Source: Clostridia bacterium (GTDB lineage: Bacteria > Bacillota > Clostridia > RGIG6154). Taken from it: 64,000 nt of DNA. Below the pieces are notes generated by a model. The model worked only from the letters and a program-made list of their open reading frames with translations, had not been told where the DNA came from and made no database searches. Positions 1 to 64,000 of the stretch are shown piece by piece (positions within the stretch are counted from its first letter, which is position 1; each line of letters begins with the position of its first letter). A program made the position numbers and the translations under genes. Location of the stretch: NCBI GenBank assembly GCA_017410375.1, contig JAFQQW010000069.1:1-64000 (forward strand). Reading direction: 5' to 3'.

Positions 1-71
1 AGATTTTTTTAAGTGGAGCTCTGCCCACTACGAAACTGACCCCTTTTAAGCCCGGTCCCGGCTGTTTTGGA

Positions 72-107
72 ATATAAAAAAGTACCTGTAATTTCTTACA
101 AGTACTT
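72..107 (-). terminator. Intrinsic terminator of the left-most prophage transcript
   Basis: An 11-bp hairpin with one mismatch (arms 80-91 and 96-107, TTTC/GAAA loop) is followed on the minus strand by a run of six T. It lies just downstream of the small membrane-protein gene and ends that transcript. Confidence 0.7.
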
Positions 108-124
108 AGTTATCGTATTTACTT

Positions 125-568
125 TTATTCGTTTGTGTTCTTTGCCGGTTCACTCTCTGCCGCCTGTTTCTGCATCACCGTTCTGGTAACTGTTTTTACT
201 ACCTTTTTCGATTCTATTTTTTTCACTTCATCCAATATTTCATCCGCAATTTGAAGCTGTACGGACTTCGCATATAGCATCAGCGCAATAAGCGCACTGA
301 CAACCCAAACACCAAGCATTGAAATAGTGCATGAAAGCGTCCACTCGGTTTCCTTGGATACTTCTGCCAACACTTCGTATTCATCATCAATCCAATACAT
401 CAGCCCCGCTTTCTCATCTTTTATTCTTTCCATATCATCTATTGCGCGCAAAGCATATTCCGTAGGCATCTTTAATGAGTTGCCATACATAATACCGCCG
501 ACAAAGCCGATAATCAAAATAAAGACAATTGCAACAGAAAGTAAATTAATCGCTGTTTTTGCTTGCAT
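125..568 (-). CDS. Small two-helix membrane protein of the prophage
   Basis: A 147-residue protein of unrecognised family. The start at 568 is preferred because an AAAGGAG site lies 8 bases upstream; a longer frame back to 685 has no ribosome site. Two hydrophobic segments are visible, at about residues 6-30 and 80-100. Between them is an acidic loop (about 50 residues) and at the end a charged tail rich in Lys and Glu. It sits alone between a terminator and a large inverted repeat, at the left edge of the visible prophage. The layout would suit a holin-like or superinfection protein, but nothing in the sequence proves this. Confidence 0.55.
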   Translation of the reverse strand: MQAKTAINLLSVAIVFILIIGFVGGIMYGNSLKMPTEYALRAIDDMERIKDEKAGLMYWIDDEYEVLAEVSKETEWTLSCTISMLGVWVVSALIALMLYAKSVQLQIADEILDEVKKIESKKVVKTVTRTVMQKQAAESEPAKNTNE

Positions 569-708
569 TTCCATTTCTCCTTTTTTTGATAAATTTCGCA
601 CCCCTTGCCAAGTATACAAAAATTCACCTCCAAAAAAGAAATTGCAAATAAAAAGTGCGTAGTTCAATAGACTGAAGCTACGCACGAAAAAACACGCAGC
701 TCCCTGTC

Positions 709-817
709 GCCAAACAAAAGCATTTCTTTAACCCAAAGTGTATACTTAAAAAGAGCCCGTATTTTTACCTAAATATAAATACACACTTGGGATAAAATTT
801 ATTCACTTTCGTTTGGC
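709..817. repeat. Large imperfect inverted repeat in an intergenic region
   Basis: The outer arms are GCCAAAC (709-715) and GTTTGGC (811-817). Inner arms CCCAA/TTGGG (732-736, 787-791) and GTGTAT/ATACAC (739-744, 779-784) stay in register. The 569-935 interval otherwise holds no gene, only this structure and the terminator at 876-909. Confidence 0.6.
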
Positions 818-875
818 AATTTTTATTTTATCACAAAAAAAGCATAAATGCAACTTATTTTTTCTTTTTGGAACT

Positions 876-909
876 AAAAAACCACCTTACCGTCACAGTA
901 GGGTGGTTT
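876..909 (-). terminator. Terminator after the late head-gene transcript
   Basis: Hairpin ACCACCTTAC / GTAGGGTGGT with a CGTCACA loop and T-rich flanks on both sides, so it may work in both directions. It follows the stop of the small gene at 936. A nearly identical hairpin lies at 21626-21658, beyond the other end of the prophage. Confidence 0.75.
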
Positions 910-935
910 AAAAAATTTAATCTTTACTTTAAACT

Positions 936-1121
936 TCAGTTCACAATAAGACAAACAACATTCTCTTTTAGCGGTTTCGTTGGCATTTGTATACCGTTTA
1001 TTTTATACACGGCTCCACTTTCATCACAAACCGATTCCCCGATTTTAAAACCGCAATCTTTTGTCACTATTATAACGCCTTGACTTGTGTTAAATTTCTC
1101 TACGATATTTACTTTCGTCAT
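936..1121 (-). CDS. Small prophage protein, unknown function
   Basis: A 61-residue protein whose start overlaps the end of the minor head gene by 32 bases, so it is probably translationally coupled to it. It has no membrane segment and no Cys pair; the pattern of alternating hydrophobic residues suggests a small beta-rich protein. It is the last gene before a terminator. No family is recognised. Confidence 0.5.
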   Translation of the reverse strand: MTKVNIVEKFNTSQGVIIVTKDCGFKIGESVCDESGAVYKINGIQMPTKPLKENVVCLIVN

Positions 1122-2772
1122 AGGTTAATCCAACTCCTTTTTCAAATCTCAATTCCCAATGTTGTAAATTCATCTTTATGTCCTCAATATCGTTTTTATC
1201 AAATCCATATGCCTTCTGAAATTTTAACAGCATTCTATTTGCGGCAATTTCTCGAGCACATAATTCTATATCATCATCACTGATAAATTCACCATATTTT
1301 TTTGCTTGCATTGAATGTATTACTTCTTCAAACATTGCTGATGCCGAAGGAATTTCCCCACAATGCATAATGAATCCATGTCCATACGACGCTTCAGCTC
1401 CAATTGCTTCCAAATATCTCAAGTCATCGCCTTTTGCTTCAAGAACAATTACACCTTGTTTTTGTAAACCATTGCGCATTTTATGGTAACGTGCACTATC
1501 CATTGGATTCATCACAACACCATTGCGCATTTTCATATTCATTATACCACTATTCCCGCGCTTTGTCAACGATTTAGACGAAATTCCGCTACTCAACCGC
1601 TCCACTTTGGTAGGCAATCCTGCTACTTTAGAAAACTCGTTATATTTTTGCGAGAGCTGTGTCATGCGCGTCTGCTCTTTTAGCATCATGTCTTTGTCAC
1701 CTGCAGCCTTTGCTATGGTATAGCGGTCACTCGAATGCCGAAAAGCCGTTTCAAGCTTTCGTTGTGCCTGGGTCGCTTCATACCCGTTGTACGTTTTGCC
1801 CTCAAAGGTAAAGGTCTTGCGGTCATTCTCTTTTAATCGTTCAAGCTCGCTCGCGTCATACGCAGGCTCTGAAACACCTAAAAGAATCGAAAATTTAAAG
1901 TGCAGGCAGTTCGGCTCATCCAATAGATGCTTCACCGTATCAAACGACGGATAATACACACCGTTTACCGTTTGCGCTTTACCCAGAGCATATTGCTTGC
2001 CACCCATTTCAGCATGCGTATCGCGCGGATTGGAATGATAAGAAATCTCTACACCGTTTGCACCAAACGCCTTGCCCACCATGTCAGCCGTCTCTTGGTT
2101 GCATTGCTTTACACCCCACAACACATTCTGACGAACCGCTGTATCCAATCGTCTGGAATAGCCTGTCGCATACTCCACCGTTCTGATACCGCTGTCTGCC
2201 ATTGTCCGCATCACCTCGCGCATGGCACTCTGATAGCTTTCTGTGCCCATCTGCACCTTCTGAATCGCAAGGTCTGTTATTTTCGTATAGGTTTCGCTTA
2301 AAGAGGTCGGCAACCTTTCTGACATACCAAAATAAGTCGGCACAACCTCTCCATTTTTGCTAAACACCATAAACGCCGTGTGCTGTGCCAGGTTTTTTAA
2401 TTCTCCAACCGTCTGCTTTGCCATGGCTTGAACATAGTCCTTCAGTTCCTTGTTTTGCGAATACGGAACATACGCCTTACCCTTTGCTTTAAAAAACGGC
2501 TCGCTGTATTTATAGTTTTCCTTTGCCACGGTGTCAAAGATGTCGTAAATCTCCTGCTCCGTTTTCTCGCTGAGCTGAGCAAGCTGTTCTGTTATGGCAT
2601 CGATGTTCCTTGTGTTTTTATAAATGCGTTGGAGCTGATGCACTTCGGTCGGTCGCAAGTCGCCTATTTCTGTTATCCGCTCACCAATCGCAATCAGGTA
2701 ATCCGAATTGATTCTTTCAAGTCGCTTTACAATCCGCTCCGGTAATGCGTTTATCTGATATTCATTCAGCAC
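1090..2772 (-). CDS. Phage minor head protein with fused C-terminal domain
   Basis: A 560-residue protein. Residues 1 to about 320 match the phage minor capsid protein type 2 family, which acts at the portal vertex during head assembly: an N-terminal helical part, then a conserved region with a YHSNPRDTH motif and a PNCLH motif. It follows the portal gene by two bases, the usual order. From about residue 420 to the end is an extra domain not needed for that role. It has an EEVIH motif near residue 494, a later AREIAAN motif and a basic tail. The spacing of Glu-Glu-x-x-His and the second acidic helix recalls zinc peptidases, but this is inference. Head proteins of this class often carry toxin-like tails. 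Confidence 0.8.
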   Translation of the reverse strand: MLNEYQINALPERIVKRLERINSDYLIAIGERITEIGDLRPTEVHQLQRIYKNTRNIDAITEQLAQLSEKTEQEIYDIFDTVAKENYKYSEPFFKAKGKAYVPYSQNKELKDYVQAMAKQTVGELKNLAQHTAFMVFSKNGEVVPTYFGMSERLPTSLSETYTKITDLAIQKVQMGTESYQSAMREVMRTMADSGIRTVEYATGYSRRLDTAVRQNVLWGVKQCNQETADMVGKAFGANGVEISYHSNPRDTHAEMGGKQYALGKAQTVNGVYYPSFDTVKHLLDEPNCLHFKFSILLGVSEPAYDASELERLKENDRKTFTFEGKTYNGYEATQAQRKLETAFRHSSDRYTIAKAAGDKDMMLKEQTRMTQLSQKYNEFSKVAGLPTKVERLSSGISSKSLTKRGNSGIMNMKMRNGVVMNPMDSARYHKMRNGLQKQGVIVLEAKGDDLRYLEAIGAEASYGHGFIMHCGEIPSASAMFEEVIHSMQAKKYGEFISDDDIELCAREIAANRMLLKFQKAYGFDKNDIEDIKMNLQHWELRFEKGVGLTYDESKYRREI

Positions 2773-2774
2773 AT

Positions 2775-4091
2775 TTATTCACCCACCAACTGGCTCATGG
2801 TCGGATTGTTTTTCTTGATTTCCTCAATCCGCTTTTTGGCATCGTCAAGACTTTCGCCCGGCATTACAAACTGACGGATTTCCGCAATATCTACAGCTCC
2901 GACAGAGCGCGCCTGCATCATCTGGTTAAAGGTCTCACTTGCATCCTCAAGCAAGGAATAAGACCAGTTATATAAAACCTCATATTCTCCGGGCGGTGTA
3001 ATGCCGTAGTATTCTGCAAGCACATTCACGCCGTACATGAGGTCATCAAAATACTTCTCCACGTTCCGCGAAATATCCGAACAAAGCGCAAAAGTGTTGT
3101 ATGTAGCGCGTTTAATTTCTGTAGCCGTGCCACCGCTCACCGACAAATCGGTTAAGATTCCGCGACTGGTACCAACCTCTTTTTCAAGCTGTGCCAAAAG
3201 ATGCTCTAAACGGTTATAAAGCGCGCTGTCCCGAAATGCCGGGTCAAACACATCCAAAAACGCCTTACTGTCGAATGAACCGACTGACCGAAGTTTTATA
3301 TAAAGTCTGGAAAGCCTTTTGTCTTTTCCGAACAAAGTTTCATCTGCAAACACTTTAACGCGTTTGTCCTCGTATTCTTCTTCAATCTGCTCCAAACAAT
3401 TCTCAATTTTAAGAATGGTCTTACCGCATCCGTAGGTGATTGGAACACCGTCTACCTTTTTCGGTCTGCGGTTACTGGTCGGACAGGTATAAATGCCGAT
3501 GGGAAGCTTTTCCACACCGCCGATACGCATTTCGGGCAAGATGCTTGCCCATTCTTCCACGTCAGTCAGCGGAATATCCCGACCGTTCAGTTTTGCAGTC
3601 TGTCTGATAATATAAACGCCACCGTCTACTTCGTATTCCGTAACGCGCACATAAATGTTGGATGTTTTCTGTTCGCGGATAACATCGGCAATCACAGTAC
3701 ATTTTGTAATCTCGTTCCCCTGTACACCGGTAACGAAAATACGGTCCTTTGCAACCGTATCCACAAAAATCTTTCTTTTCCCGTTCACAGTAACAGAATA
3801 CGGCAAGGATGCAATCATACCGCAACCGTTCCCCACCGCAATGTTTTGCTTCATGTCGTTCCAAACCGTTTGCGCCACATCATCCAGTAAAGCACTTCGG
3901 CGGTTGTCACCAATTACCGAAACGGAACTGTCTGAAAAAGTCAGCACCGAAAGAACGTTGGAAAAAACCGCCGTCCAGTTCGATTTGGAAACATCCATAT
4001 ATTTTTCAACGTCTTCTTTGTTTTTTTCAAAGCTGCCGTTTCGCATTTTATTCACAAGCTTTTCAAGCAAATCAGCAAAATATGCCCACAT
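2775..4091 (-). CDS. Phage portal protein (SPP1 gp6-like)
   Basis: A 438-residue protein that would form the dodecameric ring through which DNA enters the capsid. It is recognised by overall length, the position between terminase and minor head genes, and family-like stretches such as the TATEIKRATYNTF segment near residue 325, which forms part of the long stem helix region in this family. A GGAGGG site precedes the ATG. It begins four bases after the terminase stop, so the two are one transcript. Slightly shorter than many portals (450-500 residues) but apparently complete. Confidence 0.85.
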   Translation of the reverse strand: MWAYFADLLEKLVNKMRNGSFEKNKEDVEKYMDVSKSNWTAVFSNVLSVLTFSDSSVSVIGDNRRSALLDDVAQTVWNDMKQNIAVGNGCGMIASLPYSVTVNGKRKIFVDTVAKDRIFVTGVQGNEITKCTVIADVIREQKTSNIYVRVTEYEVDGGVYIIRQTAKLNGRDIPLTDVEEWASILPEMRIGGVEKLPIGIYTCPTSNRRPKKVDGVPITYGCGKTILKIENCLEQIEEEYEDKRVKVFADETLFGKDKRLSRLYIKLRSVGSFDSKAFLDVFDPAFRDSALYNRLEHLLAQLEKEVGTSRGILTDLSVSGGTATEIKRATYNTFALCSDISRNVEKYFDDLMYGVNVLAEYYGITPPGEYEVLYNWSYSLLEDASETFNQMMQARSVGAVDIAEIRQFVMPGESLDDAKKRIEEIKKNNPTMSQLVGE

Positions 4092-4094
4092 ATA

Positions 4095-5330
4095 TCATCC
4101 CTCCAACAAATCACGGATAAAGCTTTCAAAGCTGTATTCAAAAGCATCCAGTATATCCACATTGCTTGTACCATCGTCAAGCCGTTCGTCCTTCTTTACG
4201 TTTTTTTCATTCCATCTGGCGTTTTCAAGACCGTCCGCCAAATCATCGTTTTCGTTCTCCACCAAAAAAACACGGCGCGAAGAAAACAATACATCCTCGC
4301 ACCGTATTCGGTCAATGATTTCGTTTTTTATCGAGTTGCAGATAGCATAATCCGTCTTGTTCCGCATCTCGTTTATAATTGCCTGCTCGGCACTGTCTGC
4401 ATACACATAATCCACAAAGCCGTATGTTTTTGTGATTTCGTCCGCAAACTGCTTAAAACTGCTTATAATATCCTCTACAGAAGTACCCGTTGCCGGTATC
4501 GCTCTGGATTTTAAAGCATACACCACGTCAATCCGTTCGGTGAAACCGCTTGCCACAAATGCGTGCTGTGATTTGTTTCCGCCAAAGTCAACGCCGATGT
4601 TGATATATTTAAGCGAAGGCACGTCCTTTTGTTTGATGCTGTACCGCTTCTGGTTATCTGCAAAGGTTTTATAAATAAGCCCCTCTGCATTCACCCAGCG
4701 ACCGCGGATAAACCGCTCATAGAAAACACCCGAATATTCTTTTTTGATGTTCTTTATGTAATCCTTCGGCAAAAAGGTGTTATCATCTATCAGAAAACGC
4801 ATGGTCAACAAGTCCAGTTCTTTCTTCTTGTCTAAGAATTCGGTTTTTAACCAATGCTTCGGGCTGTCGGGGTTAGTAGTCCCGATAAGCTTTGCATCAG
4901 GCTCAGACAAACGCGAAAGCAACATGTTAAAAAAATCCTGTGGGAACAGTGTGATTTCGTCACAGTAAACGCCCTGCAATGTCATGCCACGGATTTTACT
5001 TTCACTTCGCACATCGTTTGCACCCTCTAAATAAATCTTTCGCCCAAACAGCTCGCCTTGCTTTTGTGCCAGAGAATACGAAAAATTATCTTTCCCGGCT
5101 AAGCCCTCCATCAGATCCAGACAGTTTCGCTTCAAGGTAGTCAGTGTTCTTGCGACCATCATATAACTTTTATTCTTTGGCATGGTCGCTACCCAGAACA
5201 TCCACAAAACAATAGAAATCCATGTTTTACCCGAACGAACCGAGCCGTCTAAGATATTCAACCGCTTCAGCTTGTCCTTCTGCCAGGCGCGCATGAGTTT
5301 CAACTGCTTTTCGGTATATACATCATTCAT
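4095..5330 (-). CDS. terL: Phage terminase large subunit
   Basis: A 411-residue DNA-packaging motor of the PBSX/SPP1 type. The N-terminal ATPase has a Walker A motif GSVRSGKT at residues 29-36 and a Walker B region ending in DE (GVYCDEITLF). The C-terminal RNase H-like nuclease shows the first acidic motif in NIGVDFGG and a second Asp in VYADSAEQ. It cuts concatemers and drives DNA through the portal. The start codon overlaps the small-subunit stop by eight bases. All key residues are in place, so the gene looks intact. Confidence 0.92.
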   Translation of the reverse strand: MNDVYTEKQLKLMRAWQKDKLKRLNILDGSVRSGKTWISIVLWMFWVATMPKNKSYMMVARTLTTLKRNCLDLMEGLAGKDNFSYSLAQKQGELFGRKIYLEGANDVRSESKIRGMTLQGVYCDEITLFPQDFFNMLLSRLSEPDAKLIGTTNPDSPKHWLKTEFLDKKKELDLLTMRFLIDDNTFLPKDYIKNIKKEYSGVFYERFIRGRWVNAEGLIYKTFADNQKRYSIKQKDVPSLKYINIGVDFGGNKSQHAFVASGFTERIDVVYALKSRAIPATGTSVEDIISSFKQFADEITKTYGFVDYVYADSAEQAIINEMRNKTDYAICNSIKNEIIDRIRCEDVLFSSRRVFLVENENDDLADGLENARWNEKNVKKDERLDDGTSNVDILDAFEYSFESFIRDLLEG

Positions 5331-5682
5331 CCTTCAATCCCTCAATCAGTCGCTCCAGTTCGCCGACATCCTCATTCTCAGAACTTTCGCCTGCTACATC
5401 TAAAATCAGCTTATAAAGCCGAGCGTCTCCTTTTTGTATCGCGTTCATGACCATAGAAGCAATCAAAAGATCGTGCATGCTTTCGTCAATAGATTCCTTG
5501 TTATATCGTTTCAAAAGCCGTTTTAAATCTGCCTCTGAAACAGATGCATTTAAAAGGCTTATCATCCTTTCGCGTGACGCCTTTTTTAGTCGTCTTGCTT
5601 CTCCTGACTTTTTACCGCCTTTGCTACCAATTTCTCGTGCTTCGCTCGTGCTTAACCGTCTCAAATTCTTTTCATTTGCCAA
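5323..5682 (-). CDS. Terminase small subunit-like protein
   Basis: A 119-residue protein with a TTG start at 5682, chosen because a GAGGTG site lies nine bases upstream and the protein then begins MANEKNL, as is usual for this family. Longer frames start in sequence without a ribosome site. The N-terminal part has a Gly-Lys-rich stretch (EIGSKGGKKSGEARR) and the rest is helical and acidic at the end. It overlaps terL by eight bases. Small subunits recognise the pac or cos site and hand DNA to TerL; the assignment rests on position and family resemblance. Confidence 0.7.
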   Translation of the reverse strand: MANEKNLRRLSTSEAREIGSKGGKKSGEARRLKKASRERMISLLNASVSEADLKRLLKRYNKESIDESMHDLLIASMVMNAIQKGDARLYKLILDVAGESSENEDVGELERLIEGLKDE

Positions 5683-5965
5683 CGCTCCTAACACCTCATT
5701 TTTATGCCCTGCTCCCTCCCCTGCATTTTCGGCATATACTACCCTTAATTCCAAATATTTTGCGTAAAAACAAAAGACGAACCAAACGGCACGTCTTTCG
5801 TTCAAAAAAGTAACAGGAGTTTTCAAATGGAAATCAAGCAAGTGTCCTTCTTCTAACTTTCCACAATACAATTATACCACACTTTCTTGTGTCTTTTTGT
5901 GGCTTCTTTATTTTCAAGACGGGATTGGCAAATCAGAGTTTATACGAACAGCAATAAAGAACTAT

Positions 5966-6394
5966 TTAGGTGAGCTTTAACAGCTCGCCTATTTTTTTTA
6001 ATGCTTTTCCGTGCAATCTACCGCGCACATAATCGAAATCAAAGTGAATCTCTATTGCGATATCCTCCCACTTCTTATACTGTAAATATCGCAAAATCAA
6101 CAGTTGCTGATATATAGGATTTTCAACCTGCGAAATAGCCGTTACGACTTCGCTCTTGATTTGGTAAAGCTTTTCCAGAAGCTTATCAATTCTTTTTTCG
6201 TACCTTTTCATTGATTCGGCGTAGTCTACAAACGCGCGCTCTGAACCGTTGCCGTGTGAAGTTTTTACCGACACTTCACCAACACCAGCAGTGCATCGTG
6301 CAGCCGCCGTTATCAATTCTCGTTTCTCTGCCTCTAACACTTTTATACGTCCATCAATTTTATACGCACGGTTTAACCATTCTTTTGCAGTCAT
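5966..6394 (-). CDS. Late-gene transcriptional regulator, DUF1492/ArpU-like
   Basis: A 142-residue protein with a long N-terminal helical half and a C-terminal sigma-region-4-like helix-turn-helix. The C-terminal part reads through ILRYLQYKKWEDIA and ends in LHGKALKKIGELL, typical of DUF1492 and RinA/ArpU activators that switch on late packaging genes. It is the last gene before terminase, in keeping with that role. The start overlaps the preceding stop (ATGA). About 280 bases between it and the terminase genes contain no further gene and probably hold the late promoter. Confidence 0.75.
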   Translation of the reverse strand: MTAKEWLNRAYKIDGRIKVLEAEKRELITAAARCTAGVGEVSVKTSHGNGSERAFVDYAESMKRYEKRIDKLLEKLYQIKSEVVTAISQVENPIYQQLLILRYLQYKKWEDIAIEIHFDFDYVRGRLHGKALKKIGELLKLT

Positions 6395-6621
6395 TCGTTC
6401 TTTTTCACCCTCTTTTCCGCTTCACTCTTTTCAAAAAACACACTTTTGCCCACCTGCTGCTTGTTCGACACAATGCACCCGTTATCAAGATGCAAATACA
6501 CATCATCTTTTGTGATGCTTATGGTCACCACCTCAGATTCCAACACATCCCCGGTGAAATGCCCAACCACAAAAACTCTCGTCCCAACCTCACACGGTAT
6601 CTCTTTTGTTATCTTTTTCAT
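6391..6621 (-). CDS. Small prophage protein, unknown
   Basis: A 76-residue protein. The start at 6621 is set by an AAGAGGT site eight bases upstream and by ATGA overlap with the preceding gene. The sequence is predicted beta-rich (repeated Val/Gly segments such as VGTRVFVVGHFTG), like a small SH3-type barrel, with a charged tail. One of a run of short coupled accessory genes. No specific function can be given. Confidence 0.6.
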   Translation of the reverse strand: MKKITKEIPCEVGTRVFVVGHFTGDVLESEVVTISITKDDVYLHLDNGCIVSNKQQVGKSVFFEKSEAEKRVKKNE

Positions 6622-6884
6622 TTTTTCAAACCTCTTTCTTTCGGCGTTCCTTTTGCACAATAAAAATCTGATGGCGGAATAAATCCGTTTAGGTTAGGAC
6701 ACCCTGTCCACTTGTTATGCGGAACATCGCAATCCTTACACCGTATAACTTCCACAACATCTGCGGTGGGTGTCTGCTCTATTGATTGTTTAACATCAGA
6801 CAACTTGATATAGATTTCTCCATCTCTATCCTCAAAAACTGCACCCGTAAATTTTATTTCATTTATATCAATATACCTTGCCAT
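6618..6884 (-). CDS. Small prophage protein with a zinc-binding CxxC
   Basis: An 88-residue protein. The central motif RCKDCD and two later Cys residues (GCPN, YCAKG) give a four-Cys zinc site. Proteins with the phrase 'VVEVIRCKDC' recur in Clostridiales phages next to YopX and Lar-like genes. A GGCGGTGA site precedes the start. Role unknown. Confidence 0.65.
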   Translation of the reverse strand: MARYIDINEIKFTGAVFEDRDGEIYIKLSDVKQSIEQTPTADVVEVIRCKDCDVPHNKWTGCPNLNGFIPPSDFYCAKGTPKERGLKK

Positions 6885-6888
6885 TTAA

Positions 6889-7089
6889 TCACCGCCTTCT
6901 ATTAAAACAACATCGCCACAAGGTGTTTCTGCACTTGTCAGCCTTTCGGTAATCTGACACACTACACTTCCACCCCCATCTTGTTAGATTCCCATTTGAA
7001 CAATGCTGACAATCTCTTGCCGTTATAACCCAAATACAAAATCGTATTATCGGTTTGAATATATCTCGAAAGAATTCTAATATAATCAC
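6889..7089 (-). CDS. Cys-rich small prophage protein
   Basis: A 66-residue protein with a GTG start at 7089, supported by a GAGGTG site seven bases upstream and GTGA overlap with the preceding gene. It has a hydrophobic N-terminal half (about residues 5-22) and then a Cys-rich half with CQHC, a single Cys, and two more Cys near the end. The layout suggests a short zinc-binding protein held at a membrane. No family name can be given. Confidence 0.55.
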   Translation of the reverse strand: MIILEFFRDIFKPIIRFCIWVITARDCQHCSNGNLTRWGWKCSVSDYRKADKCRNTLWRCCFNRRR

Positions 7090-7340
7090 TTCTCCCCACC
7101 TCTTTCTTTTGGTGTGCGTGTGTTCCATTTATTGATTGCATTTTGTTTCGCTTCTTCGTCTTTGCGATAAACAGTATCGTTGCCACCAAGAGGAATATTG
7201 CAACCGCATTTATGACATCTAATATCATATTCAAAACAGCCATAATATCCGTGCGTAGAACCGCCATACTCTTTCCATAAAGGTTTTCTTTCTATGTATG
7301 GGATTTCACCACAAAACGGACAAGGTAACAATTCAGCCAT
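7086..7340 (-). CDS. Lar-like restriction alleviation protein
   Basis: An 84-residue protein with the family pattern LLPCPFCG at the start, IRCHKCGC in the middle and AINKWNTR near the end, giving a four-Cys zinc ribbon. The Lar family of the Rac prophage lowers host type I restriction of incoming DNA, but many phage members have not been tested. ATG at 7340 shares its A with the upstream stop. Confidence 0.75.
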   Translation of the reverse strand: MAELLPCPFCGEIPYIERKPLWKEYGGSTHGYYGCFEYDIRCHKCGCNIPLGGNDTVYRKDEEAKQNAINKWNTRTPKERGGEK

Positions 7341-7588
7341 CACCCCTCACCGCCTTTCTCTACTCGCAATACTGTCGTCCCGTAAAAATCATTTTCATAT
7401 TTGACTTTGCAATTCGCATATTGTGGGTGCTTTCTTAAAATCAAGCCAATAGAAAAATCCTCGTCAAGTCGTTTCCCTGTTATGTCGTTTTCGTCTTGCA
7501 AAACAAATACAGAATAACCGCCCACATTACCGCCACAATCTTTATGTATCTCTGCAAGTGTCTTTCCGATAGGGTTATACAAGAACAT
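7340..7588 (-). CDS. Small prophage protein, unknown
   Basis: An 82-residue protein, coupled to its neighbours by one- to four-base overlaps at both ends. It is Gly- and Asp-rich with no Cys pair, membrane helix or recognised motif. A real gene is likely because it continues an unbroken chain of coupled reading frames with normal ribosome sites. Confidence 0.55.
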   Translation of the reverse strand: MFLYNPIGKTLAEIHKDCGGNVGGYSVFVLQDENDITGKRLDEDFSIGLILRKHPQYANCKVKYENDFYGTTVLRVEKGGEG

Positions 7589-7854
7589 TATTCACTACCG
7601 CCTTTCTCGGTTGGGTGGTCGTTGCCGTAAAACAGTTCATACATTTTCTTTAATTCAAATTCGGGTATTTTGCCGTGCTTGACAAGTGCAAATAATTCAA
7701 TAATTTTTGCGTAAACATTATTGAAATTATCGTCCTTTTCAACATCATCAAACTTTGATACCTCATATAAAGAATTGCACAAGCATCTTAATTCGTCATA
7801 ATCAAATGTAACTGTGGCAAATTTGCTACTCGTATTGATTTCTCGTATTTTCAT
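7588..7854 (-). CDS. Small helical prophage protein, unknown
   Basis: An 88-residue acidic protein, mainly helical after a short beta N-terminus. A GAGGGG site is placed just before the ATG, and the start overlaps the previous stop by four bases. No motif is recognised. Confidence 0.55.
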   Translation of the reverse strand: MKIREINTSSKFATVTFDYDELRCLCNSLYEVSKFDDVEKDDNFNNVYAKIIELFALVKHGKIPEFELKKMYELFYGNDHPTEKGGSE

Positions 7855-8141
7855 TTCCCCTCATCTTCCTTTCTTATCTGTTCTATCTGCTTTTCAAGTC
7901 TAATTATTTTCTTTTCCAATTTTCGCTTATCGTTGTTAAGCTCACATATTTCACGAATCAAAGCACGTTCATCCTTATCGCTGAAATACAGTCCAGGGCT
8001 TACAACTTCACACAGATAACACTTTTGCCCGCTATCAAAGTTAGTTTTTGCATCTTCGATTTGAAGAATTATATCTTTTGAGTCCCTTATATCCATAAGC
8101 GATAATAATACAAATCTGCTATTTTTATATGTTCTGACCAT
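7851..8141 (-). CDS. Small prophage protein with C-terminal coiled coil
   Basis: A 96-residue protein. ATG at 8141 is preferred over GTG at 8147 because it is about nine bases from an AAGGAAA site. The N-terminal half contains a CYLC pair; residues from about 65 to the end form a charged heptad-type coiled coil (NNDKRKLEKKIIRLEKQIEQ). Function unknown. Confidence 0.55.
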   Translation of the reverse strand: MVRTYKNSRFVLLSLMDIRDSKDIILQIEDAKTNFDSGQKCYLCEVVSPGLYFSDKDERALIREICELNNDKRKLEKKIIRLEKQIEQIRKEDEGK

Positions 8142-8469
8142 ACCCACTTTCCTTTCTCTTCAAAGCTTCCTCGGCTTCCTCTTTGGTGATGTAAATATCT
8201 TCGGCATCATATTCTCTATCCGTATCAGGATCTATATATACTTTTGCTACAACTCCTTTTGAATTTATTTCAAATTCAGTAACATACGCATTTACGATTT
8301 CACCGTAATATTTTACATACACCACATCCCCCACATTACAAGGCGGAACAATGACACCATTTGCAATAAGGTAGTCGGCAAGGTCAGAAGATATACTCTC
8401 CATAAAACAATCTTCTGCTGTACTCATACAAGGATATTGATTTATCAACTCCACCAATCTATCACGCAT
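8125..8469 (-). CDS. Prophage accessory protein of the 'ADYLIANGV' type
   Basis: A 114-residue protein. The start at 8469 is set by a GGAGGTGG site five bases upstream, inside the end of the YopX gene; a longer frame to 8559 overlaps that gene without its own ribosome site. The phrase LADYLIANGVIVPP followed by a small beta domain with NVGDVVYV is common in Clostridiales prophages. No biochemical role is known to me. Confidence 0.65.
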   Translation of the reverse strand: MRDRLVELINQYPCMSTAEDCFMESISSDLADYLIANGVIVPPCNVGDVVYVKYYGEIVNAYVTEFEINSKGVVAKVYIDPDTDREYDAEDIYITKEEAEEALKRKESGYGQNI

Positions 8470-8845
8470 CAGAACCACCTCCAAGCAATTCGGGGTTGTC
8501 GTGGATATTGCCAATAATTTCAAGTTTGTCAGATAAATTAAATCCGCTATTTTCATCAACCATAACCAAAAATTGTCCGTCTGTATATGTAACTACTGAA
8601 ATAACGATATTGTCGCTATAATATGAACGATGTTGACAAATATCTCCCTCAAAAATCTTTTGTCCGTTCTTGTCGGTTAAGCCTGTGTATTGTCCTATTG
8701 TTTCGGGAATAACATCTATCCCCTCAATTCCAACATTATTGCAAGTGCTTCTTACTATCTCGAATCTTGTTCCTTCCGCAAATAAACTGCCTTGTACCCA
8801 TTCGCCATTATCAACCCTTTTGCCCCTAAACAAAATCTCACGCAT
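8462..8845 (-). CDS. YopX family protein
   Basis: A 127-residue protein that begins MREILFRGKR and contains IGQYTGLTDKNG and IFEGDI, the hallmarks of the YopX family (SPbeta and many other phages). YopX proteins are small beta-rich proteins that form oligomers; their job in infection is not known. A GGAGGGCG site precedes the start. Confidence 0.88.
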   Translation of the reverse strand: MREILFRGKRVDNGEWVQGSLFAEGTRFEIVRSTCNNVGIEGIDVIPETIGQYTGLTDKNGQKIFEGDICQHRSYYSDNIVISVVTYTDGQFLVMVDENSGFNLSDKLEIIGNIHDNPELLGGGSDA

Positions 8846-8891
8846 CAGCTTCGCCCTCCATTTCTTTTGGTTTTTCTTTTGAATTGCGATT

Positions 8892-9041
8892 TTATTGCTC
8901 TTCTTCCTTTACACTTTCATTCATATCAATTGCTTCTTCACATTTCAACTCATTTGGAATAAAGTAAATGCATTCGCTACCCGATATCCTACATTTAAAA
9001 CGCATAATATCGCCGTCATAGAAACTGTATCTACAATCCAT
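8892..9041 (-). CDS. Very small Cys-containing prophage protein
   Basis: A 49-residue reading frame from ATG at 9041 to TAA at 8892, with a GGAGGG site five bases before the ATG. It has four Cys (positions 3, 17, 24 and 34) and an acidic tail. It fills the gap between the YopX gene and the coiled-coil gene in the same direction, which supports it as a real gene. Function unknown. Confidence 0.6.
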   Translation of the reverse strand: MDCRYSFYDGDIMRFKCRISGSECIYFIPNELKCEEAIDMNESVKEEEQ

Positions 9042-9066
9042 ATCAACCCTCCTTAAAATCGTTCTT

Positions 9067-9534
9067 TCATTTGTCCATTTCTTTTAAAAGGTTGTCAATC
9101 TGCAACTCAAACACCTTCTGTGTATCGCCATAAGGATGTGATATTGCTTTCAACCTCTCCGCAAACTCTTTTCTTGCTTCGGATTCAATATTTCGCTTAA
9201 ACTCTTCGTAATCTTCAAGTGTTTCGGTTAATACAAGAGCTTTATCTCTTACAGTCCAAACTTTATAATTTGAGTACGATTTTAACCTCTCAATCTCTGC
9301 CGTTTTTTCCTTTAAAACATCCTCATACAGAAAGATTTTGGAAGCTTGTGCCTTTAGCATTTCGTCTTTTTCTTTAATCTTTGCCTTTTGACGGTTGATG
9401 AGGTCAAGGGCATCACGCATTAAACGCACGACACAACTTGCATTATATGTTTTGTGATAACCACATTCTTTACAAGTTGAATCAACAATGTTTCCGCAAC
9501 ACTCCAACGCCTTAATAATCTCGTTATCTTTCAT
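9067..9534 (-). CDS. Prophage coiled-coil protein with Cys motif
   Basis: A 155-residue protein. The N-terminal 35 residues hold a Cys cluster (ECCGN, CKECGY, SCVV). The middle reads DALDLINRQKAKIKEKDE, a signature of a frequent but unstudied Clostridiales phage family, and then a long coiled coil runs to the end. A GGAGGA site precedes the ATG. No function is known. Confidence 0.7.
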   Translation of the reverse strand: MKDNEIIKALECCGNIVDSTCKECGYHKTYNASCVVRLMRDALDLINRQKAKIKEKDEMLKAQASKIFLYEDVLKEKTAEIERLKSYSNYKVWTVRDKALVLTETLEDYEEFKRNIESEARKEFAERLKAISHPYGDTQKVFELQIDNLLKEMDK

Positions 9535-9545
9535 TTGAATTCCTC

Positions 9546-10616
9546 CTATAAACCAAAATCAAACTCTGCTTGAATTGCTGGAGGCTCTTCCCACGGAACT
9601 CCTATGTAGTCCAGCACACGCCCCCACCCATACGGTGTACCATCGTCATCCTTACAGCATTCATACATCCAAAACTTCCACGCTCGTTCGTTATCTTCGC
9701 GGAGCCTATCAAACCGATGCGGTCTTTTTTCAAGGTGAATTCCAAAGCCACATATATCGCACCCGGTCCTTTGAGCTTTTGTCGTATACAATGTACCGTC
9801 CGTATCTCTCTTTATCTCTCCATACGCCTCTGGAACAGGTACACTCAAATCCAATGCCAGCTGTAAAATATCCTGTCGCATAAACGGAGCAAACGGAGCG
9901 CTTCTTATAACATCTTTTCCGTAATAATTGCACCCATTTTTCATCAGCGCAAACTCTCGTTGCCCCCCCTCGGACGCCATAAGTCCAAGATAGGGAAAAC
10001 TGTTATGCGCTTTCGCCCAATTATCGCACGGTTCTTCTTTCATAAGCTTGCAACATATTGCAGAACACTTAAACTTTGCGCATTTGCATGCTAAATCCGG
10101 TCTATGTTCGTTGTAATGCCCCGCAAATAATTTTAGCCATTTGTCAGGAAGTTTTATTTTGTTTGAATGTTGAAACTTGCCTTGTTGGCCCATGTCACCG
10201 GTCATAATCGCGTGAATAAAGGTTTGTTTTTCAGCATCCGGATTTTGCAAAATTTCGATTTTATGTGCTTTTGCCTTACTTATAACAGGAAATCCGTGCT
10301 CTTGCAAAATTTTATGTTTAGGAACGCTTGGATAAATAGGAATAACACCTAACTGTTTGTGTATCTTGCGTATACTCTTATGTTCCAAAACTGTACAACC
10401 GATCGCAGGAATTTCTCGCTCTGAATATCCAAGTTTTCTAATGAACATCAGTAGCGTAATGGAATCGAGTCCTCCAACACTGATGTGTACATTAGCATCT
10501 CTGACACCGGTTATTTCGTTGAAAAATTCGTGAATTCTTTGTTCAGCTTTTCTTACTTTTATCTCATACGGCAATCTTTGTAACGCAACAAATTTAGAAA
10601 TGTAATCATCTTTCAT
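9546..10616 (-). CDS. PAPS reductase-like (PP-loop) prophage protein
   Basis: A 356-residue protein of the phage phosphoadenosine-phosphosulfate reductase-like family, related to DndC and ThiI-type PP-loop ATP pyrophosphatases. The nucleotide loop sits at residues 46-52 but reads SVGGLDS instead of the usual SGGxDS. Two Cys-rich segments follow: CKCAKFKCSAICC in the middle and GCDICGFG near residue 290, fitting an iron-sulfur or zinc site. Such genes in phages may take part in sulfur transfer or DNA modification, but no dnd or 7-deazaguanine partner genes are next to it. An AAAGGAG site precedes the start. Confidence 0.75.
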   Translation of the reverse strand: MKDDYISKFVALQRLPYEIKVRKAEQRIHEFFNEITGVRDANVHISVGGLDSITLLMFIRKLGYSEREIPAIGCTVLEHKSIRKIHKQLGVIPIYPSVPKHKILQEHGFPVISKAKAHKIEILQNPDAEKQTFIHAIMTGDMGQQGKFQHSNKIKLPDKWLKLFAGHYNEHRPDLACKCAKFKCSAICCKLMKEEPCDNWAKAHNSFPYLGLMASEGGQREFALMKNGCNYYGKDVIRSAPFAPFMRQDILQLALDLSVPVPEAYGEIKRDTDGTLYTTKAQRTGCDICGFGIHLEKRPHRFDRLREDNERAWKFWMYECCKDDDGTPYGWGRVLDYIGVPWEEPPAIQAEFDFGL

Positions 10617-10640
10617 TTAGTTAAACTCCTTTTACTTTTT

Positions 10641-11111
10641 TCATCTATGTACCTTCCATTCTTCCGGCACTTCATTGACCCTCCGCCTGATTCCGTTTTT
10701 ATCTGTATAAAACTTTTCTTCCTCAAACTCGGGACAAGCATACACGCGGTACACGTCCTTGCCTTTGTAATCTTCAATATCCAACCGCTTCGCATCCCAA
10801 CCAAGCACGGGAACCCGATGCCTTGCCCAACTGCATCCGTTATAAGCCTTCAGACAGTCTTCGCAAATAGACGTTTGCTTTTTCCCGGCATGCCCTTTCC
10901 GTCTCGGCTTTTTTTGTTTGTGCAGCCTGCCACTCTTTAAAAGCTCCAAAAGCTCTTCACCCTTATAATAATTGCGATTTCCAATCTTAACCGGGTGAAC
11001 CAACCCTTTCCAGACCCAGGTCAATACAGTCTGCCTATGCTTTCCGAACATCACTTCCACTTCCGAACCGGAATACATCTTTCCCTGTTCCGGCAAATTC
11101 TCAAGCACCAT
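10641..11111 (-). CDS. Helix-turn-helix plus zinc-finger prophage protein
   Basis: A 156-residue protein. Residues about 10-60 form an excisionase/MerR-like winged helix (KMYSGSEVEVMFGKHRQTV, then a wing NRNYYKGEEL). A basic linker follows, and then a Cys motif (ICEDCLKAYNGCSWAR) and a final CPEF. The ATG at 11111 has a GGAGGCG site. The fusion suggests a DNA-binding protein; whether it regulates transcription or acts in replication is not clear. It lies close to the proposed origin. Confidence 0.65.
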   Translation of the reverse strand: MVLENLPEQGKMYSGSEVEVMFGKHRQTVLTWVWKGLVHPVKIGNRNYYKGEELLELLKSGRLHKQKKPRRKGHAGKKQTSICEDCLKAYNGCSWARHRVPVLGWDAKRLDIEDYKGKDVYRVYACPEFEEEKFYTDKNGIRRRVNEVPEEWKVHR

Positions 11112-11487
11112 CAAACGCCTCCGCTTCCTTAAGTATCATCTTATCGCCTGTTAAAGCATACACACACTCAAGTGCAAGCTTCCCCTTTTCTTCCTTCGTC
11201 TTTGCCTTGGTGATTGCCGTCCGCAACGCTTCGCTTTTGTTGCTTCGTTCTATACAGCTTTCATACAATGCGGCGTAAAAGCTTGCAACTTCTCTTTGTT
11301 TTTGGTATGATGATATCACTACGTGTTTTTCTTTAGAAGCTACCTCTTTCGACAACGTACCTACATGATACATGCTGTAAATATTACGCAAACTTAAAAA
11401 TAAATTCTGCTCGTACCAATCCAGTTCACTTCTTCCGGGAAGCGGTTCTAAATTTGCGGCACGAATTTCAATTTCCTGTAATTCCAT
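11101..11487 (-). CDS. Prophage protein next to the replication module
   Basis: A 128-residue helical protein starting at 11487, with an AAGGAG site six bases before the ATG. The opening phrase 'LEPLPG' followed by LFLSLRNIY is found in a widespread unstudied phage family. It is the first gene after the proposed origin region and overlaps the next gene by 11 bases. Confidence 0.6.
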   Translation of the reverse strand: MELQEIEIRAANLEPLPGRSELDWYEQNLFLSLRNIYSMYHVGTLSKEVASKEKHVVISSYQKQREVASFYAALYESCIERSNKSEALRTAITKAKTKEEKGKLALECVYALTGDKMILKEAEAFDGA

Positions 11488-11736
11488 TTTTAACTCCTTT
11501 CTGTTCGTAACACCTTGCAACACCTAAACACTTCCCAGGTGTTACAGCTGAAAACCGCTACACCAAAGGCTTTGAAGGTATTTTTTGTGTTTTGTAACAC
11601 CGTAACACCAAAAAAATATCCTTACGCGCGAGTAAATTGTGTGTTTTCTTTTTTACATTCACGCACACACATTTTATATATATAAGATTAAAAAATAGGT
11701 GTTACAGGTGTTACGGTGTTACAAGCCCTAAAATTT
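11488..11736. other. Iteron-like array, candidate phage replication origin
   Basis: This intergenic region holds repeated copies of GTAACACC. Two direct copies lie at 11594-11609 with an 8-bp period. Three inverted copies (GGTGTTAC) lie at 11698-11705, 11707-11714 and 11715-11722. Further copies or near copies occur at 11507-11514, 11517-11524, 11538-11545 and 11557-11564. Between the two main groups is an AT-rich stretch (11640-11697) with a TATATATA core. It abuts the replicative helicase gene. Iterons around an AT-rich segment next to primase and helicase genes is the normal plan of a theta origin; a repressor-binding array is the alternative. Confidence 0.6.
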
Positions 11737-13590
11737 TCATGGCAAAAGTTCCACTTCAGAATCGTCATAAACCGCATCATCAAAGGGATTAGACCGTTTT
11801 ATAGCCACACACCTTGCGACCTTGTCCAAAATGCGTGTTGTAACACATGTTTTGCCCGATTTGTCTGTTCGGATGACCCGATTCTCTTTCGCCCACTCCA
11901 AAAATGCTGTTGAATTGTATCCGCGTTCCTGCAAGATATTGTCAAATTTTGTCTTAATGATATGGATTTCGCTCTCGGTCTCCTTGCCCCAAATTTCACC
12001 CTGACGTGGTTTTTCTTCATCCATATCAAAGCGATCGGGATTCATAGATACCGTATCCAATATATATTGCAAGCATCTTAGATTTTGAGATACCTGCTCT
12101 TTCGTTGAAAGATACGGCATAATGTTCGATACATTCAAATTCATATCATCCTTAAAAATAATTTCGGTTACAAAGTAGTCCGCGGTCAGAATCAGAGATG
12201 CTGCTAAAGCCTGCTTTTCGGTTGTCTCTGTCTTGGTCAGTTCGTTATAAATCTCCTCCTGCTTACGGAGGACTTTTTTTATATTTTCATCGTCCTGCAG
12301 GAAGCTTACAAACATCCTTCCGGCAAAACCGTAGTTCTGACTTACCGTCACATATACATCACGCGAATCTTCAAACACCTTAAGATTTGCACAATTGATT
12401 TCAATAACGCGGTTTACTGCACCACCGTTGGTCCGCTCATTCAGAATCGGAAATTCCCCGGTCGAAAGAACGCAATTTCGCCATTTTGCCATTTTCTGCA
12501 AACCGCCGGTCTTTTTTCCACGTCCTTTGGATACACCTTCTGCAAGCTTGTAAATCATTCTGTCAAAGTCATGTACACCTGTTTTTATCTGCAACTCATC
12601 AAGGCATAAAGGCAACGAATTTAAAAACGCGGCAGTCAACTCCTGCGAAACCTCTGTGCCATTAAAGCTCTGTACATATTCACCGATTGATGGATTCCCC
12701 CAAACTGATGCACCAAGTATCATGGCAACCGACTTCCCGTTTTCCGTACCGCCCCAAAGATGAACAAAAAACGGCAACGCATTACAAGGTGCAACCAAAG
12801 CCGATGCAAAGGATGCCGCAAGCATGATTCTTGCAACCGCGTTTTGATTTTTGCGGACCTCTCTGCACTTTTCAAGCCATACCGAAAACGAACCTTTGCT
12901 TTTTACCGTGTTGAATAAATCATTAAAGGTCAGTTCACCGTCAAACACAAGATTTTCTACATAAGGAGAAAAACCGTGATTTTCAATCCAACCTAATCTT
13001 TCAACCGAATTTTTCTCTGGTATCGTTTCATAGTTCATCTGTTCCATATCTGTCAGATATTTCACCAGATATTTTGCGTTTTCCGAATTCACCGCAACGC
13101 CATAATTGGCAAGCTGAACGATTTTTGATGCGGAAGCTAAAACCTCTTTGTCAACCGTGATATAACGCCACACACATCCTTTTTTGTAAGCAAGGCGTAT
13201 TTTTTCCACATTGGTATCAATATTTACAAATCGTTCTACCGGCACAATCGGATGACTGCACGCCACAATTTCCATGCCGAAAGGACTGATAAACGAAACA
13301 CCAAACTGGTCACATACATACTGTCCGCACTTAAATTCCGTATCCAATCCTTCAAAATCTGTCACGTTAGTATCCAAAACACGTTCTTTTGACTGTACGG
13401 TTTTTACATAAGAATGATAAAGGGTTTTAAAGTTGTTGACTTTTTGCGCTTTTGCCATTTCAGACATTATGGTCAAAAGCTGTTGTTGTTCAAAGGCATT
13501 TTGTGCATTTTGTCTTATGTACTCAAAGGGTTCAACGGAATGCACAAATTCCTCTTTTGAAAACTGCGGAATATCCGGCTTACCAGTCAA
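11737..13590 (-). CDS. Phage replicative helicase, DUF927 / D5-like
   Basis: About 617 residues from a TTG start at 13590, chosen because GGAGGTG lies six bases upstream; the frame also extends to an ATG at 13626 that has no clear ribosome site. The C-terminal ATPase has a Walker A motif GGTENGKS, a Walker B region in LPLCLDEL and an arginine-rich sensor near RVIEINC, as in DUF927 superfamily III-like helicases. The N-terminal 250 residues carry no clear motif. It would unwind the origin together with the CHC2 primase gene that overlaps its start. Its 3' end borders the iteron array. Confidence 0.8.
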   Translation of the reverse strand: MTGKPDIPQFSKEEFVHSVEPFEYIRQNAQNAFEQQQLLTIMSEMAKAQKVNNFKTLYHSYVKTVQSKERVLDTNVTDFEGLDTEFKCGQYVCDQFGVSFISPFGMEIVACSHPIVPVERFVNIDTNVEKIRLAYKKGCVWRYITVDKEVLASASKIVQLANYGVAVNSENAKYLVKYLTDMEQMNYETIPEKNSVERLGWIENHGFSPYVENLVFDGELTFNDLFNTVKSKGSFSVWLEKCREVRKNQNAVARIMLAASFASALVAPCNALPFFVHLWGGTENGKSVAMILGASVWGNPSIGEYVQSFNGTEVSQELTAAFLNSLPLCLDELQIKTGVHDFDRMIYKLAEGVSKGRGKKTGGLQKMAKWRNCVLSTGEFPILNERTNGGAVNRVIEINCANLKVFEDSRDVYVTVSQNYGFAGRMFVSFLQDDENIKKVLRKQEEIYNELTKTETTEKQALAASLILTADYFVTEIIFKDDMNLNVSNIMPYLSTKEQVSQNLRCLQYILDTVSMNPDRFDMDEEKPRQGEIWGKETESEIHIIKTKFDNILQERGYNSTAFLEWAKENRVIRTDKSGKTCVTTRILDKVARCVAIKRSNPFDDAVYDDSEVELLP

Positions 13591-14131
13591 TGTCAACACC
13601 TCCAATCCTTTTGCGCATCGCGCCAATTAGTTTTTCATAATCAAAAAAGAATTCTTCATCTTCATACAACATATCCAAAAGTCTGCTTGAGATGTACGCC
13701 TGTTCTGCTACATTCGCATCCGGGTACATGGTTTTAAGCTCCTTAAAATATTCACACAACGCATTATAAGCCTTTGTGTTCAAGATTTTCACCGCTCGCT
13801 TTTTCTCTTGTTCTGCTTTGATTTTTTCATCCTCAGCACGCATTTTGTGTATATCTTTTAAGCTCTGCTTTTTAAAAACACCAAGCCCAAAATCGTTGTC
13901 CAGTCGAAACATCGCTTCTCTGTATCCGATGCCGAACATAAGGCTTACAAATTTTATCAAATCACCGCCTGCCCCACAGGAGAAGCAGTAAAAGCTGTTC
14001 GGGTAAAGAACAAAGCACTTATCTCCTCCATGCAGAGGACAGTCTGCACGATTTTGTGCAATTTTGCAAGGCGCGTATCGCAGTAGGACTTGTTCCATGG
14101 TAAGTCTGTTTAAAATTTGTGCCTTCTGCAT
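13580..14131 (-). CDS. CHC2-type zinc-finger primase fragment-like protein
   Basis: A 183-residue protein with the DnaG-type zinc module near its N-terminus: CPLHGGDK followed by FYCFSCGAGGD, giving three Cys and one His. It lacks the TOPRIM catalytic domain of full DnaG, so it is a stand-alone zinc-binding primase part that would work with the helicase encoded next. The ATG at 14131 overlaps the previous stop (TAATG) after a GGAGGAA site. The C-terminal half is helical and charged. Confidence 0.8.
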   Translation of the reverse strand: MQKAQILNRLTMEQVLLRYAPCKIAQNRADCPLHGGDKCFVLYPNSFYCFSCGAGGDLIKFVSLMFGIGYREAMFRLDNDFGLGVFKKQSLKDIHKMRAEDEKIKAEQEKKRAVKILNTKAYNALCEYFKELKTMYPDANVAEQAYISSRLLDMLYEDEEFFFDYEKLIGAMRKRIGGVDIDW

Positions 14132-14658
14132 TATTCCTCCATCTGCTCTAAGTGATTTTTGAGCCAGTATTTTAATATCTTGGGAATCAGGAGTTTTGTG
14201 GTTTCTTCCCGGCAAAAATGAAGCTGTATTTCATATCTTTCTGCCCAGGCAAGATAAGAGGCGATTAAAGAATTCGGGTTCAACTGACTTCTGTATTCTC
14301 CACCGAATAATTTCTCATAATCGCCGTCTTCCACCAGTAAATGAATTTTGGCACCGCTTTGTTTTGCTCTCAGAAATTCACGTTCAAACCGCTGTCTTCC
14401 CTTGCAAAAACACGCACACAATTCGTCAAGGCTCATTTTTCGTTCAATTGCCACCAAATCATCGCAGTACACCTTATTTCCGTCTGTATCTGTATAACAA
14501 CAAGAATAATCCCCAAAATTCAGCTTCTTACGTTCCACGGGACAGCCAAACCCTTTAAGCCGTCTTTTAAGCTTTGCGGTTTGCTGTTCCCGTGTATCGT
14601 ATGTAATCACCATTGAATCGAGCATCTCATCAATTTCAAAATGGTTATATTTCATCAT
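14131..14658 (-). CDS. ERCC4-domain nuclease
   Basis: A 175-residue protein with the XPF/ERCC4 nuclease fold. It contains the DTREQ motif near residue 20, a GDY segment and the catalytic ERKMSLDEL motif (the ERKxxxD core). Phage members are thought to process branched DNA or recombination intermediates. It lies between an SSB-like gene and the primase, with one-base stop/start overlaps on both sides, so the recombination and replication genes are one transcript. Confidence 0.88.
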   Translation of the reverse strand: MMKYNHFEIDEMLDSMVITYDTREQQTAKLKRRLKGFGCPVERKKLNFGDYSCCYTDTDGNKVYCDDLVAIERKMSLDELCACFCKGRQRFEREFLRAKQSGAKIHLLVEDGDYEKLFGGEYRSQLNPNSLIASYLAWAERYEIQLHFCREETTKLLIPKILKYWLKNHLEQMEE

Positions 14659-15254
14659 CAGAAGGGCAAATCATCTGCTGTTTCAATTTCGCCTGCAGGT
14701 ACAGAAGTAAACACACTTGCATTTTCATCTTTTTTCAGAGGAAGAGCTGCAGGCATTTTAAACTTTCCGTTCTTCACTGCATCCACACTGATAAGCTTAA
14801 AAGGCTTTGCCGTCCAACCGGAATATCCGTTAAAGCTGTATTCCTCATCTCTAAAAATCACACCAACTTTTTTACCCTGCAATGCGTTTTCATCCCATTC
14901 CCATTTAAAGCCGGAATTGGATTCTTCAACCGCTTCCATTGCCGCCTTAAATTTCGCCATGGTGTAGTTGTCCTGTTCAGATCCATCGTCAAGCGGAACA
15001 TATAAGTTTCTCAACACACCCTTCCATTTTTTATCTTCGACATTCTGACTTTTGAAATTATCTTCATAAAAGCCTTTGAATTCACCTTCTGCAATATCAA
15101 TCGCAACCTCGAACTTTTCAAACATACCGCTCTGGTCCTTTTTGGGATACGGTACAACCTTCGCTTTTTTGATAACGCACACATATGCACCTGCTTTTAA
15201 CTGCGGTCTTTCTGTTACCGCGCTTACCTTTTCATAATTGTTCATTGCTTTCAT
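14658..15254 (-). CDS. SSB-like protein (DUF669-type)
   Basis: A 198-residue protein with a beta-rich core and the C-terminal tip ADDLPF, the acidic-hydrophobic tail by which single-stranded DNA-binding proteins recruit partners. The family resembles DUF669-type proteins found beside Sak4-like ATPases. It would coat single-stranded DNA during recombination or replication. ATGA overlap with the ATPase gene upstream and a GGAGGAA site support the start. Confidence 0.72.
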   Translation of the reverse strand: MKAMNNYEKVSAVTERPQLKAGAYVCVIKKAKVVPYPKKDQSGMFEKFEVAIDIAEGEFKGFYEDNFKSQNVEDKKWKGVLRNLYVPLDDGSEQDNYTMAKFKAAMEAVEESNSGFKWEWDENALQGKKVGVIFRDEEYSFNGYSGWTAKPFKLISVDAVKNGKFKMPAALPLKKDENASVFTSVPAGEIETADDLPF

Positions 15255-15871
15255 TCTTCAATTCCTCCTAAATTATAATAGTTTCTGATTTCTGTATCGA
15301 CCATCTTAAGGTCGTTGTCTATCTCAAGCGGAAACATTTCCATCGGACTTTTTGCCGTAGTGCTTCCGTCTGATTGCGTGATAAATTTGTGTTCTGCTCC
15401 GTCTGCCACACAGTACAGCACAATACTGAACAACCCTTCCACCGAAAGCTTTTCGTCAAGCATCCTGCCAACCGTCTTCGCCTTCAGCTTGCCTTCGCCA
15501 TTTTGCTCCACATGATGCAGAAAATATACAACCACATCTTCCGGTGTTTTAGTGATGATAAACTTTACCAAGTTATAAAAATTTGCCGCCATATTTGTAA
15601 ACTTCTGATAACCTTGTTCACTGAGCTTGTCAAACAATTCGAAGCAAAGCAAATACTGTGAATCGTCAATCACATATCTTTTAAGCTTCGGTGCTTGAAG
15701 CCCATCAACAATTGTCTTATATGTAGCTCCATTCACTTTTTTCAGCTGTTTCCGAAACGGCAACGGTTTAGAAGCCACATTAAAAATGCCTACTTCATCA
15801 ATTTCGAAATTGCGAAGGCTTGTACTTTTTCCGCTTCCGCTCTCCCCTAAAATCAAAACCGGGATTCCCAT
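15251..15871 (-). CDS. Sak4-like AAA ATPase for recombination
   Basis: A 206-residue RecA-fold ATPase. Walker A is GESGSGKS at residues 9-16, and YVIDDSQYL provides the Walker B acids. The size and the neighbouring SSB-like gene match the Sak4/AAA_24 group of phage recombinases, which help anneal or exchange single strands. The start follows GAGGTGAGG and directly abuts the small gene upstream. Confidence 0.8.
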   Translation of the reverse strand: MGIPVLILGESGSGKSTSLRNFEIDEVGIFNVASKPLPFRKQLKKVNGATYKTIVDGLQAPKLKRYVIDDSQYLLCFELFDKLSEQGYQKFTNMAANFYNLVKFIITKTPEDVVVYFLHHVEQNGEGKLKAKTVGRMLDEKLSVEGLFSIVLYCVADGAEHKFITQSDGSTTAKSPMEMFPLEIDNDLKMVDTEIRNYYNLGGIEE

Positions 15872-16051
15872 TTATTCCTCACCTCTCTTTATCGCCTCTC
15901 CGGTAGAACCTGCAAGCTCCACCATTTGCCCTTTAATCTGTGCCATCTGTTTTTCAACCTGTTTCTTTTCAGCATAAACATTGTTGCTGATTTCGTTCAG
16001 CTCCATAAGCCGAAGCGACAATCTGCCAAGCTCCTGCAACAATCTATCCAT
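15872..16051 (-). CDS. Small coiled-coil prophage protein
   Basis: A 59-residue reading frame between the Zn-ribbon gene and the ATPase gene, touching both. A GGAGGAA site precedes the ATG. It is almost wholly helical and rich in Leu, Glu and Lys (RLSLRLMELNE near the start, then AEKKQVEKQMAQIKG). Unknown role; its position suggests an accessory to the recombination ATPase. Confidence 0.65.
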   Translation of the reverse strand: MDRLLQELGRLSLRLMELNEISNNVYAEKKQVEKQMAQIKGQMVELAGSTGEAIKRGEE

Positions 16052-16052
16052 A

Positions 16053-16319
16053 TTAAAATTCCTCCATTAACTCTAAAACAAATTCTTTTTCGTTCCGTGT
16101 GAGGTTTGTCCAAAACCGTGTAAATCTTCGCTGAAGCACCGTCCTGCATGCCTTGCAAAGCCATTCGCTTCTTTCCTTCGGGTTTCCGCAGTCACATTTG
16201 TTCGCTTCCTCAATTGATGTCGAATCACACTTCGGACAGCCGTAAGTCACCTCACCGTGTGGCTCTGTGTACCTTGTCCCCTCGTCAAAGACAAACCCAC
16301 ATTCTGTGCAAATTAACAT
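16053..16319 (-). CDS. Zinc-ribbon prophage protein
   Basis: An 88-residue protein with three Cys pairs: ICTECG at the start, GCPKCD in the middle and CDCG/CKAC later. It has the typical phrase 'CTECGFVFDEG' of a common phage zinc-ribbon family. An AAAGGAG site precedes the start. It is likely to bind DNA or a protein partner; nothing more specific can be said. Confidence 0.7.
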   Translation of the reverse strand: MLICTECGFVFDEGTRYTEPHGEVTYGCPKCDSTSIEEANKCDCGNPKERSEWLCKACRTVLQRRFTRFWTNLTRNEKEFVLELMEEF

Positions 16320-16383
16320 TATTTACTCCTTTAACTTGACTTTTTTAAAAAACTGTGTTATCATAAGTATAGATTTTTCCATA

Positions 16384-16581
16384 TTAAAATCTATTTTTGG
16401 AATCGACATACGTTGCCGCGTGTGTCGGTTCTTCTTTTTGTCCGCAAATTAAAACTTCTAACTGATCGGACCATCGGTTCACCGTACCAACAAATGCATC
16501 CGGCAATCTGTCAGCAACCGCACCTGCAATTGCAAGAATTAAACTGAAAGCACTAACCCAAACCAAAAGCTCGAAAAACAC
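16384..16581 (-). CDS. Small membrane protein of the early region
   Basis: About 65 residues from a GTG at 16581, which has a GGAGGT site seven bases upstream; a GTG at 16590 in the same frame is too close to that site. Residues 2-22 form a hydrophobic helix, followed by a polar tail with one Cys. No family is recognised. Confidence 0.5.
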   Translation of the reverse strand: MFFELLVWVSAFSLILAIAGAVADRLPDAFVGTVNRWSDQLEVLICGQKEEPTHAATYVDSKNRF

Positions 16582-16593
16582 CTTGCTCACCTC

Positions 16594-16794
16594 CTATCCA
16601 CACAAATAATTTGCCACCGACCCGAGCGGTATCTTACCGTCCTGCACCTTGATGTGTCCCTTTCTGATAATGCCTCTCAAATGCGGAAGCGACACATTCA
16701 AAATCTCACTTGCTTCCTGCCTTGTCAAAGTCATCGGATGCTTCTCGGATAAATGCTCTAACATATCCCGGTAATTCGCCTTCTCCCTTGCCAC
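16594..16794 (-). CDS. Small helix-turn-helix protein (excisionase/Cro-like)
   Basis: A 66-residue protein from GTG at 16794 with an AAAGGAG site about eight bases upstream. The segment TLTRQEASEILNVSLPHLRGIIRKGHI is a winged helix-turn-helix of the excisionase class. It is read in a different frame from the end of the XRE gene and overlaps it by 89 bases. It may be the prophage excisionase or an early regulator. Confidence 0.65.
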   Translation of the reverse strand: MAREKANYRDMLEHLSEKHPMTLTRQEASEILNVSLPHLRGIIRKGHIKVQDGKIPLGSVANYLCG

Positions 16795-17014
16795 CTTCCT
16801 CACTCCTTTCCTCAAGACCAAGCAGCACATCTGCACTACACTTTAAAACAGTTGTAATTGCCACAAACCGCTCCAATGTGGGCAACGCACTGCCGTTTTC
16901 CCACATGGATACAACTGCCTGCGAAACGCCAACGCGCTCCGCGACTTCCTTCTGCGAAATACATCGCATCTTGCGGATTTTGTACAAATTTTCCGCAAAC
17001 CTCATTTTTTCCAT
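16706..17014 (-). CDS. XRE-family regulator (Cro-like)
   Basis: A 102-residue protein starting at 17014 with AAGGAG eight bases upstream. Residues 8-62 form a standard helix-turn-helix (QKEVAERVGVSQAVVSMWENG). After the LLGLEE end of the domain the tail is Gly/Glu-rich, and it overlaps the next gene in another frame, so the tail may be under little constraint. It belongs to the early minus-strand operon. Confidence 0.75.
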   Translation of the reverse strand: MEKMRFAENLYKIRKMRCISQKEVAERVGVSQAVVSMWENGSALPTLERFVAITTVLKCSADVLLGLEERSEEGGKGEGELPGYVRAFIREASDDFDKAGSK

Positions 17015-17091
17015 ACTAAAAACTCCTTCCTCAATGCCAGTTTGATACACCACATACAAAGAACAGCGAAAACATTTTACTTTTTTTGAAC

Positions 17092-17120
17092 TTGCAAAAC
17101 CTTATTCAACATGATATAAT
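17092..17120 (+). promoter_or_regulatory. Promoter of the DUF2513 gene
   Basis: TTGCAA (17092-17097), 17-bp spacer, TATAAT (17115-17120). Transcription would start near 17127, just ahead of a TGAGGTGA ribosome site and the ATG at 17139. Confidence 0.7.
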
Positions 17121-17138
17121 TGTTTTGAGGTGATATAA

Positions 17139-17471
17139 ATGGAATTGAATCATAATTGTATACGCGATATTTTGGTAAAAGTGCAAAAAGAAACAGATGT
17201 TATTTTTGACGAAACAACATTTCAAAATTACGAACCAGATGAGGTGCAATATCATATAAGGTACTGTGACAAGCTCGGCTGTTTTAACAAAACAGAAGCT
17301 TGGATAGATAACTCGTACAACATTGTAGATTTGTCGCCCTATGGCCATGCAATTTTACAACATATAAAAGACGATACTGTTTTCAAAAAAATCAAAACTT
17401 TCTTGGTTGAAAAAGGTTTGCCTTTTGCGTTAGATACTATTATAGAAGCATTAAAGCAATTACACATTTAA
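17139..17471 (+). CDS. DUF2513 family prophage protein
   Basis: A 110-residue protein that begins MELNHNCIRDILVKVQ, the standard opening of DUF2513, and contains the HIRYCDKLG and DLSPYGHA segments. The family is frequent next to phage repressors, sometimes called self-protective colicin-like, but its function is not established. It has its own promoter and runs opposite to the surrounding early genes, ending head-to-head with the small gene at 17460. Confidence 0.8.
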   Translation: MELNHNCIRDILVKVQKETDVIFDETTFQNYEPDEVQYHIRYCDKLGCFNKTEAWIDNSYNIVDLSPYGHAILQHIKDDTVFKKIKTFLVEKGLPFALDTIIEALKQLHI

Positions 17472-17627
17472 GACTTTATAATTTCTGTCAATTGAAATGT
17501 GTAAAATCAGTTCGCATGTTTCAGGTTCTTCGACAATAGCCATTTTTTTTATCATAGGAATTTCGATGCCGTTTAATAAAACGCTCGTCGATTTTCCTTT
17601 TTTTATTATTTCTAATTTATTTAACAC
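17460..17627 (-). CDS. Small prophage protein convergent with the DUF2513 gene
   Basis: A 55-residue reading frame from GTG at 17627 to TAA at 17460, with a purine-rich GGGGGATAGAG ribosome region. It reads like a small beta protein (VLLNGIEIPMIKKMAIVE) of a type common in Clostridiales prophages. It overlaps the end of the DUF2513 gene by 12 bases in the opposite direction. It fills the otherwise empty interval to the next minus-strand gene. Confidence 0.6.
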   Translation of the reverse strand: MLNKLEIIKKGKSTSVLLNGIEIPMIKKMAIVEEPETCELILHISIDRNYKVLNV

Positions 17628-17671
17628 CTCTATCCCCCTTTCTTTTCTAATTAGCTTTCTGATTTAACCTA

Positions 17672-17878
17672 TTAAGTTAATTTTTTTACAAAAAAAATCT
17701 TGTCTGGTTGTTTTAACCTCAGCACACGAATAATTCTTTCTGCTTCATCTGTTGTAAATTTTCCGTTTTTCATTCTTCTTGAAAACGTCGGCTTAGACAT
17801 GCCAATAGCTTCAGCAAATGAGGAATTATTGTAGCCGTTATCAAAGATTTTCCGTTTTAATTTTTTTAAATCCGTCAT
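17672..17878 (-). CDS. Small XRE-type regulator, first gene of the early operon
   Basis: A 68-residue protein from ATG at 17878 (GGAGGTGA eight bases upstream; an ATG at 17887 is too close). The helix-turn-helix NNSSFAEAIGMSKPTFSRRMKNG is typical of Cro/Cox-like early regulators. It is transcribed away from the LexA-like repressor gene across the operator region and probably counteracts it. Confidence 0.75.
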   Translation of the reverse strand: MTDLKKLKRKIFDNGYNNSSFAEAIGMSKPTFSRRMKNGKFTTDEAERIIRVLRLKQPDKIFFVKKLT

Positions 17879-17896
17879 CACATTCACCTCCGTCCT

Positions 17897-18009
17897 TTAA
17901 CTTGTTGAGTTAATTATAACACTGCGTTTTTAACTTGTCAAGTCAATTTTGAAAAATTTTTTTATTTTTGAAAAAATGTGTTGACTTTTTTAACTTCATG
18001 TGTTATTTT
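17897..18009. promoter_or_regulatory. Lysis-lysogeny switch: divergent promoters and operators
   Basis: On the minus strand a perfect consensus promoter is present: TTGACA (17936-17941), 17 bp, TATAAT (17913-17918). It is overlapped by two near-palindromes of the form TTAACTTG-n-AAGTtAA at 17897-17913 and 17930-17946. On the plus strand TTGACT (17981-17986), 17 bp, TATTTT (18004-18009) would drive the repressor gene; a weaker site TTAACTTCATGTGTTA (17990-18005) lies inside it. The layout fits repression of the early operon by the LexA-like protein together with control of its own gene. Confidence 0.8.
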
Positions 18010-18031
18010 ATATATGTGAGGTGACAAAAAA

Positions 18032-18700
18032 ATGACTTTAGGAGATAAAATCAGACATCTTCGTGAAAATAGAAATATGACACAAACGGATGTCGCAAAG
18101 CGTGTAGGCATTGCAACACAAACTATATTTAAATATGAGAAGGGTATGGTAACGAATATTCCTTTGGAAAATATTGAAAAACTGGCTGATATTTTCGAAG
18201 TATCTCCTTCCTATTTAATGGGCTGGGAAGAAAAAGACGAAACTACCTTCAATATCGAAGACAGACTTCTTCCTCCCACTATCACCGAAGACACCGTCAC
18301 CTTCCCTATCCTTGGCGAAATTGCTGCAGGCTACGACATGATAGCCGTAGAGGACTGGTCCGGTGAAACCATAGAAATTCCTCGCTACTATTTAAAAGGA
18401 AGACCCATGGAGGATTATTTCGTCCTTCGCGTGCATGGAGACAGTATGTATCCGCAGTACCAGGACGGAGACATCGTGCTTATTTTAAAGCAAACCACCC
18501 TAAATCGATCGGGCGAAATCGGTGCCGTTATATACGAAGATGACACCGCAACACTTAAAAAGGTAGAATATGTCCCGGGGGAGGATTGGATGGAAATGAT
18601 TCCGCTGAATCCTGAATTCAAACCCAAACGAATCGAAGGCGAAGCTTTAGAGCATTGCCGTATACTTGGTATCCCGAAATTGCTTATTCGAGAAATTTAA
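18032..18700 (+). CDS. LexA-like (CI-type) prophage repressor
   Basis: A 222-residue protein with an N-terminal XRE helix-turn-helix (about residues 6-62) and a C-terminal S24 peptidase domain. The self-cleavage site is Ala99-Gly100, the nucleophile Ser138 lies in HGDSMYP and the general base is Lys176 in TLKKV. All residues needed for RecA-stimulated autocleavage are present, so the prophage should respond to DNA damage. A GAGGTGA site precedes the ATG. It maintains lysogeny through the operators just upstream. Confidence 0.92.
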   Translation: MTLGDKIRHLRENRNMTQTDVAKRVGIATQTIFKYEKGMVTNIPLENIEKLADIFEVSPSYLMGWEEKDETTFNIEDRLLPPTITEDTVTFPILGEIAAGYDMIAVEDWSGETIEIPRYYLKGRPMEDYFVLRVHGDSMYPQYQDGDIVLILKQTTLNRSGEIGAVIYEDDTATLKKVEYVPGEDWMEMIPLNPEFKPKRIEGEALEHCRILGIPKLLIREI

Positions 18701-18711
18701 AGATAAAAATA

Positions 18712-18759
18712 TTGACAAACCGATTTTTATATCATATAATGTAACTAAAGATTAGTTAC
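18712..18759 (+). promoter_or_regulatory. Perfect consensus promoter with palindromic operator for hicA-hicB-secB
   Basis: TTGACA (18712-18717), 17-bp spacer, TATAAT (18735-18740), then at once a perfect 8-bp inverted repeat GTAACTAA-AGA-TTAGTTAC (18741-18759) covering the expected start point. The ribbon-helix-helix part of HicB is the likely ligand, giving autoregulation of the cassette. Confidence 0.85.
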
Positions 18760-18774
18760 AAAAAAGGACGTGAA

Positions 18775-19044
18775 TTGTTTTTGCCAAAGAAAGAAAAACT
18801 AATCGAAAAACTATGTAGAAAACCGATGCCTTCCAATTTCACTATAATGGAGTTAGATAACCTTATGCGATATTGTGATTGCGAAAAGCATCAGGGTGGA
18901 CGAGGTTCAAGCATAATATATTATCACAAACCAACAGGAAGAATTTTACAATTTGACGGACCTCACCCCGGGAAAGAACTATATAAACATCACGTAAAAG
19001 CTACTATTAATTTCTTAGAATCAATAGATATAATAAAAAAATAA
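18775..19044 (+). CDS. hicA: HicA-type toxin (mRNA interferase family)
   Basis: An 89-residue protein from a TTG start (TTG at 18775 or 18781) with GGACGTGA just upstream. It shows the HicA pattern GGRGSS-IIYYH-PTGRILQFDGPHPGKEL. In many HicA proteins the site after GS is a catalytic His (GSH); here it is Ser, while His50 and His63 remain, so activity is uncertain although several Firmicute members also vary here. HicA is a small double-stranded-RNA-binding-fold ribonuclease that stops translation. It is the first gene of a cassette with an antitoxin and a chaperone. Confidence 0.82.
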   Translation: MFLPKKEKLIEKLCRKPMPSNFTIMELDNLMRYCDCEKHQGGRGSSIIYYHKPTGRILQFDGPHPGKELYKHHVKATINFLESIDIIKK

Positions 19045-19057
19045 AGGAGTGAATTGC

Positions 19058-19531
19058 ATGAGCAAAATGTTGGAATATAAAGGTTATCACGCAACAGTTG
19101 AATACGATTACGATGATAAAATCCTTGTAGGTAAAGTTTACGGTCTTTCTGACTCATTAAACTTTCACGGTTCTTCAGATGATATAGAAAATATGTTTCA
19201 TCAAACCGTAGATAATTATTTAGACTTTTGCGAAAGCATCGGAAAAACACCGGAAAAAGAATACAGCGGTGTTTTCAACGTAAGAACATCTTCCGACTTA
19301 CACAAACGTTTGTCAGAATTTGCCCTTAAAAACGATATGACGATAAACGCTGTAGTAAACGATGCATTGGAAATTCATTTGCAAGAAAAAAGCGAAAAAC
19401 ATAGTACTATCCCTTATACAATACTACCTATGTTATTTGACACTAGCAAATATCAAAAAAACAACACATCAATTCAGACGAAAGGAAGCTTTAGCTATGA
19501 TAGCAACTTTAAAACAATATGCCATCAATAA
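19058..19531 (+). CDS. hicB: HicB antitoxin with extra C-terminal tail
   Basis: A 157-residue protein from ATG at 19058 (AAAGGAGTGA site). Residues 4-70 are the HicB partial RNase H-like fold (YKGYHATVEYDYDDK, DNYLDFC). Residues 72-108 are a ribbon-helix-helix DNA-binding domain (GVFNVRTSSDLHKRLSEF). About 48 further residues follow, with a hydrophobic patch IPYTILPMLF. Ordinary HicB ends near residue 110. In toxin-antitoxin-chaperone systems such a tail (the chaperone addiction region) makes the antitoxin depend on a SecB-like chaperone, and just such a gene overlaps this one by 35 bases. Confidence 0.85.
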   Translation: MSKMLEYKGYHATVEYDYDDKILVGKVYGLSDSLNFHGSSDDIENMFHQTVDNYLDFCESIGKTPEKEYSGVFNVRTSSDLHKRLSEFALKNDMTINAVVNDALEIHLQEKSEKHSTIPYTILPMLFDTSKYQKNNTSIQTKGSFSYDSNFKTICHQ

Positions 19532-19874
19532 AAATTTCATAGAAATAAAACCTGCCGACAATGGAAGTGCCAAGCTGAGCGTAGAAGTTAATACAAAAAT
19601 AAACCCACCAAAGTCTAAAGAGGATAACAAAACTGCGCATTTCAAGCTTGATGTAAACATCAGAAGCATAGAAAACGAAATGATTGCAATCTCACTTGAA
19701 ATGAATTGCTTGTTTGAATTTGACGCACCACCAAAAGAATACAACGATAAAGTGTCCCAGGAATGTGCATCTGTTGCATTGCCGGAGCTTTCAGCAGTTC
19801 TCGACGGCACACTTCAACTTATGAAGTACCCTCCAATTGAACTGTGGAAAAACTTAGAGCCTCAAAATCAATAA
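19497..19874 (+). CDS. SecB-like chaperone of a toxin-antitoxin-chaperone cassette
   Basis: A 125-residue protein from ATG at 19497, with an AAAGGAA site, starting inside the hicB coding sequence in another frame. The pattern is SecB-like: paired beta strands (KLSVEVNTKI; HFKLDVNIR; IAISLEMNCLFEF), then a long helix with ALPELSAVLDGTLQLM and the family-typical end YPPIEL, which corresponds to GGFPPL in SecB. Firmicutes generally lack an export SecB, and the position behind HicB argues for antitoxin control instead of export. The call rests on fold-level pattern reading, so an unrelated protein of similar shape cannot be excluded. Confidence 0.62.
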   Translation: MIATLKQYAINKNFIEIKPADNGSAKLSVEVNTKINPPKSKEDNKTAHFKLDVNIRSIENEMIAISLEMNCLFEFDAPPKEYNDKVSQECASVALPELSAVLDGTLQLMKYPPIELWKNLEPQNQ

Positions 19875-19936
19875 TATATGTTCATAGCAGTAACCCTCCC
19901 ACTATCCGGGAATCGGCGAGCCTTTGAGCTTTTTGT

Positions 19937-19975
19937 TAAAAAAAACAACCCCCGGTACTGCAATACCGAGGATTG
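19937..19975 (-). terminator. Hairpin with U-run on the minus strand
   Basis: An imperfect stem (CGGTA/TACCG core at 953-957 and 964-968 of the 19.9-kb block) is preceded on the plus strand by eight A, so it acts as a terminator only for minus-strand transcription. No minus-strand gene lies to its right before the attachment site. It may stop read-through from the host side into the cassette. Confidence 0.5.
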
Positions 19976-19982
19976 TAATAAA

Positions 19983-20040
19983 TAGAGTGCATATAGATAT
20001 ACACACTAATACCAACAAAAGTATATCACATTGCACTCTA
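19983..20040 (+). promoter_or_regulatory. Long hairpin before the integrase gene
   Basis: Perfect 9-bp arms TAGAGTGCA (19983-19991) and TGCACTCTA (20032-20040) enclose a second pair GATATAC/GTATATC (19996-20002, 20021-20027). The structure ends 39 bases before the integrase ATG. It could limit integrase expression or be a binding site for Xis or integrase arms. Confidence 0.55.
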
Positions 20041-20078
20041 CTTTGTCAACCCAAATTTATGCAAAGGAGTGCTGTATT

Positions 20079-21134
20079 ATGAAAAGAAGAGCAGACGGCA
20101 GATGGAAAAAAGCTGTAACCATTAACGGCAAACGCAAAACCTTCTACTCCACCGCAAAAACCGAAAAGCAAGCCGAACGGGACCTCTTGCAGCAGATTAT
20201 GAATTTTAACGAAGCAGAGGAACGCGGCGCGCTGTTTGTAGAGGTTGCAGACAAATGGGAACGGGACCACCTTCCCAAACTTGCCCACAGTACGGCTGAA
20301 GGCTACAAGTCTCTGATTGCGTTTGCAATGAAATATTTTGAATACGCTTACATAAAAGATATAAGACCAATTCACATAAAGCAATTCATGCAGAAGAAAA
20401 TCAACCAAGGCTATTCCGCAAAACGTGTAGAACACCAAATGTCTGTTCTTGGCATGATTTTAAAATATGCTTGTATCGAAGGCTACATCACAGATAACCC
20501 TGCACAATATATAACCGTTCCGAAAGGACTTCCAAAAAAGCCAAGAACCATTCCGAACAAGCAGGAGATGGAAACAGTTAAAATCAGCACAGATGCACCA
20601 TTCGGTCTAATCGCATATACCCTTTTACATCTTGGTTTACGCAAAGGCGAACTCCTTGCTTTAGAAGCCACAGACATCGACCGAAAAAACAATCGTGTCC
20701 ATATAAACAAATCTGTATACTTCAAAGGCAACGCACCATATATCAAACGTCCAAAAACGCCCGCAGGAGAACGAACAGTTATTCTCCCTGAGTGTTTAAA
20801 GGAAGTTTTACCAAAACAGCATATCGGGTTGATTTTCCGCGGCAAAAACGGGCTCATGACACACTCAGAGTTCCAAAGCGGATGGAAAAGCTACCAAAAG
20901 TCAACCGGATTGAATATAACACCGCATCAGCTCCGTCATGCGTACGCAAGCTATATCTTGCACGATTCTAAAATCGACGTAAAGACAGCCCAGTACCTGA
21001 TGGGACACGCGGACATCTCCACCACTCAAAACATCTATACCCAAATCACAGAACAAGCATTGAGTGATGCAAGCCAACTGATTAGCGCACACCTTGAAGG
21101 TCAAAATGGTGTCAGCACCGCTACAGCCGACTAA
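20079..21134 (+). CDS. int: Phage tyrosine integrase
   Basis: A 351-residue tyrosine recombinase from ATG at 20079 with AAAGGAG upstream. The arm-binding N-terminus begins MKRRADGRWKK; a core-binding SAM-like domain spans about residues 55-145. The catalytic part shows the first Arg in HLGLRKGELLALE, the HxxR box in HQLRHAYASY, a further His in LMGHADISTT and the Tyr in QNIYTQI. All active-site residues are present. It ends 19 bases before a tRNA 3'-end fragment, as expected for integration at a tRNA gene. Confidence 0.95.
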   Translation: MKRRADGRWKKAVTINGKRKTFYSTAKTEKQAERDLLQQIMNFNEAEERGALFVEVADKWERDHLPKLAHSTAEGYKSLIAFAMKYFEYAYIKDIRPIHIKQFMQKKINQGYSAKRVEHQMSVLGMILKYACIEGYITDNPAQYITVPKGLPKKPRTIPNKQEMETVKISTDAPFGLIAYTLLHLGLRKGELLALEATDIDRKNNRVHINKSVYFKGNAPYIKRPKTPAGERTVILPECLKEVLPKQHIGLIFRGKNGLMTHSEFQSGWKSYQKSTGLNITPHQLRHAYASYILHDSKIDVKTAQYLMGHADISTTQNIYTQITEQALSDASQLISAHLEGQNGVSTATAD

Positions 21135-21153
21135 TATAGCCAAAGCTATAGTG

Positions 21154-21176
21154 TTCGACTCCCCGGTGGTTCACCA
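21154..21176 (+). other. Right attachment site: tRNA 3'-end fragment
   Basis: The 23 bases have exact tRNA 3' geometry: T-loop TTCGACT, five bases of T-stem (CCCCG), seven of acceptor stem (GTGGTTC), discriminator A and CCA. The sequence to the left does not pair with the T-stem, so no full tRNA is present. This is what a host tRNA leaves at attR. The complete tRNA should lie at the left end, outside the window. Confidence 0.78.
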
Positions 21177-21181
21177 AAAAG

Positions 21182-21206
21182 AAGACACCTGTTAAGGTGT
21201 CTTTTC
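21182..21206 (+). terminator. Terminator following the tRNA remnant
   Basis: Hairpin AAGACACC / GGTGTCTT with a T-rich tail, placed six bases after the CCA of the tRNA fragment. It is probably the original terminator of the host tRNA gene. Confidence 0.75.
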
Positions 21207-21222
21207 TTTTTGGTGAATTTTG

Positions 21223-21620
21223 TTCGAAGTCGAACCCCGGACGAGGGGCGCGAGCCCGAAGCGCTGCCGGTGGCAGATGAAGCGAGGCGCTCGCGGCGCA
21301 GCAACCAAAATTGCGCCCGATGAGGGCAAGCAATTTTGTGCGTTGCAAGAGGGCTTTGTTCGCTCAATCCAATATGAGGGCTACTCCGAAACACCTGTTA
21401 AGGTGTCTTTTTTGTTTGGTGATTATTCGAAGTCGAACCCCGGACGAGGGGCGCGAGCCCGAAGCGCTACCGGTGGCAGATGAAGCAAGGTGCTCGCGGC
21501 GCAGCAACCAAAATTGCGCCCGATGAGGGCAAGCAATTTTGTGCGTTGCAAGAGGGCTTTGTTCGCTCAATCCAATATGAGGGCTACTCCGGAACACCTT
21601 TTAAGGCGTCTTTTCTTTTT
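21223..21620. repeat. Two tandem copies of a 203-bp GC-rich repeat
   Basis: Unit 1 spans 21223-21425 and unit 2 runs from 21426 to about 21620; they differ at only a few positions. Each unit begins TTCGAAGTCGAACCCCGG, contains several short inverted repeats (such as AAAATTGC/GCAATTTT) and ends in a copy of the ACACCT-AAGGTGT hairpin that also follows the tRNA remnant. The GC content is clearly above that of the flanks. No convincing gene is present in 21135-21661. Confidence 0.85.
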
Positions 21621-21625
21621 AGCAC

Positions 21626-21658
21626 AAAAACCACCTTACCGTCACAGTAAGGTGGTTT
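21626..21658 (-). terminator. Terminator of the mutS2 transcript
   Basis: Hairpin AACCACCTTAC / GTAAGGTGGTT with the loop CGTCACA, with A-run and T-run flanks. It follows the stop of the minus-strand gene at 21662. It is almost identical to the hairpin at 876-909 within the prophage. Confidence 0.8.
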
Positions 21659-21661
21659 ATC

Positions 21662-21904
21662 TTAAGAATGATACAATATATCCATTTCCGGTAATGCCTC
21701 CATAATCGGAACACCCTCGATTTTACATTTTTTTAAGAATGTTTTACAATCTTGAAAAATCTCATCACTTGAGGAATTTTGTTTTCCAATCACAATCCCA
21801 TCCGGTGTCCATGCCAAAACTGTGTACATTTCTCCACGAAAAGAAAATTCAATATCCGCGCCCTCGTCTATTAAGTTAATCAATTCGTTCTTTTCAATAA
21901 TCAT
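21662..21904 (-). CDS. Small host protein, unknown
   Basis: An 80-residue acidic protein with a GGAGTGA site before the ATG. The N-terminal half looks like a small beta domain (ADIEFSFRGEMYTVLAW), the C-terminal half helical with two Cys. It is the last gene before a terminator, downstream of a membrane protein and mutS2. No family is recognised. Confidence 0.6.
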   Translation of the reverse strand: MIIEKNELINLIDEGADIEFSFRGEMYTVLAWTPDGIVIGKQNSSSDEIFQDCKTFLKKCKIEGVPIMEALPEMDILYHS

Positions 21905-21977
21905 AGCAGGTCACTCCAATCTGAATTCTGTTTCCGAAAAATAGTCGGCAGAGCCTCTCCGCTTCGGTCAATGGATT

Positions 21978-22373
21978 TTATTTTCTTCTCTGAATGAAAT
22001 AAATCAGCAATTCCAATATCAAAAACACGGGAATAAGCCACACTATTGTGTCGAGCACGTCGGTCATACCGAACCAGGAACAAACCAAATATGCTACGCA
22101 AAAGCCGATACCTAAGACGCGAATGATATAAACAAAGATGTTTTTATTCATCTTTTTTTCCTCGTTTTCGCGTTTTGCAAGATCTTGTTCCAATTCCAGT
22201 AGCTTGCAATTTCGCAGCAGCGCTGCAAAACGGTTCACCACCACCACAATACCAACTATATATCCTGTATCAAACGTCTCTTTGAAAGCAGCAAGTACAA
22301 TCAAGCCTACCCCAATCAGCATCCAGAGTACATTTACAAGGATTCTGTATTTAATCTTGTTTTTGAAGGTCAT
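21978..22373 (-). CDS. Host membrane protein with four helices, unknown
   Basis: A 131-residue protein with hydrophobic segments at about residues 8-28, 34-47, 80-100 and 106-126, and a charged cytoplasmic loop (about 50-75). A GGAGCACG site precedes the ATG. It lies 27 bases after mutS2 in the same direction, so it is probably cotranscribed. No family is recognised. Confidence 0.65.
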   Translation of the reverse strand: MTFKNKIKYRILVNVLWMLIGVGLIVLAAFKETFDTGYIVGIVVVVNRFAALLRNCKLLELEQDLAKRENEEKKMNKNIFVYIIRVLGIGFCVAYLVCSWFGMTDVLDTIVWLIPVFLILELLIYFIQRRK

Positions 22374-22399
22374 TTTTTTCGTGCTCCATTCATTTCTTC

Positions 22400-24766
22400 T
22401 TATTTTAACTGTACCACAGTAACGCCCAGGTCACCCTCGCCAAATCTGCCGAGGCGGAATTCCTCCACTCTGCGGTTGCATTTTAAAGCATCGTGAATCG
22501 CCTGACGCAATGCACCCGTGCCTTTGCCGTGCACGATGGTTACGGTTTTTAAGTTTGCTACCACCGCATCGTCAATAAACCGTTCCATTTCCGCAACCCC
22601 TTCTTCTGCAAACTTACCGCGGATATCCAGTTCGGGACTTATCACCTGGGATTTGCCCAAAGTAGAATGGTTTACCGAATAGCGCTTTGCCACTTCTGCG
22701 CCCGTATCCTCTTTGGCTTCCCGCAGGGACGAAAGGGGAACGGTGATTTTTAAAATACCCGTCTGGACAGTAACATTTCCTTTTTTATCGGGCAATGCTA
22801 AAACGGTGCCCTCGGTATCGGTATCCACCACATACACACGCATACCCGGAATAAGCTTTTGCGGTACAGCACCCGGTGCCTGCGGTTTTTTCTTCTGAAT
22901 TTTTTTGGACAGACCGCCACTCTTTTCCCGAAGCTCTTTGCGGATGCGCTCCAATTCCTGCTGGGCTTCCTTTTGCTTTTCGGCAGCTCTTAATGCCTTT
23001 ACCTCGTCCAGCATGGCAGCAACCTCAGCCTCTGCATCCTCGATAATTTTCTGCGCCTTTTGCATGGCTTCCTTTTCGATGCGGATTTTTTCCTTTTCCA
23101 GACGGTTATAGGTCTTTTCCACACTCGCCTGCTGATCCGCCGCTTTCTGGGACAGCTCTTCTGCCCGAAGCTGTTCCGCTTCAGTCTGCTGTCTGTTTTG
23201 TTCAAGCTCTTTTAAAACATCCTCGAATTTTACATTTTCACCCGAGAGATAGTCTTCTGCCTGCTCTAAAATTTTCTTATCCAGACCCAGCTTTTCGGAT
23301 ATGGCAAAGGCGTTGGATTTGCCCGGCATGCCGATGTTTAACTGATAAGTGGGTCGGAGGGTTTCTACATCAAAGGCACAGGAGGCGTTTTGCACTCTGT
23401 CCTCTGTCATGGCATACAGCTTCAGCTCGCTGTAATGGGTAGTTGCCACCGTTTTAGCACCTTTTTTGCGCACATGCTCTAAAATGGACATGGCAAGTGC
23501 TGCGCCCTCGGTGGGGTCTGTGCCTGCGCCAAGCTCGTCAAACAAAACAAGGCTTCCGCGACCTGCAAATTTTACAATTTTTACAATGTTGGTCATGTGT
23601 GCCGAAAAAGTACTTAAGCTTTGTTCGATAGACTGCTCATCCCCGATGTCTGCAAAAATTTTACGGAACACCGAAATCTCTGCGTTATCGGCTGCAGGAA
23701 TCAAGAGACCGCTTTGCGCCATCAGACACAAAAGCCCGAAGGTTTTTAAGGATACCGTTTTACCGCCCGTGTTGGGACCCGTGATTACCAAGGTATCAAA
23801 ATCATCCCCTAAGCGGATGTCGATGGGTACCGCTTTTTTGGGGTCTAACAAGGGATGTCTTGCCTTTTTGATGTTTAAAACGCCTTTATCGTTCACTTTC
23901 GGCTTTACGCCGTTGTAATCGAGGGCATATTTCCCCTTGGCAAAGGCAAAGTCCAGCTTGATAAGTGCTTCAATATTGACCAAGATATCTTCACCGCAAT
24001 CTGCAACACGCTGCGAAAACATCTGTAAGATACGTTCGATTTCGTATTTTTCCTTTTGTTCTTCCTGTTTTAGCTTGTTATTGGTTTCCACCACCGCCAT
24101 AGGCTCGATAAAAAGGGTCGCACCTGTAGAAGAGGTGTCGTGTACTAACCCCGGCACGTCGCCCTTATGCTCTGCCTTTACCGGCACAACAAATCTGCCG
24201 TTTCGGGTGGTAATTAACGCTTCCTGCAGGAATTTGGCGTTTCCGCCCGAAATAAAGCCGTTTAAGGTGTCGCGCACCTTGTTGCCCAACTGACGGATGG
24301 TACGGCGGATGGACAAAAGCTCACTTGAGGCGTTGTCTGCCATTTCTTCTTCATTTAATATAGAGGAAGTGATGTCCGCTTCTAAGGTATCAAAGGGTAA
24401 AATATCGCGGATATAGCCTGCAAGCACAGGAAATTCTTCAATTCCCTCGCCGTAGCCGTGGTAGGCTTTGCCGCAAGACAAAACCCTTGCGATATCCAGA
24501 AGCTCTTTCATGGACAGCACACCGCCCGACATGGCACGCTTGATGCTTGCGGTCTGACCTTTGACCGCGCAATGGGGCGGAGACGCAAATTTCAACAGAC
24601 ATTTTAATGCCTGGTCGGTTTCGGAAAGGGATTCCTCCACCAAATAAAGGTCTGTTTCAGGCTTTAAGCCAAGAACCTTCTCCTTGACCGAGTCGCCCGT
24701 CGCAAAGGTTTCCAATTTTTGTAAAACCTTATCAAATTCCAATGTTCTTAAAACCTTGTCATTCAT
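22400..24766 (-). CDS. mutS2: Endonuclease MutS2
   Basis: A 788-residue protein, the usual MutS2 length. It has the MutS core without the mismatch-binding domain I, an ATPase with VITGPNTGGKT (Walker A), FDELGAGTDPTEGAAL and THYSELK motifs, a long coiled-coil insertion (about 510-630) and a C-terminal Smr nuclease domain with LDIRG and the HGKGTG loop. MutS2 acts in suppression of recombination and, in Bacillus, in rescue of collided ribosomes. Its start overlaps the preceding small gene by four bases. Confidence 0.96.
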   Translation of the reverse strand: MNDKVLRTLEFDKVLQKLETFATGDSVKEKVLGLKPETDLYLVEESLSETDQALKCLLKFASPPHCAVKGQTASIKRAMSGGVLSMKELLDIARVLSCGKAYHGYGEGIEEFPVLAGYIRDILPFDTLEADITSSILNEEEMADNASSELLSIRRTIRQLGNKVRDTLNGFISGGNAKFLQEALITTRNGRFVVPVKAEHKGDVPGLVHDTSSTGATLFIEPMAVVETNNKLKQEEQKEKYEIERILQMFSQRVADCGEDILVNIEALIKLDFAFAKGKYALDYNGVKPKVNDKGVLNIKKARHPLLDPKKAVPIDIRLGDDFDTLVITGPNTGGKTVSLKTFGLLCLMAQSGLLIPAADNAEISVFRKIFADIGDEQSIEQSLSTFSAHMTNIVKIVKFAGRGSLVLFDELGAGTDPTEGAALAMSILEHVRKKGAKTVATTHYSELKLYAMTEDRVQNASCAFDVETLRPTYQLNIGMPGKSNAFAISEKLGLDKKILEQAEDYLSGENVKFEDVLKELEQNRQQTEAEQLRAEELSQKAADQQASVEKTYNRLEKEKIRIEKEAMQKAQKIIEDAEAEVAAMLDEVKALRAAEKQKEAQQELERIRKELREKSGGLSKKIQKKKPQAPGAVPQKLIPGMRVYVVDTDTEGTVLALPDKKGNVTVQTGILKITVPLSSLREAKEDTGAEVAKRYSVNHSTLGKSQVISPELDIRGKFAEEGVAEMERFIDDAVVANLKTVTIVHGKGTGALRQAIHDALKCNRRVEEFRLGRFGEGDLGVTVVQLK

Positions 24767-24999
24767 TTTCTGTAATCCTCACATAAATCCTTAAGGCTCA
24801 CGGCAGTCGCTTTGCCGATTGCCAATTGTTTCATAAATAAGACTGCTTTTTTATAGCTTCCGCAAAAGGGCACGGTTTGTTGCAAAAGAATGCCTTTCTG
24901 CTGCGTGATGCCCACCGTCAGAGGTGTGCCTTTTTGTACATAATAACAAATATTGCCCGTTTTCGGTGTGCTTGCTGTGCCGACGATATGTTTTTGCAT
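24763..24999 (-). CDS. Small protein upstream of mutS2, possibly DUF6514-like
   Basis: A 78-residue protein from ATG at 24999 with a GGGAGTTGAG site. It has a beta-rich first half and a helical end (FMKQLAIGKATAVSLKDLCEDY) that recalls DUF6514 proteins of Clostridia. ATGA overlap with mutS2 indicates translational coupling. Function unknown. Confidence 0.6.
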   Translation of the reverse strand: MQKHIVGTASTPKTGNICYYVQKGTPLTVGITQQKGILLQQTVPFCGSYKKAVLFMKQLAIGKATAVSLKDLCEDYRK

Positions 25000-25102
25000 A
25001 CACTCAACTCCCTTAAAAAACAGAGTATCAAGTTTGATTTTCCGTTTCAAGAGAATTTTTCAGGCTGTTTTTATATATTTTCTTATGATTTCGGCCGTTT
25101 TC

Positions 25103-25894
25103 TTATTCGGACGCGATTTTTCTTAAGCTTTCTACAGATGCTTTTAAATGTGCGTCTGAGGTAAGGGCATTGTTATAGATTTCAATGATGCAGTCGCCCT
25201 TGTAGCCAAAAGCCTTTAAATCGCGGAATACTGCGGAAAAGTCCACATCCCCATCCCCAGGCAGGAGACAGTCGGAGATGTCATTTGCATCCGAGATATG
25301 TACGTTTAAAAGGCGGTTCGAAAAAAGCTTTACATATTCAAGATAATTGAAGCCTGCTCTTCGTGCCTGCTTTAAATCCAGGGTGAAGCCTAAATGGGGA
25401 GAGGTCAGCTTTGGCAAAACTGCTTTTAAAAATTCTATGTCATGGGTTACGCACCAGCTTACGTTTTCCAAGGCAAGCTTTATGTCATACTCCCCTGCAA
25501 CGTCTGCAAGGTAGTTGATTTTTTCCGCAAAGCCATCGGCATCAAAGTATTTAGAAAGCATTTCCTTGCGTGCACCGTGGAAGGTATGATATTTAGCACC
25601 CAGCAAAAGTGAGGCGCTGAGCACCTTGCGGTAGATGCGTTCGGCATCGGTTACACGCCTTTGGTAATCCGAGAACAAAAACGGCTCGTGCTGTGCCACA
25701 AACGAATGCACCGAAACCACCTTTATGCCTGAAGTATCCAGTTTTTCTTTTAACGCCAGACAGAATTCCGGCGCATATTCCGATTCGGAATTTAAAAACA
25801 CCTCTGCCGTATTGACGCCGATTGCCTGCAGGCGGGCAGGGATATTTTCCGTAAGCTCCGGATAAAAGCATGCCGTTGAAACACCGATTTCCAT
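25103..25894 (-). CDS. Sugar phosphate isomerase/epimerase-type TIM barrel protein
   Basis: About 263 residues from ATG at 25894 (GAGGT site; an ATG at 25915 in the same frame is possible). It is a xylose-isomerase-like TIM barrel: a beta-strand start MEIGVSTACF, metal-ligand-type positions in LALENVSW, GFTLDLKQARRAG, LLNVHISDAND and CIIEIYNN. Family members isomerise or epimerise sugars or inositol compounds or are endonucleases; the substrate cannot be read from the sequence. It faces away from the plus-strand gene at 26003. Confidence 0.78.
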   Translation of the reverse strand: MEIGVSTACFYPELTENIPARLQAIGVNTAEVFLNSESEYAPEFCLALKEKLDTSGIKVVSVHSFVAQHEPFLFSDYQRRVTDAERIYRKVLSASLLLGAKYHTFHGARKEMLSKYFDADGFAEKINYLADVAGEYDIKLALENVSWCVTHDIEFLKAVLPKLTSPHLGFTLDLKQARRAGFNYLEYVKLFSNRLLNVHISDANDISDCLLPGDGDVDFSAVFRDLKAFGYKGDCIIEIYNNALTSDAHLKASVESLRKIASE

Positions 25895-26002
25895 AATTTT
25901 TACTACCTCTTCCATTATTTCAGCATTGTATTACACCATACATCTATGCTACTATTTAAGTATAGCATACATTCCAAAAAAAAGAAAGGGGATTTAAAAA
26001 TT

Positions 26003-26242
26003 TTGCGTATACTTTTTTCTCATATAAATAAATTAAAAGGCTTTTCTAAATTTGCCTATCTTTTTTCCACCTCGGTGGCATTGTTTATTCTTCTGTTCTG
26101 CCTTGTGCTTCGGTTTGTACTCCCTTTAAGCACTTCCTTTTTGTTTATCGCCCGGGAAACCATTATAACCGCGGCAGGCATCTTTCTGATTGGCTTAATT
26201 ATTTCTGTTTTTGCCCGATTTGCACAAAAACCAACCGATTGA
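26003..26242 (+). CDS. Small membrane protein with two helices
   Basis: A 79-residue protein from a TTG at 26003, with AAAGGGG about ten bases upstream; an upstream in-frame ATG at 25946 has no ribosome site. Two hydrophobic segments occupy about residues 15-40 and 45-68. It ends inside a terminator hairpin. No family is recognised. Confidence 0.5.
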   Translation: MRILFSHINKLKGFSKFAYLFSTSVALFILLFCLVLRFVLPLSTSFLFIARETIITAAGIFLIGLIISVFARFAQKPTD

Positions 26243-26254
26243 GGTTGGTTTTTT
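26226..26254 (+). terminator. Terminator before the microcompartment operon
   Basis: Hairpin AAAAACCAACC / GGTTGGTTTTTT with a GATTGA loop, partly within the last codons of the small membrane protein gene. It separates that gene from the operon that starts at 26287. Confidence 0.8.
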
Positions 26255-26286
26255 CTGTGTTTTTGTTATTTTTTTCTGTGAAACTA

Positions 26287-26315
26287 TTGACTTTTTTGGT
26301 TTTTTGTTGTAAACT
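26287..26315 (+). promoter_or_regulatory. Promoter of the HAD-dehydratase operon
   Basis: TTGACT (26287-26292), 17-bp spacer, TAAACT (26310-26315). The start point would fall near 26322, giving a leader of about ten bases before the AAGGAG site region and the first ATG. Confidence 0.6.
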
Positions 26316-26330
26316 TGTATATGAAGGAGA

Positions 26331-27044
26331 ATGAGAAAATCTATGGTATCTATGATAATCTGTGATTTGGACGGCACTTTGCTTCCCAAAAACGCAAAAA
26401 ATCTACAACCGAATATTTTAGATGCTTTAGACAGCTTTTCCGAAAAAGGGATTGCCCTTTGCATTGCAACAGGCAGAAGCTATGTGCAGGTTAAACGGAT
26501 GTTTGAAGGCTTAAAGCATCCTGCCTATTTCATCTGCTCGGACGGTGGCATTACAGTATATAAAGAAGAAACCCTTTTAAAATTTCCGATTGCCTTTGAC
26601 AAAACAGACTATCCCACAGCCATTGGCTACGGCAAATATATCGCCTATGCCTCCTGCGGGAACAAGCCCTTTTACCGACAGGCTAAGGCAGACTATAACG
26701 GGCATGTACTTCCCCTTTGTGAATGCAGGGATGAAATCTATAAGGTGGCGGTTAAAAACGCACCCTTAAAAGAAATTCCGGGACTTAAACGCATTTACAA
26801 AGATGCCACATGGCAGGAATACATTTCCCCTGAAACCGACAAAGGCGTTGCGTTAAGCGCGCTGCAAAAAAAACTTGGCATAAAAAAAGAAGAAACATAC
26901 ATTTTCGGGGACGGCTTAAACGATATCCCCATGACGCCTTACGGGAAAAGCTTTTTAATCGGCAACGGCTTTCCCGGCTGGCAAAACCATTTTGAACAAA
27001 AATACAAAGACTTTATGACGGCTATAAAGGAGGTTACCTTATGA
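26331..27044 (+). CDS. Cof-type HAD phosphatase, first gene of the dehydratase operon
   Basis: A 237-residue HAD hydrolase. The nucleophile motif CDLDGTLL starts at residue 11, motif II is CIATGRS, and the C-terminal FGDGLNDIPM gives the metal-binding acids; a cap domain of the Cof type lies between. Such enzymes remove phosphate from sugar phosphates. The stop overlaps the dehydratase start (ATGA), so it is translated with the microcompartment enzyme. The start may be ATG at 26331 or 26343. The substrate may be a phosphorylated intermediate of the pathway, but this is inference. Confidence 0.85.
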   Translation: MRKSMVSMIICDLDGTLLPKNAKNLQPNILDALDSFSEKGIALCIATGRSYVQVKRMFEGLKHPAYFICSDGGITVYKEETLLKFPIAFDKTDYPTAIGYGKYIAYASCGNKPFYRQAKADYNGHVLPLCECRDEIYKVAVKNAPLKEIPGLKRIYKDATWQEYISPETDKGVALSALQKKLGIKKEETYIFGDGLNDIPMTPYGKSFLIGNGFPGWQNHFEQKYKDFMTAIKEVTL

Positions 27045-29557
27045 ATACAGCACATTTCAGAGAAATCGCAAAGACAGACCGAATCGGTCGCTTAATTGAA
27101 AATCTTTTTAAGAAGATGCCAGAAGTAGAGGCTGACCGTGCGGTTTTAATCACAGAAAGCTATAAAGAAACCGAAAACTTACATATTTATTTAAGACGTG
27201 CAAAGGCTTTTGAACACATCTTAGATAATATTCCGATTACCATCCGTGATGAGGAATTGATTGTAGGCAGCGGTACAAAGGCGCCCAGAGGCTGTCAGGT
27301 ATACCCCGAATTCTCTTACGCGTGGTTAGAGGGTGAATTAGACACCATTGAAACCCGTACCGCAGACCCCTTTTATGTATCGGAAGAAACAAAGAGAAAG
27401 TTAAGAGAAGTGTTCCCCTACTGGAAGAACAAGACCACAAGTGAGCTTGCCGAATCGCTCATGGCACCCGAAACCAAAACGGCTATGGCGCACAATCTGT
27501 TTACCCCGGGCAACTATTTCTATAACGGCATCGGGCATGTAACGGTAGACTACGGCAAGATTTTAGCGGTTGGCTACAACGGCATTATAAACGAAACCAA
27601 AGAAGCGATGGCAAAGCTTGATATCAGCGATGCAGATTATGCAGACCGCTATACCTTCTTACAGAGTATACTGATCAGCTGTGAGGCGGTTATCCGTTAT
27701 GCGGCGCGCTATGCAGAGCTTGCCCTTTCTATGGCAAAATCCGAAACCGATGACAAACGAAAAGCAGAACTTTTAAAGATTGCAGAAAACTGTGTACAGG
27801 TACCCGGCAACGGTGCAAGAAGCTTTTACGAGGCTTGCCAGTCGTTCTGGTTTGTACAGATGCTCATTCAGATTGAATCCTCGGGTCACTCCATTTCCCC
27901 CGGCAGATTTGACCAGTACATGTATCCCTACTTTGAAAAGGATATGGCGCAGGGTAGCTTGACCTATGAATTTGCGCAAGAACTGATGGACTGCATCTGG
28001 GTAAAGCTGAATGATTTAAACAAAGCACGCGATGCGGCATCGGCAGAAGGCTTTGCCGGCTACAGCCTGTTCCAGAACTTAATCGCAGGCGGTCAGACCA
28101 AAGAGGGCTTGGATGCCACAAACGATTTGTCTTACATGTCCATCCAGGCAACCATGCATGTTATGTTGCCGCAGCCGTCTTTTTCGGTGCGCGTATGGAA
28201 CAACACCCCCCACGAATTTTTATGTAAGGCAGCCGAGCTTACCCGTACGGGCGTAGGACTTCCTGCCTACTACAATGACGAAGTGATTATCCCGTCTCTT
28301 TTGTCCCGTGGACTTACCATGGAGGATGCAAGAGAATACAATATCATCGGTTGCGTTGAGCCGCAGAAATGGGGCAAGACCGACGGTTGGCATGACGCGG
28401 CATTCTTTAACATGTGCCGTATCATCGAGCTGGTGTTTGACAACGGCAAGGATAACGGCGAACAGGTGGGCATTCCCACAGGCGATGTGACAAAGATGAC
28501 CTCTTTCGAAGAGGTGTTTGAGGCATACAAGGCACAGATGAAATACACCATAAAGCTTCTTGTAAATGCCAACAACTCCATCGACGTGGCACACGCAAAG
28601 CGTTGTCCGCTCCCCTTCCTTTCTTGTATGGTAGAAGATTGTATCGGCAGAGGAAAGTCGGTGCAAGAGGGCGGTGCTATCTACAACTTTACAGGCCCGC
28701 AGGGCTTTGGTATTGCCAACATGGCAGACGCGATGTATGCCATCAAAAAGCTGGTGTTTGAAGAAAAATCCGTAACCATGGCTGAACTGAAAGAAGCTTT
28801 GCAAAACAATTTCGGAGAAAGCACCTCGGCAGAGAATGCAGAAGAAGTGACCACCCAGATTGTAAAGGCACTTGTCGCATCGGGCAAAACCGTAACCGAA
28901 GAGCAGATTGCTTCTATTTATAAGCAGGTTGCAGGTAACAGCGGTGACGAAAAATACACTTCTGTGCGCGAAAAGATTTTGGCACTTCCGAAATTCGGTA
29001 ACGACATTCCCGAAATCGACAGCTTAGCTCGAGAGGTTGCTTATACATACACCCGTCCCATGGAAAAGCACAAAAACCCCAGAGGCGGTATTTTCCAGGC
29101 AGGTCTTTATCCGGTATCGGCAAACGTACCCCTTGGTGCACAGACCGGCGCAACGCCTGACGGCAGACTGGCATACACCCCCGTGGCTGACGGTGTATCC
29201 CCCAGCGCAGGCGCAGACGTTTCAGGTCCTACTGCATCTGCAAACTCGGTTTCCAAGCTTGACCACGGCATTGCCTCCAACGGCACGCTGTTTAACATGA
29301 AGTTCCATCCCTCTGCATTAAAGGGACAAAAGGGCATTGAAAACTTTGTGGCACTTATCCGCGGTTACTTTGATCAGAAAGGCTCGCACATGCAGTTTAA
29401 TGTGGTAAGCCGTGAAACCTTAAGAGATGCACAGGCACATCCTGAAAACTACAAGAGCTTAGTGGTTCGTGTGGCAGGCTACAGCGCACTGTTTACCACC
29501 CTCTCGAAATCGCTTCAGGACGACATCATCCGCAGAACCGAACAGAGTGGATTTTAA
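27041..29557 (+). CDS. Glycyl-radical diol dehydratase (1,2-propanediol dehydratase type)
   Basis: An 838-residue glycyl-radical enzyme. Residues equivalent to those of B12-independent glycerol dehydratase are all present: His166, His283 in GHSISPGRFDQYMYP, Cys438 and Glu440 in GCVEPQ, Asp452 in GWHDAAF, and the radical Gly813 in VRVAGYSA. The match to glycerol/propanediol dehydratase is closer than to choline lyase or pyruvate formate-lyase. With an aldolase giving lactaldehyde in the same locus, 1,2-propanediol is the likely substrate, giving propanal inside the shell. It is longer than glycerol dehydratase (787) because of an extra stretch of about 45 residues around 592-640. Confidence 0.92.
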   Translation: MNTAHFREIAKTDRIGRLIENLFKKMPEVEADRAVLITESYKETENLHIYLRRAKAFEHILDNIPITIRDEELIVGSGTKAPRGCQVYPEFSYAWLEGELDTIETRTADPFYVSEETKRKLREVFPYWKNKTTSELAESLMAPETKTAMAHNLFTPGNYFYNGIGHVTVDYGKILAVGYNGIINETKEAMAKLDISDADYADRYTFLQSILISCEAVIRYAARYAELALSMAKSETDDKRKAELLKIAENCVQVPGNGARSFYEACQSFWFVQMLIQIESSGHSISPGRFDQYMYPYFEKDMAQGSLTYEFAQELMDCIWVKLNDLNKARDAASAEGFAGYSLFQNLIAGGQTKEGLDATNDLSYMSIQATMHVMLPQPSFSVRVWNNTPHEFLCKAAELTRTGVGLPAYYNDEVIIPSLLSRGLTMEDAREYNIIGCVEPQKWGKTDGWHDAAFFNMCRIIELVFDNGKDNGEQVGIPTGDVTKMTSFEEVFEAYKAQMKYTIKLLVNANNSIDVAHAKRCPLPFLSCMVEDCIGRGKSVQEGGAIYNFTGPQGFGIANMADAMYAIKKLVFEEKSVTMAELKEALQNNFGESTSAENAEEVTTQIVKALVASGKTVTEEQIASIYKQVAGNSGDEKYTSVREKILALPKFGNDIPEIDSLAREVAYTYTRPMEKHKNPRGGIFQAGLYPVSANVPLGAQTGATPDGRLAYTPVADGVSPSAGADVSGPTASANSVSKLDHGIASNGTLFNMKFHPSALKGQKGIENFVALIRGYFDQKGSHMQFNVVSRETLRDAQAHPENYKSLVVRVAGYSALFTTLSKSLQDDIIRRTEQSGF

Positions 29558-29575
29558 TAAAGGAATTTAAATACT

Positions 29576-30364
29576 ATGAATTACGAAAACATTACCGGAA
29601 GAATATTTGATATTCAGCGTTTTTCGGTACATGACGGACCGGGCATCCGCACCATCATCTTTTTAAAGGGATGTGCACTCCGTTGCAAATGGTGCTGTAA
29701 TCCCGAATCCCAGAGCTTTGAAATCGAAACCATGAAATTAGATGACGGCAAGGAAAAGCTTGTGGGACGGGATGTGACCGTTCGGGAAATCATTGAGACG
29801 GTTGAAAAGGATATGCCTTACTATCGCCGTTCGGGCGGTGGGCTGACCCTGTCGGGCGGTGAATCGCTCCTGCAACCACAGTTTGCAGAAGGCATTTTAC
29901 GGGCTTGTCAGGAAAGAGGCATCAATACCGCCATCGAAACCACCTCGGTGGTGGATTACAAGGTGATTGAACCGCTTCTTCCGCTCATTGACACCTATAT
30001 GATGGACATTAAGCACATCAATCCTGAAAAGCACAAGGCATTTACCGGAAAAGACAACCAAAGAATTCTGGAAAACGCAATCAAAATTGACAGAAACGCA
30101 AATAAAATGATTGTCCGCGTGCCTGTCATCCCAACCTTTAACGATACAGAGGAAGAAATCCGCGAGATTGCAACCTTTGTTTCCAAATTAGAAAAGACCA
30201 ACGAAATGCATCTGCTGCCCTACCACAAGTTCGGCACAGACAAGTATCGCTGGTTAGGGCGCGATTACACCATGCCGGATGTGGATACACCCACAGACGA
30301 AAAAATGGAGCGCCTGAAAAAAACTGCAGAAAGCTTAGGCATTACTTGCCGGATAGGAGGTTAA
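29576..30364 (+). CDS. Glycyl-radical enzyme activase (radical SAM)
   Basis: A 262-residue radical SAM enzyme with the CxxxCxxC cluster at Cys33, Cys37 and Cys40, the HDGPGIRT opening and the GGGLTLSGGE SAM-binding motif. It makes the radical on Gly813 of the dehydratase encoded 18 bases upstream. Most activases of diol dehydratase type carry an inserted eight-Cys ferredoxin-like domain after the first motif; here that stretch has no Cys, so the protein resembles the short pyruvate formate-lyase activase form. Confidence 0.92.
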   Translation: MNYENITGRIFDIQRFSVHDGPGIRTIIFLKGCALRCKWCCNPESQSFEIETMKLDDGKEKLVGRDVTVREIIETVEKDMPYYRRSGGGLTLSGGESLLQPQFAEGILRACQERGINTAIETTSVVDYKVIEPLLPLIDTYMMDIKHINPEKHKAFTGKDNQRILENAIKIDRNANKMIVRVPVIPTFNDTEEEIREIATFVSKLEKTNEMHLLPYHKFGTDKYRWLGRDYTMPDVDTPTDEKMERLKKTAESLGITCRIGG

Positions 30365-30367
30365 CCC

Positions 30368-30727
30368 ATGGAATATCAGGACAAAACGCGCATCATACAA
30401 GAGCTGGTACCCGGCAAACAAATCACCCTTGCCCACATCATCGCAAACCCGGACGAAATTCTGTATAAAAAGCTCGGTCTTGACCCGGCGGTGGAATACA
30501 GCAAAAGTGCCATTGGCATCATCACCATGTCACCTGCCGAAACTGCGATTATCGCAGGAGATATCGCCATTAAAGCTTCGGGTGCAGAATTGGGATTTGT
30601 AGACCGCTTCAGCGGTACACTGATTATCACCGGCACCGTCTCGCAGGTAGAGGCTTCCTTAGAAGCCGTTTGCGATTACTGCAGACAGACTTTAAGCTTT
30701 ACGGTTTGTGAAGTGACCCGCACATGA
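30368..30727 (+). CDS. Circularly permuted BMC shell protein, PduU/EutS type
   Basis: A 119-residue shell hexamer subunit. The N-terminal part (RIIQELVPGKQITLAHIIANP) is typical of PduU/EutS, in which the BMC fold is permuted and an N-terminal strand forms a small barrel over the pore. The core reads SAIGIITMSPAETAIIAGDIA. It starts three bases after the activase stop and overlaps the GTPase gene by four bases. Confidence 0.9.
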   Translation: MEYQDKTRIIQELVPGKQITLAHIIANPDEILYKKLGLDPAVEYSKSAIGIITMSPAETAIIAGDIAIKASGAELGFVDRFSGTLIITGTVSQVEASLEAVCDYCRQTLSFTVCEVTRT

Positions 30728-31155
30728 GAACAATTATTTTTATGGGACGCAGCGGCTGCGGCAAAACAACACTGACACAAGCCTTGCGGGAAACGCCCAT
30801 CAGCTATCAGAAAACCCAGGACATTCAGTATTTTAACGGTATTATTGACACCCCCGGGGAATATGCGGAAAATCAGCATTTGGGACGGGCACTTGCCCTT
30901 TACTCCTACGAGGCGGATGTGGTTGGCTTATTGCTTTCCGCCACCGAAGAATATTCGCTGTTTCCGCCAAACGTCACCTGCCTTGTAAACCGTGAGGTGA
31001 TTGGCATCGTGACCCACATCGACTGTGAAGGCGCAAACCCGGAGCGTGCAGAACGGTGGCTTCGGCTTACGGGTTGCACAAAAATCTTCCATATTAACTC
31101 AAAAGATAAGAAAACGTTGGTTTCTTTGTTGGATTTTCTTCAAAACAAAGAATAA
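30724..31155 (+). CDS. EutP/PduV-like P-loop GTPase
   Basis: A 143-residue small P-loop protein with Walker A GRSGCGKTT near its start, a DTPGEY switch and THIDC guanine-recognition segment. EutP/PduV proteins associate with microcompartments and may help place them or act as kinases; the role is not settled. It closes the first operon section, and a new promoter follows in the 125-base gap. Confidence 0.88.
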   Translation: MRTIIFMGRSGCGKTTLTQALRETPISYQKTQDIQYFNGIIDTPGEYAENQHLGRALALYSYEADVVGLLLSATEEYSLFPPNVTCLVNREVIGIVTHIDCEGANPERAERWLRLTGCTKIFHINSKDKKTLVSLLDFLQNKE

Positions 31156-31190
31156 AAACAGAAAAAACCACAAAAAACCACAAAAAAGTG

Positions 31191-31219
31191 TTGACATTCA
31201 TGGGAAACCATGGTAAAAT
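31191..31219 (+). promoter_or_regulatory. Internal promoter of the shell/aldolase section
   Basis: TTGACA (31191-31196), 17-bp spacer, TAAAAT (31214-31219). The spacer contains the short palindrome CATGGGAAACCATG, a possible operator for the DeoR regulator at the end of the locus. The first gene follows after a 60-base leader with AAAGGAG. Confidence 0.75.
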
Positions 31220-31280
31220 AAAGACAAAAGTAGTAAAAAACAAAGAAAACAAAAATTCATAAAAAAGGAGAAATGAAACA

Positions 31281-32081
31281 ATGACATCTGAATTCGAAAT
31301 CAAAAAACAAATTTGCGACATCGGTAAGAGAATTTACAACAGAGGCATGGTTGCTGCAAACGACGGTAACATCTCCGTTAAAATCAGCGACAACGAATTC
31401 CTCTGCACCCCCACAGGCGTATCCAAGGGCTTTATGACCCCCGAATACATCTGTAAGGTTGACGCAGAAGGCAATGTGATTCAGGCAAACGGCAACTTCA
31501 AGCCCTCTTCTGAAATCAAAATGCACATGCGTGTATATAAGGAAAGACCTGACGTTAAGTCTGTTGTACACGCACATCCTATCTATGCAACCGCTTTTGC
31601 TATCGCAGGCATTCCGCTGACACAGCCCATCATGCCCGAAGCAGTTATCGCACTCGGTTGCGTTCCGATCGCTGAATACGGCACGCCGTCCACCAACGAA
31701 ATCCCGGATGCTGTTGAAAAGTATCTCCAGTACTATGATGCAGTTCTTCTTGCAAACCACGGTGCACTTTCCTACTCCGATTCTTTGCTTGCGGCTTACC
31801 ACAAGATGGAATCCCTGGAATTCTATGCAGAGCTTCTCTTCAAAGCAAAACAGCTCGGCGGTCCGAAAGAACTGAATGAAGAACAGGTTCAGCGTCTCTA
31901 TGAAATCAGAAGACAGTTCGGTTTATCCGGTAAGCACCCTGCAAACCTCTGCCCGAACGCAAAAGAAGGCAAAGCAAGCTGTCATTCCTGCGGCGGCAAC
32001 TGCCATTCCAAGAGCAGCAATTCCGATGCAGATTTAATTGCTGAAATTACAAAGCAGGTTATGGCACAGCTGGGTAAATAA
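31281..32081 (+). CDS. fucA: Class II aldolase, L-fuculose-1-phosphate/rhamnulose type, with encapsulation tail
   Basis: A 266-residue zinc aldolase. Residues equivalent to E. coli FucA are in place: Glu78, His97 and His99 in VHAHP, and His160 in ANHGAL. It would split L-fuculose- or L-rhamnulose-1-phosphate into DHAP and lactaldehyde. After the 215-residue catalytic core come a Cys-rich linker (CHSCGGNC) and an amphipathic C-terminal helix (ADLIAEITKQVMAQLGK), a typical signal for packing into the microcompartment. The two sugar substrates cannot be told apart from the sequence. Confidence 0.88.
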   Translation: MTSEFEIKKQICDIGKRIYNRGMVAANDGNISVKISDNEFLCTPTGVSKGFMTPEYICKVDAEGNVIQANGNFKPSSEIKMHMRVYKERPDVKSVVHAHPIYATAFAIAGIPLTQPIMPEAVIALGCVPIAEYGTPSTNEIPDAVEKYLQYYDAVLLANHGALSYSDSLLAAYHKMESLEFYAELLFKAKQLGGPKELNEEQVQRLYEIRRQFGLSGKHPANLCPNAKEGKASCHSCGGNCHSKSSNSDADLIAEITKQVMAQLGK

Positions 32082-32116
32082 TTTTACCTACATATTTATA
32101 AAGAAAGGAAACGGTC

Positions 32117-32593
32117 ATGCAGAATCAGGAACTTTCCGAAATTGTGGCAAAGGTTGTGCAGAATCTCACATCTAAAAAAATAAGCCTTGCCCTGGCAAAA
32201 ACCGTTGCCGATAAAATTCAGGACAAAGCCAAAGAGTTAGGTGTAAACGCAGTCATTGCCATTTGCGATAAGGGTGCAAACCCGATTCTCGTACATTCTA
32301 TGGACGATGCATACATCGCAAGCTATGATATTGCGGTAAACAAAGCGTTTACCTGTGCTTCCCTTAAAATGTCCACCAAAACCTTATCGGGGCTTGCACA
32401 GCCCGGTAAAAGCCTGTATGGCATTCAGTTCACCAATCAGGGTAAGATTGTGATTTTCGGCGGTGGCGAACCGCTTGAAGTTAACGGTGAAGTCATCGGC
32501 GGACTCGGGGTAAGCGGTGGCTCGGAAGAGCAGGACACCCTTCTTGGCGCTTACGGAAAATCCGTGTTTGAAACGGAGATTTCAAAGCTATGA
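32117..32593 (+). CDS. PduO C-terminal-like / HbpS-GlcG family protein
   Basis: A 158-residue protein. The first 20 residues form an amphipathic helix (ELSEIVAKVVQNL), probably an encapsulation signal. The remainder is the HbpS/PduO-C fold with VNAVIAICDKGANPI and GGLGVSGGSEEQD near the end. This domain binds haem or corrinoid in some relatives. It lacks the adenosyltransferase half of PduO, in keeping with a B12-free pathway. The stop overlaps the next start by four bases. Confidence 0.82.
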   Translation: MQNQELSEIVAKVVQNLTSKKISLALAKTVADKIQDKAKELGVNAVIAICDKGANPILVHSMDDAYIASYDIAVNKAFTCASLKMSTKTLSGLAQPGKSLYGIQFTNQGKIVIFGGGEPLEVNGEVIGGLGVSGGSEEQDTLLGAYGKSVFETEISKL

Positions 32594-34065
32594 AACAAGG
32601 TCTTAGAATTGTAAAAACCACAGAGCCGGAACTTACGGCATATAAAATGGTCGAAAAGGGCGGTTACCTTTTATCAAAAGCAGAGCTAAACATTCTTTTG
32701 AAAAAATGGGAATCCTTAACCAACTTAAATGTTGCCCTTTCTGCCATGCATGCGACCTTTGCGCAACCGCCTCGTTATTTAATCATTCCGGATTTTACGC
32801 CGGAGATGCAGAGAGATTTTAAAATCCCGGTACGAGGCATTCAAAATATGACGGACAGGAGAAATGTGAATATGAATCAGGATAAAATCCAGGAAATTGT
32901 AAAACAAGTTCTGTCCCAGATGGAAAACGGTGCGGTATCTAAGCCCGCTTCCTCCAAAGCCATTCCGAAAACCAGCAGAGCAGCCATGCTCACCAAGCTG
33001 GAAAACTACGAAATCAAGGAATTCCCCATCCCCGAAATCGGTGATGATGAAATTTTGGTTAAAGTAGAAGGCTGCGGTGTTTGCGGTACCGATGCGCACG
33101 AATTCAAAAGGGACCCCTTCGGCCTCATTCCTTTGGTTTTGGGTCACGAAGGTACCGGTGAAATTGTAAAAATCGGTAAAAACGTAACAAAAGACAGTGC
33201 AGGCAAGCCCTTAGGTCTTGGCGACAAGGTTGTAACCTGCATGATTTTCAAAGATAACCCCGACATCACCATGTTTGACTTAAACAAGCAGAACGTGGGC
33301 GGTGCGGATGTATACGGACTTCTGCCCGATGACGACATCCATTTAAACGGCTGGTTTGCCGATTACATGGTTATCCGCAAGGGCTCTACCGTATTTAACG
33401 TAAGCGATTTGAATCTCGACCTTCGAATCTTAATCGAACCCTGTGCCGTTTTAATCCATGCGGTTGAACGGGCAAAAACCACCGGCATCCTGCGCTTTAA
33501 CAGCCGTGTTGCCGTACAGGGCTGCGGACCGATCGGACTTATTTGTATCGCAATTTTGCGCACCATGGGTATCGAAAACATCGTTGCAATCGACGGTGAA
33601 GAAAAGAGACTTAACTTTGCTAAGGAAATGGGTGCAACCGCAACCGTGAACTTTAAGGCGTTTAAGGGTCAGGAAGCATTGGCAGAAGGCGTAAAGGATG
33701 CTCTTGGCGGTTACTTTGCAGACTTTGCATTCCAGTGCACCGGCTCGCCCATTGCCCACAGCAACATCTACAAATTCATCCGCAACGGCGGCGGTCTTTG
33801 TGAACTGGGCTTCTTCATCAACGGCGGCGATGCAACCATCAATCCGCACTTTGATATCTGCGCAAAAGAAATCACAACTGTTGGCTCCTGGGTATACACC
33901 TTAAGAGACTATGCAACCACCTTTGATTTCTTAAAGCGTGCAAAGGGCATCGGTCTTCCCATCGAGAAGCTGATTACCCACAAGTTCCCCTTGGAACAGA
34001 TTAACGAAGCGCACATTACAAACCTGAAAATGGAAGGTTTGAAAATTGCAATTATAAACGAATAA
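32590..34065 (+). CDS. Zinc alcohol dehydrogenase with an in-frame N-terminal extension
   Basis: A 491-residue reading frame. From Met95 (32872) it is a medium-chain zinc alcohol dehydrogenase: a short helix DKIQEIVKQVLSQM (encapsulation signal), GCGVCGTDAHEF, GHEGTGE and a Rossmann segment VAVQGCGPIGLICIA. It would reduce lactaldehyde or propanal with NADH. The first 94 residues form an unrecognised domain joined without a stop. An AGGAG site ten bases before the ATG at 32872 would allow the shorter enzyme to be made alone. The long form may be a gene fusion or read-through of a lost stop codon. Confidence 0.82.
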   Translation: MKQGLRIVKTTEPELTAYKMVEKGGYLLSKAELNILLKKWESLTNLNVALSAMHATFAQPPRYLIIPDFTPEMQRDFKIPVRGIQNMTDRRNVNMNQDKIQEIVKQVLSQMENGAVSKPASSKAIPKTSRAAMLTKLENYEIKEFPIPEIGDDEILVKVEGCGVCGTDAHEFKRDPFGLIPLVLGHEGTGEIVKIGKNVTKDSAGKPLGLGDKVVTCMIFKDNPDITMFDLNKQNVGGADVYGLLPDDDIHLNGWFADYMVIRKGSTVFNVSDLNLDLRILIEPCAVLIHAVERAKTTGILRFNSRVAVQGCGPIGLICIAILRTMGIENIVAIDGEEKRLNFAKEMGATATVNFKAFKGQEALAEGVKDALGGYFADFAFQCTGSPIAHSNIYKFIRNGGGLCELGFFINGGDATINPHFDICAKEITTVGSWVYTLRDYATTFDFLKRAKGIGLPIEKLITHKFPLEQINEAHITNLKMEGLKIAIINE

Positions 34066-34084
34066 GTAAAGGGAGGCAAATAAA

Positions 34085-34360
34085 ATGGCATTAGAAGCAT
34101 TAGGTATGATCGAAACAAGAGGCTTAACCGCTGCAATCGAAGCATCGGATGCAATGGTTAAGGCAGCAGAGGTTACCTTAATCGGTACAGAAAAAATCGG
34201 TTCCGGTCTGGTAAGCGTTATGGTACGCGGTGACGTTGGCGCAGTTAAGGCTGCTGTTGAAGCAGGTGCAAACCTTGCACAGAGACTTGGCGAACTGGTT
34301 GCAGTACACGTTATCCCCCGTCCGCATGCAGATGTGGAGAAAATTTTACCGAAATTTTAA
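34085..34360 (+). CDS. BMC-H shell protein (PduA/EutM type)
   Basis: A 91-residue hexameric shell protein with the standard opening [20 protein letters not shown], the pore loop [10 protein letters not shown] and the end [21 protein letters not shown] site precedes the ATG. It is highly similar to the genes at 34376 and 39158, evidence of local duplication. Confidence 0.95.
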
Positions 34361-34375
34361 CAGGCGGTGAACAAA

Positions 34376-34744
34376 ATGGCAACAGCAAAAAAAACAACAG
34401 CCAAGGCAACAAAGCCCAAGGCTGCAGAAATTAAAGAAGTTGTAGAAATTAAGGAGGAAAAGAAAATGGCATTAGAAGCATTAGGTATGGTAGAAACAAG
34501 AGGTTTGGTAGCTGCAATCGAAGCAGCTGACGCAATGTTAAAGGCTGCAAACGTACAGCTGGTTGGCACCGAAAAAATCGGTTCCGGTCTGGTAAGCGTT
34601 ATGGTTCGCGGTGACGTTGGTGCGGTTAAGGCTGCTGTTGAAGCAGGTAACGCATCTGCTCAAAAGCTTGGCGAAATCATTGCTACCCACGTTATTCCCC
34701 GTCCTCACGGCGATGTGGAAAAGATTCTGCCTGCATTGAAATAA
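34376..34744 (+). CDS. BMC-H shell protein with Lys/Ala-rich N-terminal extension and internal start
   Basis: A 122-residue form from ATG at 34376 (GGCGGTGA upstream). The first 30 residues are a low-complexity basic/acidic tail ([14 protein letters not shown], then Glu/Val-rich). A full BMC-H protein follows from a second ATG at 34466, which has its own AAGGAGG site. The internal start would give a normal 92-residue subunit, so two isoforms from one gene are likely. The pore loop [10 protein letters not shown] is the standard one. Confidence 0.9.
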
Positions 34745-34756
34745 GAGGTATAACGG

Positions 34757-34786
34757 TTCTCGGGTGGCTTTTTGCCACCCGGGGAA
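34757..34786 (+). terminator. Hairpin between shell genes, likely attenuator or mRNA-stability element
   Basis: An 8-bp GC-rich stem (CGGGTGGC / GCCACCCG, extended by wobble pairs) with a TTTTT loop, but no downstream T-run, so full termination is doubtful. It lies in the 126-base gap between the second hexamer gene and the pentamer gene and could set shell-protein ratios. Confidence 0.55.
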
Positions 34787-34870
34787 CTTGTTGTTTTGAG
34801 CAGAGCAACGCAAAAGACACTTGCATTGTTGTGCTAAAGACAACAAACAAAAAAGCAGGAGGTAAAGAAA

Positions 34871-35134
34871 ATGCTGATTGGTAAAGTTATCGGAAGCGTT
34901 GTATCCACACGCAAAAACGAAAATTTAATCGGTAACAAATTCATGGTGGTTGAGCCGTTAAAGGATGCAAACCCCACCTTAGGCAAGATTGTTGCGGTTG
35001 ACAACATTGGCGCCGGCATCGGCGAATATGTGTTGGTTGCAACCGGAAGCAGTGCAAGAATCGGTTGCGGTATGGAAAACGCACCGGTGGATGCGGCTAT
35101 TGTGGGTATTTTGGACGAAACCCCGAATTTATAA
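34871..35134 (+). CDS. BMC-P pentameric vertex protein (EutN/CcmL type)
   Basis: An 87-residue protein with the family opening MLIGKVIGSVVSTRKN, central KFMVVEPL, VAVDNIGAGIGEYVLVATGSSAR and the end VDAAIVGILDE. It forms the pentamers that close the twelve vertices of the shell. Only one such gene is present, set apart from the hexamer genes by the hairpin. Confidence 0.95.
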   Translation: MLIGKVIGSVVSTRKNENLIGNKFMVVEPLKDANPTLGKIVAVDNIGAGIGEYVLVATGSSARIGCGMENAPVDAAIVGILDETPNL

Positions 35135-35175
35135 TTTAAATGATTTTATTTCAGCAGGAAAGGGAGGGAAAGCAC

Positions 35176-36513
35176 ATGACCATCAAGGAATTAGCAAAAA
35201 TATTACAGGATAACGGCGTCTGCGGTGCAGGCGGTGCAGGCTTTCCTTCGCACGCAAAGCTGAACGAAAAAGCAGATACCATTATCTTAAACTGCGCAGA
35301 ATGCGAGCCTCTTTTAAAGGTACACCGCCATGTGTTAAAGGCGCACACCTTTGAAATTTTAAAGGCACTTCAATTGGTTTGTGAGACGGTTGGGGCAAAG
35401 GATTGCATCATTGCCACAAAACCCTCCTACAAGCGCACGGTGGAGGCTTTAAGAGAAGCACTCCCCGCCTTCCCGGGCATTCGCCTTTCCCTGATTCCGG
35501 AAACCTATCCTGCAGGGGACGAAGTGATTACCATTTTCGAGACCACGGGCAGAGTTGTACCGCCCGGCGACATCCCCATTTCGGTGGGTGTCAGCGTTTA
35601 CAATGTAGAAACGGCATACAACATCTACCGGGCAGTGTGGGAAAATAAGCCGGTTACCCATAAATACGTAACCATGGCAGGTGAAGTGAAAAACTCTGTT
35701 ACATTGCACGTGCCGATTGGCACAAGCTTTACCGATCTAATTCGGTTAGCAGGCGGTGCAACGGTTGAAAAATACAGTCTGCTTTCAGGCGGACCTATGA
35801 TGGGAAACCCTGTTTCTCCATCGGATGTGGTGACCAAAACCACCAACGCAATTTTAGTGCTTCCCGAAAACCACCCGGTTATTATCCGGAAGCAGAACAA
35901 AACAAACATCAACATCAAACGGGTCATGAGCGCTTGCTGTCAGTGCAAAACCTGCACCGACATGTGCCCGAGACATTTACTCGGACATCCCATCGAGCCA
36001 AGCGAAATCATGCGTGCCGTATCTTCGGGCAAGGTTTCAAACCCTGAGGCGATTGTAAATGCCGCCTATTGTTCGGGTTGCGGTGTGTGCGAATTGTATG
36101 CCTGCCCCCAGTCTTTAAGCCCCAAAGCCATTATTCAGGACTTAAAAATGGCACTTAAAGCTTCGGGACAGAAGCTCCCCGAACCCCAATTTGATGCAGT
36201 ATCAGACAAACGACCCTACAGACAAATCCCCAAAGCCCGTGTAACCGCACGGCTTGGGCTTACAGAATACAACAAGCTCGCTCCCCTTACAGACGAAATT
36301 CCAAATGTTTCAACCGTAAAGGTTAAGCTCAGCCAACACGCAGGTGCACCGGCTGTTGCCTGTGTAAAAGAGGGCGATGCTGTAGCACAGAATCAAATCA
36401 TCGGCACACCGAAGGAAAAGGCGTTAAGCAACGCCATTCACGCGCCCATTGACGGCATCGTTTCGGTTGTGTGCGAGCAGTTTATTGTAATTAAAAAGGA
36501 GGCACATAAATGA
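35176..36513 (+). CDS. pduS: PduS/RnfC-like iron-sulfur flavoprotein
   Basis: A 445-residue protein from ATG at 35176 (GGGAGGG site; an upstream in-frame ATG at 35140 lacks one). It has a Gly-rich N-terminus CGAGGAGFPSHAKL, a SLBB-like part, and two 4Fe-4S motifs: CCQCKTCTDMCP and CSGCGVCELYACP. In B12-type systems PduS reduces cobalamin; here no B12 enzyme is present, so a role in NAD or electron recycling across the shell is more likely. It overlaps the tandem shell gene by four bases. Confidence 0.9.
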   Translation: MTIKELAKILQDNGVCGAGGAGFPSHAKLNEKADTIILNCAECEPLLKVHRHVLKAHTFEILKALQLVCETVGAKDCIIATKPSYKRTVEALREALPAFPGIRLSLIPETYPAGDEVITIFETTGRVVPPGDIPISVGVSVYNVETAYNIYRAVWENKPVTHKYVTMAGEVKNSVTLHVPIGTSFTDLIRLAGGATVEKYSLLSGGPMMGNPVSPSDVVTKTTNAILVLPENHPVIIRKQNKTNINIKRVMSACCQCKTCTDMCPRHLLGHPIEPSEIMRAVSSGKVSNPEAIVNAAYCSGCGVCELYACPQSLSPKAIIQDLKMALKASGQKLPEPQFDAVSDKRPYRQIPKARVTARLGLTEYNKLAPLTDEIPNVSTVKVKLSQHAGAPAVACVKEGDAVAQNQIIGTPKEKALSNAIHAPIDGIVSVVCEQFIVIKKEAHK

Positions 36514-37058
36514 GCAAGGCAATCGGTATGGCGGAATACCAGACGGTGTCCACCGGTGTAAAAGCCGCAGACATTATGGTTAAGACTGCCGACGTTGACA
36601 TCATCGAGGCGCAGGTTGTGTGCCCCGGTAAATACACGGTTTTAATCACCGGCGAATTAAGTGCAGTCCGTGCTGCAATTGATGCGGCAAAGGGTGTACA
36701 GGGCTCAAAAATGATTGACAGCTTTGTGCTCGGCAACCCGGACGAATCTATATTCCCTGCAATTTACGGGGCAAACCCGGTAGAAAATCCGTCCGCCCTC
36801 GGTGTTCTGGAAACCTTTTCCGCGGCATCCATTATTGTGGCGGCAGATATGGCAGCCAAAACCGCTGAAGTTCAGTTGATTGAGCTTCGCATCGCAAAGG
36901 GTATGTGCGGTAAATCGTATATGTATATCACAGGCTCGGTTTCAGCTGTGCAGGCAGCAATTGAGCGGGCTGAGCAGGAGGTTGCAGGCGGCGGAATGTT
37001 CTTAGACAGCTCGGTCATTGCCAACCCCGACAGCAAAATGTGGGAACAGATTTTATAA
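36510..37058 (+). CDS. pduT: Tandem BMC-T shell protein (PduT type)
   Basis: A 182-residue protein with two BMC folds in a row (residues about 4-88 and 95-180); three copies make a pseudohexamer. The second domain has RIAKGMCGKSY where hexamer proteins have the pore loop, so one Cys per subunit faces the pore. In PduT such Cys residues hold a 4Fe-4S cluster. Its overlap with the PduS-like gene suggests that the two pass electrons through the shell. Confidence 0.9.
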   Translation: MSKAIGMAEYQTVSTGVKAADIMVKTADVDIIEAQVVCPGKYTVLITGELSAVRAAIDAAKGVQGSKMIDSFVLGNPDESIFPAIYGANPVENPSALGVLETFSAASIIVAADMAAKTAEVQLIELRIAKGMCGKSYMYITGSVSAVQAAIERAEQEVAGGGMFLDSSVIANPDSKMWEQIL

Positions 37059-37073
37059 GGAGGATAAAAACAG

Positions 37074-38468
37074 ATGGAATTCAACGAAAAACTTGTGCAG
37101 GAAATTGTAGCTAAAGTTGTTGCAAATGTTTCGGGCGCACCCGTGGCAGGCAAAAAACAGCTTGGCGTTTTTGATACCATGACAGAGGCATTAACTGCTG
37201 TAGACAAGGCTTATAAGCAGTTTAAGAGCTATTCTGTGGCACAGCGCGAAGAAATGATTAAAAACATTCGTCGCTTAACCTTAGAGGAAGCTGAAAACTT
37301 AGCAATCCTTGGCGTAGAAGAAACCGGCATGGGCAGAGTTTCGGATAAAATCATCAAGCATCAGCTGGTGGCAAACAAAACCCCCGGTACTGAAGATTTG
37401 AAACCGCAGGTGTTCACCGGTGACGAGGGCTTAACCTTAATCGAAATGGCACCCTATGGTGTAATCGGCTCAATTACCCCCTCTACAAACCCCAGTGAAA
37501 CGGTTATCTGCAACTCCATGGGCATGATTGCAGGCGGTAACGCGGTGGTATTTAACCCCCACCCCAATGCTTGCAGAACTGCAAACTATGCAGTTGACCT
37601 GGTAAACCGTGCAATCTTAGAAGCTGGCGGTCCCGAAAACTTAGTGGTTTCGGTAAAGAAACCGACTATGGATTCTTCTAATGAAATGGTTTCGTCCCCC
37701 ATCGTAAGAATGCTGGTGGCAACCGGTGGTCCGGGCGTTGTAAAAATGCTTCTTTCCTCCGGTAAAAAGGCAATCGGTGCAGGTGCAGGTAACCCGCCCG
37801 TTATTGTAGACGATACTGCTGACATCGAAAAAGCAGGTGCAGACATTGTTAAAGGTGCAAGCTTTGACAACAACTTGCCCTGTATTGCAGAAAAAGAATG
37901 CTTTGTTCTTTCCAATGTAGCAGACAGACTGATTGATTCCATGTGCAAAAACGGTGCATACCTCTTAAAGGGTGAACAGATTGACCGGCTCTTAAAGGTT
38001 GCTCTGGTTGAAAAAGACGGCAAATACAGCATCAATAAAAAGTGGGTTGGCAAGGATGCAGGCAAATTCTTAAAAGAACTGGGCATTGATGCAGACCCGA
38101 GACTTATCATTTGTGAAACAGACAACAAGCACCCCTTCGTGCAGGTGGAAATGATGATGCCGATTTTGGCAATCGTTCGTGTAAACTCCATTGAAGAAGC
38201 CATTGAATATGCTTGTCAGGCAGAACACGGAAATCGCCATTCAGCACACATTCACTCCAAAAATGTTGACCACTTAACTGCCTTTGCAAGAGCGGTAGAA
38301 ACCACCATTTTTGTAAAGAATGCGCCCTCTTATGCAGGGATTGGTGCAGGTGGCGAGGGCTATACCACCTTTACCATTGCAGGTCCTACCGGCGAAGGTC
38401 TGACTGCGGCACACTCCTTTACAAGACAGCGTCGTTGCGTATTGGTTGACGGCTTACACATTGTTTGA
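37074..38468 (+). CDS. pduP: CoA-acylating aldehyde dehydrogenase (PduP/EutE type)
   Basis: A 464-residue enzyme. Residues 1-19 form the encapsulation helix (EKLVQEIVAKVVANV), followed by a short linker. The core has the catalytic Cys270 in FDNNLPCIAEKE and the GAGAGNPPV nucleotide-binding segment. It turns propanal into propionyl-CoA with NAD+. PduL, encoded further down, then releases CoA. All core features look intact. Confidence 0.95.
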   Translation: MEFNEKLVQEIVAKVVANVSGAPVAGKKQLGVFDTMTEALTAVDKAYKQFKSYSVAQREEMIKNIRRLTLEEAENLAILGVEETGMGRVSDKIIKHQLVANKTPGTEDLKPQVFTGDEGLTLIEMAPYGVIGSITPSTNPSETVICNSMGMIAGGNAVVFNPHPNACRTANYAVDLVNRAILEAGGPENLVVSVKKPTMDSSNEMVSSPIVRMLVATGGPGVVKMLLSSGKKAIGAGAGNPPVIVDDTADIEKAGADIVKGASFDNNLPCIAEKECFVLSNVADRLIDSMCKNGAYLLKGEQIDRLLKVALVEKDGKYSINKKWVGKDAGKFLKELGIDADPRLIICETDNKHPFVQVEMMMPILAIVRVNSIEEAIEYACQAEHGNRHSAHIHSKNVDHLTAFARAVETTIFVKNAPSYAGIGAGGEGYTTFTIAGPTGEGLTAAHSFTRQRRCVLVDGLHIV

Positions 38469-38481
38469 TTGAGGTGAAAAA

Positions 38482-38844
38482 ATGAAAGCATTAGGCATGA
38501 TTGAAGTATACAGCTTCACCACCGCGGTTTGTGTGGCAGATGTTTGCGCAAAAACCGCAGACATTGAGGTTATTGCTTTTGACCGTAACCGTCCCATTTC
38601 TCCCGATGTTCCCGCTCCGCTTGTGATGATTGTTAAAATCTCGGGCGATGTCGGTGCGGTGCAGGCAGCAGTTGAAGCAGGCGTGAATTACGCAAAATCA
38701 AAGGGGAAATACATTGTGTCCCACATCATTGCAAATCCTGCAGACGGCACAGATAAAATGGCTTATTTGATGGATATCAACAAGGATAAATTCAACAAAA
38801 AGCTTCCCAAATCGTTCTTAAAAAAGGAGGCGGATAAGAAATGA
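38482..38844 (+). CDS. BMC-H shell protein with altered pore loop
   Basis: A 120-residue single-domain shell protein opening with KALGMIEVYSFTTAVCVADVC. In place of the KIGSG pore loop it has a longer segment FDRNRPISPDVPAPLV, rich in Pro and Asp. There are about 20 extra basic residues at the C-terminus. The changed pore suggests a special transport or binding role. It overlaps the next gene by four bases. Confidence 0.88.
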   Translation: MKALGMIEVYSFTTAVCVADVCAKTADIEVIAFDRNRPISPDVPAPLVMIVKISGDVGAVQAAVEAGVNYAKSKGKYIVSHIIANPADGTDKMAYLMDINKDKFNKKLPKSFLKKEADKK

Positions 38845-39128
38845 TTTCATCTATCGGATTGTTAGAGGTGCAGGGCTTGGTTGCCTCCATTAACGCACTC
38901 GATACCATGGTAAAAACCGCAGAGGTTCGTCTTATCCACACCGAAAAGCGTTTGGGCGGACGTTTGGTTACCTTGATTATCGCAGGTAAAGTAGACGCAG
39001 TAACCGCGGCAATTGAAGCAGGCGCAAAGCAGGCTTCCACCTTAGGCGAGGTGTTCGGTGCAGAGGTTATTGCAAATCCCCACGAAGAACTGGCAAAATT
39101 CTTCGATTTTGAACAGGCTAACAATTAA
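38841..39128 (+). CDS. BMC-H shell protein, divergent
   Basis: A 95-residue shell protein with [18 protein letters not shown] and a pore loop [11 protein letters not shown], in which bulky Arg replaces the small residues of the main hexamers. It is coupled to the gene before it. A distinct, possibly more positively charged pore is expected. Confidence 0.9.
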
Positions 39129-39157
39129 TTTTAGTATATAAAGAAAGGAAGAGAATT

Positions 39158-39427
39158 ATGGAAGCATTAGGCATGGTAGAAACAAGAGGTTTGGTTGCTG
39201 CAATCGAAGCAGCAGATGCAATGGTTAAGGCAGCAAACGTACAGCTGGTTGGTACCGAAAAAATCGGTTCCGGCTTGGTAAGCGTTATGATTCGCGGCGA
39301 TGTTGGCGCGGTTAAGGCTGCAACAGAAGCAGGCTCTTCTGCAGCATCCAGATTGGGTGAACTCATTGCAGTACATGTTATCCCCCGTCCTCACGGCGAT
39401 GTGGAAAAGATTTTACCGACTCTTTAA
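39158..39427 (+). CDS. BMC-H shell protein (PduA/EutM type), third close copy
   Basis: An 89-residue hexamer protein almost identical to those at 34085 and 34466, with the same KIGSG pore and [15 protein letters not shown] end. AAAGGAAG precedes the ATG. The three copies are separated by about 4 kb, so gene duplication or conversion is likely. Confidence 0.95.
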
Positions 39428-39439
39428 TTTCTTTTAACC

Positions 39440-39465
39440 CCAAGGACGGTTTTTGCCGTCCTTGG
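39440..39465 (+). terminator. Hairpin between shell gene and pduL
   Basis: A perfect 10-bp stem CCAAGGACGG / CCGTCCTTGG with a TTTTTG loop. There is no strong U-run after it, so it is more likely an attenuator or mRNA-processing element than a full stop. Confidence 0.55.
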
Positions 39466-39497
39466 CGGTAACTTTTCTTCAGAAAGGTAAATTGATT

Positions 39498-40130
39498 ATG
39501 GATCAGAAAGCAATTGAAAAAGCCGTTCAGGCGGCGATTTTTGAATATAATACAGATAAAAACGAACAGGTGAAAATCGGCGTATCGCAGCGCCATGTGC
39601 ATCTTTCGAGAGAAGACTTAGATACCCTTTTCGGCAAAGGCTTTGAGCTTACAAAATTAAAAACACTCATGGGCAGAGAATATGCCTCCGAGCAGTTTGT
39701 AACATTGGTTGGTCCGTCCTTAAAAGCCATTGAAAAGGTGCGTGTTTTAGGACCTGTGCGTAAAAATACACAAGTCGAAATTTCAAGAACCGATACATTC
39801 GTGTTAAAGGTAAGTCCCCCGGTTCGTCCCTCGGGCGAAATTGAAGGCTCTGAACGCCTGGTTCTGGTTGGACCGAAAGGCTCTGTGTATTTAAAAGAGG
39901 GTGTCATCATTGCCAACCGTCACATTCATTTAACACCGCAGTATGCCGAAAAGCACGGCATCCGCGACAACGATTATGTGGATGTGGAAATTGAAGGCAT
40001 TAAGCCCACCAAATTTTATGATGTACAGGTGCGTGTGCGCGATGACTTTAATGTAGAAATGCATATCGACACCGACGATGCCAATTCCGCAGGCCTCAGA
40101 AATGGCGATGTGGTTAAGATTTTAAAATAA
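39498..40130 (+). CDS. pduL: Phosphate propanoyltransferase PduL
   Basis: A 210-residue enzyme from ATG at 39498. The first 16 residues form an encapsulation helix (KAIEKAVQAAIFEY). Two PduL domains follow, with zinc-ligand His33 and His35 in QRHVHLS and a second pair in ANRHIHLT. It exchanges CoA of propionyl-CoA for phosphate, which recycles CoA within the shell. The acyl kinase that would use propionyl-phosphate is not in the window. Confidence 0.95.
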   Translation: MDQKAIEKAVQAAIFEYNTDKNEQVKIGVSQRHVHLSREDLDTLFGKGFELTKLKTLMGREYASEQFVTLVGPSLKAIEKVRVLGPVRKNTQVEISRTDTFVLKVSPPVRPSGEIEGSERLVLVGPKGSVYLKEGVIIANRHIHLTPQYAEKHGIRDNDYVDVEIEGIKPTKFYDVQVRVRDDFNVEMHIDTDDANSAGLRNGDVVKILK

Positions 40131-40184
40131 TCCCTCCACCGCTGAAGCGGTCCCCCTCCCTTTAGGCAAGGGAGGCAGATAGGA

Positions 40185-40976
40185 ATGAATAAAAGATACG
40201 GAGAATATAAAGATATGTTTGCTGTAGAAAGACAAAAAATTATACTGGACAGCTTAAAGGAAAACGGCGCGGTGCAGGTAAGTAAATTAAGCCAGGAGCT
40301 TGGTGTTACCGAAGAAACAGTGCGTCGTGATTTAGAAAAGCTTGAAAAAAATGAGCTTTTGATTCGTACCCACGGTGGCGCGATTCCGATTGAACAGGCA
40401 AAAATGGAGCTTTCTTTGGAAAAAAGAAAGAATACCAACACCGACATTAAAGAACGGCTTGCCAAAGAGGCGACAAAAGGGATTGTTCCCGGGGACACTA
40501 TTTTCTTAGATGCCTCCACCACCACCTTTTACATGGCAAAAGAGCTTAAGGGTATGCACAACGTAACGGTCATCACAAACTCCATTCGTGTGATTCAGGA
40601 GTTAGGAGATGCCCAAGGGTTAAAAGTCGTTTCTGTGGGCGGTTTTGTGAGCCAGAACCAGTCTTTTGTGGGCAACCTTGCCGAAACAAACATTTCCCAC
40701 TACTTTTTTGCGGACAAAATGTTCTTTTCCAGCCGCGGCATTACCGAAAACGGCGGAATTTTGGAAAGCAATGAGCAGGAATGTGCCATTAAGCAGAGAA
40801 TGCTGAAAAACGCCAAGGAAACCTACTATCTTTGTGATGCATCCAAGCTCGGCAGAATCGGTTTTGCAAAGCTTTGCCAGTTTGACGAGGTGGATTACAT
40901 CATCTCTGAAAGCTTTGAGGATGAGACTTTGGAAAAAGTGATTGCAGAGAATAATATTAAGTTAACGAAAATATAA
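40185..40976 (+). CDS. DeoR/GlpR-family regulator of the locus
   Basis: A 263-residue regulator. An N-terminal winged helix (about residues 15-70; RQKIILDSLKENG, then VTEETVRRDLEKLE) is followed by a sugar-phosphate-sensing domain with the FLDASTTT loop. DeoR proteins usually repress and are released by a phosphorylated sugar, so fuculose- or rhamnulose-1-phosphate or DHAP are natural inducers here. It is the last gene of the locus before a strong terminator. An in-frame ATG at 40215 is a possible alternative start. Confidence 0.9.
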   Translation: MNKRYGEYKDMFAVERQKIILDSLKENGAVQVSKLSQELGVTEETVRRDLEKLEKNELLIRTHGGAIPIEQAKMELSLEKRKNTNTDIKERLAKEATKGIVPGDTIFLDASTTTFYMAKELKGMHNVTVITNSIRVIQELGDAQGLKVVSVGGFVSQNQSFVGNLAETNISHYFFADKMFFSSRGITENGGILESNEQECAIKQRMLKNAKETYYLCDASKLGRIGFAKLCQFDEVDYIISESFEDETLEKVIAENNIKLTKI

Positions 40977-40983
40977 AAAGTTC

Positions 40984-41012
40984 CCCCACACCGATTGGTG
41001 TGGGGATTCTTT
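40984..41012 (+). terminator. Terminator of the microcompartment locus
   Basis: A 9-bp GC-rich stem CCCCACACC / GGTGTGGGG with a GATT loop and a T-rich tail, eight bases after the DeoR stop. Confidence 0.85.
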
Positions 41013-41016
41013 AAGT

Positions 41017-41505
41017 TTTGGACTTTCTCTCCCTCCGTCACCGCTCTGCGGTGCCACCTCCCTCGTCAGAGGGAGGCAAAAAGGCTTCCTCTGACGAGGA
41101 AGCTGTTAAGCGTAGTGAGACTGAAGGAGAGAACTAGCACGCGTAGCGTGCCATTCGCCAAAAGTATTACTTGGAAGCTTTTGGACTTTCTCTCCCTCCG
41201 TCACCGCTTTGCGGTGCCACCTCCCTCGTCAGAGGGAGGCAAAAAGGCTTCCTCTGATGAGGAAGCTGTTAAGCGTAGTGAGACTGAAGGAGAGAAATAG
41301 CATGCGTAGCGTGCCATTCGCCAAAAGTATTACTTGGAAGCTTTTGGACTTTCTCTCCCTCCGTCACCGCTCTGCGGTGCCACCTCCCTCGTCAGAGGGA
41401 GGCAAAAAGGCTTCCTCTGATGAGGAAGCTGTTAAGCGTAGTGAGACTGAAGGAGAGAAATAGCACGCGTAGTGTGCCATTCGCCAAAAGTATTACTTGT
41501 AAACT
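41017..41505. repeat. Three tandem copies of a dispersed 163-bp repeat
   Basis: Units start at 41017, 41181 and 41343 with TTTGGACTTTCTCTCCC. Each has internal inverted repeats: CACCGC/GCGGTG, CCTCCCTC/GAGGGAGG and CTTCCTC/GAGGAAG, then AAGCGTAGTGAGACTGAAGG, and a link CCAAAAGTATTACTTGG to the next unit. Single partial copies lie at 45443, 49296 and 60848. The 41017-41859 interval contains no gene, only these repeats, two terminators and an inverted repeat. Confidence 0.9.
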
Positions 41506-41537
41506 TTTGGCGAAAGCGACAAGACAGAACGAAAAAG

Positions 41538-41570
41538 AAACAAGCTCGCTTTTAAAGCGAGCTTGTGTTT
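41538..41570 (+). terminator. Bidirectional terminator after the tandem repeats
   Basis: Stem ACAAGCTCGC / GCGAGCTTGT with A-rich and T-rich flanks. Confidence 0.75.
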
Positions 41571-41647
41571 ATTAAGTTCTTGTCTTGGAGCGTGTTCTGT
41601 GCGCACTTTTTACATCCCGGGGATAGGAAAAATGCGTACAGAATGGA

Positions 41648-41709
41648 CGAATCGAACCCCGGAGGGGTATGCCCGCAATTATACAAAGGTATATTGCGGG
41701 TTCGATTCG
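41648..41709. repeat. Inverted repeat with tRNA T-arm-like sequence
   Basis: Arms CGAATCGAACCC (from 41648) and GGGTTCGATTCG (to 41709) enclose a second pair CCGCAATTATAC / GTATATTGCGG. The arm GGGTTCGATTC matches the T-arm of tRNAs, but no complete tRNA can be folded here. Confidence 0.65.
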
Positions 41710-41734
41710 TTCATAGCTTATCGGCATTATTAAA

Positions 41735-41766
41735 AAGAAACTCTGTTCAAACGAACAGAGTTTCTT
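41735..41766. terminator. Bidirectional terminator
   Basis: A perfect 14-bp stem AAGAAACTCTGTTC / GAACAGAGTTTCTT with an AAAC loop. It lies about 90 bases downstream of the stop of the minus-strand secreted-protein gene at 41860. Confidence 0.8.
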
Positions 41767-41859
41767 CAATAAACATTTAAAAGTAAAAGTCTGCACGAAT
41801 TTAATCTGCTTTTCTTGCCGATAAGCGTTCGGTGCGTACTTTTTACATCCCCGCCAGAA

Positions 41860-44511
41860 TTATTCAGTTACGGGTACAGTTATAGGTGCACACAAGGGCA
41901 ATGCGGTTGTACCGCTTGTCATGTAAGGTGTACCGCCCCATACATAAACAGTCTGACCTGCTTCTACCGCAACTTCAACGGGATTAATGGTCAATGCATA
42001 GTTAGCAGCAGATGCTTTAGAGCCGTCTGCATTCTTAACAACTACGAAGATCGGCTGTGCTTTCTTGGAAGAAATCACAACGTTACCGTCTGCATATTCT
42101 GCCTTAATGGTTGTATCTCCAAATCTCGCGTCTGTAATATACAACTGCGAAGCATCATACTTAGCATTGTTTACAAAGCTACCTGCAAGATTCTTGTAAA
42201 CCGCGCCGTCAAAGGTTGTGTTGCTGAAGTTTGCATCCTTCTGCTTGATTGCAAGAACCAGTCTGCCTTCCGAAATTGCGTTACCCTGAATTTCATAGTT
42301 GATGAAGTTTGCAACCTTGGTATCATCACCCGAGGTAGCTGCATCATCCGAAGACAGGATAACGTAACCGGTTAAGTGCATGCCACGCATGCTGTCCTTT
42401 ACGTTTACATCCGCCGGCATATTGCCATAGCTGGAAAGAATAACTGCAAAGTTGGAATTATTAAAGGTTTCGTCTGTCAGCTGTCTGTTGGTGTCCCAGG
42501 TAATGTTGGAGGTATATGCATATACCTTACCGCCAACAGAAATGGGATCGAACACACCAAGCAGAATTTCATCACCGTCGGAAAGGATATAACGATCCCA
42601 ATCTTCGGTAATGGTTTCACCATTTACCGCAACATTTACACCGTCAATGGTGCTGCCATTAAAACCAACACGGTCGGTTTTGTTAAAGTATGCATTAAAA
42701 TCAGCTTTGGTGGTAATGGAAGCCTGAATTGCTGCCGCTTCTTCCTGAGAAGCTGCCTTAACCAATGCAACATGGCTCAGACGAACAGCACCGCCGCCGA
42801 TACCTACATTGAGAGTGTGATAGCCTGCGGTCAATTCTAAACCGTTTGCAGACTGCACATCATAGTGTGCGTTTACACCTAAACCACCGAATACAAATTT
42901 GTCGTCTGTGCCGTCATTATAAGATACATTGTCAACTTTAGCAGTCATATAACGTTCTGCACCCCAGCAACCGCCGTTGGCAATCATATAGTAGGTGCCA
43001 TCTTCGGGAACCTTAATTGTAAGGTTTACTTTTGTACCGGAACTGAGAAGAAATACTTCACTGCCACTAAAAATGCTTGCATACGCAGTACCTGCACCGC
43101 CTGTTAAACCTAAACCAAAGGCTTCGTTGGTTGTGGGCGAAAGTGCCATGGTATCCATGCTGTTTGTAACCAAAGCACCGCTGGAGAGCAACGGATGCGC
43201 ATCAATTCCGATATCTTCCTGCTTGTCAGCTGCAACAAGTGCGTCAAGCAAGGTAGGCTTGTTGATGTAATTGCCGTTTGCATCGGATTTACGAACATTC
43301 GGATAATAGGCTTCTGCCGCACCTGCGGTTACAGCTAATTCTGCGCCGTCAACTGTTACGGTTGCAGTTTCTGCCGCAGGAACAGAAGTTTCAATGGTTA
43401 CACCTGCCGGCTCCAGAGGACTTGCATTATACTGAATGGTAACGGGTGTTTCCGCATCCGAACGGGGGCAGAATGCCACACCGTTTGCACCTGCATAGGA
43501 ACCGGTTTCAGACAAGATACGAATCGGAACCTGCTGACCCTTTGTTAAGGTAACAGGGGTGTTGTTGTTTTCGTTCTGCCACTGATAACCCATAGTAGTA
43601 CTTACATTGCTGTTGCCAAAGGTTAAGGTTTTGCCTGCAACATCCAATACAATTAAGCGCTGATAAGAGCTGCTTGCATTTGCCGAAGCAGAGGTATCTC
43701 TTTTTGCAACAAACACATCATAAATGCCGTCTGCCGGAGCAGTAAATACGGTGTACGGACCGTCGAGATTACTATCCTGCAAAGTGGAAGCATAAAGCCC
43801 CGCTGACGCCCCGTTGGAGATGACATATGCACCTGTTACAGGTGTTTCACCACCCACAAAGGTGTTGATTTTTTCGTCAGCGATAAAGAATGAGGTCAGC
43901 GGAAAATCGCCGTTCGCCTGGAACGTGCCGCTTGCATGCAGGGTTGCTTTTACAGTTGCTTTAAGCGGAGCACCGTTTGTCTTATACTTCAAAAACGCAA
44001 CCAGGTTATTACCGTAAACGTTTCCAGCCGTTTGGAGTGATGCCGCCCCGGTTGTTTCGTCCATGGTTAAAAGTGCCTGCAATTCGGCATTGGTTTTAGA
44101 TTCTTCAACCATTGCGGTTGCTACTTCGCCGTTTGTGGGAAGCAAATAGGTAATCCAGAGACCGTAGTTTGTTTTGATTTCCGCTTTTCTTGCAGGCATG
44201 GTGTATACATTTTCACCTTCGCCCAAAGTATATTCGGGAATTGTGATGGAGCAACCTGCCTTGGTAAGCTCGTCGCTTTTCAACATATTCTGAATTGTAG
44301 CATCTTCAAAGGTTAAAGGTGCACCACTGGATTGAATTTCAACGGTTACGGTTAAGTCCTGAATGGAAGCAGTTGCATCCCAACGTCCCCAAAGGTCATT
44401 ATAAACCTTATTGGTTAAGGTGTGGGCATAGTCTGCCGCAAATGCAGGGACAGCCGTAAGTACAAAACAAAAGACAAGCAATACTGCTAAAATCTTTTTG
44501 CCTGTTTTCAT
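41860..44511 (-). CDS. Large secreted protein, paralogue 1 of an unrecognised family
   Basis: An 883-residue protein from ATG at 44511, with AAGGAGATAATAATA upstream. Residues 1-25 are a signal peptide ending AVPAFA. It shares blocks with the genes at 45720 and 49582: LWxRWD near residue 40, LPTNGEVATAM, a sheet-rich module with VFVAKRD and TLTKGQ, YPNVRKSDANGNYI-LLDAL, and later VNGET-LSDGDEI. The last two blocks recall the split beta-grasp (DUF4430/transcobalamin-like) fold, here with a jelly-roll-like module (VPEDGTYYMIANGG) inserted between them. No catalytic motif, sortase signal or SLH repeat is seen. It probably binds a ligand outside the cell. Confidence 0.75.
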   Translation of the reverse strand: MKTGKKILAVLLVFCFVLTAVPAFAADYAHTLTNKVYNDLWGRWDATASIQDLTVTVEIQSSGAPLTFEDATIQNMLKSDELTKAGCSITIPEYTLGEGENVYTMPARKAEIKTNYGLWITYLLPTNGEVATAMVEESKTNAELQALLTMDETTGAASLQTAGNVYGNNLVAFLKYKTNGAPLKATVKATLHASGTFQANGDFPLTSFFIADEKINTFVGGETPVTGAYVISNGASAGLYASTLQDSNLDGPYTVFTAPADGIYDVFVAKRDTSASANASSSYQRLIVLDVAGKTLTFGNSNVSTTMGYQWQNENNNTPVTLTKGQQVPIRILSETGSYAGANGVAFCPRSDAETPVTIQYNASPLEPAGVTIETSVPAAETATVTVDGAELAVTAGAAEAYYPNVRKSDANGNYINKPTLLDALVAADKQEDIGIDAHPLLSSGALVTNSMDTMALSPTTNEAFGLGLTGGAGTAYASIFSGSEVFLLSSGTKVNLTIKVPEDGTYYMIANGGCWGAERYMTAKVDNVSYNDGTDDKFVFGGLGVNAHYDVQSANGLELTAGYHTLNVGIGGGAVRLSHVALVKAASQEEAAAIQASITTKADFNAYFNKTDRVGFNGSTIDGVNVAVNGETITEDWDRYILSDGDEILLGVFDPISVGGKVYAYTSNITWDTNRQLTDETFNNSNFAVILSSYGNMPADVNVKDSMRGMHLTGYVILSSDDAATSGDDTKVANFINYEIQGNAISEGRLVLAIKQKDANFSNTTFDGAVYKNLAGSFVNNAKYDASQLYITDARFGDTTIKAEYADGNVVISSKKAQPIFVVVKNADGSKASAANYALTINPVEVAVEAGQTVYVWGGTPYMTSGTTALPLCAPITVPVTE

Positions 44512-45060
44512 TATTATTATCTCCTTTACATAGTTTTCTGTCACGCATAACAATCGGTTTTTTGCGGGAACAGATACCGCTTTTACAAAAACCATCCTTA
44601 AAAAACTCCTGAATTTTGGGGTGAAAGGAATTTTTGCTTTTCATCTCCCATCGGCGAAACAGTAGGCAAAAACCGCTAGAAAATAAAGCAGATTTAAAGA
44701 TTGTTATTTTGTTTTTACACGGGCTCATGGATGCCGTGTATGTGCCGTCTATGGTAAAGAACGTAAATCGGATTGACGAGCCCCAAAGCCCACACATGTC
44801 AAATCAACTGGTCAGGAAGAACGGTTGCTTTTTCTTACCCCGGGTGGTTAAGCCGGAAAAAAGCAAGAGGACAGTATGCGGTTGTCTTTACTTTTTAAGC
44901 GCGATAAAGACGGTTGAGTTTTATCGGCATGCAATAGCCGTCCTTTGGATAGCAACCCCAAAGGAATTAAGGTTTTATCAACGCTTAATAACAATTTTAT
45001 TGTAGCATACGCAAATTACGTACACAATGGAATTATCCTGTATGGACTAAAATCATTCCG
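44512..45060 (-). promoter_or_regulatory. Long structured 5' leader of paralogue 1
   Basis: No gene is present from 44512 to 45719. Two hairpins are shared with the leaders of the other two paralogues: 44840-44856 (stem CCGG, loop on the transcribed strand CUUAACCAC) and 44716-44740 (stem TACACGG/CCGTGTA with CCAUGAG in the loop). The leader is the most diverged of the three. A promoter could not be placed with confidence; the AT-rich stretch around 45060-45200 is the likely place. Confidence 0.55.
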
Positions 45061-45442
45061 CAATTGACTTTATAATTGTATCATACCACAAAAAACAATA
45101 GAAGAAGTTGCAAATATTGTCAATTTGTTTGCATTTCTTGTTATCATTGCCACAACACTACGCAATACAGTATACTCCACATTGTTTTGTATGTAAATAC
45201 ACTTTTTGAGCAAGTTGTTGCACTTTTTGACACACTCACCAATTTTATTTTATCATGGCAAGGGTAAAAAGTAAATACCTTTTCAGTTGATTTACTCTGC
45301 GCTTTCGAGCCATAAACAGCACCGTTTCTCTACTTTCCGTAGATATTTCAGAAAGTGATTCCTATTATAGCTTTACATCTGTCTTTCACTGTCGCATCAA
45401 CACGCCATTTGTCATCCTGAACAAAAGTATTACTTGGAAGAT

Positions 45443-45546
45443 TTTGGACTTTCTCTCCCTCCGTCACCGCTCTGCGGTGCCACCTCCCTCGTCAGAGGGA
45501 GGCAAAAAGGCTTCCTCTGATGAGGAAGCTGTTAAGCGTAGTGAGC
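45443..45546. repeat. Single copy of the dispersed repeat
   Basis: The sequence from TTTGGACTTTCTCTCCC to AAGCGTAGTGAG is nearly identical to the units at 41017-41505, preceded by the same link AAAGTATTACTTGGAAG. Confidence 0.88.
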
Positions 45547-45587
45547 ACTCGCGAAAATTATTTCGAAAAAAACTTTTCACGAAAGAG

Positions 45588-45618
45588 AAAAAGTCCGCAC
45601 AAGATGTGCGGACTTTTT
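45588..45618. terminator. Bidirectional terminator after paralogue 2
   Basis: A perfect 13-bp stem AAAAAGTCCGCAC / GTGCGGACTTTTT with an AAGAT loop, about 100 bases downstream of the minus-strand stop at 45720. Confidence 0.85.
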
Positions 45619-45719
45619 CCATTTGAAAGAAGATTGATTTTTCTACATTTCCGGTTCATAGCCTTGCCGGGAATATAGATTTAACCTTTAAGCTCCATGA
45701 AAGCTCAAAAGGAATTTTA

Positions 45720-48638
45720 TTATTTTGTAAGAGGTGCTGTAAGCGGAACCATCTGGGTCATGCCATCATTTTCGCCAATGAGGTGCATGCCTTCCCAAAC
45801 ATATACGGTTTCGCCATCAGCAACATTTACGGTGATACCGTCTTCATCCATAAAGTCAAGAAGCTCTGTTACGGAAGAAACGGACTTGATGCCACCGTCA
45901 TTGGAAATGGTAATCAATTTCACCAGAACTGTTTTGTTGGTGGTTAACTGATATACACCATCCCCTGTCTTGGTTGCGGTAACCTTTAAAGGTGCCGCAC
46001 TGACGGAGTTAGTCAGATACAGATGACTTAAATCATAGTTATATTTCGGGCTCTTCTTGGTTACAACCGTCTCGCCATTGGCATTTACTGTAGTATGCTT
46101 ATTGCCGTTTGCATCAACAATTTCAAGCGGGTCAGACTGGAGCTGTGCAGAGCCGATACCTACTTTGTAGTTAAGACCGTTGATTTCAAGGGTTTCAGCT
46201 ACAAACGGAGCTGCCGAATTATAACCCAATTCATAACGGCTCTTGGTGGCGTTAAATGCACTCTTTTTAATCGGGAAGTCGCGAACAACCACAACAACGC
46301 GGGATTCGTCACCGGAAGTGCCGTGGAGATAGTATGTAACACCGTCAATTTCAAATTCCTGGGTTGCAAAATCGTCCATGGTGATGTAACCGTTAAGATA
46401 TGTGCCTGCAAGAGCATCGGTTTCGGTCGCATCAAAGGGGAAGGTTGTAAGGCTAGTTACAAATTTGTTGCTTACACCTGTAACTGCATCGCCCGCTACA
46501 ACACCACCGTTACCGGTGATAATACCCTCTGTACACAAGGGCTTGAAGTTGGTTTTATCTGCCGGCTTGTAGGTAATTACGTCGCCGTCTGAAATCAACA
46601 GCTGATCCAGATCCCCTTCGTAAACCTTGCCGTTTACGGTAAGAATCTTGCCGGAGGTCATTTTGCCGTTTACAAATACATCCTTGTCATAGTCAAAGTA
46701 TTCATCAAAGGTTGCCCTATCGGTGATGCTTTCGTGAATTGCAGCTGCCGCTTCAGCAGATTCTGCCTGAACAAGCCATACATATTCAAAACGCATGGAG
46801 CCTGTGCATTTAACTGTCATGGTATAGGTACCTGCGTCCAAATGTGTTGCTACCGTAGAGGTTTCTTTTGTCATTGCACCCTTTGAATCGGAAAGGAATC
46901 TGTTGTTGTCAACTGCGCTAGGCATCTGGGTAGAGCCTACCTTAACGGTGATGTAACGGCTGGTTTCCCATGCAGAACCGCTGGTCAGCACATAATAGTC
47001 GCCCGGCTCGTAAATGGTAACCGGCATGGTTAATGTGCCGGAACCGAAATAGGTCTGGGATGCCGGCCAGATTTTACCTGTGTAGCTGTTGGATGTAACA
47101 GCCCAGGGTGTACCGTTTGCAGCAAGATAGGTATCATAGGTCATAGGTGTAGCCATACCGCCGGGCATTTCGTTAAAGCTTAAGTCCTCGCGCATTGCCT
47201 GCGGAATAACATCAGAAACGCCGTAATCCAATTCCTCTGTGGTTGCTTCTTTTGCAGCTACGATTGCATCTAATGCAGTCTGCTGTTCAATGAAGTTACC
47301 GTTTTGGTCATTTACGCGTACGTTCGGGAAGTAGTCTGCCGCAACACCTTTGCCAACAACTACATCCTGACCGTTAAAGTTAACGGTAATGTCCTCAGAA
47401 GCAGTTACGTCAACCGGCTGAAGTGATGCTGTATTGAAATCTTCTTTGGAATAAGGCTTTGAATCTGCCTGCTTCAAGCCGATGTAGCTTGTTAAATCTT
47501 CGGTAGCAGGTACAAATGCAAAAGTGATAAGACCTGCGTAACCGGCTGCTTCCTGCAAAGTACGGATTGCAAATCTCTGACCTTTGGTTAAGGTTACGGT
47601 CGGTGCATCGTCATCAATTTCCCAGTAATAATACGGGTCAGATGTAGATTCATACGGACAGTTGGTTACGCCGAAAATCATATCAACGCCTGCAATATCA
47701 GCCGCATATACACGCTGATTTGCATCGCTCTTGTTTCTGTCTCGTTTCATTGCCAGCACTTTATAGGTACCGGATACAGGTGCTTCATATACGCCGTAAG
47801 CGAGGTCTAAGCCCAGACCGCCGTATGCACTTGTGGATACAATAGTATCGTTAGAGGTCTTGTAATGAACATTCTTGGTTGCCCAGTTATCACTTACAAA
47901 ATGAGTCAGACCGTTTTCGGAAATAAACATTGTGCCCTTGGGGAACACAGTGTCTGCCACATAGGGGCTCTTGATGGTAACTGTTACATTTTCAGCCTCG
48001 AAGTTTCTGGCAGTGCCGGCATTTCCTGCCTTATAGTCAATATAAATCATCAGGTTTTCTTTAGTCAGTGCAGTAGCACTTTTTGCAGAAGCTTCACCGT
48101 TGATTATCGGGTATCTTTGCTTGTTGTCTTCACAAATAACACCCACCTCATCTTCCACATGCAAAAGCGCCAAGAGGGCTTCATCCGTTGCCGCATCTGC
48201 TTTCATTGCAGTCGCAACTTCCCCATTAAAAGGCAGAATCGACGTGAAATAGAGGCTGTTGGAGCCCGAGCTGTCCTTGGCACCCGAGAAGGATGCATTT
48301 CGAACCGGAATGGTGTAGGGTGTAGGACCGTCAATGACAAAATCAAAGGAAACCGTGTAATACTTTCCGTCTGTTACATTTTTTTCGTTGCGTAAAAGAG
48401 ACGGAATGATGCTTTTGTCCGTATACGTTACGCTACCGGCACCTTCGTTAAAAGCAATTCTTGCTGTGGTTGTAATCTCACCGTTATCATCCCATCTCGT
48501 CCACAAATCGTTATAATCGTATACATATTTGCGGGTAGAAAGGGTTGTTGCATCTTCAGCAGAAACAGATACTGCCATGATACTGAAAACGAGAGAAACT
48601 ACAAGCATGCATGCTAAAATCGTCTTGCTTGTTTTCAT
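45720..48638 (-). CDS. Large secreted protein, paralogue 2
   Basis: A 972-residue protein from ATG at 48638 (GGAAGGAG site; the frame runs further upstream without a ribosome site). Signal peptide 1-27. It has the same order of blocks as paralogue 1: LWTRWDDNGEI, LPFNGEVATAM, a module with MKRDRNKSD and TLTKGQ, YFPNVRVNDQNGNFIE-ALDAI, the inserted module with EPGDYYVLTSGSAW, and VNGKVYEGD-ISDGDVI. The C-terminal 250 residues carry further beta-rich sequence ending in a GETVYVWEG motif that all three share. No enzyme motif is seen. Confidence 0.75.
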   Translation of the reverse strand: MKTSKTILACMLVVSLVFSIMAVSVSAEDATTLSTRKYVYDYNDLWTRWDDNGEITTTARIAFNEGAGSVTYTDKSIIPSLLRNEKNVTDGKYYTVSFDFVIDGPTPYTIPVRNASFSGAKDSSGSNSLYFTSILPFNGEVATAMKADAATDEALLALLHVEDEVGVICEDNKQRYPIINGEASAKSATALTKENLMIYIDYKAGNAGTARNFEAENVTVTIKSPYVADTVFPKGTMFISENGLTHFVSDNWATKNVHYKTSNDTIVSTSAYGGLGLDLAYGVYEAPVSGTYKVLAMKRDRNKSDANQRVYAADIAGVDMIFGVTNCPYESTSDPYYYWEIDDDAPTVTLTKGQRFAIRTLQEAAGYAGLITFAFVPATEDLTSYIGLKQADSKPYSKEDFNTASLQPVDVTASEDITVNFNGQDVVVGKGVAADYFPNVRVNDQNGNFIEQQTALDAIVAAKEATTEELDYGVSDVIPQAMREDLSFNEMPGGMATPMTYDTYLAANGTPWAVTSNSYTGKIWPASQTYFGSGTLTMPVTIYEPGDYYVLTSGSAWETSRYITVKVGSTQMPSAVDNNRFLSDSKGAMTKETSTVATHLDAGTYTMTVKCTGSMRFEYVWLVQAESAEAAAAIHESITDRATFDEYFDYDKDVFVNGKMTSGKILTVNGKVYEGDLDQLLISDGDVITYKPADKTNFKPLCTEGIITGNGGVVAGDAVTGVSNKFVTSLTTFPFDATETDALAGTYLNGYITMDDFATQEFEIDGVTYYLHGTSGDESRVVVVVRDFPIKKSAFNATKSRYELGYNSAAPFVAETLEINGLNYKVGIGSAQLQSDPLEIVDANGNKHTTVNANGETVVTKKSPKYNYDLSHLYLTNSVSAAPLKVTATKTGDGVYQLTTNKTVLVKLITISNDGGIKSVSSVTELLDFMDEDGITVNVADGETVYVWEGMHLIGENDGMTQMVPLTAPLTK

Positions 48639-49137
48639 TTTCTTTTCTCCTTCCAAGATTAGTTTGTCACTTAAAAAACAACTCGGTCTTTTTGCGGACA
48701 AACGCACAAAAAAGACACGTCCCTTTAAACTGCCGATTGGGTGAAAATGGCATTGAAAGCGGTAAAAGACGGTTAAATCAGGCAAAGCACGTCTTTTACG
48801 GCAGGCAGGATTTTTTGCTGTGGTTAAAAAAATCGGACACATTTGGATATTTTCTCAGGTGTCCGACTTTTTAGCAATATGAAGCTGTTTTTTGGCTTGT
48901 CATGGGGCTCATGGTTTCCCGATGACCTTTATCTTCGTCTTTTTACAATCTAAATGAACAGAACGAAAAGCTATCCATGAAACAAAATTCCTTCCCCGTT
49001 TGGTTAGGACGGGCACATAACAAATTTCCGTCTCATCAGACAGCAGGAAATCTGTCCAATGAAAATTTCGTATGTGAAAATTTTGCCGATTGTGACGGCT
49101 TTTAAGCACAAGCGCTTATAAAACCATTTTAATATTA
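48639..49137 (-). promoter_or_regulatory. Long structured 5' leader and promoter of paralogue 2
   Basis: On the minus strand TTGACT (49154-49159), 16 bp, TAATAT (49132-49137) would start a leader of nearly 490 bases. Shared elements with paralogue 3 are a 29-base identical stretch (49033-49061; hairpin GACAG/CTGTC), an outer stem 48977-48983 with 49030-49036, a hairpin 48995-49013 with loop CUAACCA, and a hairpin 48899-48926 with CCAUGAG in the loop. Another strong hairpin (GTCGGACAC/GTGTCCGA) and a 10-bp stem GTAAAAGACG/CGTCTTTTAC lie nearer the gene. Confidence 0.7.
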
Positions 49138-49295
49138 TCATATAAAAGGAAAAAGTCAAGTGTTTTTTTAATTTTAGTCTTTTTTTTACAAGAAAATGTC
49201 ATTTTTGAACAAATTTTTTGTATAACATGTTTTTTGGAGTTCCTTTGCTACCCTGAACGCAGTGAGCACTATCCAAAAAGTATTACTTGTCAGGC

Positions 49296-49403
49296 TTTGG
49301 ACTTTCTCTCCCTCCGTCACCGCTTTGCGGTGACACCTCCCTCGTCAGAGGGAGGCAAAAAAGGCTCCCTCTGACGAGGGAGCTGTTAAGCGTAGTGAGC
49401 ACT
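49296..49403. repeat. Single copy of the dispersed repeat
   Basis: Same core as the units at 41017-41505, with GACACC in place of GCCACC. The upstream flank CCAAAAAGTATTACTTG is shared with the copy at 60848. Confidence 0.88.
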
Positions 49404-49442
49404 CGCGAAAAGTATTTCTAAGAAAAGTTTTCACGAAAGAGA

Positions 49443-49472
49443 AAAAGCCCACACCGATGGGTGTGGGCTTTT
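49443..49472. terminator. Bidirectional terminator after paralogue 3
   Basis: A perfect 13-bp stem AAAAGCCCACACC / GGTGTGGGCTTTT with a GATG loop, in the space downstream of the stop at 49582. Confidence 0.85.
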
Positions 49473-49581
49473 GATTGAAAGAAGATTGATGTATTCTCTG
49501 TCTCCGACCCATAGCAATGTCGGAAACGTGAGCTTTTCTTTTTTCGGTTTCCATGAAAAAACCGAAAAAGATACATTTAAA

Positions 49582-51873
49582 TTATTTGGAAATCGGAGCA
49601 CATACCGGAATTGCAGATGTACCTGCAGTGATTTCAAGACCTTTCCAGAGGTAAAGGGTTTCGCCCGGGTCAACCGAGATAAATTTACCGCCGTCCATAA
49701 AGTTGAGAACTACGTTTTCTGTTTTTGTGCTCTTGATTGCACCGCCATCCTTGGTTACACGAACCAAGTTGAGGCTAACGGGTGCATCGGTGTAAAGAAT
49801 AACACCGTTTGCGGTTTCAACTGCAGTTACAGTTGCCTTTTCGGGCAAAGCATTTTTAACCACATACAGATGAGACATATCATATCTGGATGCCTGAACC
49901 TGACCGGAGGACAAACCGCGTCCGTATACTTTACCGTCGATGGTTACATTGCTGTAGCTCTTGTTATAACCGAACTGGAAGGTTGTACCGTCGGATTTGT
50001 AGCCGCTGGATAAAATCGGATAGTCGATACGGTTCCAGGAAAGAGTATCGTCGCCGGTTGTTTCTGCAATGTCAGCGATAACCGGTGCATAGCCTACCAC
50101 ATAATAGCCTGCATAGGCATCTTGAACAGTAGAATCTGCAACGATGTGTACAAATTTATTGCCATTAGACATGTTAAACTTGCAGTTTGCACCGTTTGTA
50201 GCAACTACGTCACCGTAAGAAGCAGCCGCACCACCGTTTGCAGTGATGGCAACCTTCATAACGTCTCTTGCCTTCACAACGATTTCATCGCCTTCTTTAA
50301 GCTCTATCTGGTCCATATCAACACAGTAAGCGCCATTTAAGGTTGTGATGTATTGCGAAGTGAAGTCACCGTTTACCACGTTACCGTCAATCAGCTTGGT
50401 ATTGGTTGCATCCCAGGCAGCTGCGGTAAGTGCATAGGTTGTATCTGCTTCATCAGCAGTAGCAACAGCGTCTAAAACAGTTGCACCTTCAATAAAGTTA
50501 CCTGCTTTGTCGACAAGCGCAATGTTGGGGAACAAATCGTTTGCCGCATCTTCAACAGCTGCTACTGCAACACCGTTTACGGTTACGTTTACGGTTACTT
50601 TGTCAGCATCTGTATAGCCGGGTATGGTGATGCTTTCTGTATCGTTGTAAAGCTGATCTGTAGTTGCGGGCAGGGAAGCTTTATTTGCAATCATGGTTGC
50701 AGCATCCATGTTGGCAGATGCCGGAACAAATGCATAACCTAAGCAGCCTGCATATCTTCTGTTGGTGCCCGGAACACGCATAACAAATTTCTGACCCTTA
50801 ACCAGCTTAACGGTTTTCTGTGCACGGTCAGCTCTGCCACCGTTTTCGGATTCCCAGTTGTATGCGGGAGAAGCGCTTGCTGCAACCGGACTGTTGTCAC
50901 AGGGATAGTAGAATTCTTCACCGTTAATTAAAACATGCAGGTCACGGTTACTGTTGCTACCAACCTTTTCCGCTCTGTCACGCTTTAAGGCAAACACATC
51001 ATATTCACCGGTAGCCGGTGCTTCAAACACACCGTAAGCGAGGTCGAGGTTTGTACCGCCGTCCTTCATACTGTTCATGATGTTGTTGGACCAAGTCCAG
51101 TGGGTGTTTTCGGTCGCCCAGCTGAAAGAGAAGGTCTGGATTTTCTTCTGGGAAATGAAGAAGGAACCGTGCGGAATCTTATAGTCCTTTGTCTTGGGGG
51201 TGTTGATGGTTACATCCACATCAGCGTTGTGATAGCTCTGCAATGCATTTTCCACACCGCCTGCTTTGTAGCCTAAGTATTTTACAAGATTCAGCTTGGA
51301 ATATTCGGTGTAGCTGTAAGCTGCAACTTCGCCGTTGATAACAGGCTTGTTTGTGTTATCATTCTTCATGATAACGCCACCAGCGATACCTTCTTCTTCA
51401 TTTGCATCTTCAATGTAGAGGATGCTTCTTAAGGTTTCATCGGTTTCCGCATCTGCCAGCAGCTGCTGTGCAACTTCGCCGTCAAAGGGAAGCACGGATG
51501 TAAACCAAATGCTGTTGGTACCGTTTTCAGCTGTGTAGCCACGGAGTGTAGCTTTGCTGACTTGAAGTGTAATCGGGTTTTCACCGGGGATTACAAAGTC
51601 AAAGCTTACCTGTGCACCGTGTGCATACAATGCTTTAGCGTCAACTTCATCATCTAAATTAATGGTTAACTGCGCATTGCTCAATACCACACTTGCTTTT
51701 GTTTTCATTTCACCGTTTGCATCCCACTGGTCCCACAATTCGTCGAAAGTAGTAACATACTTGATGGTCGCTACTTCAGCAGGTGCTGCTTCTTCAGCAG
51801 AAACAACCGCTGTGAGACTGAAAATCATGCACAAGGAAAGTACAAGTGCAAGAATTTTCTTGCTTGTTTTCAT
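49582..51873 (-). CDS. Large secreted protein, paralogue 3
   Basis: A 763-residue protein with AAAGGAG before the ATG and a signal peptide of about 25 residues (ends AVVSAEE). Block order: LWDQWDANGEM, LPFDGEVAQQL, a module with ALKRDRAEK and TVKLVKGQ, LFPNIALVDKAGNFIE-VLDAV, then MDQIELKEGDEIVV. The module inserted between the last two blocks in paralogues 1 and 2 is missing here, which accounts for the smaller size. The LDA(L/V) and (L/K)xGDEI blocks are then close together, as in DUF4430-type beta-grasp domains. No anchor or catalytic motif is found. Confidence 0.75.
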   Translation of the reverse strand: MKTSKKILALVLSLCMIFSLTAVVSAEEAAPAEVATIKYVTTFDELWDQWDANGEMKTKASVVLSNAQLTINLDDEVDAKALYAHGAQVSFDFVIPGENPITLQVSKATLRGYTAENGTNSIWFTSVLPFDGEVAQQLLADAETDETLRSILYIEDANEEEGIAGGVIMKNDNTNKPVINGEVAAYSYTEYSKLNLVKYLGYKAGGVENALQSYHNADVDVTINTPKTKDYKIPHGSFFISQKKIQTFSFSWATENTHWTWSNNIMNSMKDGGTNLDLAYGVFEAPATGEYDVFALKRDRAEKVGSNSNRDLHVLINGEEFYYPCDNSPVAASASPAYNWESENGGRADRAQKTVKLVKGQKFVMRVPGTNRRYAGCLGYAFVPASANMDAATMIANKASLPATTDQLYNDTESITIPGYTDADKVTVNVTVNGVAVAAVEDAANDLFPNIALVDKAGNFIEGATVLDAVATADEADTTYALTAAAWDATNTKLIDGNVVNGDFTSQYITTLNGAYCVDMDQIELKEGDEIVVKARDVMKVAITANGGAAASYGDVVATNGANCKFNMSNGNKFVHIVADSTVQDAYAGYYVVGYAPVIADIAETTGDDTLSWNRIDYPILSSGYKSDGTTFQFGYNKSYSNVTIDGKVYGRGLSSGQVQASRYDMSHLYVVKNALPEKATVTAVETANGVILYTDAPVSLNLVRVTKDGGAIKSTKTENVVLNFMDGGKFISVDPGETLYLWKGLEITAGTSAIPVCAPISK

Positions 51874-52400
51874 TTTATTTTTCTCCTTTCAAAATTTGTT
51901 TGTCACGAAGAATCGTTCAGCATCCCGACGGACAAACGCACCGCAATGCTCTCCAAAAAAATTGCTGGTTAGACAATCTGATTTGTGTACTGCACACTGA
52001 AACAAGGCAAAGAAATGTGCTTTAACACAAATCGGAGCTTTGGAATTTCAGAAAGAATGATGTTCTTTGGCTTTATGTAAATAAAGCCAAAGAGAGATAG
52101 CTATCTCTCTAAAATCCGCATATGAAACGGTTCTTTGGTTTTTCGCAAGGCTCATGGGTTCCCTTGCGAACCTATCTTTTTTGCAATCTGATATGAACAG
52201 CATAAAAACTGCCCAATGACAAGCCATTCCTGCCTGGTTAGAGCAGAAAATTCATAAAGCATACTTTAAAAGTTGTCATCAGACAGCAGGAAATCTGTCC
52301 AATGCATTGCTTCATTCCGGGTTTGCCGATTGCATATATATATAAACAGTTTTTGCCGAATTCCGGCTCGGCGACACTGTTTACAGACCATTTTAAGGTA
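51874..52400 (-). promoter_or_regulatory. 527-base structured 5' leader of paralogue 3
   Basis: Elements on the transcribed strand, 5' to 3': CAATCGGCAAA (52322-52332), a 29-base stretch identical to leader 2 (52276-52304), an outer stem 52216-52222 with 52273-52279, a hairpin 52230-52246 with loop UCUAACCAG, and a 9-bp hairpin 52142-52170 with CCAUGAG in the loop. A second UCUAACCAG hairpin with a different stem (ATTG/CAAT) lies at 51963-51979. Stems differ between leaders but keep pairing while loops are conserved, which is what an RNA structure under selection looks like. Confidence 0.72.
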
Positions 52401-52406
52401 ACTTAT

Positions 52407-52435
52407 ATTATATAATAAATTACATATATTGTCAA
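52407..52435 (-). promoter_or_regulatory. Perfect consensus promoter of paralogue 3
   Basis: On the minus strand TTGACA (52430-52435), 17 bp, TATAAT (52407-52412). Transcription should start near 52400. The sequence just downstream, TTAAAATGG, is also found after the promoter of paralogue 2. Confidence 0.85.
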
Positions 52436-52528
52436 TAGATTTTGCAATTTATGCCTACCTTTTTTCTGCAGTGTTGCGTTACTCCTCCCATAGTTCATGC
52501 TGTGTTTATGGGATTCTTTAGGGGTGCT

Positions 52529-52592
52529 GTCCAAATCTTTGATTTGGTTAACAGTCCCCTATGCAACAGCGTTCCAAATCTTTGATTTGGCA
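52529..52592. repeat. Pair of short palindromes
   Basis: CCAAATCTTTGATTTGG occurs twice, about 43 bases apart. The second copy is followed by sequence (GCTATCGCTCAGAATAAC) that resembles the CTGTCGCTCAGAATGAC near 60670, so both belong to dispersed intergenic sequence families. The 52441-52633 stretch holds no gene. Confidence 0.6.
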
Positions 52593-52633
52593 AACGCCAC
52601 TGCCGCTATCGCTCAGAATAACAAAGCCTAAAA

Positions 52634-55600
52634 TCACTGTGCGGATTTGGGCTGATATACGCGCACATATTCCACATCCATGGATTTGCCGTCCAAATCA
52701 CCGAATTCTTCTTCGTAGGCTTCAAACTCCGAAGGTGAAAGCACTTTCCCGTTGCTGTCTTTAATCTTCATGATGGCAACACTGAAATATACCGCTACAT
52801 CAAAGTCTCCGCGTCCCTCCAAGGCAAATTCCCGGAGCGGCACACCGTCAAAATACCAGATTAACGTATCGGTATCCCAGTACAAGCCGTAGCGGTGGAA
52901 GTTTTGGCTTAAATCTCTCGGCACATACGCCGAACCACCCGTAGAGGTTCTTCCGCCCTCTACCGGAATGAGATTCCCCTCTTCATCATAGTAGTGATTC
53001 CAATGCATGTTCATCTGTATTTTTGAGGGCATTCTGCCTTCGTTGATATCAAGCTCCAAATACGGACCGCCTATCGAGCACAGCCAGAAAGAGTTGTTAC
53101 AATAGGGCGTTTTACCCAAGGGATAGCGGTACATGGCTTCATAATAGCCGTAACGGCTGTAAAAAGCGGTCTTTTTGGTCCACATGTGTCCCGAATTCCA
53201 GTTTCCCGATATGTCAACCTTTTCGGTCGTGCCGTCGTCATTGGTAACCGAAACGGTTCGCGTCCACTCCCCTTTGTGAATCAGGAGCTTTAAGTAGCCG
53301 TTTTCTACCATCTGGTCGTCTGCACTGCGCAAGGAGGCAATGTGACCTGAATAACCGCCGGTTGCCAGTTGCCATACATCGGTATTGATTTCGGTGCCGT
53401 TAAACTCATCGCTGAACACCAATTCCCAAGCATCGGGATTCTCCTTGATGGGACTTACAAATTCCGGAAGCGCTATAAATGCCGACAGCATGTCATACGC
53501 CATATCGCCCGTTAAAACATCGTAAGGATTTAAATTGTCCACACCGTTTCCGCGGAGTACACCCGATTCAACGGTTTTAAACACCGCATCCACATATCCG
53601 CTGTAAATAGTCCCTGCATCGGGATACATATCTGCAAGAAACGTCTTAGGGTCTGCAAGGGAAATGATGCGTTTTCCGCTTTTTTCCAAGGCATCTGCCA
53701 CAAAGGTGCATGCCTTTTGCACAGTCATCTCCCCGGTGTCGGTCTGATTGTGGGTTTCCCCGATTACGCCGTATAAAATATCACAAAATTCTTTCGGAGA
53801 TACGGGGCTGTCACTTCCGTCCAAGGCTTTTAAGGCAGGAAGCTCGTTAAAGGCAGCATATACTGCATGATTTTCTATTTCCGCGCTTATGTTTTGCGTA
53901 CCGTCATTGGAAACCATGGTACGGGTTGTCTGAACTGCCGACTGGTTACCGTCCTGAATTTTAGCAAACACCGCAGTATCGTCCAAGACACCTGTATAAG
54001 AAACAGAAGCAAGCTTTGGGGTTGCCTTATACTGTTCTCCGCATTGGGTGTACACGGCAGCCGCTACGGCACTCCGTGCACCGGCAACCGTTTCTCTTTG
54101 CATCATAATCTTAAGGTAAACGGGATTTACACCGTCATTTACCGCATCAAAAGCGGATTGAATGTCCGCCTCGCCATAAGAAAGGGCTATCTGCGCACCA
54201 AGCGCTTCAAAGCGCAGAACGCCGTCGGGAAATTCTTCTTTCAGGTCTGAAAGCTGTGCCATATCCAAAACCCAAAGCACCTGATTCTGGTCGGTGTCGC
54301 AGGTAAGGGTCATGTCGTTTGTACCGATAACCGAAAGGTCGGGCGTTGCTTTTTGCGCCATGGCATCAAATCCGAACACTTCTTTCGTGTTTTTGCGCTC
54401 CATGTTTTCAAGCTGCGGCTCAATCACCACCGCACAGGTTCGAAGATATGTGCCGTAGTCTTTTTTGATTACAAATTCCTTTGCGCCTTTGCTCAGTTCA
54501 AATTCACCAAGCAAAACCAGTCCCTGATTGGCAAGAGCATCAATTGTTCCGCTTGCGTTATCTAAGGTCCAGCTGTACTGCAGTGCCGTTGTCTCGGGAT
54601 GCATGGGGATATAATAGTAAATGTTATATTTGCCCGTAACCGGAATAAAGCAATCATACACAGCGGTTGCATTTTTATCATTGCAATAGTGTGTACTGTA
54701 ATGCATATACCCCTCTAAACTGCTCCCCCGGTATGTACCTATATTTTTTTCGTGCCTGGTATCGAATGAGTACGCAACCGTATCCACCTCATAGGCATAG
54801 GTAGCGCTTTTTGGGGTGTAGTCTGCACCGTATTTCTGTTTTTCACGCAAGGGCTTAAAACCATCGTCAAACAGCAAAGTGGTTAAATTTTCTGTGTTTT
54901 CTCCCGTAACGGGTACAGCAAAGAGTTTTTGGCTTGCACCGCTTTTTACGGTCATTCTATTGGTTAAAAACGTGTTATCCCCCTTTGTGGTCACCAAAAA
55001 GGTTTGCGGGGAAACGTTTTGATTTTCAATTTCAAAGGTTGCAAAGGGATTTGCCGCCTCGGTATAAACTGCAGGTGCGGAAAAATCCGAAATATTACCT
55101 GCACCGTCCACCGCACAGGCGGTAACGGTTGTGCTGTCCGAAAGATCCATCGGGATTGCCGAAGCATTTTTCTTTGCATAAAAGCCTGATTGTTCTCCGT
55201 TCTTTACAATATAGCCCAAAACAGGCTCGGCAGCGCTGTCGGTTACCGTAAGCACGGCACCCTTGACGTTCCCGTCATACACACCCGAAACAACAGGTGC
55301 TGTCGGAGGTGTCATATCCGCAAAAGCAGCTACATATCGGGTGTAAAAACTGCCCGAGCCACTTCCGAAACGATAAATTTTAAAATGATTCTGTGCATAA
55401 AAGCTGTTTGCGGAGGTATCAATTTGAAGAGGCTGAATTGCATTATAGAGATAGCTTCCCTCTTCCGCAAAAGCAAGGAAAGCAAAGCCCGTCCAGGAAT
55501 TTTTAGTGTACAGGTTAAGCACCGCTTCCCCTTTTTCCAAATGTATGGTGTGGGGCGAAACAAAGCCTGCACCGGAATTGACATCGCTTACAAAGCCGTC

Positions 55601-56446
55601 GGTCTGCCCCTGAAAGCTACCAAACCAAAAACGGTCGGTGCTGTTGTATTTATGAATTTTCTGTACTTTTCCTTTTTGCACCACATCCATACCAAAGGAA
55701 CGGTTGCTGTCGGTGCCGCCGCCCGAGGCAGGGTCATAGGTGCGCACGTCCGAGAACACATAATAGTCCCCGGTATAGGGTACGTTAATGTGCAACGATA
55801 CGATATCTTTACTGAATTTGTCTGTCCCCTTAGAGGTATAGTAATGTCCATAATTTTTATATGTTGCGCCTGCTTCTGTGGCTAAACCCAACGCAAGGGC
55901 GGTATTATACACAGCCTTGCCCGTGATTAAAAACTGATGCTTTTTCGCAGGCACAAGCTTGATTGCACCCACACGGGAATTTCCGCCGGGGCAGGTGTGT
56001 ACAATGCTTTCGGTGCCGTCGCCCGAAAAGTCAAGCGTTCCCATGTTTACCCAGCCGGGCGCTGTCGTTTCGCCTTCCAGAAGCTTCTGGTATACAGAAA
56101 GATAAGAGGTTCTGCCCACGTGATTTATGTCAAACTCCATGGTTTCACGGCATAAAGCATGGGGACAAACCCAAAAGTATACATCATAGTCGCCTGCAGA
56201 CATTTTTGGAATGTTAAAGGTTACTGATGCACCCTTTTCCGAAGTCCACAGATGACTGCCGCCGTCATAATTTTTTACGGCGGTAGAGGCTTTCCAGTCT
56301 CCGCTTTTTTCGGAAATGGGAATAACAATTTCCCCCTCTATGGGTTCGGTGCTGTAGCTTTGTGAAAAAGCATTCGACGCACCCAAAACCGAAAGCGGAC
56401 TTAAAAGCATTATGGAAATAAGAAAAAGGGCAATGATTTTTTTCAT
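52634..56446 (-). CDS. Secreted multidomain GH16 glycoside hydrolase
   Basis: A 1270-residue protein with signal peptide 1-23. Residues about 38-166 form a golvesin-like beta module (YDGGSHLW, GDYDVYFW, GWVNMGTLDFSG, KLVP). A larger sheet-rich region follows (about 200-330), a Bacterial Ig-like part near 385-460 and a further module near 560-680. Residues 885-995 look like degenerate SLH repeats (SPKEFCDILYGV, NGVDNLNPYDVLTG). The GH16 domain is at 1005-1266 with the catalytic ELDINE (Glu1131, Asp1133, Glu1136), so a retaining endo-beta-glycanase is expected; the substrate cannot be read out. Same transcript as the gene upstream, after a hairpin. Confidence 0.85.
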   Translation of the reverse strand: MKKIIALFLISIMLLSPLSVLGASNAFSQSYSTEPIEGEIVIPISEKSGDWKASTAVKNYDGGSHLWTSEKGASVTFNIPKMSAGDYDVYFWVCPHALCRETMEFDINHVGRTSYLSVYQKLLEGETTAPGWVNMGTLDFSGDGTESIVHTCPGGNSRVGAIKLVPAKKHQFLITGKAVYNTALALGLATEAGATYKNYGHYYTSKGTDKFSKDIVSLHINVPYTGDYYVFSDVRTYDPASGGGTDSNRSFGMDVVQKGKVQKIHKYNSTDRFWFGSFQGQTDGFVSDVNSGAGFVSPHTIHLEKGEAVLNLYTKNSWTGFAFLAFAEEGSYLYNAIQPLQIDTSANSFYAQNHFKIYRFGSGSGSFYTRYVAAFADMTPPTAPVVSGVYDGNVKGAVLTVTDSAAEPVLGYIVKNGEQSGFYAKKNASAIPMDLSDSTTVTACAVDGAGNISDFSAPAVYTEAANPFATFEIENQNVSPQTFLVTTKGDNTFLTNRMTVKSGASQKLFAVPVTGENTENLTTLLFDDGFKPLREKQKYGADYTPKSATYAYEVDTVAYSFDTRHEKNIGTYRGSSLEGYMHYSTHYCNDKNATAVYDCFIPVTGKYNIYYYIPMHPETTALQYSWTLDNASGTIDALANQGLVLLGEFELSKGAKEFVIKKDYGTYLRTCAVVIEPQLENMERKNTKEVFGFDAMAQKATPDLSVIGTNDMTLTCDTDQNQVLWVLDMAQLSDLKEEFPDGVLRFEALGAQIALSYGEADIQSAFDAVNDGVNPVYLKIMMQRETVAGARSAVAAAVYTQCGEQYKATPKLASVSYTGVLDDTAVFAKIQDGNQSAVQTTRTMVSNDGTQNISAEIENHAVYAAFNELPALKALDGSDSPVSPKEFCDILYGVIGETHNQTDTGEMTVQKACTFVADALEKSGKRIISLADPKTFLADMYPDAGTIYSGYVDAVFKTVESGVLRGNGVDNLNPYDVLTGDMAYDMLSAFIALPEFVSPIKENPDAWELVFSDEFNGTEINTDVWQLATGGYSGHIASLRSADDQMVENGYLKLLIHKGEWTRTVSVTNDDGTTEKVDISGNWNSGHMWTKKTAFYSRYGYYEAMYRYPLGKTPYCNNSFWLCSIGGPYLELDINEGRMPSKIQMNMHWNHYYDEEGNLIPVEGGRTSTGGSAYVPRDLSQNFHRYGLYWDTDTLIWYFDGVPLREFALEGRGDFDVAVYFSVAIMKIKDSNGKVLSPSEFEAYEEEFGDLDGKSMDVEYVRVYQPKSAQ

Positions 56447-56472
56447 AATTAAAACCTTTCAAGAGAGACAAT

Positions 56473-56500
56473 TCCCTGCACCGCCAAAGCGGTGCAGGGA
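56473..56500 (-). terminator. Hairpin between the two GH16 genes
   Basis: A perfect 12-bp stem TCCCTGCACCGC / GCGGTGCAGGGA with a tetraloop. No clear T-run follows on the minus strand, so partial termination or mRNA protection is more likely than a full stop. Confidence 0.6.
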
Positions 56501-56517
56501 TATAGATATTCAGAGAA

Positions 56518-59500
56518 TTATTTTACAGGAACAAGCTTTACAGCTGTTGCACGGCAGTTTGTACCAGTGCAGGTATAATGGATGTAGCAATCTGCGCCAC
56601 CCTTAATTTCCTGTTCGCCGATTAAAACCCAACCGGGTTCAGCGGTTTCGCCTTCTGCAAGCTTTAATGCCACAGAACCTGCAAGGGTATTTTTACCGTC
56701 CTGATACAAGAGCATATCCATCTGTCCGATATTGTGCATATGCGGAAGTCTCCACATATAAATCTTGTATTTGCCTGCCTTTACACCGGACAGGTCGTAG
56801 GTGGATTTTGCACCTACTGTGTTGGACCATTTGTGTGAACCACCGTCATAGTTAGGCGCAAAGGAAGATGTATCCCATTTACCTTCTACTTCTGCAGGAA
56901 CAATAATTTCACCTGCATAGGTTTCTTTGTCCACAGCCTGGTCTTTTACAGCTACAGTAGGAATTTCAATACCCAATTCTTCACTTATGGAAGGCTTGGA
57001 AACGGTCGGACCCTGGTCTGCAGGACCAACACCTACCATAGGTTCGCCCTTGTAGTTGAGCTTGGGATCGTTTGCATTTGCCTTGGTCTGCCAGATACGA
57101 ACATAGTCAATAATCTGCGCAGTACCGTCTGCCTCGTCGGTAATCTGACCTGCCCAGTTTAATACTGCGGAAGACAGATACGGGTACTGAAGCTGATGTG
57201 CATTATAGTTTTCCTGTTCACGAACTGCTACGCCGTCAAAGTAGAAAATCAGCTTTTCGGGTGTCCATTCGAGGGCATAGGTATGATAATCCTGCGACAA
57301 GTCATATTCAAACTTGAATGCTTTGGAATGCTGTTTTCTTTCGCCGGTTACCCAGGTGTGATAGTTGGTTGCCATTTCGTTCGGGTAATGGCCTTCGTTG
57401 ATATCCAATTCGTAATGTGTCAACGGATCGGGGTCTTTATGGATGTTATGACCGTGGGGCACATACGTCCAGAAAGAGTTGTTGATACCGGGTGCTGCTG
57501 CAATTTTATAGCGTGCTTCCCAGTAACCGTAGGTCTGTGCAAACACTTCGGGACGTGCCCATACAGAGCCTGCTGTCCACTGCTTACCGCCTCTTTCTTC
57601 CTTACGGATTACAAGATGCAAAGAACCGTCATGCTGTTCTACGTTTTCAGGCCATCTGGAGGACTGAATGTGTCCGGGCGAGGATGCGTCGGAGCGCCAT
57701 ACACCCCAGTTTACTTCGTTGCCCAAGAATTCATCATAGAACATCAATTCCCATTCCTGGTCAACCGGAGGTCCTGCCCATACAAAGAGCTGCATGAATC
57801 TCTTTAAGATAACCGCACCCTGTGCTCTTGTTGCATTTGCCTTTGCTTCTACGGTTGTTTCGGAAGTACCTTTGATGATTTCGGTCTGAATTAAATATCT
57901 TAATGCTTCTTTTGCCCAGTCGGAAATTTCTGCGGTATCGGAGAAATTACCCCATACGTCGGGCATGTTTGCTACCCATGCATCATCCTTCTTGGTTGCT
58001 TTGATTGCATTGTATGCAAAAAGTGCCATTTCTTCACGGGTGATGGGCTGTTCGGGCTTGAAGCCGTCATCTACCGGCAAGCCTTCAATCAAGCCGTTTG
58101 CCTTTGCGGTTGCCACATAGGTTGCATACCATGCATCCTGTGCAACATCGGGATAAGATTCACCTGTGATAAGCTCATAACCCATTGCGCGGTCTAAGAT
58201 GGTTAAATATTCGGCTCTTGTAATGTTTGCTTCGGGGTCGAAGAGGTTGTCTGCAACACCGGAGATTAAACCTTCGTTTGCCATGTATTCTACATCATAG
58301 TGTGCCCAGTGTTCAACCATGTCGTCGAATTTATCGAGCTTAGCCAAGCTCTTCAATTTTGCTTCCATCTCTTCGGTAGCATCGTAAACGGGTGTTACAT
58401 ATCTGGTCTGCCAGATACCGCCTTCGGTGTTTACGATTTCAAACATAATGGTCGAAGCTCTGGTATTGGCTTTTAAGGTCTCGTTGTCTACTGCAACAAG
58501 CTTTACAAATTCTTCATCGGATTTACCTGCAAAATCAAAGGTACCCAGGTTTACCCAGGAGCTTTCGTTTAATGCTGTGGGGTCTAAAACGATTTCGTCC
58601 ACCTTGCCGTTGTGGTGTACTTCGTATTTAACGCGCGTATTCTGGTTTTCTTTCCACCAGAGCAGGTAAACAAAGATGTTCACGTCACCAACCGCCATGA
58701 TATCGGGGTTGTAGGTCACGGTTGCTTTGCCGCCGTTTGCATTTTCTGCCGCAATCCACATGCTGTTTGCCGCATTTTTCATCGGGCCGGGTACTGCACT
58801 GGAGAAGGTCCAGGAGCCTTCATAGGTAACACTGCCCATGGGATCAACCGAAATGTCTTTGAGCTGAGAATCGCCGTGAGGAACATTGACCTTTGCGGGC
58901 TTACCGCTAACGTAAACCGCTTCGGGAACGGTGCCTACCTGCACAGGTGCTTCTGCAGCACTTCCTGCGCCCACTTCCTTATCGGTGGGAACAAGCTTTA
59001 AGCCTGTACCGCGGGTATGACCGCCGCCGGGATTGGTATGTAAGAAAGTTTCATCGCCTGTGCCTGCAAAATCCAGAACGCCCATGGAAACCCAGCCGGC
59101 ATCCTTCGGACCGCCCTTTAAGGGATTCTGTAAGCAGAAAATGTCTGTGGTTTTGCCGTTATGCGAAACGGTAAAGGTCATTTTTTCCGCATTTGCATCG
59201 TGGGGAATAATATAATAGTAGATTTCGTAGTTGCCGGGCTTGATGCCGGTTGCGGTATACTTGATGGTTTCACCTTTTTTGTTGTTCCATGCCTGCGAAC
59301 CGCCGTCAAAGTTCTTTAAGGTTGTGGAATCCGCATAGCCTGCAGAAACCTCAGCCTTTTTATAGTGATAAATCACTTCGCCCTCGTGGGTCGCGTTATC
59401 TGCAGATACGTTGTCGCCTGCAGATGCATCGGGTGCAGGAGTTGCGGGCATCTGACCTTCAAATTTTGCATCACCTGTGCCGGTAACCGCTGCCTTGGTG

Positions 59501-59985
59501 GGAACAAGTCTCATCTTTGTGGCACGGATGTTACCGCCCAAGCAAGGGGTGTAAATTTTCTGATCGCCGTCTTTTGCAAAGTCAAATACACCAAAGGATA
59601 CCCAGCCTGCTTCAACGGTTTCATCGGCATTTAATTTCTGATACAAAGTGCTCTTTGAGGTTTTGCCGTTATGGTCTACATAAATATCGATGGTTAATGC
59701 ATCGTTTTTATGCGGAATGAGCCAGAAATAAGCTTCATAATTGCCGGCTGCAATGCCCTCTACCGCATAGGTAGCCATTGCACCTGAATTTGTTGTCCAC
59801 TTATGCTTGAAGCTGAGGGTAGAATCCTTCCACCCGTCACCTGCCAGAGCAGGATTTTCAATAATGATTTCGCCTTTTAAGGAATCTGTGCTGAACTTTT
59901 GTTCCGAAGCCTTGGATGCCGCAAAAACGGGCAGGCAGGAGCATACCATTAAAAGAGCAAGAATCAATGCTATTGTTCTTTTCAT
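56518..59985 (-). CDS. S-layer-anchored GH16 glycoside hydrolase with four golvesin-like modules
   Basis: An 1155-residue protein. Signal peptide 1-22; golvesin-like modules at about 38-162, 202-333, 385-518 and 1024-1153, each with the pattern GNYE(A/I)Y, a middle HNGK and GWV-(F/M)G-DF. Three SLH repeats at 552-730 (FDDMVEHWAHYDVEYMANEG and two more with ITRAE/ITREE) attach it to cell wall polymers. The GH16 domain at 745-968 has Glu859, Asp861 and Glu864 in YELDINEG. The anchor in the middle places the enzyme and the binding modules on opposite sides. A TCTCCTTTTC-type ribosome region (AAAAGGAGAG) precedes the start. Confidence 0.9.
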   Translation of the reverse strand: MKRTIALILALLMVCSCLPVFAASKASEQKFSTDSLKGEIIIENPALAGDGWKDSTLSFKHKWTTNSGAMATYAVEGIAAGNYEAYFWLIPHKNDALTIDIYVDHNGKTSKSTLYQKLNADETVEAGWVSFGVFDFAKDGDQKIYTPCLGGNIRATKMRLVPTKAAVTGTGDAKFEGQMPATPAPDASAGDNVSADNATHEGEVIYHYKKAEVSAGYADSTTLKNFDGGSQAWNNKKGETIKYTATGIKPGNYEIYYYIIPHDANAEKMTFTVSHNGKTTDIFCLQNPLKGGPKDAGWVSMGVLDFAGTGDETFLHTNPGGGHTRGTGLKLVPTDKEVGAGSAAEAPVQVGTVPEAVYVSGKPAKVNVPHGDSQLKDISVDPMGSVTYEGSWTFSSAVPGPMKNAANSMWIAAENANGGKATVTYNPDIMAVGDVNIFVYLLWWKENQNTRVKYEVHHNGKVDEIVLDPTALNESSWVNLGTFDFAGKSDEEFVKLVAVDNETLKANTRASTIMFEIVNTEGGIWQTRYVTPVYDATEEMEAKLKSLAKLDKFDDMVEHWAHYDVEYMANEGLISGVADNLFDPEANITRAEYLTILDRAMGYELITGESYPDVAQDAWYATYVATAKANGLIEGLPVDDGFKPEQPITREEMALFAYNAIKATKKDDAWVANMPDVWGNFSDTAEISDWAKEALRYLIQTEIIKGTSETTVEAKANATRAQGAVILKRFMQLFVWAGPPVDQEWELMFYDEFLGNEVNWGVWRSDASSPGHIQSSRWPENVEQHDGSLHLVIRKEERGGKQWTAGSVWARPEVFAQTYGYWEARYKIAAAPGINNSFWTYVPHGHNIHKDPDPLTHYELDINEGHYPNEMATNYHTWVTGERKQHSKAFKFEYDLSQDYHTYALEWTPEKLIFYFDGVAVREQENYNAHQLQYPYLSSAVLNWAGQITDEADGTAQIIDYVRIWQTKANANDPKLNYKGEPMVGVGPADQGPTVSKPSISEELGIEIPTVAVKDQAVDKETYAGEIIVPAEVEGKWDTSSFAPNYDGGSHKWSNTVGAKSTYDLSGVKAGKYKIYMWRLPHMHNIGQMDMLLYQDGKNTLAGSVALKLAEGETAEPGWVLIGEQEIKGGADCYIHYTCTGTNCRATAVKLVPVK

Positions 59986-60271
59986 CTTTTTCTCTCCTTT
60001 TCTTTTTTATAGGAAGTACTTTACCTGATTATACATTTTCATCCCCAAACAATACTTTTTTAGGCTTTGCCACGGCAAAGCATGCCTTTTTTGTACTGTC
60101 TGTTTAACAGAAATGCCACAAGTTATGCAAAGCGACTTCTTCATAATTATATAGTAACATATTTCAGCCCAAAAAACAATACGAAAAATGATAATTTTAT
60201 GTCACTTTTTTACTCGAAAATGATACTTTTTGAGCAAGCATAAAAAAATTTTATTTTTTTCAAAATAGGGC

Positions 60272-60300
60272 TTGATTTTTTTTAAAAACTGTGTTATAAT
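60272..60300 (+). promoter_or_regulatory. Promoter of tRNA-Arg
   Basis: TTGATT (60272-60277), 17-bp spacer, TATAAT (60295-60300); the tRNA begins 24 bases further on. The stretch 59986-60271 holds only the leader and promoter region of the SLH-GH16 gene, with a GCTTTGCC/GGCAAAGC hairpin at about 60063-60080. Confidence 0.82.
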
Positions 60301-60323
60301 AATCAAGCTGTTAAAAAGAATAT

Positions 60324-60400
60324 GCGCCCGTAGCTCAGCTGGATAGAGTGTTTGGCTACGAACCAAAAGGTCGGGAGTTCGAATCTCTCCGGGCGTGCCA
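60324..60400 (+). tRNA. tRNA-Arg(ACG)
   Basis: 77 bases including an encoded CCA. Acceptor arms GCGCCCG / CGGGCGT (first pair G-U), D-arm GCTC-AGCTGGATA-GAGT, anticodon stem TTTGG/CCAAA with loop CTACGAA (anticodon ACG), T-arm GGGAG-TTCGAAT-CTCTC (with G-U/standard pairing) and discriminator G. The A of the anticodon would be edited to inosine by TadA to read CGU, CGC and CGA. Confidence 0.97.
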
Positions 60401-60402
60401 AA

Positions 60403-60436
60403 AAAACCGTTACCCGTTCGGGTGACGGTTTTTTTG
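60403..60436 (+). terminator. Terminator of tRNA-Arg
   Basis: A 13-bp stem AAAACCGTTACCC / GGGTGACGGTTTT (one G-U pair) with a GTTC loop and a T-run. Confidence 0.9.
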
Positions 60437-60847
60437 TTCGCCACGGAGAGACCGAACACGCGAAGCGGGTTCGTTGAGACAGCCAATGTGCGAAGCAGAT
60501 TGGACTGTCGTCGCAACGCGACCTGTTTGCTCGTTGCGTTTTTTCAAAACACAACTTCGCTTTTCGGTCGGTTGCTCCTCTTTCGCAAAAAGTTTTCTGC
60601 GAAATACTTTTTGCGAGTGGCACGCTTCGCGTGCATAGGAGTGCTTTGTTTATGGGATTCTTCGCTGTCGCTCAGAATGACACCTCATCCGTCAACTTAC
60701 AGTTGACACCTTCCCCTCAAGGGGAAGGCTATGGATGGTGCCGTGTTCAGGGCTGACTTTGCCTTCAGAATGACGGAGAAGGCAGTGACCCTGAAACCGT
60801 CATCCTGAACGCAGTGAGCACTATCCAAAAAGTATTACTTGGAAGCT
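60437..60847. other. Non-coding intergenic stretch of inverted repeats
   Basis: No gene is seen. Several short hairpins occur, such as GTCGCAACGCGAC, CGCAAAAAG-CTTTTTGCG, CACGCTTCGCGTG and CCTTCCCCTCAAGGGGAAGG. The phrase GAACGCAGTGAGCACTATCC also occurs just before the repeat at 49296, so this is a collection of dispersed repeat pieces. Confidence 0.6.
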
Positions 60848-60934
60848 TTTGGACTTTCTCTCCCTCCGTCACCGCTCTGCGGTGACACCTCCCTCGTCAG
60901 AGGGAGGCGAAAAAAGGCTCCCTCTGATGAGGGT
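60848..60934. repeat. Partial copy of the dispersed repeat
   Basis: Begins TTTGGACTTTCTCTCCC and matches the 163-bp unit up to the second hairpin (CTCCCTCTGATGAGGG); the right part is missing and AT-rich sequence follows. Confidence 0.85.
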
Positions 60935-60978
60935 GGCTTTATATTATATATTATATATAAAAATATATAAAAAAGGAC

Positions 60979-61007
60979 TTGCCATATTGCGCGGAACATG
61001 TTATAAT
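60979..61007 (+). promoter_or_regulatory. Promoter of the yebC operon
   Basis: TTGCCA (60979-60984), 17-bp spacer, TATAAT (61002-61007). Start point expected near 61014, 40 bases before the yebC ATG. Confidence 0.8.
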
Positions 61008-61054
61008 ATGTTGAAAAACTTTGTACATTATTTTTTGAAAGGATTGAAAATACA

Positions 61055-61783
61055 ATGTCAGGACATTCCAAATGGAACAACATCAAAAACAAAAAGGAAA
61101 AGAGTGACAGCCAGAGAGCCAAGATTTTCACCAAATTCGGCAGAGAAATCGCGGTGGCTGTCAAAGAAGGCGGTGCTGACCCCGATGCAAACGCAAAACT
61201 GCGTGACGTCATTGCAAAGGCAAAGGCTGCAAACGTGCCCAACGACAACATCTCCCGCTCCATCAAAAAGGCAGCCGGCGAAGACGGCGGTGCAGATTAT
61301 GAAAGCATCATTTATGAAGGCTACGGTCCTTCGGGCGTTGCGGTTATCGTAGAAACCTTAACCGACAACCGTAACAGAACCGCTTCCGATGTACGTCATT
61401 GCTTTGACAAGTGTGGCGGTAACCTGGGTACTCAGGGCTGTGTAAGCTATATGTTCGACCGCAAGGGCATCATCATTATCGACAACGAAGACAGCGACCT
61501 GGACGAAGATACCGTTATGATGGATGCGTTAGATGCCGGTGCAAGCGATTTTTCGCCCGAGGAAGGCTATTTTGAAATTTTAACCGAACCCAATGATTTG
61601 GGTGTTGTTCGCGATGCGTTGGAAGAAAAGGGCTATGCCTTTTCCCAGGCAGAGGTGGAATATGTGCCCCAGACCACCGTTACTTTAACGGACGAGGATG
61701 CCATTAAAAACATGAATAAGATGATTGATATGCTGGAAGACAGCGACGATGTGCAGAACATTTCGCACAACTGGGAGGAATAA
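61055..61783 (+). CDS. yebC: YebC/PmpR family protein
   Basis: A 242-residue protein with the invariant opening MSGHSKWNNIKNKKEKSD, then VPNDNISRSIKKA and the GYGPSGVAV segment of the second domain. YebC proteins bind DNA as regulators and, in recent work, help ribosomes through proline-rich stretches. The length is normal. It starts a run of four genes; the trmL-like ATG shares the A of its stop codon. Confidence 0.96.
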   Translation: MSGHSKWNNIKNKKEKSDSQRAKIFTKFGREIAVAVKEGGADPDANAKLRDVIAKAKAANVPNDNISRSIKKAAGEDGGADYESIIYEGYGPSGVAVIVETLTDNRNRTASDVRHCFDKCGGNLGTQGCVSYMFDRKGIIIIDNEDSDLDEDTVMMDALDAGASDFSPEEGYFEILTEPNDLGVVRDALEEKGYAFSQAEVEYVPQTTVTLTDEDAIKNMNKMIDMLEDSDDVQNISHNWEE

Positions 61784-62289
61784 TGGCAAGATTGAATGTG
61801 GTACTGATTGAACCGCAAATCCCCCAGAACACCGGCAACATTGTGCGCACCTGTGCCGCAACCAACGCGGTTTTGCATCTGGTAGAGCCGATGGGCTTTA
61901 AAATTGATGACAAAAAGCTGAAGCGCGCAGGGCTGGATTACTGGCATTTGATGGAAATTCATCGGTATCAGAGCACAGAAGAATTTTTTGAAAAAAATAA
62001 GGACGGTCATTTCTTTTACTTTACCACAAAAGGCTTGAACCGTCATACCGACGCAGAGTATCCCGACAACTGCTATCTGGTTTTCGGCAGAGAGGACGCA
62101 GGGCTTCCCGAAGCACTCCTTTATGAAAATAAGGAAACGTGTGTCCGGGTGCCCATGCAGAACGATGCCAGAAGCTTAAACCTTTCCAACACAGTGGCAA
62201 TTGCGGTGTACGAGGTGCTTCGGCAATGGGACTACCCCGAGTTGAAAACCGCGGGGCGTTTAACAAAATACAACTGGCAGGAGGAGTAA
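61783..62289 (+). CDS. trmL: tRNA (cytidine/uridine-2'-O-)-methyltransferase TrmL
   Basis: A 168-residue SPOUT methyltransferase. The N-terminal motif IEPQIPQNTGNIVRTCAATN, the LVFGREDAGLP loop and the NLSNTVAIAVYEVLRQ knot region are typical of TrmL (formerly YibK), which methylates the wobble ribose of tRNA-Leu. The start overlaps yebC by one base (TAATG) after a GGGAGGA site. Confidence 0.94.
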   Translation: MARLNVVLIEPQIPQNTGNIVRTCAATNAVLHLVEPMGFKIDDKKLKRAGLDYWHLMEIHRYQSTEEFFEKNKDGHFFYFTTKGLNRHTDAEYPDNCYLVFGREDAGLPEALLYENKETCVRVPMQNDARSLNLSNTVAIAVYEVLRQWDYPELKTAGRLTKYNWQEE

Positions 62290-62292
62290 AAA

Positions 62293-63081
62293 ATGAAATT
62301 TGGTGCATGTATCGGCTTACGCCTTGAAACTTACGACAAGGCAAAATCTTTTATTGACGCAGGTTTTGATTTTTTAGAAACCAACATGGCAGCCATTTAT
62401 GAAATGACTGACGAGGAAGTAGACATTTTAGCAAAGCGTATGCAGAAAGATGGTGTTAAGCTTCATTCTGCAAACTGCATGTTCCCCGGCTGGATTTTTG
62501 AAAACGGCATTCAACTGATTGGCCCTGAATCCAGTATCGAGTGGCAGAACGAATTTTTGGACAAGGTATATCCCAGATGCAAAAAGCTTGGCATGAAAAC
62601 CATCGTATTCGGCTCGGGCAAGCAGAGAAGAATTCCCGACGGCATGGACGCAAAAGAAGCTTATGATGCATTGCTGGAGGTTGCACGCCGTATCGCGGAA
62701 AAGGCTGTAGAATACGGCATCACTTTGGTATTAGAGCCGTTAAACTACACCGAAACCAACTGCTTTAACCGTGTAAGCGAGGGCTATGCTTTCATGAAGG
62801 AAGTCAATCGCCCCGGCTTAAAGCTTTTAGCGGACATTTATCACATGTATAAAAACGGTGAGGCACCCGAACTGCCTGCCGAGTTTGTAAAGGAACTGCA
62901 CCATGTGCACATTCCGCAGCCCGAGGACAGATTACAGCCCCATGAAGCAACCCCCTACTACAAGGCATTTGCAGACAGCTTAAAGGCAGGCGGCTTTGAC
63001 GGCTATGCGGCGGTAGAAGCCAACGGCGAGCTTTCGGGCAACGAGAAAAACGTTCTTGCTATTGTAAAACAGCTGTTTTAA
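62293..63081 (+). CDS. Sugar phosphate isomerase/epimerase-type TIM barrel protein
   Basis: A 262-residue xylose-isomerase-like TIM barrel protein. Metal-ligand positions are visible in TLVLEPLNY, KLLADIYHMY, HHVHIPQPEDR and AAVEANGE. The PEDR/PG-type end of the substrate loop resembles hydroxypyruvate isomerase or inosose-type members, but the substrate is not certain. It starts four bases after trmL with GGAGGAG. It is a different subfamily from the gene at 25103. Confidence 0.82.
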   Translation: MKFGACIGLRLETYDKAKSFIDAGFDFLETNMAAIYEMTDEEVDILAKRMQKDGVKLHSANCMFPGWIFENGIQLIGPESSIEWQNEFLDKVYPRCKKLGMKTIVFGSGKQRRIPDGMDAKEAYDALLEVARRIAEKAVEYGITLVLEPLNYTETNCFNRVSEGYAFMKEVNRPGLKLLADIYHMYKNGEAPELPAEFVKELHHVHIPQPEDRLQPHEATPYYKAFADSLKAGGFDGYAAVEANGELSGNEKNVLAIVKQLF

Positions 63082-63129
63082 TTGATTTAAATTTTCTACT
63101 CTACTACATACATTCGAGGTGATTCATCT

Positions 63130-63993
63130 ATGAAAATCGTAATTGTAACCGGTATGTCCGGTGCGGGAAAATCCAGTGCCATGAAATGCTTAGAGGATTT
63201 CGGCTACTATTGTATTGACAACATGCCCCCCGTGCTGATTCCCAAATTTGTGGAAATCTCTATGGGTGCAGGCGGCAGCATTGACCGTGTGGCACTTGTG
63301 ACCGACATAAGAAGCCGTTCGCTTTTTAAGGATTTGATTGCAACCTTAGACGAAATGGAAAACGGCGAGCATGAATGCGAAGTGCTGTTCTTAGATGCCT
63401 CGGATGATGTGCTGATTAAGCGCTATAAAGAAACCAGACGTGCCCATCCCCTTTGCCCCGACGGCAAAATCATTGACGGGGTGAACAAGGAAAGAGAATT
63501 AATGGCATCTGTGCGCGAGCGGGCAAGTCACATCATTGACACCACAAAAATGCTGACCCGTGAGCTTCGGGAGGAGCTTTCTCATATTTTTGTGGCAGGC
63601 GGTTCTTATGAAGGACTGATTTTGGACGTTATGTCCTTTGGCTACAAATACGGCATCCCGAATGATGCAGATTTGGTTTTAGACGTACGTTTTCTGCCCA
63701 ATCCCTTTTATGTAACCGAATTAAAGCCTTTAACGGGCTTAACTGCCGACGTGCAGGAATTTGTGTTAAAGCATGAGCAGACCCAGATATTCCTGGATAA
63801 AATCACCGATTTGCTGGAGTACTTAATTCCTTACTACAAGCAGGAGGGTAAAAATCAGCTGGTTATTGCCATTGGCTGTACCGGCGGTAAGCATCGCTCG
63901 GTTACCTTGACCGAGGTTATGAGCAAGCGCTTAAAGGCGATGGGTCACCGTGTGCTTACGCACCACAGAGACATTGATAAAGACAGCAAATAA
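63130..63993 (+). CDS. rapZ: RapZ / YvcJ family nucleotide-binding protein
   Basis: A 287-residue P-loop protein with Walker A GMSGAGKSSA near its start, VLFLDASDDVLIKRYKETRR-HPL in the middle and the C-terminal IGCTGGKHRSV and THHRDIDKDSK. In E. coli RapZ guides decay of the small RNA GlmZ and senses glucosamine-6-phosphate; in Bacillus, YvcJ is a GTP/ATP hydrolase with a role in competence. In Firmicutes it usually precedes yvcK and whiA, which would lie just beyond the window. Confidence 0.95.
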   Translation: MKIVIVTGMSGAGKSSAMKCLEDFGYYCIDNMPPVLIPKFVEISMGAGGSIDRVALVTDIRSRSLFKDLIATLDEMENGEHECEVLFLDASDDVLIKRYKETRRAHPLCPDGKIIDGVNKERELMASVRERASHIIDTTKMLTRELREELSHIFVAGGSYEGLILDVMSFGYKYGIPNDADLVLDVRFLPNPFYVTELKPLTGLTADVQEFVLKHEQTQIFLDKITDLLEYLIPYYKQEGKNQLVIAIGCTGGKHRSVTLTEVMSKRLKAMGHRVLTHHRDIDKDSK

Positions 63994-64000
63994 CAAAAGC

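What the first reader, a model, noticed from the sequence alone, without database searches (positions are those of the whole stretch)
18712..19874. HicA-HicB-SecB toxin-antitoxin-chaperone cassette in a prophage of a Gram-positive bacterium
Three overlapping genes under one perfect promoter encode a HicA toxin, a HicB antitoxin with a 48-residue C-terminal tail beyond its ribbon-helix-helix, and a SecB-like protein. Known toxin-antitoxin-chaperone systems (HigBA-SecB in Mycobacterium, the phage-sensing CmdTAC system in E. coli) use just such a tail to tie the antitoxin to the chaperone. Firmicutes usually have no SecB. The position between repressor and integrase is where prophages keep superinfection-defence genes, so an anti-phage role with sensing of foreign phage proteins is a natural hypothesis.
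Basis: partly seen in the sequence, partly recalled or inferred. Interest (0 to 1): 0.85.

Follow-up and report, generated by a model that had tools for sequence, protein, structure and literature searches.

The report
Prophage toxin-antitoxin-chaperone operon (HicAB plus SecB-like)
A prophage in a Clostridia-class bacterium carries a small operon for an RNA-cutting-type toxin, its antitoxin with an extra tail, and a very diverged SecB-like chaperone that probably guards the antitoxin: a new, well-hidden member of a known family of systems, some of which stop phages.

Summary
A perfect sigma-70 promoter, hicA, hicB with a 47-residue C-terminal tail, and a 125-residue third gene lie between a CI-like repressor and a tyrosine integrase in a real prophage. 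No Pfam, PHROG, NCBIfam, PADLOC or PDB-sequence search names the third gene. It is nevertheless significantly SecB-like: first of 448 frames against a SecB profile built without it, above all 2000 shuffles. Tail and third gene go together: 40 other hicB records (many near-identical) have no tail. A second Clostridia prophage has the same hicA - tailed hicB - SecB-like order; a third locus (L086) has a tailed hicB plus a non-SecB third gene. I conclude it is a HicAB-type toxin-antitoxin-chaperone (TAC) module. That kind is known and shown functional (Methylomonas Mmet-TAC, 2016), so this is a new member, notable for its Clostridia prophage setting and a chaperone that annotation misses. An anti-phage role by analogy with CmdTAC and MqsRAC is plausible but untested. 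A conserved HicB-type operator (GYAACTA-N4/5-TAGTTRC) sits at the promoter. The fold model that matches SecB used SecB-like sequences, so it is partly circular; the model without them was inconclusive.

The parts
18712..18740 (+). sigma-70-type promoter TTGACA-17-TATAAT
   Evidence: consensus scan, 12 of 12
18741..18759 (.). palindromic operator GTAACTA-AAGAT-TAGTTAC directly after the -10 box, presumed HicB binding site
   Evidence: 14 of 14 to GYAACTA-N5-TAGTTRC, 0 of 300 shuffles; same motif upstream of hicA in many Clostridia hicAB loci
18781..19044 (+). hicA toxin gene (TTG start 18781 or 18775)
   Evidence: Pfam HicA 5.7e-6, PHROG 8887 1.3e-11; 58-64% identical to Clostridia HicA proteins
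19058..19531 (+). hicB antitoxin gene, HicB core plus ribbon-helix-helix, with C-terminal extension
   Evidence: Pfam HicB 4.6e-15, PHROG 9151 1.5e-34
19388..19528 (+). HicB C-terminal tail of 47 residues, presumed chaperone-addiction (ChAD) region
   Evidence: absent from 40 other HicB records; present in L028/L074 (46 aa) and L086 (74 aa)
19497..19874 (+). third gene, 125-aa SecB-like chaperone
   Evidence: hhalign P=5e-5 and score 32 vs shuffle maximum 19.6; strict HMM E=6.8e-5, rank 1 of 448 frames
18032..18700 (+). CI/LexA-like repressor (context)
   Evidence: Pfam HTH_3 and Peptidase_S24, PHROG 4
20031..21134 (+). tyrosine integrase (context; probable ATG at 20081)
   Evidence: Pfam Phage_integrase 2.6e-19, PHROG 1 8.7e-66

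Best explanation
The locus is a HicAB-type toxin-antitoxin-chaperone (TAC) operon carried as an accessory gene set by a prophage. SHOWN by sequence: one promoter with a HicB-type operator, HicA, HicB with an extra tail, and a SecB-like third protein. INFERRED: HicB with its tail is prone to aggregate or be degraded unless the SecB-like tetramer holds the tail. While it is held, HicB binds HicA and represses the operon. When the chaperone is drawn away by another client, for example a newly made structural protein of an invading phage, HicB is lost, HicA cleaves RNA, and growth or phage production stops. The most likely benefit to the prophage is exclusion of competing phages, with prophage stabilisation as a by-product. 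I put the TAC composition at about 0.8, chaperone control of HicB at about 0.7, and phage defence as the selected role at about 0.45.
For: HicA and HicB family hits. Tail of 47 aa against at most 19 aa in 40 other HicB records (many of these are near-identical Butyrivibrio copies). SecB homology of the third gene: hhalign 32.0 against a maximum of 19.6 in 300 shuffles and 18.4 in 119 natural frames. A profile of 15 SecB-likes, including E. coli SecB and none recruited with this protein, gives E=6.8e-5 and rank 1 of 448 frames, with all 2000 shuffles at 7.9 bits or less. AlphaFold2 without an alignment gives the strand-strand-strand-strand-helix order at low confidence. With three SecB-like sequences the model matches E. 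coli SecB (Z 11.6, rmsd 3.5, 118 aligned) and M. tuberculosis Rv1957, the TAC chaperone (Z 10.8), next unrelated hit 5.8. Second instance with the same gene order, a 46-aa tail and a SecB-like third gene in L028/L074, an IMG/VR prophage. Conserved operator. Literature: Mmet-TAC, a HicAB-SecB system with ChAD at HicB residues 119-159, is a bona fide TAC (PMC5105189); CmdTAC senses capsid through its SecB-like chaperone (PMC11618068); MqsRAC protects against T2 (PMC9519451).
Against: The third gene has no close homologue and misses the Pfam SecB model. The confident-looking SecB match depends on a model built with SecB-like sequences and has mean pLDDT of only 58.7. The HicB tail does not end in the LAA-type degron seen in several TAC antitoxins. 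The HicA carries Ser where classical HicA proteins have the catalytic His after the GS motif (own knowledge; alignment), so toxicity is not certain. No protein complex could be modelled here. L086 has the tail with a third gene that is not SecB-like.
Confidence: 0.75

Rival explanations
1. An ordinary two-component HicAB pair that happens to sit beside an unrelated or uncoupled prophage gene; the tail is a neutral extension.
For: Most Clostridia hicAB loci, including the nearest HicA/HicB relatives in Butyrivibrio, are two-component. No complex could be tested.
Against: Tail and third gene co-occur in the three tailed loci seen and in none of the others. hicB and the third gene overlap and share a promoter. 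Two of the three third genes score as SecB-like, a fold found in this class in only 27 of 391 genomes.
Confidence: 0.15
2. A genuine HicAB-SecB TAC whose main role is prophage stabilisation or stress response rather than phage defence.
For: TAC systems have been linked to stress: M. tuberculosis TAC responds to stress (PMC5105189). No phage challenge data exist for HicAB-type TACs in the papers read.
Against: Position between repressor and integrase in a prophage; related TACs (CmdTAC, MqsRAC) defend against phages; CmdTAC-like cassettes are on IMG/VR viral contigs.
Confidence: 0.35
3. The third protein is an orphan beta-rich protein that is not a chaperone; HicB's tail binds it for another purpose.
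For: No family hit anywhere; the model without SecB-like sequences has pLDDT 45.6 and inconclusive fold matches. L086 shows that a tailed HicB can come with a non-SecB third gene.
Against: Profile statistics that exclude shuffles and all other frames and colinear alignment over about 95 residues.
Confidence: 0.12

Closest known systems
Mmet-TAC (HicAB-SecB of Methylomonas methanica MC09, Metme_2813-2812; PMC5105189)
   Same: HicA toxin, HicB antitoxin with a C-terminal extension of about 40-47 residues, SecB-like third gene; there the chaperone is required for toxin inhibition
   Different: Proteobacterial host; this one is in a Clostridia prophage, with a chaperone too diverged for the Pfam SecB model; function untested here; direct sequence comparison with Mmet not made
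Rv1955-1957 TAC of M. tuberculosis (HigBA1-SecBTA; 5mtw)
   Same: toxin-antitoxin-SecB-like operon with an antitoxin tail; model of the third protein matches Rv1957 (Z 10.8; partly circular)
   Different: toxin/antitoxin family is HigBA; tail sequences unrelated
CmdTAC / PD-T4-9 of E. coli (PMC11618068)
   Same: three-gene toxin-antitoxin-SecB-like order; proposed model for phage sensing by the chaperone
   Different: toxin is an mRNA ADP-ribosyltransferase, not HicA; antitoxin ends in LAA, HicB here does not
hicAB-third-gene cassette of L028/L074 (Clostridia prophage, IMGVR_UViG_2642422588_000002)
   Same: same gene order, HicB tail of 46 aa, SecB-like third gene, same operator
   Different: third proteins share no BLAST similarity; HicA 30% and HicB 36% identical; located beside a LysM lysin at the prophage edge

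Membership tests
HicAB-type toxin-antitoxin-chaperone (TAC) systems | HicA toxin and HicB antitoxin in one operon | tested here: met
   PHROG 8887 1.3e-11 and Pfam HicA 26.8 bits (cut-off 27); Pfam HicB 4.6e-15; shared promoter
HicAB-type toxin-antitoxin-chaperone (TAC) systems | antitoxin with a C-terminal extension beyond the conserved domain | tested here: met
   47 residues beyond the core against at most 19 in 40 other HicB records
HicAB-type toxin-antitoxin-chaperone (TAC) systems | SecB-like chaperone in the same operon | tested here: met
   profile statistics; met at sequence-profile level, below the Pfam SecB cut-off
HicAB-type toxin-antitoxin-chaperone (TAC) systems | toxin inhibition requires the chaperone; tail confers that dependence | not testable with these tools
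   needs expression and rescue tests
SecB family (Pfam PF02556) | match to the Pfam SecB model | tested here: not met
   no hit up to E=1; no PF02556 match in the genome
SecB fold | four-stranded antiparallel sheet followed by helices, tetrameric | tested here: inconclusive
   alignment-free model pLDDT 45.6 with the right element order; SecB-guided model Z 11.6 to SecB but partly circular; tetramer not tested
HicA toxins | catalytic His after the GS motif (own knowledge) | tested here: not met
   alignment shows GSS in the window, GSG in Butyrivibrio, GSR in L028; His51 and His64 are the remaining candidates
anti-phage TAC (CmdTAC, MqsRAC) | protection against phage infection | not testable with these tools
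   no phage assay; PADLOC has no match for the three proteins

The most novel reading that the evidence does not exclude
In Clostridia mobile elements the HicB tail is an exchangeable sensor slot: related HicAB pairs have independently acquired different third genes (two mutually dissimilar SecB-like chaperones in the window and L028, a non-SecB 83-aa protein in L086), each reporting a different phage signal to the same toxin switch.
Probability: 0.2. Interest if true: 0.65.

Novelty: new member of a known kind. Interest (0 to 1): 0.45.

Why it matters
It shows that TAC modules with HicAB occur in prophages of Clostridia, where annotation misses them because the chaperone is diverged beyond current family models. 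If the chaperone senses phage proteins, prophages would carry modular, chaperone-based alarms, and such loci could be found by looking for tailed antitoxins rather than for SecB.

Tried and rejected
Direct searches for close homologues of the third gene in 398 phylum and 391 class genomes, phages, plasmids and IMG/VR found none; the weak hits were chance alignments with no HicAB nearby. HicA and HicB scans of IMG/VR found none. PDB sequence searches found none for HicA or the third gene. The AlphaFold model without an alignment gave no decisive fold match; SecB was only rank 18 and was absent from the listed VIA rows. BLASTP between the two third proteins found nothing. Rfam found nothing above threshold near the cassette. 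A broad SecB alignment could not be used as a scan query.

Full report
Observation. A perfect -35/-10 promoter (18712-18740) precedes hicA (18775-19044; likely start TTG 18781), hicB (19058-19531) and a third gene (19497-19874). HicA reaches 26.8 bits on Pfam HicA (cut-off 27) and 1.3e-11 on PHROG 8887; HicB reaches 4.6e-15 on Pfam HicB and 1.5e-34 on PHROG 9151. Only hicB and the third gene overlap (35 nt). The third frame is the only one of six with coding-like codon use. The setting is a genuine prophage: CI-like repressor and integrase flank the cassette, and Sak4, ERCC4-type nuclease, primase/helicase, terminase, portal and minor head protein genes lie to its left. The window starts at base 1 of its contig, so the left prophage end is not seen.

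The tail. I measured residues after the conserved HicB core in every HicB locus fetched. The window has 47, L028 and its IMG/VR copy L074 have 46, L086 has 74, and the other 40 records have 19 or fewer. Most of the records from the genome-contig scan are one Butyrivibrio lineage, so they are not independent cases; the class-wide sample alone gives 24 tail-less loci besides L028. All three tailed HicB loci are followed at once by a co-directional third gene.

The third gene. Pfam, PHROGs, NCBIfam, PADLOC and PDB sequences give nothing, and no close relative was found in two samples of 398 phylum and 391 class genomes, in phages, plasmids or viral contigs. Against a profile of ten Clostridia SecB-like proteins found by PF02556 alone, hhalign gives P=5e-5 over 95 columns. 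The score of 32.0 compares with a maximum of 19.6 in 300 shuffles and 18.4 in 119 natural frames. The larger 32-sequence profile gives 8e-8, but some of its members were recruited with an alignment that held this protein. AlphaFold2 on the single sequence gives four strands then a helix at pLDDT 45.6; fold searches with it were not decisive. With three SecB-like sequences from viral contigs the model (pLDDT 58.7, pTM 0.54) matches E. coli SecB at Z 11.6, Rv1957 at 10.8 and Streptococcus SP1558-type proteins at about 10, against 5.8 for the next unrelated chain. Because the alignment contained SecB-like proteins this is compatibility, not independent proof.

Relatives. L028 (genome G645; also IMGVR_UViG_2642422588_000002, L074) has hicA, tailed hicB and a 140-aa third gene overlapping the hicB stop by 4 nt. 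This third protein is not BLAST-similar to the window's. Its SecB-likeness is weaker on the strict profile (8.2 bits, second of 448) and clear on the larger one, which includes similar solitary proteins L122-L124. L086 (Clostridiales MAG) has a 58% identical HicA, a HicB with a 74-residue tail and an 83-aa third gene that is not SecB-like, next to a serine recombinase. In the sampled class, 27 of 391 genomes hold SecB-like genes. By inspection of neighbours two are with hicAB, several are CmdTAC-like, about eight follow HigBA/MqsRA-like pairs, and the rest appear solitary.

Regulation. A palindrome GTAACTA-AAGAT-TAGTTAC (18741-18759) directly follows the -10 box. The same GYAACTA-N4/5-TAGTTRC motif lies upstream of hicA in most of the Clostridia hicAB loci tested, with none of 300 shuffles reaching the score in the best cases. 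This is the expected place for HicB autorepression; binding itself is inferred.

Mechanism and function. The HicAB-SecB combination is a known TAC type: the Methylomonas system requires its chaperone for toxin inhibition and its HicB residues 119-159 confer that need (PMC5105189). CmdTAC's chaperone is titrated by T4 capsid protein (PMC11618068) and MqsRAC protects against T2 (PMC9519451). By analogy the window's chaperone would protect HicB through the tail and release HicA when diverted. This is inference. Cautions are the missing classical HicA histidine, the absence of an LAA-type end on HicB and the lack of any experimental or complex data.

Verdict. New member of a known kind, in an unusual place and with a chaperone that annotation misses. 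Interest is moderate.

Noticed in passing
window 19938-20049, minus strand: Promoter-like TTGACA-18-TATACT followed by a 5' hairpin and a strong terminator hairpin with a T run: a probable ~76-nt RNA (z -6.4) or small hydrophobic ORF 19902-20036(-) between the third gene and the integrase. L086 1450-1545(-) has the same layout next to its recombinase.
   Followed up: partly
L096-L099, L053, L094, L109, L112: CmdTAC-like cassettes (ART-like toxin, antitoxin usually ending in AA, SecB-like chaperone) in Clostridia genomes and IMG/VR viral contigs; several match PADLOC PD-T4-9 models.
   Followed up: partly
L086 241-1359: HicAB with a 74-residue HicB tail and an 83-aa non-SecB third gene, beside a serine recombinase: possible TAC-like variant with a different third partner.
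   Followed up: partly
upstream of hicA in Clostridia hicAB loci: Conserved operator-like palindrome GYAACTA-N4/5-TAGTTRC in two-component and tailed systems alike.
   Followed up: yes
L028 900-2520: The second cassette lies between a LysM-type lysin gene and what looks like the 3' end of a tRNA, i.e. at the prophage edge (tRNA not run through a finder).
   Followed up: no
window 21185-21630: Two 198-bp direct repeats (95% identical, spacing 203) just right of the integrase, with weak sub-threshold guanidine-III riboswitch matches; could relate to the attachment region.
   Followed up: no
window 9546-10616, minus strand: Phosphoadenosine phosphosulfate reductase-like gene in the prophage (PHROG 424).
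   Followed up: no
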